Assembly: GCA_021813655.1 (NCBI GenBank)
Contig: JAKAJU010000084.1
Coordinates: 1-39,697 of the forward strand
Direction: 5' to 3'
Source: Chloroflexota bacterium
GTDB lineage: Bacteria; Chloroflexota; Limnocylindria; Limnocylindrales; CSP1-4
DNA: 39,697 nt
In this document: positions 1 to 39,697 of the stretch, one piece after another
How positions within the stretch are numbered: the stretch's first letter is position 1
How the letters are laid out: each line of letters begins with the position of its first letter
The notes under the pieces: model-generated
Databases searched by the model: none
What the model was told of the DNA's origin: nothing
What the model saw: only the letters and a program-made list of their open reading frames with translations
Position numbers and translations under genes: made by a program

Positions 1-1524
1 GCCGAGCTCGCGCGCGCGAGGGCCGCGCAGGGCGACGCGGAGCGAGCCGAGCCACCCGCGGCGCCCCCCGCAGGGGCTCCGGCGACAGCGCCCGACGTCG
101 CCGACGACGCCGAAGATGCCGCGATCGCGACGTGGGAGGCCCGGCTCGCCGACGTCTCCGGCAGGCGTGATCGGGCGGCGGCCCGCGCCGCTGAGGTGGA
201 CAGGGCCCGGTCCGATGCGGAGCGCGTGCGCGCCCGGGCGGAGGCCGGTGCGGCCCTCGCCGAGGAGCGGATCGCGGCTGCGGACCGCGCCGTCGCCGAT
301 CTCGCCGAACGGGCGGCGCGTGCCACGGACGCGCGCCGCGAGACGGGCGCCGAGGAGGCGGACGCGACCGCCGCGGAGGCTGCGGCGCGCGCGGCGCTGG
401 AGATGCGCAGTGCCGGTGTCGGGGCCCTGCGACAGGAGGTGCGGCAGGCCGAGGAGGAGATCGTCCGCACGCGGCAGCGCTCGCACGCCGGGTCGGACCG
501 GCTGCGCCGCCTGGAGATCGCCGAGGTCGAGGCGCGGCTCGCCCTCGACGGCGTCCGGGAGCAGCTGCTCGTGGAGCTTGCGGCGCTCGGAGACGTCGGG
601 TTGAGCGCGCTCATCGCACAGACCGGCATCGACGGCGCCACGGTGCCCCCGGCATCCTGGCAGGTCGGGGTCGCCGTCCCCGACGAGGGCGCCACGGTGG
701 CGGAGCACGCGCGGCAGACCCGCGCAGGCGCCGCGGCCGCTTCCGAGGCAGGCGGCGAGACGGACCTCGCGGAGGTCTTCGAGGAGGTGCTCGCGCGCGC
801 GGGTGAGCGCTGGGCGGCGGAGGCACCGGAAGGGGAGGTTCCCTCGCCAGGGAGGCTCGCGGCACTGCGTCGCCGCTTCCACGACGTCGGAGCGACGAAC
901 CCATTCGCGGTCGAGGAATACGCCGAGATCCGTGCGCGGCTCGACGGCCTCGAGTCGCAGGAGCGGGACCTCCGCACGGCGATCGAGAAGACACGAGCGC
1001 TCATCCGCGAGCTCGAGACGCTGATCTCCGAGCGCTTCAGGACGACCTTCGCCAGGCTCGAGGGGGAGTTCGACGCGCAGTTCAAGACGCTCTTCGGGGG
1101 CGGCTACGCCCAGCTCTCGCTCACCGACCCGAGCGACCTGGCGGCCACCGGCGTGGAGATCGTCGCCCGGCCCCCGGGCAAGAAGCCCCAGGCGCTCGCG
1201 ATGCTCTCCGGTGGCGAGCGCGCCCTCACAGCTGTCGCGCTGCTCTTCGCGATGCTTCGGGTCCGGCCGGTGCCATTCTGTGTCCTCGACGAGGTGGACG
1301 CGGCGCTCGACGAGGCGAACATCGGCCGCTTCTCGGAGGCGCTCGCGGATCTCGCTCGCGCGATCCAGTTCATCGTCATCACGCACAACCGCGGGACGAT
1401 CGAGGCGGCCGACGCGCTGTACGGGGTCACGATCGGCGACGACGCGGTCAGCCGCGTCATCAGCCTCCGCCTCGAGGAGGCCCGTGACATCGCGGACGCC
1501 GCACGCGCGTCCGGTCCCGCCTGA
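1..1524 (+). CDS. smc: Chromosome segregation protein SMC, C-terminal part (5' truncated by window)
   Basis: The reading frame is open from base 1, so this is the last ~507 residues of SMC, the ATPase that organises and segregates chromosomes with ScpA/ScpB. The visible first ~280 residues are Ala/Arg/Glu-rich coiled coil. It is interrupted by a Pro/Ala-rich segment near visible residues 17-35, which would break the helix. The C-terminal head has the usual landmarks in order: NPFAVEEY, a GGGYAQL loop, the RPPGKK segment, the ABC signature [15 protein letters not shown], Walker B with [13 protein letters not shown], and the H-loop region FIVITHN. The ORF track starts at ATG 196, but that is internal. 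The identification is certain from the head domain. The N-terminal ATPase half and hinge lie outside the window. ftsY follows after 9 bp, as in many bacteria. Confidence 0.97.
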
Positions 1525-1533
1525 GAGGGAAGC

Positions 1534-2586
1534 ATGGCGTTCTGGCGACGATGGTCCCGACCCGAGGACGGCACGGTGGGCGACGCGCCCGTGCCGTCCG
1601 AGACCCCCGAGAGCGCGCGCGAGGACGACGGCGCGTCGGTCCCCGGGTGGCCCGGCCTCCCCGGCGGCACGCCCGCCGACGAGGCGGCCATCGACGCAGC
1701 GGAGCTCGCGCTCGGCGTCCAGAAGAGCCGCGCGGGCTTCGTGGGACGCCTGCGCTCGATCCTCGGCGTGGCCGACGCGACGGGTCCGTCCTGGGACGAC
1801 GTCGAGGAGACGCTCATCGCGGGCGATGTCGGTGGTGCGCTCGCGATGGCGATCGTCGAGCGCGCGCGCAAGCGGCGCGAACCCGACGGTCCCGAGGCGG
1901 CGGTCCGGGCGGAGCTCGAGTCGATCCTCCTGCCGTCGGATCCGGCCTGGCGGCCCGCGCCGGCCGCGCCCGGGGCGCCCGCGATCGTGCTGGTCGTCGG
2001 CGTGAACGGAACCGGCAAGACGACGACGATCGGAAAGCTCGCCGACCGGTACCACCGCGAGGGCGCGCGCGTCGTCCTCGCCGCGGCCGACACGTTCCGC
2101 GCGGCGGCGATCGACCAGCTGCGCGTGTGGGCGGATCGGACCGGGGCGGACATCGTGGCCCACGCGCCGGGCGCCGACCCCGGGGCTGTCGTCTACGACG
2201 CGCTCGACGCGGCCGCGGCACGTCGCGCGGACGTGGTCATCGCGGACACGGCGGGACGCCTCCACACGAAGGCCAACCTCATGGACGAGCTGGCGAAGGT
2301 CCGCCGGATCATCGACAAGCGCTTCCCCGGCGCCGCGCCCGAGGTGCTCTTCGTTCTCGACGCGACGACCGGCCAGAACGGCCTTCTCCAGGCCCGGTCG
2401 TTCCACGAGACAGCCGGCGTGACGGGGATCGTCCTCACCAAGCTCGATTCGACGGCGAAGGGCGGGATCGTCTTCGCCATCGAGGACGCCCTCGGGATCC
2501 CGGTCCGGTACGTTGGAGTGGGGGAGCGTGCGGCTGACCTCGTCGCGTTCGATCCCGAGGCGTTCGTCGCCGCGCTCTTCGCCTGA
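1534..2586 (+). CDS. ftsY: Signal recognition particle receptor FtsY
   Basis: This 350-residue SRP GTPase docks Ffh-ribosome complexes at the membrane. Residues 1-60 form a short acidic, Pro-rich A domain, much shorter than in E. coli, and the NG domain follows. Visible GTPase motifs are the P-loop GVNGTGKT (156-163), the ADTFRAAA segment, DTAGRLHTK, and [10 protein letters not shown] (G4). The ending [18 protein letters not shown] is typical of FtsY. The start is ATG 1534, preceded by a GAGGGAAG Shine-Dalgarno-like stretch, 9 bp after smc. It is the last gene of the leftmost + strand unit. A convergent nitrilase-family gene follows 25 bp downstream. Confidence 0.97.
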
Positions 2587-2611
2587 CGCCCGCGCGTCCG
2601 GGCCAGCTGCG

Positions 2612-3478
2612 TCAGCGGGGCCCGCACTCCTCGCCCGCGCCGTCGCCGCCCCGGCCGTCCGCGCCGCCCCCGCCCCCCGGGCCCGGGAGGCTCCGTTCGG
2701 GCGCCCATCGCAGCGCCAGGCGGCGGTCCGCCAGGGCGGGGTCCACGTCAGCTGCGACGACGCCGACGGCACCGTAGTCGAGCCCGGCGACGCGCGTCCC
2801 GTCGGGCGCGATCACGCACGTGGCGGAGCCCTGGTCGGGTGCCGCCACGTTCGAGGCGGCGACGTAGGCCGAGTTCTCGAGCGCGCGGCAGAGGAGCGCC
2901 TTCTCGTTGTACGGATTGCGGGCATCGCACCAGCGGTCGGGGAGGGTCCCGTCGTGCGTCGTCACGTAGTGAGGGACGAAGATGACCTGCGCGCCGGCGA
3001 GGACGAGCGACCGTGAGATCTCGGGGTAGCGGAACGCCTCGTGGCAGATGGCGACGCCGAACGTGAGCCCGCCAACGGTGAAGACACGCCGTCCCCATCC
3101 GGGCACGTAGTCGGCCTCCTCCGACGGATCGATCTGGGTCTTCGGCTGGACGCCGAGCCGTCCTCCGTCGGGGCCGATGACGACGGCCACGATCTCCCGG
3201 CCCGTCGGCCCGGGACGCTCCGCGCTCACGATCGCCGTGATGCCGGCCGCCCGCGCTGCGCCGGCGACGGCGTCCATGGCCGCGTCGATGGCCTCGGCGG
3301 ACACGACAGGCACCGGCCGGGCCTGACTGCGATGGCCGGGCAGGGCCGTCTCGGGCAGGCAGACGATCGCTGCCCCGAGGCGGCCGGCCTCCTCCACGGC
3401 GGCGATCGCCGCGGGGACGGCCTCCTCGAGCGTCGCCGTGAGCGGCGTGGAGGCGACGGCGATCCGGATCGTGGCCAT
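2612..3478 (-). CDS. Carbon-nitrogen hydrolase (nitrilase superfamily)
   Basis: This 288-residue nitrilase-fold amidohydrolase is the only convincing reverse-strand gene in the window. The catalytic Glu-Lys-Cys triad is visible: E43 in LPETALPG, K113 in QPKTQIDP and C145 in AICHEAF. The supporting motifs NPYNEKALLCRALENS and IAPDGTRV are also present. The ORF track extends upstream to 4501 inside ffh, but the family N-terminus starts at ATG 3478 (MATIRIAVAS), which gives a normal length. The last ~20 residues are a Gly-rich tail. The substrate cannot be told; N-carbamoylputrescine amidase-like, omega-amidase-like and other branches are all possible. It lies antisense-oriented between ftsY and ffh, diverging from ffh, with a possible leaderless promoter (see regulatory entry). 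Confidence 0.9.
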   Translation of the reverse strand: MATIRIAVASTPLTATLEEAVPAAIAAVEEAGRLGAAIVCLPETALPGHRSQARPVPVVSAEAIDAAMDAVAGAARAAGITAIVSAERPGPTGREIVAVVIGPDGGRLGVQPKTQIDPSEEADYVPGWGRRVFTVGGLTFGVAICHEAFRYPEISRSLVLAGAQVIFVPHYVTTHDGTLPDRWCDARNPYNEKALLCRALENSAYVAASNVAAPDQGSATCVIAPDGTRVAGLDYGAVGVVAADVDPALADRRLALRWAPERSLPGPGGGGGADGRGGDGAGEECGPR

Positions 3479-3485
3479 GGCGGCG

Positions 3486-3491
3486 AGTCTA
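3486..3491 (-). promoter_or_regulatory. Candidate -10 element for the nitrilase-family gene, possibly leaderless
   Basis: On the reverse strand TAGACT is followed by only 7 bases (CGCCGCC) before the ATG at 3478. No Shine-Dalgarno fits in between. With normal -10 to start-site spacing, transcription would begin at or next to the A of ATG. I see no clear -35. This is an inference from one hexamer. Confidence 0.35.
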
Positions 3492-3550
3492 CCCCCGGCC
3501 CGCCACGCCCCCGCCCGCGGGCGTCGGGGGCGGCCGCCCGGGCCATCGGC

Positions 3551-3556
3551 TACACT
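3551..3556 (+). promoter_or_regulatory. Candidate -10 element upstream of ffh
   Basis: TACACT within GGCTACACTCCGG resembles the -10 elements before rplS, rpsB, nusA and asd in this window (shared TAYACTC). No -35 is recognisable. It lies 93 bases before the ffh ATG, in the divergent region between the nitrilase-family gene and ffh. Confidence 0.45.
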
Positions 3557-3649
3557 CCGGCTGCCTCGGTCTCGCCAGAACCCGCGAGCGAGGCGCGGCG
3601 GGCGTCCGCCCCGCCGGCGACGACCGGTCCCCAAGGAGCCAGCTCCCGC

Positions 3650-4969
3650 ATGTTCGACGCCCTCTCCGACCGTCTGCGTCGGACGCTCTCCTCGCTCACC
3701 GGCCGCGGCCGGATCAGCGAGGCGGACGTGGATGCGGCGATGCGCGAGGTCCGTCTCGCGCTCCTCGAGGCGGACGTCAACTTCAAGGTCGTGAAGGACT
3801 TCGTCGCCCGGGTGCGCGAGCGCGCCGTCGGCGCCGAGGTCCTCGAGAGCCTGACCGCCGGCCAGCAGGTCGTCGCGATCGTCAACGAGGAGCTGACGAA
3901 CCTCCTCGGGGCGGGCGATCGGGTCTTCCACCTCTCGGGCAGCCCGGCCGTCGTGGTCCTCGTGGGCCTGCAGGGCTCCGGCAAGACGACGACGGCCGCG
4001 AAGCTCGCCCGTCATGTCGTCCGTGTCGGACGCCGCCCGCTCCTCGTGGCAGCCGACCCGTACCGCCCGGCCGCGGCCGACCAGCTCGAGACGCTCGGCA
4101 GGTCGATCGAGATCCCGGTCCACCGCGCGCCGTCGGGGACGTCCGTCCTCGACATCGTCCGGGGTGGGATCGAGGCCTCGCGGCGGCTCGTCCGCGACAC
4201 GGTCATCGTCGACACGGCCGGCCGGCTCACGGTGGACGCGCCCCTCATGGCCGAGATCGCCGACCTCTGCCGCGCGGTCGCTCCCGTGGAGACGCTGCTG
4301 GTGGTGGACGCGATGACCGGGCAGGAGTCGGTGGCCGTCGCCGAGGCCTTCCACGCCGCCGTGCCGCTCACGGGTCTGGTCCTCACGAAGATCGACGGCG
4401 ACGCCCGCGGCGGGGCCGCGCTCTCGATCGGCGCGGTCACGGGCCTCCCGGTGAAGTTCCTCGGGACGGGCGAGAAGACCGATGCCCTCGAGGTCTTCCA
4501 CCCTGACCGGCTCGCGAGCCGGATCCTCGGGATGGGCGACGTCCTGACGCTCGTCGAGCGGGCCCAGGAGGCGTTCGACGCGAAGCAGACCGCGCAGATG
4601 GAGAAGAAGCTCCGGACCGCGAGCTTCACCCTCGAGGACATGCTCGACCAGCTCCAGCAGGTCCAGAAGATGGGCCCGATCGGCCAGCTCATGGAGATGA
4701 TCCCGGGGATGGGCGGCCTCGCGAAGGACGCGCAGGCGTCGGTCGACAAGGGCGACCTCCGGCGCGTGGAGGCGATCATCCGCGCGATGACCCCGTCGGA
4801 GCGACGCGACCCGACGGTCCTCAACGCCTCGCGACGGCGGCGCATCGCGACGGGATCGGGGACGAGCCTCACCGACGTCAATCGGCTGGTGAAGCAGTTC
4901 CTCGAGATGCAGAAGATGATGAAGCAGCTCTCGGGCGGCCGGCGCATCCCCGGCCTCATGCGACGCTAG
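3650..4969 (+). CDS. ffh: Signal recognition particle protein Ffh (SRP54)
   Basis: This 439-residue protein is the GTPase core of SRP, binding signal peptides and 4.5S RNA. The order is N domain (1-90), G domain with P-loop GLQGSGKTTTAAKLA, ADPYRPAAADQL, DTAGRL and TKIDGDARGGAAL, then the Met-rich M domain (about 300-439) with LEDMLDQLQQVQKMGP, GSGTSLTDVNRLV and a final MQKMMKQL. The ORF track starts at 3041, but the family start is ATG 3650 (MFDALSDRLRRTL), with AAGGAG 12 bases upstream. I looked for a 4.5S RNA gene nearby and could not recognise one. A DUF3352-like gene begins 11 bp after the stop. Confidence 0.98.
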   Translation: MFDALSDRLRRTLSSLTGRGRISEADVDAAMREVRLALLEADVNFKVVKDFVARVRERAVGAEVLESLTAGQQVVAIVNEELTNLLGAGDRVFHLSGSPAVVVLVGLQGSGKTTTAAKLARHVVRVGRRPLLVAADPYRPAAADQLETLGRSIEIPVHRAPSGTSVLDIVRGGIEASRRLVRDTVIVDTAGRLTVDAPLMAEIADLCRAVAPVETLLVVDAMTGQESVAVAEAFHAAVPLTGLVLTKIDGDARGGAALSIGAVTGLPVKFLGTGEKTDALEVFHPDRLASRILGMGDVLTLVERAQEAFDAKQTAQMEKKLRTASFTLEDMLDQLQQVQKMGPIGQLMEMIPGMGGLAKDAQASVDKGDLRRVEAIIRAMTPSERRDPTVLNASRRRRIATGSGTSLTDVNRLVKQFLEMQKMMKQLSGGRRIPGLMRR

Positions 4970-4980
4970 GCGGCGAGATC

Positions 4981-6873
4981 ATGGACACGAACGAGATCAC
5001 CCGGCCGGCAGGGCTCGACCAGGCCCCGGACGTCGGCCCCGCGACGCCCACACCCGCGACGGACGCGAAGGAGGAGGCCGTCGGGCAGGCGATCGAGCCG
5101 GCGCTCGAGCCGGCGCTCGAGCCGATCCGCCGCGCATCCGGCCGGACCTCGGGCCGGGCACGCTGGGCCGTCGCCCTCGCGATCGTCGCGCTTGTCGCGG
5201 CCGTGAGCATCGTCGGCGTCGGCGTTGCCGCGTTCGGCGGCGCGTCGTCCGCTCTCGCGCCCTGGGCGCCGGCCACGACGACCGCGTACGCCGAGCTGCG
5301 GACCGACCTCCCGGGAGACCAGCAGGCCGCGGTCGGGTCGCTCCTCGCGCGGTTCCCCGGGTTCGACGACCAGGCGTCCCTCGACATGAAGGTGGACACG
5401 GCGATCGGCGACCTCGTCGCGCGCGTGAGCGGCTCGACGGTCGACTACGGCCGGGACCTGAAGCCCTGGCTCGGCGGCGAGATCGCGCTCGCCGTCGGCT
5501 CGATCGACACACTCGCGCCGTCGTCGAACGGCGGCGTCACCGGCGGATGGGGCCTCCTCCTCGCGACGACGAAGGACCCGGCGGTCGCGCAGGCGTTCCT
5601 CACCGCGCGCTTCGGCACCCCGACCCGCACCGAGACGATCGGGTCCGCCACGGTCCAGGACGTCGCCGTCCCGGGGCTCACGGACCGGTCGATCGCGTGG
5701 GCTGTCGTCGGCACCACGGTCCTCGTCGGCGACCGCGCCGCCGTCGAGAGCGGGATCGACGCTCACGCGACGGGCGGCCTCGGCGCCGTCGCGGCGTTCC
5801 GCCAGGCCTACGCGTACGTCCCGGCAGAGCACGTCGCCACGGCGTGGGCCGACCTGCCGACCCTCGAGAGCGCGGCGCTCGCGGCGCGGACGGCGCTGGC
5901 GCCCGACGCCTCGCCACTGCCGTCGGCGGCGACGACCCGGATCCCCCCGCCGTGGGCCGTCGCGTATGTCCGCGCCGCGGCCTCGGGTCTGACCGTCGAC
6001 GTCGTGGTTCCGCGCCCAACGGACATCCCGGTCGACACCCCGCACGTCAGCACGGTCGCCGAGCGCCTGCCCGGCGACACCATCGCCGCCATCGAGGTCC
6101 GCGACGTCGGCGCGCGCGCCCAGAGGGTGCTCGACGCCGTGGCGAAGACGCCGGGGCTGACGGACCAGCTCGGGCCCGCCGCCCCGATCGTCGACGGAGC
6201 ACTCGGGTCGTTCGTCGACTGGGCCGGGGACGGCGCCGTGGTCCTGACGCGCTCCGGTGGCACGCCCAGCGGCGGGATCGTCGTGACAGCGACGGAGCCG
6301 GACGTCGCCGCGACCCGTGTCGCGGCCATCCGCGCGCTCCTCGCGTTCGCCGACGGGCCCAACGGCCGTCCGGTCCTCACCGAGGAGCCCTACGGCGACG
6401 GGAAGATCGTCACGGTCGATTTCGGGGACGTCCGCGACGCCGTCACGAAGGCGATCACGGACGGGATCGCGGGCGGCACGCCAGCGATGCCCGCGACCGA
6501 CCTCGCGATGATCCGCGAGATGCTGCCGGCGTCCGCGTCGGTCGCCTACACGGTTCAGCGCGGCGTGTTCGTCCTCGGGACGGACGCGGCGTTCGTGAAG
6601 GACGTCGTGGACACCACGCCCGCCGACTCGCTCGCGACGTCCGCCGACTACGGAGCCCTCGTGGCCCTCGTCGGGCCCTCGAACGACGGCCAGGCGTTCG
6701 TGGACGCCTCCGCCGCGGTCGACCTGGCCCGGTCGGCGGATCCCTCCATCTCGACCGCGCTCGGCGGGGACGTCTCGTCCTTCGTCGACCGCATCCAGTC
6801 GCTCGGCGCGGCCTGGACCGTCGCCGACGACGTCATCCGACTCCGGCTCGCGCTCGCGGTCCGCGCGCGCTGA
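4981..6873 (+). CDS. DUF3352-like membrane-anchored protein of unknown function
   Basis: This 630-residue protein has a Pro/Ala/Glu-rich cytoplasmic N-terminus containing an ALEPALEP repeat. One strong membrane segment follows at residues ~62-86 ([17 protein letters not shown]), then a large, presumably extracellular region. The start of that region ([13 protein letters not shown], then LLARFPGF) resembles DUF3352 proteins, from memory of the family. The ectodomain appears to hold two similar alpha/beta halves rich in DLVARVSG- and VVLTRSGG-like strands. It has no catalytic motif I can name. It begins 11 bp after ffh and ends 61 bp before rpsP, so it is probably co-transcribed with SRP and ribosomal genes. 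Its position inside this conserved block suggests a lineage-specific envelope function, which is inference. The coding call is secure; the function is unknown. Confidence 0.85.
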
Positions 6874-6934
6874 CCGGCCCACCATCGATCGGGATCCCGA
6901 CCGGGACCCGGACAGGACGAGGAGACTGGAGCCC

Positions 6935-7192
6935 ATGGCAGTCCGCATCCGACTCACACGCGTCGGCGCGACGAAGCAGCCCGCATACCGGGTGGTCGTC
7001 ACCGATAGTCGCAATGCGCGAGACGGTCGCTCGCTCGAGACGATCGGCCACTACAACCCGCGCCGCGAGCCGGTCGAGTTCGTCGTCGACGCCGACAAGG
7101 CGAAGGCATGGCTCGCCAAGGGTGCGCAGCCGAGCGACACGGTCGAGCGTCTCTTCCGGTCCGCCGGGATCCTCCCGGCCGCGAAGAAGTAG
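6935..7192 (+). CDS. rpsP: 30S ribosomal protein S16
   Basis: This is an 85-residue small-subunit protein. The N-terminus [20 protein letters not shown] and the following [17 protein letters not shown] block are diagnostic of S16. Length is normal. Start ATG 6935 is preceded by GAGGAG and TGGAG. It opens the classical rpsP-khpA-rimM-trmD-rplS cluster. khpA starts 7 bp after its stop. Confidence 0.98.
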
Positions 7193-7199
7193 GCCCCCG

Positions 7200-7433
7200 A
7201 TGGCAGCGCGCGATCTCGTCGAGTTCGTCGCCAAGAACCTCGTCGACGAGCCGGACGCCGTCCAGGTGACGGCCCACCGCGAGCCCGGCGGCACGGTCAT
7301 CGAGCTCCAGGTCGCCGAGGGTGACATGGGCAAGGTGATCGGGCGGAACGGGAGCGTGGCGAAGGCTCTGCGCACCCTCCTGAAGGTGATGTCCGCGCGC
7401 GACGGCGAGAGCGTCACGCTCGAGATCGTCTGA
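7200..7433 (+). CDS. khpA: KH-domain RNA-binding protein KhpA (YlqC family)
   Basis: This 77-residue single KH domain protein is found between rpsP and rimM in many Gram-positive and Chloroflexota genomes. The nucleic-acid-binding GxxG loop is visible as IGRNGSVAKALRTLL (GRNG). The N-terminus ARDLVEFVAKNLVDEPDAV is characteristic. The frame in the track is very long (from 5547) because the GC-rich antiphase of DUF3352 is open. The real start is ATG 7200, 7 bp after rpsP. In studied relatives it works with a second KH protein (Jag/KhpB) to bind small RNAs and affect cell division. That partner is not in this window. Confidence 0.93.
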   Translation: MAARDLVEFVAKNLVDEPDAVQVTAHREPGGTVIELQVAEGDMGKVIGRNGSVAKALRTLLKVMSARDGESVTLEIV

Positions 7434-7444
7434 CGGGCGCCGGG

Positions 7445-8014
7445 ATGGCGGACATCCCGGAGCGAGTCGCGGTCGGCCGCGTCCGCGGCCTCCACGGTCT
7501 GCGCGGCGCGGTCCGCGTCGAGATCCTGACCGACCGGCCCGAGGAGCGGTTCGCGCGTGGGGCGCGGGTCGTCGCTGGCGCGCGGACGCTGACCGTCGTC
7601 GAGGCCGTCCCCGACGGCCCCGGGCTCCGCGTCCGCTTCGCGGAGGTCCCGGACCGTGACGCGGCGGAATCGCTCCGGGATATGGATCTCGAGGCCGGCG
7701 TCGACCGTGGCCGCGACCTCGAACCCGACGCCGTGTTCTGGCACGAGCTTCGCGGCGTCGCCGTGCGAGGAGCGGACGGCCGCGACCTCGGCACGATCCG
7801 GGACGTGTACCGGGCCGGCGGGGCCGAGGTCATCGTGGTCGACGGCGGAGTCGTCCGCCCGTTCGAGATGCCCGTCGTGCGAGCGTTCATCGTCGAATGG
7901 GCGCCGCTCGATGGCAGGATCGTCGTCGACGCCGACCGCCTCGGCCTCGAGCCGCTGCCGGCCGCGCCGGAGGACGGGCCCGCCGCGGCGCGCGCATCCG
8001 GTCCCGACCGATGA
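7445..8014 (+). CDS. rimM: Ribosome maturation factor RimM
   Basis: This 189-residue 30S assembly factor binds S19 and helps 16S 3'-domain folding. The N-terminal beta-barrel starts VAVGRVRGLHGLRGAVRVE (matching the family V-G-x-I-x-x-x-H-G-x-x-G pattern). The PRC-barrel C-terminal half shows DAVFWHELRGVAV and GGAEVIVVDGG. A ~20-residue Pro/Ala tail ends the protein. Its TGA (8012-8014) overlaps the trmD ATG (8011) as ATGA, indicating translational coupling. It starts 11 bp after khpA. Confidence 0.95.
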   Translation: MADIPERVAVGRVRGLHGLRGAVRVEILTDRPEERFARGARVVAGARTLTVVEAVPDGPGLRVRFAEVPDRDAAESLRDMDLEAGVDRGRDLEPDAVFWHELRGVAVRGADGRDLGTIRDVYRAGGAEVIVVDGGVVRPFEMPVVRAFIVEWAPLDGRIVVDADRLGLEPLPAAPEDGPAAARASGPDR

Positions 8015-8769
8015 CCCTCCAGATCGACGTCCTGACGCTCTTCCCCGCGATGCTCGCCGGGCCGCTCGATGAGAGCATCCCGGGTCGCGCGATCGCGCGC
8101 GGCCTCGTCTCCGTTCGCGTGCGCGACCTGCGGGAGTGGGGGATCGGGCGTCACCGGAGCGTCGACGACGCGCCGTACGGTGGCGGGGCCGGGATGGTCC
8201 TCCGCCCCGAGCCGGTCGGCGACGCCCTGGCTGCCCTGCGCCGGTCCGGGTCGACGGTCATCCTCATGGACCCGGCGGGCGAGCCCTTCCGCCAGTCGAT
8301 CGCCGACGAGCTCGCGACGCGCGAGCACCTCGTGATCCTGTGCCCGCGCTACGAGGGCGTGGACGAGCGGATCCGCTCGCTCGTCGACAGGGAGATCTCG
8401 ATCGGCGACTACATCCTCTCGGGGGGTGAGATCCCCGCCCTCGTCGTCATCGACGCGGTCGTCCGCCTCGTCCCCGGCGTCATCGAGGAGGCGTCGATCG
8501 CCGAGGAGTCGTTCGCGCATGGACTCCTCGAGTACCCGCAGTACACGCGTCCCGCCGTCTACCGGGCGATGGGCGTCCCCGAGATCCTCACGAGCGGCGA
8601 CCACGGGGCGGTGGCACGGTGGCGGCACGCGGAGGCGCTCCGACGCACCCGGGAGCGCCGCCCGGACCTGCTCGCGGCGCGCGGCCTCAGCGAGGACGAG
8701 CGCCGGATGCTCGCGGAGATCGACGGGATCGACACGGAGGACGCGAAGCGGCGCCGGCGCCGGGGCTGA
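8011..8769 (+). CDS. trmD: tRNA (guanine37-N1)-methyltransferase TrmD
   Basis: This 252-residue SPOUT methyltransferase makes m1G37 in tRNAs, preventing +1 frameshifts. Signature blocks are visible: [39 protein letters not shown], the knot segment [13 protein letters not shown] (SAM site), LEYPQYTRP and [11 protein letters not shown]. The track ORF begins at 7897 in rimM, but ATG 8011, overlapping the rimM stop, gives the family N-terminus. The end is Arg-rich (KRRRRRG). A large hairpin follows the stop and may end the ffh-trmD unit. Confidence 0.98.
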
Positions 8770-8780
8770 TCGCACGCCGA

Positions 8781-8830
8781 GCTGCGCCGGCTCCGGGCCG
8801 GACCGGCGCCATCAGCCGGACCGGCGCAGC
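8781..8830 (+). terminator. GC-rich hairpin after trmD, candidate terminator
   Basis: GCTGCGCCGG (8781-8790) is a perfect 10-bp inverted match to CCGGCGCAGC (8821-8830). TCCGG/CCGGA extends it by 5 bp after one bulged C, so the stem is ~15 bp. The 13-mer GCCGGACCGGCGC occurs twice inside (8797 and 8815), so alternative pairings exist. No U-tract follows, so termination would be atypical or Rho-assisted. It lies between the trmD stop and the rplS promoter candidate. Confidence 0.5.
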
Positions 8831-8864
8831 AGGGCGGGGTCGGGGCCGAGACCCGGCGGGCCCG

Positions 8865-8873
8865 TGCTATACT
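8865..8873 (+). promoter_or_regulatory. Candidate extended -10 promoter of rplS
   Basis: TGCTATACT has the extended -10 form TGn followed by TATACT, a near-consensus hexamer. No -35 match is seen at 16-18 bp. The predicted 5' UTR is ~77 bases. A 9-codon reading frame (ATG 8934, MTRAGTAT) sits in that UTR and ends in a GTGA overlap with rplS. Confidence 0.6.
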
Positions 8874-8956
8874 CCGCCGTCGGCCGCCCATGCGGTCGCT
8901 TCCCCGCGCCCGACGCGCAGCGCACCGCTGCCCATGACGAGAGCAGGTACCGCAAC

Positions 8957-9307
8957 GTGAACGTCCTCGACGAGATCGCCCAGGAACAGCTCAGGTCCGA
9001 CCTCCCTGCACTCGCCACCGGCGACACCGTGCGTGTCTCCGCCAAGGTGGTCGAGGGCAACCGCGAGCGGATCCAGGTCTTCGAGGGGACCGTCATGCGC
9101 CTCCGCGGCGGCGGGATCACCCGGTCGATCACGGTCCGCCGCATCGCGAGCGGCGTCGGGGTGGAGCGGACCTTCAAGATCAACAGCCCACGCATCGAGA
9201 AGATCGAGGTCGTGCGGCACGGCGTGGCGCGTCGCGCGCAGCTGTACTTCCTCCGGAAGCGGGTCGGCAAGGCCGCGACGCTTCGCGAGCGTCGCCAGAA
9301 CGGCTGA
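8957..9307 (+). CDS. rplS: 50S ribosomal protein L19
   Basis: This 116-residue large-subunit protein lies at the 30S/50S interface. Diagnostic segments are the start [16 protein letters not shown], then [32 protein letters not shown] and the C-terminal [11 protein letters not shown]...[11 protein letters not shown]. The track gives an ORF from 8426 overlapping trmD, but the family start corresponds to GTG 8957, giving the usual length. The GTG overlaps the TGA of a tiny upstream frame (MTRAGTAT), which may couple initiation. It leads a short unit with rnhB and yraN. Confidence 0.96.
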
Positions 9308-9340
9308 CGCCGGCGCCGGCGGCACGGCGCAGGTGAGACG

Positions 9341-10129
9341 ATGCGGACGATCGACCCCGCTCGGACCGGCATGACGGTCAGGAGGCGGGGTCGCTCCGTT
9401 TCTGCGCCGGCGTCCCCCGGCGGACGGGCGACGCTCGCTCCGTGGCACCGCCCGCGCCTCGATCCGGACCTCGCGGAAGAGCGGTGGCTCCAGCTCGCCG
9501 GGTACCGCGCCGTCGCGGGCGTCGACGAGGTCGGCCGTGGTTGCCTGGCCGGCCCGGTGGTCGCAGCGGCGGTGATCCTCCCGCACGGCTGGATCCCGCG
9601 GGACGTCCGCGACTCGAAGCTCCTCCCGGCGAAGGACCGCGAACGGATCGCCGCCGAGATCCGGGCCCACGCAGTGGCCTGGGGCGTCGGCATCGTGGAG
9701 CCCGCGCTCATCGACCGGATGAACATCCTGCAGGCCACGATCCTCGCGAGCCAGCTGGCGGTCGCGCACCTCTCCGTGAGGCCCGACGCCCTGCTCCTGG
9801 ATTCCCTCGAGATCGCGCACCTCTCGATCCGCCAGCGTGCGCTCGTCGGCGCGGATCGGCTCTGCGCATCGGTCGCCGCGGCGTCGGTCGTGGCGAAGGT
9901 CGCCCGCGACGCCCTGATGGACGCGTACGACCTCACGTTCCCCGGGTACGGGTTCGCGCGGAACCGCGGCTACGCCGCGCCCGAGCACCGCGCGGCGATC
10001 GTCGACCGGGGACCCACGTCGATCCACCGTCGGACGTTCATCGAGGCGTACGTGAGCGGGGGTGGGGGCGTCGGATCGACCGGCGACACGGATGATCCGG
10101 CGGCGGAGGACGGCGCGACCGGCGGCTGA
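9341..10129 (+). CDS. rnhB: Ribonuclease HII
   Basis: This 262-residue enzyme nicks RNA in RNA-DNA hybrids, including single ribonucleotides. The DEDD active site is visible in VAGVDEVGRGCLAGPV (Asp, Glu), LLLDSL (Asp) and the SVVAKVARDALMDAYD region (Asp). RDSKLL and the C-terminal YGFARNRGYAAPEH...IHRRTF are also typical. There is a ~45-residue N-terminal extension before the fold and a disordered C-terminus. The last 12 residues (DDPAAEDGATGG) and the stop codon come from a 34-bp tandem repeat (10093 onward). Start ATG 9341 has AGGTGAG upstream; ATG 9371 is an alternative. Confidence 0.95.
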   Translation: MRTIDPARTGMTVRRRGRSVSAPASPGGRATLAPWHRPRLDPDLAEERWLQLAGYRAVAGVDEVGRGCLAGPVVAAAVILPHGWIPRDVRDSKLLPAKDRERIAAEIRAHAVAWGVGIVEPALIDRMNILQATILASQLAVAHLSVRPDALLLDSLEIAHLSIRQRALVGADRLCASVAAASVVAKVARDALMDAYDLTFPGYGFARNRGYAAPEHRAAIVDRGPTSIHRRTFIEAYVSGGGGVGSTGDTDDPAAEDGATGG

Positions 10130-10183
10130 TCCGGCGGCGGAGGACGGCGCGACCGGCGGCTGATCCGGCGGCGGAGGACGGCG
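10093..10183 (+). repeat. 34-bp tandem repeat, about 2.7 copies, at the 3' end of rnhB
   Basis: The unit begins TGATCCGGCGGCGGAGGACG and recurs at 10093, 10127 and 10161. The first two units are identical; the third matches for 23 bases and then diverges. Because 34 is not a multiple of 3, the TGA that starts each unit is out of frame in copy 1 but is the rnhB stop in copy 2. The array has no spacers, so it is not CRISPR. Confidence 0.95.
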
Positions 10184-10262
10184 GGCCGCGGGCACGTGGC
10201 GGTCGATCGGTCGGTGAGCGGCCGACGATCGCGGGGCGATCGGCGCCCGCGATGCTTCGGGC

Positions 10263-10655
10263 GTGGAAACCGTCGGTCCGCTCGGGATCGGGAGGGCCGT
10301 GGAGGCCCGGGTCGCAGAGCGCTTGGCCGCCGCGGGGTGGACGGTCCTCGCACGCAACGTCCGCTGTGGCCGTCACGAGCTCGACATCGTCGCGCTGGAT
10401 CCCGGACCGCCGGCGTCGCTCGTGGTGGTCGAGGTCCGCTGGCGCGCCTCACGGTCGCACGGCCTCCCCGAGGAGACGGTCGGTCACGCCAAGCGCCGCG
10501 CGCTCCGCGCGGGGCTCGCGTGCCTCATGGCGCGCGGCACGCTCCCCGACGGGACGCCGCTGCCGCGCCTGCCCGTACGCCTCGACCTCGTGGCGGCGGA
10601 ACCGGACATCCACGGGCTCATGATCGTGCGACACCACCGGGCCGCGCTCGAGTGA
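10263..10655 (+). CDS. yraN: YraN/UPF0102 family nuclease-like protein
   Basis: This 130-residue protein has a predicted PD-(D/E)XK nuclease fold and usually sits beside rnhB. Visible motifs are [23 protein letters not shown] (family G-x-x-G-E-x-x-A region, here with A/V replacing part), [10 protein letters not shown] (the D of the active site) and LVVVEVRWR (E-x-K position read as E-V-R). The C-terminal strand [10 protein letters not shown] is also typical. The family E-x-K lysine appears as arginine, so catalytic competence is uncertain. The start GTG 10263 lacks a clear Shine-Dalgarno but gives the family N-terminus. The function in cells is unknown. Confidence 0.88.
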
Positions 10656-10680
10656 GAGGGGAGGTCTGCCACCGTCGCCG

Positions 10681-10689
10681 TGCTACACT
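10681..10689 (+). promoter_or_regulatory. Candidate extended -10 promoter of rpsB
   Basis: TGCTACACT has TGn directly before TACACT and is nearly identical to the rplS element (TGCTATACTCC versus TGCTACACTCC). No -35 is recognisable. It would give a leader of ~144 bases before rpsB, long enough for autoregulation by S2, which is known in other bacteria. I did not identify a specific S2-binding structure. Confidence 0.55.
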
Positions 10690-10839
10690 CCCCGCGGCCG
10701 TCAACCACGTCGGTCGGCGCCCGCGAGGGCGCGATCACACACGCGCGAGCACACCCGAGCACCGGGGCGGTGCCGGCCGGACGGATCCGGCGGTATCCCG
10801 GGATCGACGCGCGGAGGCATAACCGCAGGAGGTCTGTTC

Positions 10840-11742
10840 GTGTCCACCGTCTCCATGCGCCAGCTCCTCGAGGCCGGCGTCCACTTCGGCCACCAGACGC
10901 GGCGCTGGAACCCGAAGATGCGCCCGTTCATCTACGCGGAGCGCAACGGGATCCACATCATCGATCTCGCCCAGACGGCGAAGCGACTCGACGGCGCCAT
11001 CGACGCGGTCCGCGAGACGACCGCACGCGGCGAGTCGATCCTCTTCGTCGGGACGAAGAAGCAGGCCCAGGCCGCGATCGCCCAGGAGGCGGATCGGGCG
11101 AGCCAGCCCTACGTGAACCACCGCTGGCTCGGCGGCATGCTCACGAACTTCGTGACGATCAAGAAGCGTCTGGGCCTCCTCGACCAGCTCGAGGCCCGAA
11201 AGGCCGCCGGCGACTTCGAACGGATGACGAAGAAGGAGGCCGCGAAGCTCGACGAGGAGCTCCGCAAGCTCGAGCTGACGCTCGGCGGGATCCGCAAGAT
11301 GCGCCGTCTGCCGGGGATGGTCTTCATCATCGACCCCGCCCGCGAGCGGATCGCGGTGACCGAGGCCCGCAAGCTCGAGATCCCGATCGTCGGCACCGGC
11401 GACACGAACGTGGACCCGGACGATCTCGACTACATCATCCCGGCGAACGACGACGCGATCCGGGCGATCCGGCTCCTCGCGTCGGTGATCGCCGACGCGG
11501 CGATCGAGGGCATGCGCGAGCGCGGCAGTCGCACCGCACCCGAGCCGGAGCTCGAGGCCGTCACCGAGGCCGAGGAGATCGGGGCCCCGGCGGAGGACCT
11601 GGTCGCGGCCCTCGCGGCGGGCGGTTCTCTCACGTTCGAGCCGGACGTCGACGAGGACGAGCTCCTGCCGGGCGCCCGCGCGGCCGAGGCTGCCGTGGTC
11701 CCGGGGCCCGAGCCGGACGCGGCGGCCGGGCCCGCCGCCTGA
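10840..11742 (+). CDS. rpsB: 30S ribosomal protein S2
   Basis: This is a 300-residue S2. The core shows [68 protein letters not shown] and [26 protein letters not shown], all standard. Length exceeds the usual ~240-260 because of a ~60-residue acidic, Ala/Pro-rich tail ([12 protein letters not shown]-type). The start is GTG 10840 with AGGAGG upstream; the internal ATG five codons later is a weaker alternative. It leads the long rpsB-to-ispG run. Confidence 0.97.
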
Positions 11743-11820
11743 CACCGAGCCACCCAGCATCACCGCGGACCCGCGCGTCGAGGCGCGGGCCGGAGAGAGA
11801 CGACAGGAGAGCGAGACCGC

Positions 11821-13722
<1,902 letters not shown>

Positions 13723-13723
<1 letters not shown>

Positions 13724-14502
13724 TGGGCGATCCGCGCGTGGGTCCCGACAGGGATAGGGACGCGCAGCCCGAGACGGGGACCGGAGGGTGGTCCGGGCAC
13801 GCGCCGGAGCCGGCGTTCGACCCGCTCCCGACCCATGTCGCGATCATCATGGACGGCAACCGGCGCTGGGCACGCGAGCGCGGGCTGCCGGAGGCCGAGG
13901 GCCATACCGCCGGCGTGGACGCGGTCCGACGAACGGTTCGCCACGCCGTCCGCCGCGGGATCCCGATGCTCAGCCTCTACGCCTTCAGCCGGGAGAACTG
14001 GGGTCGCTCCGACACGGAGGTCTCGTTCCTGTTCGCGCTCCTCGAATCCGCGATCCGGACGGAGACGCCGGAGCTCGTCGAGCAGGGCATCGAGGTCAGG
14101 CTTCTCGGCCGCCTCGATGAGCTGCCGGATCAGACGCGCCGATCGATCCAGACGGGTCTCGAGGCGACCCGGGGTGGACCGCGGCTGAAGCTCAACATCG
14201 CCTTCAACTACGGCGGCCGGTCCGAGATCGTCGACGCGGTCCGGGCGATCGTGCGGGCCGGGACGCCCGCCGACGAGATCGACGAGGCGACCGTGGCCGA
14301 CGCGCTGTACACGGCCGGGATGCCCGATCCCGACCTGGTCATCCGGACGGGCGGGGAGCAGCGGCTCTCGAACTTCCTCATCTGGCAGTCGGCGTACGCC
14401 GAGTTCGTGTCGACGCCCGTGCAGTGGCCGGCGTTCGGGGCGGAGGCGCTCGACGACGCGCTCTCCGATTACGCACGCAGATCGCGCCGGTTCGGGCGGT
14501 AG
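13723..14502 (+). CDS. uppS: Undecaprenyl diphosphate synthase (cis-prenyltransferase)
   Basis: This 259-residue enzyme condenses IPP onto FPP to make the C55 carrier for peptidoglycan. Motifs: [19 protein letters not shown] (catalytic Asp in MDGN), [41 protein letters not shown] and [24 protein letters not shown]. About 30 residues of disordered N-terminus precede the fold. I chose GTG 13723, which overlaps the frr stop (TAGTG) and has AGGAGGT 12 bases upstream. GTG 13738 is an alternative; the track start at 13156 is inside frr. The product and the next enzyme, CdsA, both feed envelope synthesis. Confidence 0.93.
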
Positions 14503-14504
14503 CC

Positions 14505-15332
14505 GTGCTCGTCGACCGAGCGAAGAGCCTCGTCATCCTCGTCCCCGTCGTCATCGCGCTCGTCGTCGTCGGCCAGCCGTGGTTCACCCTCGGTGTCGCG
14601 GCGATCGCGGCCGCGGCCGCCTGGGAGGCGTTCCGCCTCCTCCGCGGCGCGGGCCTCGAGGCCCTCGCGCCGGTCGGGATCCTCGCGGCCGTCGCGATCG
14701 TCCTCGAGCCGGCGGTCCCGGGCGCTTCCTTCGCAGGGACCGGCGTGGTCGTGGGGCTCGCGATCGTCCTCGCCGGGGTTGCCGCCCTCGGCCAGACGGA
14801 CACCCGTCGGGGGTTCGAGGCATGGATGGCGACCGTCTTCGGCGCGATGTACGTGGGGCTCCTGGCATTCCTGCCGCGGCTCTGGGAGGCCGCTCCCGGG
14901 GTCCCGTCGACGGCGCCCGCGGACGCGATCGGAGCCGGTTGTGCGTGGTTCGTGCTCCTGCTCCTGACCGTCTGGTCGTACGACACGGGAGCGTTCCTCG
15001 TCGGCCGCCAGATCGGCCGCCACAAGTTCCTCACGCACGTGTCGCCGTCGAAGTCGATCGAGGGCCTCGTCGGCGGCGTGCTCGCTGCGACGGTCGTCGG
15101 GATCGCGGGGTTCTGGCTCCTCGGCCAGCCGATCGTCGCCGGGATCCTGTGGGGTCCCGTCGTCGCGATCGCCGCCCAGGCGGGTGACCTCGCCGAATCG
15201 CTGCTCAAGCGCGCCGCCGGCGCGAAGGACTCGAGCGACCTGATCCCCGGCCACGGCGGGATCCTCGACCGGGTCGACTCGTTCCTCTTCGCCGCGCCGG
15301 TCGCCGTCCTATATGTCGTCCTCCTCGGTTGA
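14505..15332 (+). CDS. cdsA: Phosphatidate cytidylyltransferase
   Basis: This 275-residue polytopic membrane enzyme makes CDP-diacylglycerol from phosphatidic acid and CTP. There are about 7-8 hydrophobic segments, starting at residue ~8 ([15 protein letters not shown]). The C-terminal CDP-lipid synthase signature is clear: [20 protein letters not shown], then GGILDRVDS. Asp/His residues of the metal site are intact, and [13 protein letters not shown] is also typical. The start GTG 14505 is 2 bp after uppS; the track start at 14424 is inside uppS. The 3' end lies close to or overlaps dxr, depending on the dxr start. Confidence 0.95.
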
Positions 15333-15366
15333 CGGCCGCCGCACCGCGCCGGGAGGGACGCCGGCC

Positions 15367-16596
15367 GTGACCGACCCGGTGCGCGTGGCGGTCATCGGCT
15401 CGGGCGGCTCCATCGGCCGCCAGACCGTCGACGTCCTCGCGGCCCTCGGTGGCGGATACCGCGTCACCGCCCTCGCGACCCGCGGCCAGGCGGTCGTCCT
15501 CCAGGAGCAGGCCGCCCGCCTCCGTCCCGCAGCCGTCTCGCTCGCCGACGATGCGGCGCTCGACGAGCTCGACCTCCCGGACGGCACCGAGCGGGTCGGC
15601 GGCGGCGACGCGCTCGTGGAGCTCGCGACGCGCGAGGACGTGGATCTCGTCGTCGTGGGCACCGGCGGGATCGTGAGCCTTCGCCCGGTCCTCGCGGCGC
15701 TCGCAGCCGGCAAGATCGTCGCCACGGCGAACAAGGAGGTCCTCGTGGCCGCTGGTCATCTCGTCATGCCGCTCGCGCGCGCACGCGCCGCGGCCGTGGC
15801 GGCGGCCGACCCGACGAGCCCGATGGCGAGCCCGCTGGGCTGGCTGCGGCCGATCGACTCGGAGCACAGCGCGATCTGGCAGTGCCTTGCGGGCGAGCCG
15901 GGCGAAGGCCTCGAGCGGATCGTCCTCACGGCTTCCGGCGGGCCCTTCCGGCACATGGCCGTCGAACGCCTGGCGCGCGTGACGCCGGAGGAGGCGCTCC
16001 GCCACCCTACGTGGACGATGGGGGCGAAGATCACGATCGACTCCGCGACGCTCGCGAACAAGGGCCTGGAGGTCATCGAGGCCCACTGGCTCTACGATGT
16101 CGCGTACGACGCGATCGACGTCGTCGTCCACCCGCAGAGCGTCGTCCACTCGGCCGTCCTCTTCCGGGACGGTTCGCTGAAGGCGCAGCTCGGTACCCCA
16201 GACATGCGGATCCCCATCCAGTACGCGCTCACGTTCCCGCGTCGGCTTCCGTCGCCGGCCCGCCCGCCAGACCTCGTGGCGATGGGCTCGCTGACATTCG
16301 AGGCGCCGGACGAATCGCGGTTCCCGGCACTGCGCATCGCGCGCGACGCCGGCCGCGCCGGCCCGTGGTCCACCGCGGCGCTCATCGTCGCGGACGAGGT
16401 CGCGGTCCCGCGCTTCCTCGAGGGATCGCTCGGCTTCACCGGGATCGCGCGCCTCCTCGAGGCGGCCGTCCGGCGCTTCGGGTCCGGCCACGACGCCCCG
16501 CCCGGCCTCGACGACCTCGCCTCGCTCGACGCCGAGGTCCGCGCGGCGTTCGCCCGAGGTGCCTGGTCAGAGCCGGCCGCGGGAGACCTGGCCTGA
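15367..16596 (+). CDS. dxr: 1-deoxy-D-xylulose 5-phosphate reductoisomerase
   Basis: This 409-residue MEP-pathway enzyme converts DXP to MEP with NADPH. The NADPH loop is [16 protein letters not shown] (most homologues have GSTGSIG). Further motifs are [55 protein letters not shown] and [13 protein letters not shown], so the metal and substrate residues (D, E, H) look intact. I prefer GTG 15367 because GGGAGGGA lies 9-10 bases upstream. ATG 15313, which would overlap cdsA by 20 bp, has no Shine-Dalgarno and adds 18 disordered residues. Its stop overlaps rseP by one base (TGATG). ispG, also in the MEP pathway, is two genes downstream. Confidence 0.95.
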
Positions 16597-17692
16597 TGCC
16601 GCTCGTCCAGTCCGCGATCACGATCGTCCTGTTCATCGCGATCCTCTTCGTCGTCGTCCTCGTGCACGAGGTCGGCCACTTCATCGCGTCGCGCGCGGCG
16701 CGCGTCCGCGTCCACGAGTTCGGGATCGGGTTCCCGCCCAGGGCGAAGGTCCTCGGGTCGGACCACGAGACGCTCTACACGCTCAACTGGCTCCCGATCG
16801 GCGGGTTCGTCAAGCTCGAAGGCGAGGACGGCGACTCGGAGGACGAGCGATCGTTCACGCGCGCGCGCCTCCCGGTGAAGGTCGGGATCCTCGTCGCGGG
16901 CGTCCTCATGAACGTGCTGCTCGCGTTCGTCATCTTCTTCGGGATCGCGTTGCTCGCGACCCCGCTGGCGAAGATCACGTGGGACGACGTCCAGGCCGAT
17001 TCGCCCGCAGCGACGGCGGGGCTCATCGCCGGCGACGGCCTGTACGCGATCGACGGGCGGACCTTCGACTACTTCGCGGGACCCGACCCGGTCATCGCCG
17101 AGCTCCGCGCCCACGCGGGGCAGCAGGTCGTGCTCGGCATCGTCCACGCGGACGGCTCGAAGGCGGACGTCACGGCCACGCTCCGGCCGGAGTCCGAGAT
17201 CGGACCGACGAAGGGCGCCCTCGGGATCAGCGGCCTGCGCTTCACGCCGACCGGAGACTACGCGCAGACGGACTTCGTCACCGCGCTCCGACTCGGTGCC
17301 CAGCGGACGGTCTCGGCGCTCCTCCTCATCGTGGAGGGGCTGGGACAGCTCGCCTCGTCGATCTTCGCGCACCCCACGACGGCGCCGCCGGTCACCGGGC
17401 CGGTGGGGATCGCGGTCCAGGTCGGCGACGTCTTCTGGCAGCTCGGGCCGATCTTCACCCTCTACTTCGTCGGGCTCCTCTCGGCCAACCTCGCGCTCGT
17501 CAACATCCTCCCGTTCCCGCCGCTCGACGGCGGGCGGGTCCTCATGACGCTCATCAAGTCGGTCGCGGGCGCCCGGCTGTCCGTCCAGGCCGAGCGCCTC
17601 ACGTACCTGGTCGGCTTCGTCGCCCTCTTCGGCCTCATCATCTGGATCACGTTCTTCGACGTCATCCGCCAGATCGCCGGCGGGGCGACACC

Positions 17693-17696
<4 letters not shown>
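16596..17696 (+). CDS. rseP: Site-2 protease family membrane metalloprotease (RseP-like)
   Basis: This 366-residue intramembrane zinc protease cleaves membrane-bound regulators such as anti-sigma factors. The zinc site HEVGH (H24, E25, H28) lies in the first membrane segment. One PDZ-like domain occupies roughly residues 130-210 ([20 protein letters not shown]). The second active-site motif [15 protein letters not shown] carries the third metal ligand. A C-terminal membrane segment ends the protein. The one-PDZ layout matches Gram-positive RasP/YluC more than two-PDZ E. coli RseP. It starts at ATG 16596, overlapping dxr (TGATG), and ends in a GTGA overlap with ispG. The substrate is not evident here. 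Confidence 0.93.
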
Positions 17697-18934
<1,238 letters not shown>

Positions 18935-18976
18935 CCGATCCCGCCGCGGGCGCGCACACCCGCCCAGGGCCGCTCA

Positions 18977-19005
18977 TTGAGGGTCCACGGGGTCGGGTGT
19001 ATACT
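18977..19005 (+). promoter_or_regulatory. Sigma-70-type promoter of the nusA-infB unit
   Basis: TTGAGG (18977-18982), a 17-bp spacer and TATACT (19000-19005) make this the best-scoring promoter by eye in the window. Transcription would start near 19012, leaving a leader of about 80 bases before nusA that contains a terminator-like hairpin. Confidence 0.78.
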
Positions 19006-19032
19006 CCCGTGCACTGCGATCCGGCCTCTCCG

Positions 19033-19059
19033 AACGCGGGCATGACCCGCGTTTCTTCG
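19033..19059 (+). promoter_or_regulatory. Terminator-like hairpin in the nusA leader (candidate attenuator)
   Basis: AACGCGGG-CATGA-CCCGCGTT forms a perfect 8-bp stem with a 5-base loop, followed by TCTTCG, a short U-containing tail. It lies between the promoter and the nusA start, so it is well placed for attenuation that responds to NusA itself. NusA autoregulation by leader termination is known in other bacteria. A 6-codon frame, MTRVSS, starts in its loop (ATG 19042). The mechanism here is inferred. Confidence 0.55.
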
Positions 19060-19093
19060 TGAGTGGGGCCTGAATCACGGAAGGAGGCGCGAG

Positions 19094-20314
19094 GTGAGCC
19101 GGGACTTCATCGGTGCGCTCCTCCAGCTCAACGCCGAGAAGGGCGTCCCCCAGGAGCACCTCGTCCGGACCGTCGAGGACGCGATCCAGTCCGCGTACCG
19201 CCGCTTCAGCGGTGACGAGGACGTCCACGTCCGCATCGACCCCGAGTCGGGACGCATCCGCGTCTTCCGCGCGCGTCGCGTCGTCGTCGAGATCGAGGAC
19301 GAGGCGACCGAGATGACCGCAGAGCAGGCGCGTGCCTATCAGCCGGACGCGGAGGTGGGCGACCTCGTCGAGACCGAGGAGCTCGATCCGGAGCATTTCG
19401 GCCGCATCCACGCGCAGACCGCCAAGCAGGTCGTCCTCCAGCGGCTGCGCGAGGCCGAGCGCGACGTCGTCTTCGAGCAGTACGCGAACCGCGAGGGCGA
19501 GCTCATCACCGGGACGGTGAAGGGCGTCGAGCCTCGAGCGATCATCCTCGACGTCGGGAAGGCCGAGGCGATCCTCGCCGTGACCGAGCAGTCCGCGACG
19601 GAGCACTACCGGATCGGCCAGAACGTGAAGGCGTACGTCCTCGAGGTCCGTCGCTCCACCAAGGGGCCCCAGGTCCTCGTGAGCAGGACGCACAAGGGAT
19701 TCCTCCGCCGGCTCTTCGAGCTGGAGGTCCCGGAGATCCACAACGGGACCGTCGAGATCAAGGCGATCGCGCGCGAGCCGGGCAGTCGCTCCAAGGTGGC
19801 CGTGGCGTCGCGGCAGGAAGGGCTCGATCCGGTCGGGGCGACCGTTGGCCAGCGCGGCGCGCGGGTCCAGGCGGTCGTGGCCGAGCTCGGCGGCGAGAAG
19901 ATCGACGTCATCCCGTGGAACGAGGATCCGGCCGTCTTCGTGGCGAATGCCCTGAGCCCCGCGCAGGTCGTCGGGGTGCGGATCGACGAGGAGCACCGGA
20001 TCGCGTCCGTCACCGTCCCCGAGCGGATGCTGTCGCTCGCGATCGGCCGCGAAGGCCAGAATGCGCGGCTCGCCGCGAAGCTCACCGGCTGGCGGATCGA
20101 CATCCGCTCGGACGTCCCGCAGCCCGAGGCCGTCGCGGCGCCGGAGCCGGCGGCGGCAGGCGATCCCCTCGGGGCTGTGCAGGCCGGCGACCCGGCCCCC
20201 GGCGAGCCCGCGACACCGGCGGTCGCGGCGATGCCCGCACCCGTCGAGGCGGCCGCCGTCGCACCCGCCCGTGCGAAGCGGGCGGCCAAGCGTTCCGAGG
20301 AGGCAGTGCCGTAG
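19094..20314 (+). CDS. nusA: Transcription termination/antitermination factor NusA
   Basis: This 406-residue RNA polymerase-binding factor modulates pausing and termination. An N-terminal polymerase-binding domain (1-125, FIGALLQLNAEKGVP start) is followed by an S1 domain (~130-200, GTVKGVEPRAIILDVG). Two KH domains follow (REPGSRSKVAVAS; AIGREGQNARLAAKLTGWRI). A ~65-residue Ala/Pro-rich tail replaces the acidic repeats of proteobacterial NusA. The start GTG 19094 is preceded by AAGGAGG. No rimP gene precedes it, which is unusual for this operon. ylxR follows immediately, in the -1 frame. Confidence 0.97.
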   Translation: MSRDFIGALLQLNAEKGVPQEHLVRTVEDAIQSAYRRFSGDEDVHVRIDPESGRIRVFRARRVVVEIEDEATEMTAEQARAYQPDAEVGDLVETEELDPEHFGRIHAQTAKQVVLQRLREAERDVVFEQYANREGELITGTVKGVEPRAIILDVGKAEAILAVTEQSATEHYRIGQNVKAYVLEVRRSTKGPQVLVSRTHKGFLRRLFELEVPEIHNGTVEIKAIAREPGSRSKVAVASRQEGLDPVGATVGQRGARVQAVVAELGGEKIDVIPWNEDPAVFVANALSPAQVVGVRIDEEHRIASVTVPERMLSLAIGREGQNARLAAKLTGWRIDIRSDVPQPEAVAAPEPAAAGDPLGAVQAGDPAPGEPATPAVAAMPAPVEAAAVAPARAKRAAKRSEEAVP

Positions 20315-20643
20315 CGACCACCGCCACCGCTCGAGCGAGCACGCGCCGACCGCCCGCGCGGTCGTGCGTGGGTTGCCGCGCCGTGCGCGACAAGCGCGAC
20401 CTCACGCGCGTCGTCCGCACGCCGGACGGACGGGTGGTCCTCGATCCCACGGGTCGCCTCGGCGGCCGCGGGGCGTATCTCTGCGACGATCCGGCCTGCC
20501 GCGCGGCAGCCGTGAAGAAGGGCGCCCTGGCGCGGGCGCTCGCGGTCCCGATCCCCGGCGCGCTCCGTGCGGAGCTGCTCGGGTCGCCCGCACCCGAATC
20601 GATGACGACGACCGACGAAGGAGGAGCCCGTGGCCAGGAGTAG
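20311..20643 (+). CDS. ylxR: YlxR-family protein (RNase P modulator RnpM-like), start codon uncertain
   Basis: The conserved YlxR domain is clear: ARSCVGCRAVRDKRDLTRVV, then DPTGRLGGRGAYLCDD and CRAAAVKKGALARAL. Members bind RNA; in B. subtilis one was reported to modulate RNase P. The frame has no ATG, GTG or TTG between the nusA end and the domain. A Shine-Dalgarno GAGGAGG (20297-20303) sits 7 bases before GTA at 20311, which I use as the nominal start (110 residues). The only later candidate, GTG 20368, would delete the first Cys of CVGC. Its stop lies 14 bases inside infB. The domain is certain; the 5' end is not. Confidence 0.75.
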   Translation, partial: VATTATARASTRRPPARSCVGCRAVRDKRDLTRVVRTPDGRVVLDPTGRLGGRGAYLCDDPACRAAAVKKGALARALAVPIPGALRAELLGSPAPESMTTTDEGGARGQE

Positions 20644-22522
20644 GAGCGGGACCCGCGGTAAGCGCGGGCCCAGGAAGCCGCCGCGGCGCGAATTCGCCGG
20701 CGGGGCCGCCGTCCAGACGCTGGACCCGTCCGCGGTCGGACCGGTCGAGATCCCTGCGACGATCACCGTGAAGGACCTCGCGGACCTCCTGCGGGTGAAT
20801 CCGGCGGATGTGATCCGCGAGCTCATCAAGAGCGGGATCTTCGCGACGATCAATCAGCTCATCGACCGCGAGACCGCGACGCTCGTCGCGGGCGAGCTCG
20901 GCTACGAGGTGGGCGAGGCCGCCGCTCCCGAGGCCGTGGAGACCGAGACGGAGGCGGTCGCCGAGGCGGCGAAGCCGTCGATCTTCGACGAGGACGCGTC
21001 CGCCGACCTCCAGACCCGGGCCCCGATCGTCACGGTCATGGGCCACGTCGACCACGGCAAGACGAGCCTCCTCGACGCGATCCGGAGCACCGCCGTCGCA
21101 TCGGGCGAGCGCGGCGGCATCACGCAGCACATCGGCGCCTCCGAGGTCACGAAGAACGGCCGCCGGATCGCCTTCCTCGATACGCCCGGCCACGAGGCCT
21201 TCACCGCCATGCGGGCGCGCGGCGCCCGCGTGACCGATATCGCGATCATCGTCGTGGCGGCCGACGACGGCGTCATGCCCCAGACGCTCGAGGCGATCAG
21301 CCACGCGCGGGCCGCCAAGGTCCCGATCGTCGTCGCGCTCAACAAGATCGACAAGCCTGACGCGAACCCGGACCGCGTGAAGAACGAGCTGGCCGAGGCC
21401 AACGTCATCATCGAGGAGTACGGCGGCGACGTCCCGATGGTCGCCGTGTCCGCCAAGGCGCGGACGGGTCTCGAGGACCTTCTCGAGGTCGTCCTGCTCG
21501 TCGCGGACCTCCAGGAGCTGAAGGCCGACCCCAAGCGCCCGGCGGCAGGCACGATCGTGGAGGCCGAGCTCGACAAGGGCCGTGGCCCGGTCGCCACGGT
21601 CCTCGTCCAGACGGGGACGCTGCGGATCGGCGACGCGGTCGTCGTCGGCCAGACGTTCGGGAAGGTGCGCGCCCTCGAGGATGCACGCGGCAAGCGTGTG
21701 ACCAAGGCAGGACCGTCGAGCGCCGTCGTCGTCCTCGGGATCAGCGACGTCCCCGGCGCGGGCGACGTCCTCGAGGTCGTCGAGGACGAGCGGAAGGCTC
21801 GCGCGATCGCAGAGGCGCGGCGAGCCGCCGCCGCGGCGAAGGAGTCGGGCAGCGGGCGCGCCACTCTCGAGGACCTCTACCGCCAGATCCAGGCCGGTCA
21901 GGCGAAGGAGCTGCGGATCGTCCTCAAGGCGGACGTCGCGGGATCGCTCGGCGCGATCACCCACGCGCTCGAGCAGATCGCCACCGACGAGGTGAAGATC
22001 AACGTCCTGCACGAGGGCGCCGGTGACATCACGGACAACGACATCCTGCTCGCGTCCGCATCCGACGCCATCGTCGTCGGCTTCAGCACCGGCATCACGC
22101 CGACGGCGAAGCGCGCGGCCGAGGCGGAGGGCGTGGACGTCCGGAGCTACGACATCATCTACAAGCTCACCGACGACATCGAAGCAGCCCTCTCGGGCAT
22201 GCTCGAGCCCGTCCTCGTCGAGCAGGTGGAAGGTCGCGCCGAGGTCCGGCAGATCTTCCGGGTCGGGAAGTCGACGGTCATCGCCGGGTGCTACGTCACC
22301 GAGGGACGGATCGTGCGCAGCAGCGGCGCCCGCGTCTGGCGCGGCGGCAAGGTGGTCGCGACCGACCGGATCGAGTCCCTGCGGCGATTCCGCGACGACG
22401 TCCGCGAGGTCACCCAGAACTTCGAGTGCGGCATCGGTCTCGACGGCTTCCACGACATCGTGGAGGGCGACGTCATCGAGTCGTTCACGCAGCAGCAGGT
22501 GAGCCGCGCGGTCGGGCGCTGA
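20630..22522 (+). CDS. infB: Translation initiation factor IF-2
   Basis: This 630-residue GTPase delivers fMet-tRNA to the 30S subunit. A very short basic N-terminus is followed by the IF2-N module (~45-95, [20 protein letters not shown]). The G domain begins near residue 130 with [15 protein letters not shown] (G1), GGITQHIG (switch I), DTPGHEAF (G3), NKIDKP (G4) and VSAKARTG (G5). Domains II to IV end in [21 protein letters not shown]. It lacks the long N-terminal extension seen in many bacteria. The start GTG 20630 has AAGGAGGAG 5 bases upstream. It overlaps the end of ylxR by 14 bases. Confidence 0.98.
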
Positions 22523-22549
22523 CGCGTCCTGCCGGCCGCGGCGCCCACC

Positions 22550-23185
22550 ATGAGCCAGCGCCTCGACCGCGTCGACGAGCTCCTGCGCCAGGAGATCGGG
22601 GCGATCCTGGAGCGCGAGGTCAGCGATCCGCGCATCGGGTTCGTCACGGTCACCCGCGTCGAGACGTCGCCGGACCTCGCCCATGCCCGCGTGTGGGTGA
22701 GCATCATCGGGACGCCCGACGAGCGGAAGGAGACGATGCGCGCCCTCGAGCGTGCCATGCCGTTCGTCCGCCGCAGGGTCGGCGGCCGGATCCACATCAA
22801 GCGGATCCCCGCTCTCCACGTCCACCTCGACGCGTCGATCGAGCGAGGGGCGCGCGTCCTGAAGCTCATCGACGAGATCGGAGCCGGGAAGGCGGGTGAC
22901 CCGCTCGCGCCGGACGCGACCGTCCTGCCCGGGGAGACGCTCCCGACGCCGACACGGCGGCGCGCGCAGCCCGAGGACGCACCGGAGGAGCCTGCGCCCG
23001 AGGGTGATCCCGGTGGGCCGGCAGGGCAGGGGACCGACGTCGCGCCAGCCCGCGCGGGCGCGACGGTCGCACCGCGTGGAGCGCGGAAGGGTTCGGCGCG
23101 TGCCGGCACAGGCGGCGGATCGGGGCCGCACGGCGGATCGGGGCCGCACGGTGGCCGGCGCACGCACGGGACGGGCGCCCGATGA
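22550..23185 (+). CDS. rbfA: Ribosome-binding factor A with long disordered tail
   Basis: This is a 211-residue protein. Residues 1-~105 are a standard RbfA KH-like domain for 30S maturation: RLDRVDELLRQEIGAILERE, DPRIGFVTVTRVETSPDL, AHARVWVSIIG and HVHLDASIERGARVLKLID. Residues ~106-211 are an Ala/Pro/Gly-rich, late-basic tail absent from typical RbfA (~120 residues). The tail contains a twice-repeated GGSGPH encoded by an 18-bp tandem duplication. Start is ATG 22550, 27 bp after infB. Its stop overlaps nrnA (ATGA). Confidence 0.95.
   Translation: MSQRLDRVDELLRQEIGAILEREVSDPRIGFVTVTRVETSPDLAHARVWVSIIGTPDERKETMRALERAMPFVRRRVGGRIHIKRIPALHVHLDASIERGARVLKLIDEIGAGKAGDPLAPDATVLPGETLPTPTRRRAQPEDAPEEPAPEGDPGGPAGQGTDVAPARAGATVAPRGARKGSARAGTGGGSGPHGGSGPHGGRRTHGTGAR
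23114..23149 (+). repeat. 18-bp tandem duplication in the rbfA tail
   Basis: GGCGGATCGGGGCCGCAC occurs twice back to back (23114 and 23132) and encodes GGSGPH twice, in frame, in the disordered part of RbfA. Confidence 0.95.
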
Positions 23186-24222
23186 AGGGTGCGGCGCAGG
23201 GCGATCCGTCGGCCATCCTCCGGGACCACCTCGGCGCAGTGCCCGACGCGCTCGTCGCGCGGTTCACCGCCGCCGAGCGGATCGTCGCCGTCAGCCACGA
23301 GAACCCCGACGGGGACACGCTCGGCGCCGTCCTTGGCCTCGTGGCGATCGCCGACGCGCTCGGCAAGCGGGCGACGGCCGTGTGCAGTGACCCGATCCCC
23401 GCCATCTACGGGTTCATCCGGGGGATCGACCGGTTCCGGACGGATCCCGAGCCGGACGTCGCCTACGACCTCGTCGTCCTCTGCGACTGCGCCGACGCCG
23501 CGCGGGTCGGCGAGGTCCGCGACCGGCACCCGGCCCTCTTCTCCGCGGACCGTGTGATCTCGATCGACCACCACGCCTCCAACGATCCCGGCCCGACGGA
23601 CTGGGTCGACGCGCGGAGCGCCGCGACGTGCGAGATGGTGGCCCTGCTCGCGGTTCGGCTGGACGTCCCCCTGACGAGCGGCGGCGGCGCGCTCGCGGAC
23701 GCGCTCATGGCCGGCGTCGTCATGGACACGGCGACCTTCCAGCACCCGAACGCGACCCACCGCACGCTCGCCGTCGCCTCGGCCCTCGTCGCCGCGGGCG
23801 CGCCGCTGTCGGACATCTCGCGGCTGCTGTACCGCACGAAGCCGGAGTCGCAGCTGCGGCTCTTCGGGCGGGTCCTCGCGCGGCTGCGGACCACGGATGA
23901 CGGCCTCGTCGTGTGGAGCGAGCTTCTCGAGGACGACCTGGCCGCGACGGGCGCGGACCAGTCGATGAGCGAGGGCATCATCGACCTGATGTCGCAGGCG
24001 GCCGAGGCGGAGGTCGTCCTCCTGCTCAAGGAGCGCGGCGGCGAGACCCGTCTCTCGATCCGCACGAAGGACGGCGGGGTCGACGCGACGCGGCTGGCCG
24101 GGGCGTTCGGGGGCGGCGGTCATGCCCGGGCCTCCGGCGCGACGATCGCGGCGCCGGTCGCCGAGGCCGCCGAGAAGATTCTGCCGGCCGCATCGTCCCT
24201 CGCCAGGGCCGTGGTCAGATGA
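23182..24222 (+). CDS. nrnA: DHH-family phosphoesterase, NrnA-like oligoribonuclease/pAp phosphatase
   Basis: This 346-residue DHH-DHHA1 enzyme probably degrades 2-5-nt RNA (nanoRNA) and/or pAp. Metal-binding motifs are SHENPDGDTLGAV (D43, D45), VVLCDCAD, the DHH box SIDHHASND, and ATFQHPN. The DHHA1 end has FGGGGHARASGA, which binds the substrate phosphate. Gene order rbfA-nrnA-truB is conserved in many Firmicutes and Chloroflexota. It starts at ATG 23182, overlapping rbfA, and its stop overlaps truB (ATGA). It could clear the short oligonucleotides left by the PNPase and RNase J encoded nearby. That link is inference. Confidence 0.92.
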   Translation: MKGAAQGDPSAILRDHLGAVPDALVARFTAAERIVAVSHENPDGDTLGAVLGLVAIADALGKRATAVCSDPIPAIYGFIRGIDRFRTDPEPDVAYDLVVLCDCADAARVGEVRDRHPALFSADRVISIDHHASNDPGPTDWVDARSAATCEMVALLAVRLDVPLTSGGGALADALMAGVVMDTATFQHPNATHRTLAVASALVAAGAPLSDISRLLYRTKPESQLRLFGRVLARLRTTDDGLVVWSELLEDDLAATGADQSMSEGIIDLMSQAAEAEVVLLLKERGGETRLSIRTKDGGVDATRLAGAFGGGGHARASGATIAAPVAEAAEKILPAASSLARAVVR

Positions 24223-25274
24223 GCGACGTGCGCGAGCCGCGGCACGGCGGTCCCGGCGACGGCCGGAGCGGATCGCGGGAACGGCGCGACGCCCACCGAT
24301 CCGGCGGAGCGCGCCCCCAGCCGACGTCAGGCCATGCGCAGGGGTTCGACGGCGTCCTCCTGGTGCGCAAGCCCGTGGGGCCCACCTCGCACGATGTCGT
24401 CGCGATCGTCCGCCGTCTCGCGGGGACGCGGCGGGTCGGGCACGGCGGCACGCTCGACCCGTTCGCGAGCGGGATCCTCCCGGTCTTCCTGGGCCGGGCG
24501 ACGCGGGTCGTCGAGTACCACATGGCCGACCGCAAGCGGTATCGCGCGACGATCTGCTTCGGAGCGTCGTCCACGACCGACGACCTCGAGGGCGAGCTCA
24601 CGCCGGCGACGGGCCCGGCACCTGACCGTGCTGCCGTGGAGGCCGCGCTGGCCGGATTCCGGGGGACGATCGTCCAGGTCCCTCCCGCCTACAGCGCGGT
24701 GAAGATCGCCGGGCGTCGGGCGTACGCGCTCGCGCGGGCGGGCAAGAGGCCGGAGATCGCTCCGCGCACGGTGACGATCGACCATCTGGACCTCGTCGAG
24801 TGGGACGCCACGGACCCGGAGCGCCCGGTCGCGATCGTGGACGTCGGATGCTCCGCCGGGACGTACGTTCGCGCGATCGCGCGCGATCTCGGCGCTGCGC
24901 TCGGCTCCGGAGCGTACCTCGGTGCCCTCCAGCGGACTGCGAGCGGGCCGTTCTCCGACGACGACGCCGTGGACCTCGACGATCTCCGTGACGATCCGCG
25001 GGAGCGGATCGCCCGACGCCTGCTGCCCGTCGACGCCGGCCTCGACGCGATGCCGATCGTGGTGCTCGATGCGGACGGTGTCCGGGCCATCGAGCGGGGT
25101 CAGCGGATCCGCGATCCTCAGCCGGCAGCCGAAGGACCGGCCGATGTCCAGACGCCGGCCGTCCGACTCCGCGCCCCCGGTGGCGAGCTCGTCGCGGTCG
25201 GTCGGCGCGAGGGCGGGTGGATCTCGCCTGTGAAGGTCCTCCGGCCGGCCGCCGGCGCCGGCGCCGGCGACTGA
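24219..25274 (+). CDS. truB: tRNA pseudouridine(55) synthase TruB
   Basis: This 351-residue enzyme makes psi55 in the T-loop of tRNAs. The catalytic Asp is D80 in GHGGTLDPFASGILPVF. Other motifs are DGVLLVRKPVGPTSHDVV, KRYRATICFGASSTTDD, VPPAYSAVKIAGRRAY and CSAGTYVRAIARDLG. There is a ~42-residue disordered N-terminal extension and a C-terminal PUA-like region (DGVRAIERGQRI...GGELVAVGRR). The start ATG 24219 overlaps the nrnA stop. The 3' end is a GCCGGC-repeat-rich stretch encoding AAGAGAGD. ribF begins 1 bp after the stop. Confidence 0.95.
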   Translation: MSDVREPRHGGPGDGRSGSRERRDAHRSGGARPQPTSGHAQGFDGVLLVRKPVGPTSHDVVAIVRRLAGTRRVGHGGTLDPFASGILPVFLGRATRVVEYHMADRKRYRATICFGASSTTDDLEGELTPATGPAPDRAAVEAALAGFRGTIVQVPPAYSAVKIAGRRAYALARAGKRPEIAPRTVTIDHLDLVEWDATDPERPVAIVDVGCSAGTYVRAIARDLGAALGSGAYLGALQRTASGPFSDDDAVDLDDLRDDPRERIARRLLPVDAGLDAMPIVVLDADGVRAIERGQRIRDPQPAAEGPADVQTPAVRLRAPGGELVAVGRREGGWISPVKVLRPAAGAGAGD

Positions 25275-25275
25275 G

Positions 25276-26124
25276 ATGCGCGCCACTCCGCTCCTCGTGC
25301 GGGGGCTCGACGCCCTGGGGCCTTCGGCGGGCCGTCTGCTCGTCGTGGTCGGGGCATTCGACGGCCTCCACCGCGGGCACGCCTATCTCCTGCGGTGCCT
25401 CCGCGACGCCGCTGCCCGAGTCGACGCGCGCCCGGCCGTCCTGACGTTCGACCACCACCCGGACGAGATCGTCCGCGGCGCGGCACCGCCGGTCCTGTGC
25501 GATCCGGACGAGCGCCTCGTCCGACTCGCCGAGGCGGGCGTCGAGGTGACGATCGTCGAGCACTTCGATGCCCAGCTGCGCGCGACCCCGTACACCACGT
25601 TCGTCGAGCACATCCGCGCGCGCGCCGGCCTCGCCGGCTTCCTCATGACGCCGGACGCGGCCTTCGGCAGGGACCGCGAGGGGACCCCGGAGACGCTCAG
25701 CCGGCTCGGCCGCCGCGACGGCTTCGACGTCCTGGTGGTCCCGCCGTTCAAGGTCGACGGCCGGCAGGTCCGGTCGAACGCGATCCGCGGCCTCATCGCG
25801 GAGGGCGATCTCAGGGGAGCTGCGCGCCTGCTCGGGCGCCACGTCGCGGTCGTCGGCGCGCCGGGCGCGCGGACGGGCGACGCCATCCCGGTGACGTTCC
25901 CGATGCCCGTCGCGCTGCCGCCGGCTGGTCGCTACCGCGTTCGGATCGGTCGGGCGTGGGACCCGGAGAGCGGCGCCGTCCGGGCGACCGTCGGGCGTAC
26001 CGCGATCGTCGGGGCGGGTGAGGACGGCGTCGCTCTGCGATCGCGATCCGATCTCGCGCCGGGCCCGCGCATCCGGGTCGCGTTCCTGCCACCCGCGCGC
26101 CGTGCCCCCGACCCGCGCGCCTGA
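25276..26124 (+). CDS. ribF: RibF-like FAD synthetase with degenerate riboflavin kinase domain
   Basis: This is a 282-residue protein. The N-terminal FMN adenylyltransferase fold is complete: [17 protein letters not shown] (the HxGH nucleotide site), [21 protein letters not shown] and [20 protein letters not shown]. The C-terminal half should be riboflavin kinase with a GxPTAN Mg-ATP motif. That motif is absent; the aligned region reads [20 protein letters not shown]. The protein is therefore either an adenylyltransferase only or uses a diverged kinase site. It follows truB by 1 bp, the conserved position of ribF, which supports the identity. The adenylyltransferase assignment is firm; riboflavin kinase activity is doubtful. 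Confidence 0.85.
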
Positions 26125-26128
26125 GGGT

Positions 26129-26157
26129 TTGCGGCCTTCTGCCACTGCTGGTAGCAT
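26129..26157 (+). promoter_or_regulatory. Candidate promoter of rpsO-pnp
   Basis: TTGCGG (26129-26134), a 17-bp spacer, then TAGCAT (26152-26157), which is preceded by TGG (extended -10). It starts 4 bases after the ribF stop. The -10 is weaker than the others, so this is moderate evidence. Confidence 0.5.
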
Positions 26158-26207
26158 TCCCCGGTCAGAGAAAGACGTCCGTAGATTCGTTCGTGTCGGA
26201 GGACCGA

Positions 26208-26477
26208 GTGCCGCTCAGCCGGGAGGAGAGGGATCGCCTCGTCGTGGAGTACGCGACGCATGAGGGCGATACCGGATCGCCGGAGGTCCAGATCGCGCTT
26301 CTCACCGAGCGCGTCAAGGAGCTCACGGAGCACCTGAAGCAGTTCCCGCGGGACAACCATTCCCGGCGCGGCCTTCTCAAGCTCGTGGGGCAGCGCCGCC
26401 GCCTTCTCGCGTACCTCGTGCGCAAGGACCCGGCCCGCTACCGCGCCGTCATCGGACGGCTCGGACTCCGCCGCTAG
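26208..26477 (+). CDS. rpsO: 30S ribosomal protein S15
   Basis: This 89-residue S15 binds 16S rRNA early in assembly. Motifs: [36 protein letters not shown] and the end [13 protein letters not shown]. The track starts at GTG 26193, but GTG 26208 ([12 protein letters not shown]) gives the canonical 89-residue length and aligns with the usual S15 start. It also has GGAGGA just upstream (4-base spacer). rpsO-pnp pairing is conserved in most bacteria. Confidence 0.95.
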
Positions 26478-26551
26478 CACCGCCACCGGCCGCCGAGGCT
26501 GAGAGCCCCGGCCACCGCGGTCGCCCGCGCGCTCCCCGCGCAGATCCGGTC

Positions 26552-26575
26552 CTCCTCCGGCACGGCCAGGAGGAG
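26552..26575 (+). promoter_or_regulatory. Hairpin sequestering the pnp Shine-Dalgarno
   Basis: CTCCTCCGG (26552-26560) can pair with CC-A-GGAGGAG (26566-26575, one bulged A) around a CACGG loop. The paired GGAGGAG is the Shine-Dalgarno of pnp, whose GTG begins 5 bases later. Such a structure would limit pnp translation unless opened. E. coli pnp is autoregulated through its leader by a different, RNase III-dependent route. Regulation here is inferred. Confidence 0.55.
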
Positions 26576-26579
26576 CCTC

Positions 26580-29165
26580 GTGCCCGTTCATTCCGTCTCC
26601 GCCGAGTTCGGTGGTCGTGCGCTGACCATCGAGACCGGTAAGCTCGCGCGCCTCGCCGGCGGCGCCGTCACCGTGCGCTTCGGCGACACGGTCGTGCTCG
26701 GGACCGCCAACCGGTCCGAGCCGCGCCCCGGCCTCGACTTCTTCCCGCTCACCGTCGACTTCGAGGAGCGGATGTACGCGGCCGGGAAGATCCCCGGCGG
26801 CTTCATCAAGCGCGAGTCCCGACCGTCGGAGGGCGCGATCCTCGCCGCACGCCTCACCGACCGCCCGATCCGCCCGCTCTTCCCCGAGGGGTACAAGGAC
26901 GACATCCAGATCGTCATCACCGTGATGTCGACGGACCAGGAGAACGACCCCGACGTCCTCGGCACCGTCGCCGCCAGCGCGGCCCTCACGATCAGCGAGA
27001 TCCCGTTCCAGGGCCCCATCGGCGCGGTTCGGGTGGGCCGGATCGGCGGCGAGTTCGTCGTCAACCCCACCGTCGAGCAGCTCGCCGAGTCGGAGCTCGA
27101 CCTCATCGTCAGCGGCACCCGCGACGCGATCATGATGGTCGAGGCCGGCGCGAAGCTCGTCTCCGAGGACACGATGGCCGAGGCCATCCTCTTCGGACAC
27201 CGCGCGCTCCAGCCGCTCATCGACCTGCAGGACCAGCTGCGCGAGCTCGTCGGCAAGCCCAAGAAGCTCCCGTTCCTCGAGCCGGGCACCGAGTCCGTCC
27301 TGCGCTTCGTGGACCTCGTCGAGGCCGGCCGCGACCTCGTGGTGGTCGACGTGGAGACGACGGGCCGCGACCCGAAGATGGCCGATCTCGTCGAGATCGC
27401 CGCCGTCCGGATCCGCAAGGGCAAGGTGGTCGACCGCTGGTCCACGCTCGTGGACCCGGGCCGGCCCGTGGTCGGTGCGCAGATGCACGGCCTCACGGAC
27501 AAGGACCTCAAGGGCGCTCCCGCCCCGAAGGCTGCCGCGGACACGTTCCTCGACTTCGCGGGCGACGCCGTCGTCGTGGGCCACAACGTCGGCTTCGACC
27601 TCGGCTTCATCGAGGAGGCGCTCGGCGGCTACCGGTTCCCGTACGACCGCTACCTCGACACGCTCGTGCTGACGCGCGAGGCGTACCCCGACCTCGAGTC
27701 CTACAAGCTCGGCGACCTGTCGCGCTTCTTCGGCATCGAGCTCCAGAACGCCCACCGCGCGCTCCCGGACGCCGAGGCGACCGCCGCGCTCGTCCTCCGT
27801 CTCGCGTCCGACCTCGGCCCGCGCCTCGCGCAGCTGAAGGAGGGGATCGCGGCCTCGATCCGCGCCAATCGCGACGCGAACGGGGACCCGAAGGCTCTGC
27901 TCGAGGCGGCCCGCCGCCAGGCGCGCGTCGGGAAGGCGCTCTTCGGGCTCGTCCACAAGAAGACGGCCCGGAAGCTCACGCTCGACGAGGGCGTCCGCAT
28001 GGACGGCCGTGCGATCGACGAGATCCGGCCGATCAGCGTCGAAGTCGGCCTCCTTCCGCGAGCGCACGGCTCCGGCCTCTTCACCCGCGGCGAGACGCAG
28101 GCGCTGACGGTCTGCACGCTGGGTCCGTCCTCGGACGTCCAGCGGATCGACACGATCAGCCCGGAGACCGAGAAGCGGTACCTCCACCACTACAACATGC
28201 CGCCCTACAGCACCGGCGAGAACAAGCCGATGCGCGGCCCGGGCCGGCGCGAGATCGGGCACGGCAACCTCGCCGAGCGCGCCCTCGTGCCCGTCCTCCC
28301 GGACCACGAGGAGTTCCCGTACGTCGTCCGCCTCGTGAGCGAGTGCGTCACGTCGAACGGCTCCACGTCCATGGCGTCGACCTGCGGCTCCACGCTCGCG
28401 CTCATGGACGCGGGCGTCCCGATCAAGGCGCCGGTCGCCGGCGCGGCGATGGGCCTCATGAGCGAGCCGGACGGCCGCTTCGCGGTCCTGACCGACATCC
28501 TCGGCAAGGAGGATGCCTTCGGCGACATGGACTTCAAGGTCACCGGGACCTCGGACGGCATCACCGCCCTCCAGATGGACATCAAGGTCAAGGGCATCAA
28601 CGAGGAGATCATCCGGAGCGGCCTCGCGAAGGCGCGCGCCGCCCGGCTCTTCATCCTCGACAAGATGCTCGAGGTCCTGCCCGAGACCCGCGAGACGATG
28701 TCCGACTTCGCCCCGCGGATCATCACCATCAAGATCAACCCCGAGAAGATCCGGGACATCATCGGCAAGGGCGGCTCGATGATCCGGAAGATCCAGGAGG
28801 AGACGGGGACCGAGATCAACGTCGAGGACGACGGCACCGTGGAGATCGCGGCCGTCTCCGGCGAGAACTCGCGCAAGGCAATCCAGTGGATCGAGAGCCT
28901 CACGCGCGAGGTCGAGGTCGGCGCCCTCTACCTGGGCAAGGTCACGCGGATCATGAACTTCGGCGCGTTCGTCGAGATCCTCCCGGGCAAGGAGGGTCTC
29001 GTCCGGATCGGCGAGCTCGCCGACTACCACGTCCCGACCGTGGAGGACGTCGTCTCCGTCGGGGACGAGGTGATGGTCGTCGTCACCGAGATCGACCGGC
29101 AGGGGCGCGTCAACCTCTCGCGGAAGGCCGCCATGCAGCGGCATCTCGCGAAGGACGGCCGCTGA
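26580..29165 (+). CDS. pnp: Polynucleotide phosphorylase with inserted DEDDh 3'-5' exonuclease domain
   Basis: This is an 861-residue protein, against ~700 for ordinary PNPase. First RNase PH domain ~10-228 (ERMYAAGKIPGGFIKRESRP, FGHRALQPLIDLQDQL). At ~242-412 there is a complete DnaQ/PolC-like exonuclease: VVVDVETTGRDPK (D257, E259), GHNVGFDLGFIEEAL (D340) and NAHRALPDAEATAAL (H392, D397). A helical linker and the second RNase PH domain follow, with FTRGETQALTV, SNGSTSMASTCGS (phosphate site) and GKEDAFGDMDFKV (catalytic Asp residues and Lys). KH (IIGKGGSMIRKI) and S1 domains end it. All catalytic residues of both activities appear intact. The insertion is in frame, keeps the local composition, and replaces much of the usual all-alpha linker. 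The start GTG 26580 has AGGAGGAG upstream. Confidence 0.95.
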   Translation: MPVHSVSAEFGGRALTIETGKLARLAGGAVTVRFGDTVVLGTANRSEPRPGLDFFPLTVDFEERMYAAGKIPGGFIKRESRPSEGAILAARLTDRPIRPLFPEGYKDDIQIVITVMSTDQENDPDVLGTVAASAALTISEIPFQGPIGAVRVGRIGGEFVVNPTVEQLAESELDLIVSGTRDAIMMVEAGAKLVSEDTMAEAILFGHRALQPLIDLQDQLRELVGKPKKLPFLEPGTESVLRFVDLVEAGRDLVVVDVETTGRDPKMADLVEIAAVRIRKGKVVDRWSTLVDPGRPVVGAQMHGLTDKDLKGAPAPKAAADTFLDFAGDAVVVGHNVGFDLGFIEEALGGYRFPYDRYLDTLVLTREAYPDLESYKLGDLSRFFGIELQNAHRALPDAEATAALVLRLASDLGPRLAQLKEGIAASIRANRDANGDPKALLEAARRQARVGKALFGLVHKKTARKLTLDEGVRMDGRAIDEIRPISVEVGLLPRAHGSGLFTRGETQALTVCTLGPSSDVQRIDTISPETEKRYLHHYNMPPYSTGENKPMRGPGRREIGHGNLAERALVPVLPDHEEFPYVVRLVSECVTSNGSTSMASTCGSTLALMDAGVPIKAPVAGAAMGLMSEPDGRFAVLTDILGKEDAFGDMDFKVTGTSDGITALQMDIKVKGINEEIIRSGLAKARAARLFILDKMLEVLPETRETMSDFAPRIITIKINPEKIRDIIGKGGSMIRKIQEETGTEINVEDDGTVEIAAVSGENSRKAIQWIESLTREVEVGALYLGKVTRIMNFGAFVEILPGKEGLVRIGELADYHVPTVEDVVSVGDEVMVVVTEIDRQGRVNLSRKAAMQRHLAKDGR

Positions 29166-29172
29166 GCACGCC

Positions 29173-29193
29173 GGGCGCCCGTCCGGGGCGCCC
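29173..29193 (+). terminator. Short GC hairpin after pnp
   Basis: GGGCGCCC-gtccg-GGGCGCCC forms an 8-bp stem with a 5-base loop, 8 bases after the pnp stop. There is no U-tract. It precedes a second, stronger hairpin at 29213. Confidence 0.4.
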
Positions 29194-29212
29194 CGAGGAT
29201 GCCTGACGAAGG

Positions 29213-29242
29213 AGCGCGCCGCCGGGAAGCCGGCGGCGCGCT
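29213..29242 (+). terminator. Perfect 13-bp GC hairpin between pnp and asd
   Basis: AGCGCGCCGCCGG-GAAG-CCGGCGGCGCGCT is a perfect 13-bp inverted repeat with a GAAG loop, the strongest small hairpin in the window. The final T of the stem begins the TGG of the asd extended -10, so the pnp terminator and asd promoter abut directly. No U-run follows. Confidence 0.65.
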
Positions 29243-29250
29243 GGTATACT
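29242..29250 (+). promoter_or_regulatory. Extended -10 promoter of asd
   Basis: TGGTATACT has TGn plus a near-consensus -10. The expected -35 position falls inside the 13-bp hairpin and shows no TTGACA-like match. A ~43-base leader precedes the asd ATG at 29300. Confidence 0.6.
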
Positions 29251-29299
29251 CGGCCGGGCCGGCGTGCTCCCGAGCCCCCGATCGCGGAGGCAGATCCCT

Positions 29300-30376
29300 A
29301 TGTCCCGAACACGCTTCACCGTCGCCGTCGTCGGAGCCACCGGTCTCGTCGGCCGCACCATGATCGCCGTCCTCCGGGAGCGCGAGTTCCCGATCGGCGA
29401 GCTGCGGCTCCTCGCGTCCGGACGCTCCGCCGGGAGCGCGGTGGAGGTGGGCGGAGAGCGGATCGTCGTCCGCGAGGCGACGCCCGAGGCCTTCGACGGC
29501 GTCGACATCGCCCTCTTCAGTGCAGGGACCGACGTCTCCCGCGATCTCGCCCCGCGCGCCGTGGAGCACGGCTCCACCGTCATCGACAACTCGAACGCCT
29601 GGCGCATGGAGCAGGGCGTGCCGCTCGTCGTCAGCCAGGTGAACGCCGACGACCTCGCGTGGCACGAGGGGATCATCGCGAACCCCAACTGCTCCACGAT
29701 GCAGCTCGTTCCCGTGCTCATGGCGCTGCGTGACGAGGCGGGGCTCGACCGCGTCGTGGTCGACACGTACCAGGCCGTGTCCGGGACGGGTGCCGAGGCC
29801 GTGGCCGAGCTCGAGGCGCAGATCCTCGCCCACGCCCACGGCGCTCCCAAGATCGCCTCGGTGTACCCGCATCCGATCGCGTTCAACGCGCTCCCCGAGA
29901 TCGATGTCTTCCTCGACAACGGCTACAGCCGCGAGGAGTGGAAGGTCGTGACGGAGAGCCGGAAGATCCTCCACCTGCCGGAGCTGCGCGTCTCGTGCAC
30001 GGCCGTCCGCGTCCCGGTCGTCGCGAGCCACTCGGAGGCGGTCCACGTGGAGACGACGCGGCCGATCACGGTCGAGCGCGCGCGCGAGGTCTTCGCGGCC
30101 GTCCCGGGCGTGGTCGTCCAGGACGAGCCGGCGAAGCACGTCTACCCCCTTGCGACGGCAGCCGCCGGGCGCGACGAGGTCTTCGTCGGCCGGATCCGTC
30201 GCGATCCGTCCGTGGAGCGCGGGCTGGCCTTCTGGGTCGTGAGCGACAACATCCGCAAGGGCGCTGCGACGAACGCCGTCGAGCTCGCCGAGATCCTCGT
30301 GGACCGCGGCTGGATCGCACCGGCCTCGCGGCGTGGCGCGGTCGGCGCGAGCGCCGGCGGCCGGAGCGGTGCGTGA
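29300..30376 (+). CDS. asd: Aspartate-semialdehyde dehydrogenase
   Basis: This 358-residue enzyme reduces aspartyl phosphate to aspartate semialdehyde for lysine, threonine, methionine and diaminopimelate synthesis. Motifs: VAVVGATGLVGRTMIAVL (NADP site), IDNSNAWRM, the active-site Cys in NPNCSTMQL, YQAVSGTGAEAVAEL and SCTAVRVPVVASHSEAVHVE. The track begins at 29264, but ATG 29300 (MSRTRF) has GGAGG upstream and gives the family N-terminus. A short Gly/Ala-rich tail ends it. Its stop overlaps udg (GTGA). It heads the asd-udg-rnj-ftsK-rodZ-cinA run. Confidence 0.96.
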   Translation: MSRTRFTVAVVGATGLVGRTMIAVLREREFPIGELRLLASGRSAGSAVEVGGERIVVREATPEAFDGVDIALFSAGTDVSRDLAPRAVEHGSTVIDNSNAWRMEQGVPLVVSQVNADDLAWHEGIIANPNCSTMQLVPVLMALRDEAGLDRVVVDTYQAVSGTGAEAVAELEAQILAHAHGAPKIASVYPHPIAFNALPEIDVFLDNGYSREEWKVVTESRKILHLPELRVSCTAVRVPVVASHSEAVHVETTRPITVERAREVFAAVPGVVVQDEPAKHVYPLATAAAGRDEVFVGRIRRDPSVERGLAFWVVSDNIRKGAATNAVELAEILVDRGWIAPASRRGAVGASAGGRSGA

Positions 30377-31125
30377 CGCCTGGAGAACGTCGGGAGGCGT
30401 TGGACGCCGTCGCAGCGGAGGTCCGGGCCTGCACGCGCTGCCGGCTTCACGTCGGGCGCACTCGGGCGGTGCCCGGGGAGGGGAGTCCGGACACGGAGGT
30501 CGTCTTCGTCGGTGAGGGACCCGGATTCAACGAGGACCGCCAGGGCCGCCCGTTCGTCGGTGCCGCCGGCGCGTTCCTCACGGAGCTGCTCGGCACGGTC
30601 GGGTGGCGGCGGGAGGACGTCTTCATCACGAACGTCGTGAAGTGCCGCCCGCCGGAGAACCGCGATCCGGAGGCCGACGAGATCGCCGCCTGCGCACCCC
30701 ACCTCGCGCGGCAGCTCGCGGTCATGGACCCGGCCCTCGTCGTGACGCTCGGGCGTCACTCGCTCGGGACGTTCCTGCCGGGGGCACGCATCGGCCAGGT
30801 GCATGGCGCCGCCCGTCCTCCCGCCGCCGCGCCGTGGGCGGACGGCTCACTCGTCTTCGCGATGTACCACCCGGCAGCTGCGCTCCACCAGGGCTCGCTC
30901 CGCGCGACCCTCCTTGCCGACATGCAGGGCGTCCCGCGGGCGCTCCTCGATGCGCGTGCCCGGCGCGCCCGCGCGAGCGAGCAGCCCGCCGCACCCGCGA
31001 TGGGCGTCGTCGGCGCCGCCTCCGATCCGGACGGCGGACCCGCGACCGCCGATGCGTCGACCGGCGACACTCCCGGCGCACCCGCGGCCGCCGAACCGGC
31101 CGCCGACCAGCTGACCCTCTTCTGA
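30373..31125 (+). CDS. udg: Family 4 uracil-DNA glycosylase with C-terminal QLTLF motif
   Basis: This 250-residue 4Fe-4S uracil-DNA glycosylase removes uracil from DNA. Cluster cysteines are C20 and C23 (CTRC), C91 (VKCRPPENRDPE) and C107 (IAACAPH). The active-site motif is GEGPGFNEDRQGRPFVG; the second motif is MYHPAAALHQ. Residues ~205-250 are a disordered tail ending in DQLTLF, which matches the pentapeptide used by many bacterial proteins to bind the DNA sliding clamp. The start GTG 30373 overlaps asd. The end is followed by rnj, with the stop sharing one base with an ATG (TGATG). Confidence 0.93.
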   Translation: MTPGERREALDAVAAEVRACTRCRLHVGRTRAVPGEGSPDTEVVFVGEGPGFNEDRQGRPFVGAAGAFLTELLGTVGWRREDVFITNVVKCRPPENRDPEADEIAACAPHLARQLAVMDPALVVTLGRHSLGTFLPGARIGQVHGAARPPAAAPWADGSLVFAMYHPAAALHQGSLRATLLADMQGVPRALLDARARRARASEQPAAPAMGVVGAASDPDGGPATADASTGDTPGAPAAAEPAADQLTLF

Positions 31126-31148
31126 TGACACGCAGGGAGCCCACCCCG

Positions 31149-32816
31149 ATGGTCGCAGACACCCCGCTCCGGATCATCCCGCTCGGCGGGATGGGCGAGA
31201 TCGGGAAGAACATGTACGTCTACGAGTTCGGCGACGACATCATCGTCGTGGACTGCGGCCTTATGTTCCCCGACGAGGAGATGTTCGGGATCGACCTCGT
31301 GATCCCGGACGTCACGTACCTCCGCGAGCGTCGCGAGCAGGTCCGCGCCTTCTTCATCACCCACGCGCACGAAGACCACGTCGGCGGCCTGCCGTACGTC
31401 CTCCCGTCGTTCCCCGGCGTCCCGATCTACGCGTCGACCCTCGCCCGCGGGCTCCTGGGGAACAAGATCAAGGAGCACAAGCTCCACAACAACCCGATGC
31501 TCTCGCTCGAGCCCGGCGGCGCGACCGTGGAGGCCGGTGCGTTCCGGGTGGAGGCCTTCAGGATCGGTCACTCGATCCCCGACGCGATGGGCCTCGCGAT
31601 CCGCACGCCCGTCGGGACGGTGATCCACACCGGCGATTTCAAGTTCGACCACACTCCGGTGGATGGGAAGCCGTCCGACTTCCAGGCGCTCGCGCGGTAC
31701 GGCGAGGAGGGCGTGATCGCGCTCCTGTCGGATTCCACCCGCGCGGAGAACCCCGGCTACACGCCCTCGGAGCGGACCGTCGGCGAGGCCTTCCGCGAGA
31801 TCATGGAGGGGCTCGACGGCCGCGTCATCGTGGCCACCTTCGCGAGCAACATCGCCCGCATCCAGCAGGTGATCGACGCCGCGGGCTCGTTCGACAGGAA
31901 GGTGTCGGTCGTCGGGCGGTCGATGGAGCAGAACTTCCGCATCGCGAGCGACCTCGGGTACCTCACGTACCCGGCGTCGCGGATCGTGCCGAAGGACCGC
32001 ATCGGCGAGACCGCGCCCGAGAGGCTCGTCATCGCGACGACGGGCGCGCAGGGGGAGCCGATGGCCGGCCTCGCCCGGATGGCGAACCACGACCATCGCT
32101 TCGTCGAGATCCAGCCCGGCGACACCGTCATCGTGAGCGCGAGCCCGATCCCCGGGAACGAGGAGTACGTCGCGCGGACGATCGACAACCTCTTCAAGGC
32201 CGGCGCCAACGTCTACTACCACACGATCAAGCACGCTCACGTCTCGGGGCACGCGAGCCAGGAGGAGCTCAAGCTCATGCTGGCCCTGACCCGGCCGCGC
32301 TACTTCCTCCCGATGCACGGCGAGTTCCGGATGCAGGTCCAGCACGGTCGGCTCGCGATGGAGACCGGCGTGCTCCCGGAGAACGTCTTCATCATCGAGA
32401 ACGGCCAGCCGATCGAGGTCGCGCCGGATGGGACCGCCCGACGCGGGACGCCCGTTCCGGCCGGCTACGTCTTCGTCGACGGGCTGTCGGTGGGCGACGT
32501 GGGCGAGATCGTCCTCCGCGACCGGCGGGCGCTGGCCAACGACGGGATGTTCATGGTCGTCGTCACCGTGGACAAGCAGACCGGGACGGTCGTGGGCCGG
32601 CCGGAGATCGTCACCCGCGGGTTCACGCCGCTCAACGAGAAGGACCCGATCATGGAGGGCGCCGTGAGCCGGATCGTCGCGGCGATCGAGACGCCCGGCG
32701 ACCACATCAGCGAGGTCGCGCTCCTGAAGACCCAGATCAAGGACGGCGTCTCGCGCTACCTGTACGAGCAGACGAAGCGACGGCCGATGGTCTTCCCGGT
32801 CGTCGTGGAGGTCTGA
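31149..32816 (+). CDS. rnj: Ribonuclease J
   Basis: This 555-residue metallo-beta-lactamase/beta-CASP RNase (endonuclease and 5'-3' exonuclease) starts mRNA decay where RNase E is absent. Motifs: IIPLGGMGEIGKNMYVYE, the zinc box THAHEDHVGG (72-77), HTGDFKFDHTPVDG, LLSDSTRAENPGYTPSE, ASPIPGNEEYVARTIDNL and HVSGHASQEELKLML. The length matches B. subtilis RNase J1 (555). I prefer ATG 31149, with GGGAG 9 bases upstream; ATG 31125, overlapping the udg stop, adds 8 residues and lacks a Shine-Dalgarno. It ends in a TGATG overlap with ftsK. Confidence 0.96.
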   Translation: MVADTPLRIIPLGGMGEIGKNMYVYEFGDDIIVVDCGLMFPDEEMFGIDLVIPDVTYLRERREQVRAFFITHAHEDHVGGLPYVLPSFPGVPIYASTLARGLLGNKIKEHKLHNNPMLSLEPGGATVEAGAFRVEAFRIGHSIPDAMGLAIRTPVGTVIHTGDFKFDHTPVDGKPSDFQALARYGEEGVIALLSDSTRAENPGYTPSERTVGEAFREIMEGLDGRVIVATFASNIARIQQVIDAAGSFDRKVSVVGRSMEQNFRIASDLGYLTYPASRIVPKDRIGETAPERLVIATTGAQGEPMAGLARMANHDHRFVEIQPGDTVIVSASPIPGNEEYVARTIDNLFKAGANVYYHTIKHAHVSGHASQEELKLMLALTRPRYFLPMHGEFRMQVQHGRLAMETGVLPENVFIIENGQPIEVAPDGTARRGTPVPAGYVFVDGLSVGDVGEIVLRDRRALANDGMFMVVVTVDKQTGTVVGRPEIVTRGFTPLNEKDPIMEGAVSRIVAAIETPGDHISEVALLKTQIKDGVSRYLYEQTKRRPMVFPVVVEV

Positions 32817-35233
32817 TGACCTCGCCGCAGCGCCGCTCGACGAGGTCGACCTCGCGGTCGACCTCGTCCCGGAGCACGTCGCGGACACGGCGCCGGCCCA
32901 CGTACGCCGCGCCGACCGTCGACGTCGCCCCGGAGGTCATCCGCTCGATCGTCGGGATCGTCCTCATGGTCCTCGGCGCGATCCTCCTCATCGGCCTGAT
33001 CCTCCCCGGGAAGGGGGTCCTCACGGACTGGATCCGCGACATCTTCGCGCCGTGGTTCGGGACTGGACGATACCTGCTGCCCTTCCTCCTCCTCGCGCTC
33101 GGCATCTACGTGGAGAGAGTGGGGAGGCGCGCCGGCTGGGGCTGGACGCTCCTCGGGGTCGCGATCGCGTTCGTCGGCCTGCTCGGGGTCGTCGCCATCG
33201 TCGTGGACGCGGGGTACCTCGGCGGCCGCAGCGGCGGCCGGATCGGCGCCTTCATCGCCGAGACTCTCTCGCCGCTCATCACCGCACCGGGGACGCTCAT
33301 CGTCAGCCTCGCGATCCTCGTCATCGGGGTCCTCATCGCCCTCAACGCCACGCTCGGCTCGCTTCTCCGCCCGATGTGGGACGCCGCCCGGACGACGGGC
33401 GGGGTCCTGCTCGCACCCCGCCCCGAGAACGGCGGGCCGGCGTCGGCGGCGGACGGGAAGGCGCCCGCCGCGAGGAACGGCGCGCGGCCGGGCGACGACA
33501 CAGCCTCCGCGGCCGGGTCCCGGACGGGGCGCGAGGTGAACGGGCGCCCGGAGGTTCCGCTCCCGATGCCGTCGCCGGGATCTGCGCCGGTCTCCGCCGT
33601 CTTCGGACCGGTTCCCGATCTCGCCGCGGCCGCGGCGGTCGGGGGGGCCGTGGGTGTCGCGGGATCCGTGGCGGCCGCTGGCGGACGCGACGCCCTCGGC
33701 CGGGACGTGGCCGCGATCGCGGGCGCGTCCGACCTCGACGGCGATGGGGTGACGGAAGCCTCCGACGCGCCGCAACCCCGCGTGCACCGGCCGTACGCGC
33801 TGCCGCCCCTGACGCTCCTCGACGACATCGCCCTCCGGAGCACGGACACGGGGATGGACCACGCGCGCAACGCCCAGATCATCGAGGCGAAGCTCGCGAG
33901 CTTCAACATCCCGGTGACCGTGTCGGGATGGAACGCCGGGCCGGTCGTCACGCAGTACGAGGTGACGCCCGATCCGTCGGTGAAGGTCAGCCGGATCGAG
34001 TCCCTCTCCGACGACCTCGCGATGGCGCTCGCCGCGCGGACGATCCGGATCGAGGCGCCGATCCCCGGCAAGACCGTCGTGGGCATCGAGATCCCCAACA
34101 TGGACTTCAACGTCGTCGGACTCCGGCGGATCCTCGAGGACCCGGACGTGCTGCGCGCCCCGTCGAAGCTCGCGTTCGCGCTGGGGCGCGACGTGGCCGG
34201 GCACGCGCGTGCCGCGGACCTGGCGAAGATGCCGCACCTCCTCATCGCGGGCGCGACGGGCTCGGGCAAGAGCGTCATGGTCAACGCGCTCATCACGAGC
34301 CTTCTCGTCCGCGCGACCCCCGACGAGGTCCGGCTCATCCTCGTCGACCCCAAGCGGGTCGAGCTCGCCGACTACAACGGGGTCCCGCACCTGCTGGTCC
34401 CGGTCGTCACCGAAGCAAGCCGCGCGAAGGCCGCCCTCATCTGGTGCGTCCGCGAGATGGAGAATCGCTACCGACGATTCGCCGGGGCGACGGCCCGGAA
34501 CATCACCGCATACAACGAGACGCGCGAGGATCCGGCCGACCGCCTTCCGTACATCGTCATCATCGTCGATGAGCTGGCCGACCTCATGATGCGCGACGGC
34601 CGGAGCACCGAGGAGCCGATCGTCATGCTCGCCCAGAAGGCGCGCGCCACGGGCATCCACCTCGTGCTCGCGACCCAGCGGCCCTCGGTCAACGTCGTCA
34701 CGGGTCTCATCAAGGCGAACTTCCCGTCGCGGATCGCGTTCGCGATGGCGAGCCAGATCGACAGCCGGACGATCCTCGACGCCCCGGGCGCGGAGGACCT
34801 CATCGGTCGCGGCGACATGCTGTTCCAGCCGTCCGACCTGCCGCGGCCGATCCGTCTCCAGGGGGTCTTCGTCTCCGACCGCGAGATCCGCGGCGTCACC
34901 GCGCACTGGCGTGCCGAGGCGGAGCCGCACTACGACCTCTCGATCGTGGAGAGCGACGAGGAGTCGACGGGGCGCGTCGAGGACGTGGAGGACGCGGACA
35001 CCGACCGCCTCTTCGCGGACGCCGTGGGCGTCATCCAGGAGTACGACCGCGCGTCCGCCTCGCTCCTCCAGCGCCGCCTGAAGATCGGCTACGCGCGCGC
35101 GGCCCGGATCATCGACCAGCTCGAGGCGCACGGGTACATCGGGCCCTTCGACGGCTCGAACGCTCGGCAGGTCCTGCGACGCGAGGTGCCCGAGACCCGG
35201 GGAGGCGGCGACTCCGGCGAGGACGATCTGTGA
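32816..35233 (+). CDS. ftsK: DNA translocase FtsK/SpoIIIE
   Basis: This 805-residue hexameric motor clears chromosome ends through the septum. The N-terminus is Ser/Arg/Thr-rich and basic. About four membrane segments follow within residues ~40-185 (SIVGIVLMVLGAILLIGLIL is the first). A Pro/Ala-rich linker (~190-330) precedes the motor. The motor has Walker A GATGSGKSV (479-486), DPKRVELADYNGVPHL, and Walker B YIVIIVDELADLMM. A C-terminal gamma winged helix (ASASLLQRRLKIGYARAARIIDQLE) reads KOPS/SRS-like sites in homologues. The length is typical of SpoIIIE, shorter than E. coli FtsK. It overlaps rnj upstream and rodZ downstream (GTGA). Confidence 0.97.
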   Translation: MTSPQRRSTRSTSRSTSSRSTSRTRRRPTYAAPTVDVAPEVIRSIVGIVLMVLGAILLIGLILPGKGVLTDWIRDIFAPWFGTGRYLLPFLLLALGIYVERVGRRAGWGWTLLGVAIAFVGLLGVVAIVVDAGYLGGRSGGRIGAFIAETLSPLITAPGTLIVSLAILVIGVLIALNATLGSLLRPMWDAARTTGGVLLAPRPENGGPASAADGKAPAARNGARPGDDTASAAGSRTGREVNGRPEVPLPMPSPGSAPVSAVFGPVPDLAAAAAVGGAVGVAGSVAAAGGRDALGRDVAAIAGASDLDGDGVTEASDAPQPRVHRPYALPPLTLLDDIALRSTDTGMDHARNAQIIEAKLASFNIPVTVSGWNAGPVVTQYEVTPDPSVKVSRIESLSDDLAMALAARTIRIEAPIPGKTVVGIEIPNMDFNVVGLRRILEDPDVLRAPSKLAFALGRDVAGHARAADLAKMPHLLIAGATGSGKSVMVNALITSLLVRATPDEVRLILVDPKRVELADYNGVPHLLVPVVTEASRAKAALIWCVREMENRYRRFAGATARNITAYNETREDPADRLPYIVIIVDELADLMMRDGRSTEEPIVMLAQKARATGIHLVLATQRPSVNVVTGLIKANFPSRIAFAMASQIDSRTILDAPGAEDLIGRGDMLFQPSDLPRPIRLQGVFVSDREIRGVTAHWRAEAEPHYDLSIVESDEESTGRVEDVEDADTDRLFADAVGVIQEYDRASASLLQRRLKIGYARAARIIDQLEAHGYIGPFDGSNARQVLRREVPETRGGGDSGEDDL

Positions 35234-36675
35234 GCTCCCGCGACGACCAGGCGCGACCCCGGGGGCCCGGGGGGTTCCGGCGGCCGTCGCTGACCCGACC
35301 CCGACTCCCGGCGAGCATCCCGGGTGACCCGGGCAGGTTCGTGAACCGGGTCCGCGGCGAGCGCACGCCCGCGCCCGTCCGCCCGGCCGAGCCGCCGCTC
35401 GGCGAGCGCCTGGCCGCGGCACGGGAGCACAAGGGAGTCGACCTCGCCCGCGCGGAGCGGGACACGAAGATCCGGGTGCGGTACCTCGCGGCCCTCGAGC
35501 GGGGCGACTACCGGGACCTTCCCGGCTCGGTGTACACGAAGGGGTTCCTTCGCAACTACGCCCAGTACCTTGGCCTCGACCCCGACGACGTCCTCCGCCA
35601 GTGGCGGCGCGAGCGCGGGGAGACCGATGCGGATCCGGTCGTCGTCGTCCCCCGCGGCCTCGACGCGCCGCGCCCCACGGTCACGATCGGACGCGGCACG
35701 ATCTTCGCGGTCCTGCTCGCCGTCGGCGTCGTCGTCTTTGCCGGCTATCTCGGCATGCAGCTCATCCGCTTCTCGCAGCCCCCGACGATCGCGATCACCG
35801 ACCCGCTCGACGCGGTCATGGAGGTCTCGCCCACGGCGACCACCTATACCCTGCGCGGAACGACGATCGCGGGTGCATCCGTCGCGATCGACACGCCTGG
35901 CCGGGAGACGGTCCGCGTCACGGCCGGGCCCGACGGCCGCTGGTCCGCCGACGTGGCGCTCGTGCGCGGGCGCAACCAGTTCGACGTCACCGCGACCGAC
36001 GCCGACACCGGCAAGACGAGCCCGACACCGGCGCGCGTGTACATCACCGTCCCGATCGGCGGGGAGGCGGCCCCCCAGGTCTCCCTCGACTCGCCGGCGG
36101 ACGGGGCGACGTTCGATGCCGGACCGGTCGTCGTGAAGGGGCTCGCGCAGGGCGCGCAGACGGTCACCGTCAGCTCCGCGTACCTCGGGCCGCCCGCCGG
36201 GGCGCCGGCGAGCGCGAAGTCCGTCACGCCTCCGCCGGCCCCCAAGCCCGCGCAGGTCGCCGTGGGCGCGGACGGATCGTTCAGCGTCTCCGTCCCGCTC
36301 ACGTCGGGCCGCTGGACGCTCACGATCACGGCGCAGAGCGCGGCCGGGAAGTCGAGCCAGCCGCTGACCCGGACGGTCACCATCGCCTTCTCGGGAGTCT
36401 CCGTCGTCGTCAAGCTCGAGGGCGGCAAGGCGTGGCTCAAGGCGTGGGTCGACGGGAAGGTCGACCCACGCACCGGCGACGGCGGCAAGGTCATCGCGGA
36501 CGGCAGGTCGCTCGTCTTCACCGGGGGGAAGACCGTCGAGATCCGGAGCGCCGACCCGACGGTCACGTACGTGACCGTCAACGGGAAGGACCTCGGGGCG
36601 ATGGGGGACACCGTCCAGCCCGAGACCTGGCTGTACACGCCGAAGGGCGCGCCCAAGAAGACCAAGCACGAATGA
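35230..36675 (+). CDS. rodZ: RodZ-like cell shape protein (HTH, one TM, DUF4115)
   Basis: This is a 481-residue protein. After a basic disordered N-terminus comes a Cro/CI-type helix-turn-helix (~57-125: LGERLAAAREHKGVDLARAE, YLAALERGDYRDLPGSVYTK). A single membrane segment follows at ~158-180 (IFAVLLAVGVVVFAGYLG). The extracytoplasmic part has Ig-like stretches (~190-390: TYTLRGTTIAGASVAIDTPG, DSPADGATFDAGPVVVKG), more than usual for RodZ. It ends in a DUF4115-like domain (VVKLEGGKAWLKAWVDGK). RodZ links MreB to the elongasome; no mreB is in this window. It overlaps ftsK (GTGA) and cinA (ATGA). Confidence 0.88.
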   Translation: MSSRDDQARPRGPGGFRRPSLTRPRLPASIPGDPGRFVNRVRGERTPAPVRPAEPPLGERLAAAREHKGVDLARAERDTKIRVRYLAALERGDYRDLPGSVYTKGFLRNYAQYLGLDPDDVLRQWRRERGETDADPVVVVPRGLDAPRPTVTIGRGTIFAVLLAVGVVVFAGYLGMQLIRFSQPPTIAITDPLDAVMEVSPTATTYTLRGTTIAGASVAIDTPGRETVRVTAGPDGRWSADVALVRGRNQFDVTATDADTGKTSPTPARVYITVPIGGEAAPQVSLDSPADGATFDAGPVVVKGLAQGAQTVTVSSAYLGPPAGAPASAKSVTPPPAPKPAQVAVGADGSFSVSVPLTSGRWTLTITAQSAAGKSSQPLTRTVTIAFSGVSVVVKLEGGKAWLKAWVDGKVDPRTGDGGKVIADGRSLVFTGGKTVEIRSADPTVTYVTVNGKDLGAMGDTVQPETWLYTPKGAPKKTKHE

Positions 36676-37232
36676 GCGACCCGGCGACGGCTCGTGGCCG
36701 CGTCCAGCGGGGACCGGCGAGCCAGACGGCCGCGGCGGGCGACCTCTACGCCCTCGCGGAGGCCGTGCGCGCCGCGTGCGTGGAGCGCGGGCTCACGATC
36801 GCCACGGCGGAGTCCTGCACGGGCGGGCTCGTCGCGCACCTGCTGACGGAGGTCCCCGGGTCGAGCGCGTGTCTCATCGGAGGCGTCGTCGCGTACGCGG
36901 ACCGCGCGAAGGCCGCGTTGCTCGGCGTCGATCCGGCGCTCATCGCGGCGCACGGGGCCGTGAGCGAGCCCGTCGCGGCCGCGATGGCCGACGGTGCGCG
37001 GTCGCGCCTGGGGGTCGACATCGCCGTCGCCGTGACGGGGATCGCCGGTCCGGACGGCGGGACGCCGGCGAAGCCGGTCGGCCTCACGTTCATCGCGGTG
37101 GCCTCCCGCGACGGCGTCGAGGTCCACCGGTGCGCGTGGGACGGGGACCGGAGCGCGAACAAGGAGTCGAGCGCTCGGACGGCGCTCGCGATGCTCCTCG
37201 CGGCGGCGGAGCGGCCCCCGCGGCATACTTGA
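36672..37232 (+). CDS. cinA: CinA C-terminal-type nicotinamide-nucleotide amidohydrolase (PncC-like)
   Basis: This 186-residue stand-alone CinA C-terminal domain deamidates NMN to NaMN in the pyridine nucleotide cycle. The catalytic Ser is S48 in TIATAESCTGGLVAHLLT. Other motifs are GGVVAYADRAKAALLGV, AHGAVSEPVAAAMADGA and VAVTGIAGPDGGTPAKPVGL. The N-terminal COG1058 domain of full-length CinA is absent, so it is the short PncC form. The start ATG 36672 overlaps rodZ (ATGA). The track ORF (from 35601) is an artefact of an open antiphase. cinA near rodZ/ftsK occurs in other bacteria. Confidence 0.93.
   Translation: MSDPATARGRVQRGPASQTAAAGDLYALAEAVRAACVERGLTIATAESCTGGLVAHLLTEVPGSSACLIGGVVAYADRAKAALLGVDPALIAAHGAVSEPVAAAMADGARSRLGVDIAVAVTGIAGPDGGTPAKPVGLTFIAVASRDGVEVHRCAWDGDRSANKESSARTALAMLLAAAERPPRHT
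37224..37229 (+). promoter_or_regulatory. Weak -10-like element before yajQ
   Basis: CATACT overlaps the end of cinA and resembles the window's TAYACT elements. There is no -35 and no TGn. It would give a leader of ~73 bases containing two copies of a 16-bp repeat. Low confidence. Confidence 0.3.
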
Positions 37233-37256
37233 GGCCACGCCCGGGGGCACGGGTGC

Positions 37257-37298
37257 GCGCGATCGCAGCGCGCGCGGGGCGGGCGCGATCGCAGCGCG
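37257..37298 (+). repeat. 16-bp direct repeat upstream of yajQ
   Basis: GCGCGATCGCAGCGCG occurs at 37257 and 37283, a 26-bp period, in the 76-bp gap between cinA and yajQ. Each copy contains the palindrome GCGATCGC. The second copy ends 10 bases before the yajQ start and runs into its GAGGAGG Shine-Dalgarno. Confidence 0.9.
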
Positions 37299-37308
37299 AG
37301 GAGGGTCC

Positions 37309-37800
37309 ATGGCCGGGGAGTCGTCCTTCGACGTCGTGAGCGACTTCGATGTCCAGGAGCTGCGGAACGCGCTCGACCAGGTCCGGCGCGAAGTCTCGCA
37401 GCGCTTCGACTTCAAGGGCGTCGTGGTGGACCTCGAGCAGGGCAGGGACGAGCTGACGCTCGTCACCACCGACGAGTACCGCGCCGAGGCCGTGAAGGAT
37501 CTCCTCGAGTCGAAGGCGGTCCGCCGCGGTCTCTCGCTGAAGATCTTCGACTGGGGGAAGGTCGAGCCGGCCGGCGGCAACCGTGTCCGACAGCGGATCG
37601 GCCTCCGTCGAGGCCTCTCGGAGGAGAACGCGAAGAAGATCACGAAGATCATCCGGGACGAGTTCCCGAAGACACACGGCCAGATCCAGGGGGACGCCGT
37701 CCGCGTCTCCTCGAAGAGCAAGGACGACCTCCAGCGCGTGATCGCGCGCCTGCGCGAGCTCGACCTCGACGTCGCGCTCCAGTTCACGAACTACCGCTGA
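37309..37800 (+). CDS. yajQ: YajQ-family cyclic-di-GMP/nucleotide-binding protein
   Basis: This 163-residue YajQ (DUF520) protein has a double ferredoxin-like fold. The start SSFDVVSDFDVQELRNALDQ, RFDFKGVVVDLEQ, and the end YRAEAVKDLLESK...VSSKSKDDLQRVIARLRE...LQFTNYR are diagnostic. Some homologues bind c-di-GMP and act as regulators; others bind RNA or nucleotides. Nothing here tells which. The start ATG 37309 has GAGGAGG upstream. It is followed after 40 bp by a ThDP-dependent enzyme. Confidence 0.95.
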   Translation: MAGESSFDVVSDFDVQELRNALDQVRREVSQRFDFKGVVVDLEQGRDELTLVTTDEYRAEAVKDLLESKAVRRGLSLKIFDWGKVEPAGGNRVRQRIGLRRGLSEENAKKITKIIRDEFPKTHGQIQGDAVRVSSKSKDDLQRVIARLRELDLDVALQFTNYR

Positions 37801-37840
37801 CGCCCGTCGGCGCAACCTCCGTCACACAGGCGGTCCTGCC

Positions 37841-39697
37841 ATGACGACACCCGAACCGACCGCGCTCGCGCCCGGTCGCACCATCGCCCGCTTCCTCGCC
37901 GACGCGCTGGTCGCGGCCGGCGTCGACATCGCGTTCACCGTCCCGGGCGAGAGCTTCCTCCCCCTCCTCGACGCGCTCGAGGCACGCGGGATCCGCGTCG
38001 TCGCGACCCGGCACGAAGGAGGAGCCTCGTTCATGGCCGAGGCCTGGGGCCAGCTCACGGGCCACCCGGCCGCCGTCCTCGGCACGCGCGGCGTCGGGGC
38101 CGCCAACATGTCCATCGGGATCGTGACAGCCCGGGCGGACTCCGCGCCGATGGTCGTGGTCGTGGGGCAGGTCCTGCGTCACCACCTGGGTCGGGAGGCG
38201 TTCCAGGAGATCGACATCGCGGGCTCCGTCGGCCGGCTCGCGAAGTGGGCCGTCGAGATCCGCGACCCGGAGGTCGCACCGGGCGCGATCGAGGAGGCGC
38301 TCCACCGGGTCGTGGACGGCCGTCCGGGGCCCGTGGTCATCTCCGTTCCCGAGGACGTCTTCGTCGAGACGACGGCGGACGCGCGCTTCAGCGGGTCCAC
38401 CCGGCCGCCCGAGCGCCGTGCGCCGGAACCTTCGCTCCCGCGGGCCTCCGCGATCCTCCGCATGCTCGCCGGAGCCGAGCGCCCGGTCATCCTCGCGGGC
38501 GCGGGCGTGCTCAGGTCGCGCGGGACGCGTGACCTCGTTCGGCTCGCCGAGACGCTCGAGGTGCCCGTCATCGCCTCGTGGCGGCGCGGCGATGTCTTCC
38601 CGAACGACCACCGCCTCTACCTCGGCATGGCCGGCTTCGGCGCGCCGAGCGTCGTCCGCGAGCGGCTCGCCGCGGCCGACGCGATCCTCGTCCTCGGGTC
38701 GCGCCTGTCCGAGGTCACGACGTTCGGGTACGCGATCCCCGCGGACGGCACGCAGTGGGCGCACGTGGACCGTGAGCCCCGGGCTGCCGATGGCGCGGCG
38801 CCAGGAGGTCCTGCGCTGGCCCTCACGGCCGATGCGGACGCGTTCCTCCGCGCTGCCCTGCGCGCGGTCGGGGGCGCCGTCCACGAGAAGGGGCGCTACG
38901 ACGCACGGCGGGCGGCCAACGCCGCCGACCGCGCGGCATTCCTCGCCGCGACGTCCCTCGCGGACAGCGCGTCGTCGGACGCCGGCGTCCATCCCGGGAA
39001 GGCTGTCGCGGCGCTCCAGGCTGCGCTCCCTCCGACCGCGGTCGTCACGACCGATGCGGGCAACTTCGCGGGCTGGATCGCCCGCGGCTACCGGTTCCGC
39101 CGGCCCGGCACCTTCCTCGGCCCGACGTCGGGCGCGATGGGCTACGCCCTGCCGGCGGCGATCGCGGCGTCACTGTGGGCGCCGGACCGGGCCGTCGTCG
39201 CAGTCGCGGGCGATGGCGGCTTCGCGATGACGATGTCCGAGCTCGAGACGGCGGTTCGCCTCCGCCTTCCCGTCATCGCGGTCGTCTTCGACGACCGCCG
39301 GTACGGGATGATCCGCGACCACCAGGTGCACGGAGGCCACGGGACCGTCGCGACCGATCTCGGCGACATCGACTTCGCGGCGGTTGCGCGCGGCCTCGGC
39401 GCACGCGGCGTCACCGTCGAGCGTGACGCCGATCTGGCCGGGGCGATGACGGACGCGGTGCGCTCGGGCGAGCCCACCGTGATCCATCTCCTCCTCGACC
39501 GCGCATGGGTCGCCGTCGACCGACGCGAGGAGGCCCCCGAGGCCGTCGAAACCCCCGAGGCCGTCGAGGCCGTGGAGGTGGTCGAGGTGGCGGTCGGCGC
39601 CGAGGCCGTCGAGGCGGAGGCCCAGGAGGCGCCGGCCGCCGGGGAAGCCTCCGAGGCCGTCGAGGTGGCAGAGGTCGTCGAGGCCGTGGGGGCCGCG
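37841..39697 (+). CDS. Thiamine diphosphate-dependent enzyme (acetolactate synthase-like), 3' end outside window
   Basis: The frame is open from ATG 37841 to the last base (619 residues, no stop), so the ORF track omits it. Domain order is that of ThDP decarboxylases and synthases. The Pyr domain (~12-180) has FTVPGESFLPLLDAL and the catalytic Glu E59 in TRHEGGASFMAEAWG. A central domain (~200-330) has PVILAGAGVLRSRG. The PP domain (~380-555) has GDGGFAMTMSELETAVR (G457-D458-G459) and VVFDDRRYGMI, with D485 at the metal position. The reaction cannot be fixed; acetolactate synthase, sulfopyruvate- or benzoylformate-decarboxylase-like options remain. From residue ~562 a Glu/Ala/Val-rich repetitive tail extends to the window edge. 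Confidence 0.88.
   Translation, partial: MTTPEPTALAPGRTIARFLADALVAAGVDIAFTVPGESFLPLLDALEARGIRVVATRHEGGASFMAEAWGQLTGHPAAVLGTRGVGAANMSIGIVTARADSAPMVVVVGQVLRHHLGREAFQEIDIAGSVGRLAKWAVEIRDPEVAPGAIEEALHRVVDGRPGPVVISVPEDVFVETTADARFSGSTRPPERRAPEPSLPRASAILRMLAGAERPVILAGAGVLRSRGTRDLVRLAETLEVPVIASWRRGDVFPNDHRLYLGMAGFGAPSVVRERLAAADAILVLGSRLSEVTTFGYAIPADGTQWAHVDREPRAADGAAPGGPALALTADADAFLRAALRAVGGAVHEKGRYDARRAANAADRAAFLAATSLADSASSDAGVHPGKAVAALQAALPPTAVVTTDAGNFAGWIARGYRFRRPGTFLGPTSGAMGYALPAAIAASLWAPDRAVVAVAGDGGFAMTMSELETAVRLRLPVIAVVFDDRRYGMIRDHQVHGGHGTVATDLGDIDFAAVARGLGARGVTVERDADLAGAMTDAVRSGEPTVIHLLLDRAWVAVDRREEAPEAVETPEAVEAVEVVEVAVGAEAVEAEAQEAPAAGEASEAVEVAEVVEAVGAA

Follow-up and report, generated by a model that had tools for sequence, protein, structure and literature searches.

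From bacteria to mitochondria, polynucleotide phosphorylase (PNPase) is considered to have kept one architecture, and in every solved PNPase known to us a helical linker stands between the two RNase PH-like cores. In the eukaryotic RNA exosome a PNPase-like ring is combined with the hydrolytic 3'-5' nucleases Rrp6 and Rrp44, the former being a DEDD-type enzyme. The helical domain of E. coli PNPase lies on the ring face opposite the S1 and KH domains and lines a side pore, which was proposed as the route for phosphate to enter and for nucleoside diphosphates (NDPs) to leave (PMC2723993). A further group of described enzymes are the ExoDinG proteins (DinG of S. aureus, B. subtilis and Listeria; PDB 8zef and 9ii8). 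S. aureus ExoDinG is active on RNA and DNA (PMC11981726). Listeria DinG is a 3'-5' exonuclease on both nucleic acids that selectively starts the decay of unprocessed rRNA; in vitro it prefers DNA, and mutation of the helicase ATP motif leaves its exonuclease working (PMC12774634). The B. subtilis enzyme favours DNA and RNA-DNA hybrids as substrates: it degrades single-stranded DNA as well as the RNA of hybrids, and it removes R-loops; RNA outside hybrids is cut only when Mn2+ is supplied (PMC12525004).

Here, we describe an enzyme from a Chloroflexota bacterium (assembly GCA_021813655.1) that is clearly a PNPase but has a second nuclease where the linker normally stands. The window, i.e. the whole stretch of DNA that was analysed, comprises 39,697 nucleotides of contig JAKAJU010000084.1. 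Its pnp gene encodes the sole PNPase of the source genome, the next matches being an S1 protein and an RNase PH-like protein with 31-38% identity. Pfam detects two RNase_PH domains, RNase_PH_C, RNase_T, KH and S1 in the 861-residue protein. RNase_T (PF00929) covers residues 254-404 with 93.0 bits (cut-off 24, E 3.8e-26) and the segment 27303-27830 alone reaches 95.8 bits against the same cut-off, and NCBIfam polynuc_phos (TIGR03591) matches with 956.6 bits (cut-off 525) in two stretches flanking the exonuclease. The original prediction, made from the letters and their translation, had described one uninterrupted frame with the five DEDDh residues D257, E259, D340, H392 and D397; the frame indeed starts with GTG and is free of internal stops, the five residues are found at these positions, and the predicted limits of the exonuclease (residues 242-417) are correct to within about ten residues. 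Such a match lies well outside what chance would produce. The features are listed below; PNPases of this type in related genomes are called carriers.

26193-26477, + strand: rpsO, directly upstream of pnp and its constant partner in carriers and non-carriers
26580-29165, + strand: pnp, PNPase with a DEDDh exonuclease in place of most of the helical linker, 861 residues
26580-27209, + strand: first RNase PH-like core, residues 1-210 (Pfam RNase_PH/RNase_PH_C; TIGR03591)
27210-27332, + strand: linker into the exonuclease, residues 211-251, consisting of the last helix of core 1 and a variable connector (alignment with normal PNPases)
27333-27815, + strand: DEDDh 3'-5' exonuclease domain, residues 252-412 (PF00929; AlphaFold fragment; Foldseek to DinG/PolC)
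27348-27356, + strand: DxE motif with D257 and E259, invariant in 62 carriers
27597-27599, + strand: D340, invariant in 62 carriers
27753-27770, + strand: HxxxxD motif with H392 (62/62) and D397 (60/62, His in two)
27816-27965, + strand: helical connector 3' of the exonuclease, residues 413-462, predicted to prolong the last exonuclease helix (AlphaFold fragment helices 197-232, 240-251 and 255-273, fragment numbering)
27930-28010, + strand: remnant of the PNPase helical domain, residues 451-477, equal to positions 54-80 of the 81 in PF03726
27966-28694, + strand: second, catalytic RNase PH-like core, residues 463-705, with R556, R557, H561, S595-T596-S597, D645, D651 and K653 (catalytic residues in 62/62)
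28722-28895, + strand: KH domain (Pfam)
28911-29126, + strand: S1 domain (Pfam)

With bacterial PNPase (TIGR03591) this protein has in common the two RNase PH cores, KH, S1, all catalytic residues, the rpsO-pnp context and its presence as sole copy, whereas it differs in its length (861 instead of about 700 residues) and in the first two thirds of the helical linker, which are represented by the DEDDh exonuclease. Normal PNPases from this class and phylum have about 70 residues from the end of core 1 (..GKPK) to the start of core 2 (..RPDGR), carriers more than 200. The PNPase helical domain (PF03726) is complete in normal PNPases, whereas in carriers just positions ~48/54-80 of 81 are left; in the 861-residue protein the match comprises positions 54-80 at E 0.075 instead of a complete linker. 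The first ~50 of the 81 positions are substituted by the exonuclease, the last ~27-33 remain, and a helical connector of about 50 residues follows. From this remnant and the enlarged spacing it is evident that the exonuclease stands where the linker's first two thirds would be. It had been predicted as an addition; instead, it replaces about two thirds of the helical domain, and the protein is a variant within the PNPase family and not outside it. As predicted, no description of a PNPase with an inserted second, hydrolytic nuclease was found in a corpus of 5.39 million open-access papers. Such an exchange raises the question of the purpose of a helical linker that can be replaced.

In an AlphaFold2 model of the exonuclease fragment with its linkers (mean pLDDT 82.9, pTM 0.79), D257 and E259 close strand 1, D340 opens a helix, and the last long helix, which continues into the following connector, is directly preceded by H392 and has D397 in its initial part. 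This layout equals the DEDDh arrangement described for ExoDinG (PMC11981726). The best Foldseek match is S. aureus DinG (4.1e-12), then PolC (1.3e-11), followed by DnaQ, epsilon, RNase T, Cas2-DEDDh and ExoX, and a profile search of PDB sequences agrees on these relatives. Ranked by score, the nearest exonucleases belong to exo-GIY-YIG proteins (PRK07883 type) of other Chloroflexota, to PolC and to ExoDinG, with the top profile score for exo-GIY-YIG protein L183 (139.5 bits, 42% identity) and 156 bits for NCBIfam PRK07883.1-4. Orn-type families were absent among the 25 NCBIfam matches listed and among the solved structures matched, and the suggestion that the domain is PolC/epsilon-like rather than oligoribonuclease-like is upheld.

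All these relatives differ in what the exonuclease is joined to. Its identity to the exonucleases of ExoDinG proteins from this phylum is about 40%, but the PNPase protein has neither the helicase (PF13307) nor the FeS and Arch domains of ExoDinG, and its exonuclease is internal to PNPase. The similar exonuclease of the exo-GIY-YIG proteins (annotated as "DEDD exonuclease domain-containing protein") is fused to a GIY-YIG nuclease. With the proofreading exonucleases of PolC and DnaQ/epsilon the DEDDh family is shared (34% identity to the PolC exonuclease over 166 columns), but here the domain is unlinked to a DNA polymerase. Fusions of a DEDDh exonuclease with a GIY-YIG/UvrC-like nuclease were seen in several Chloroflexota (L182-L189 and L194); they are PRK07883-like and the closest to the PNPase exonuclease by score.

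In the source genome and in 37 of 57 carriers the PNPase exonuclease is the sole PF00929 match. In a family search RNB (RNase R/II) occurred in none of the 83 genomes of the class, and PF01612 (RNase D type) in none of 28 sampled genomes of the carrier families f1, f2 and f4. Loss of RNase R as a carrier-specific cause was considered and rejected, since RNB is rare throughout the phylum (13 of 111 near-complete genomes); Chloroflexota seem largely to manage without RNase R/II. The DinG helicase (PF13307) gives a strong match (1e-40 or better) in 16 of 16 non-carriers, mostly with an RNase_T domain encoded in one frame with it (ExoDinG), whereas canonical DinG is found in none of the 67 genomes of the carrier clade, the source genome included. 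Within this clade two genomes have distant helicases (about 1e-22) and two have matches below the cut-off; the former, in carriers (L173 on contig 27 of G092, L176 on contig 161 of G018), lie near other RNase_T proteins and are possibly mobile or defence-related. Across the phylum PF13307 occurs in 153 of 201 genomes, about 20 of the 48 that lack it are carriers, and DinG is also missing in about 15% of other Chloroflexota. The complementarity of ExoDinG and carriers is complete, yet it is one evolutionary event: it represents one branch of one tree and not 83 independent observations.

This complementary distribution suggested that the exonuclease descends from the class's own ExoDinG, but the phylogenetic reconstructions neither show nor reject this origin. 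The first exonuclease tree places the carrier exonuclease outside the DinG clade and the second leaves the branching unsettled. In AU tests none of three groupings was rejected (with the class ExoDinG p 0.50; with all DinG or with exo-GIY-YIG p 0.34). A domain transfer from ExoDinG into PNPase is possible.

As carriers are without the ExoDinG, RNase R/II and RNase D families, the likeliest role of the exonuclease would be to hydrolyse RNA 3' ends on which the ring performs poorly. With moderate confidence we read the protein as a single-chain phosphorolytic and hydrolytic 3'-5' exonuclease acting on such ends. The ancestor of the clade swapped the first two thirds of the helical linker once for a DEDDh exonuclease of the DinG, PolC or exo-GIY-YIG type. 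The RNase PH ring would perform phosphorolysis of single-stranded RNA fed from the KH/S1 side. The hydrolytic sites, three in number, metal-dependent and probably located by the side pore on the other face, would trim what the ring handles poorly, namely 3' ends that are structured or stable, rRNA that is still immature, and ends that a high NDP or a low phosphate level protects. The PNPase exonuclease would thereby supply a hydrolytic 3'-end function that is given elsewhere by ExoDinG, RNase R or RNase D. Like the eukaryotic exosome it would join a PNPase-like ring with hydrolytic 3'-5' nucleases; there, however, the nucleases are separate subunits on an inert ring, whereas here everything is in one polypeptide and the phosphorolytic site of the ring is kept. 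It would be a natural one-chain version of the ring-plus-hydrolase principle, in which the coupling of phosphorolysis and hydrolysis on one RNA becomes testable, and it raises the question of how bacteria without RNase R, RNase D and DinG manage. A more far-reaching version can be put forward tentatively: an exosome-like enzyme for RNA phosphorolysis and hydrolysis which, as sole DEDD-type 3'-5' exonuclease, took over the job of a lost ExoDinG and possibly its domain.

RNA as main substrate is what we infer, and the nearest enzymes (DinG and the PolC exonuclease) are often DNA-preferring, which by analogy would count against it. Instead, the main substrate of the exonuclease might be DNA or R-loop RNA, in a DinG-like replication-stress role for which PNPase serves as carrier and RNA-binding platform. 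Such a role would agree with the absence of ExoDinG exactly in the carrier clade, with the activities of B. subtilis DinG on single-stranded DNA, hybrid RNA and R-loops (PMC12525004), with DinG and PolC as nearest solved folds and with the position of the domain as the only one with RNase_T fold in the source genome. We consider it unlikely, though the strongest competitor, because the domain is fused to a housekeeping ring for RNA degradation whose KH/S1 and phosphorolytic site are intact, because the helicase part of DinG is gone and because the replicative DnaE has the HxH PHP motif typical of self-proofreading polymerases. The same motif makes it unlikely that the exonuclease is needed as a DNA proofreader. 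In genome G000 (contig 175) the replicative DnaE (L212) shows HLHTH and NDLHY PHP motifs and probably performs PHP-based proofreading; the genome has no separate DnaQ.

The placement of the exonuclease on the trimer was considered by homology, since the full-length AlphaFold model (16 sequences) has a pLDDT of 50; its exonuclease region is well scored and the model was not used otherwise. Judged by where E. coli PNPase has its helical domain, all three hydrolytic sites should lie on the far face and not at the RNA entry. They would thus probably lie opposite KH/S1, and the original proposal of sites near the channel entry is probably wrong (PMC2723993). This location would suit an Orn-like nanoRNase on the exit face that hydrolyses the limit oligonucleotides of 2-5 nt left by phosphorolysis, as would the lack of a separate Orn-type RNase_T domain in the source genome. 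Such a clean-up function is nevertheless rather improbable, since the gene of NrnA (DHH/DHHA1), which belongs to an established nanoRNase family, lies 3 kb upstream of pnp and the nearest relatives of the exonuclease are of DinG, PolC and exo-GIY-YIG types and not Orn. The gene order, nusA-infB-rbfA-nrnA-truB-ribF-rpsO-pnp, is a common housekeeping one with rpsO before pnp in carriers and non-carriers alike, and it is weak evidence for the RNA-decay neighbourhood that had been proposed. Downstream of ftsK the window also encodes an HTH_25 (RodZ-like) protein with Glucodextran_B/Ig-like domains (35230-36675).

Both active sites had been predicted as intact, and in the carriers they are conserved. 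The PNPase residues aligned with E. coli R398/R399, H403, the phosphate site S438/S439, D486, D492 and K494 are invariant in 62 of 62 distinct carriers; these equivalences were matched by alignment in this analysis, the functions of the E. coli residues being known (PMC2723993). The complete DEDDh set is kept in 60 of 62, because D397 is His in the pnp of two genomes of one genus (L012 of G027, L055 of G068) with the other four residues intact. This genus offers a natural test case on the need for catalysis. The exonuclease is under purifying selection, its NG86 dN/dS being 0.03-0.30 compared with 0.01-0.14 for core 1 (14 close pairs); the loosest region is the second connector. If the domain were a structural or regulatory stand-in for the helical linker with dispensable catalysis, the D397 exchange and the variability of the exonuclease in comparison with the PH cores (mean column identity 0.71 vs 0.86) would be in line with it. 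This is very improbable, as four residues are invariant in 62 carriers and the fifth in 60 despite a domain identity that drops to about 45% overall. Faster evolution than the cores with a retained active site is the pattern expected of a working enzyme, and catalytic activity of the exonuclease in the preferred single-chain phosphorolytic and hydrolytic enzyme is presumed.

Of 90 sampled genomes with a pnp match in families f1 and f2 (of the same order) and f4 of one class, probably Limnocylindria, at least 87, comprising about 30 genera, contain the exonuclease region; the remaining three matches are fragments that end before this region. In families f3 and f5 all 21 matched genomes show the split pattern of a normal PNPase, and this two-piece form also occurs in about 330 genomes from outside the class. 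No contiguous carrier-type match outside the class was among the matches listed for 400 genomes across the phylum, where carriers come at the top. A scan of 85,000 species, which picks up close relatives while distant independent inventions lie beyond its reach, yielded 15 Chloroflexota carriers and two exonuclease matches in Bacilli of a different kind (32% identical). On the PNPase-core tree with the exonuclease columns removed, where the mapping of the insertion had been suggested, carriers form one clade (100/99) separate from f3/f5, and their exonucleases also form one clade (100/99) in the exonuclease tree. It follows that the architecture was gained once, in the ancestor of the carrier Chloroflexota clade. 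A linker was exchanged for a second nuclease, and this form became fixed across the roughly 30 genera as their only PNPase. That the gene is an assembly or binning chimera, conceivable in view of source genomes that are mainly metagenome assemblies, can be dismissed: identical junctions recur in at least 87 genomes on contigs of up to 1 Mb, rpsO stands just upstream of pnp throughout the loci checked, and 15 named records derive from several projects.

One genome of family f4 (G133, 92% complete) has neither a PNPase match (E 1e-40) nor an RNase_T match, so that pnp either falls in an assembly gap or has truly been lost. An apparent KH-S1 "insertion" of 60 residues in L039 was rejected as a run of N. 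In a genome of another Chloroflexota family (G434) a normal-type PNPase frame of 840 residues (L097) contains an exact tandem copy of KH-S1; the two copies are identical in protein sequence, so this is either a very recent duplication or an assembly artefact.
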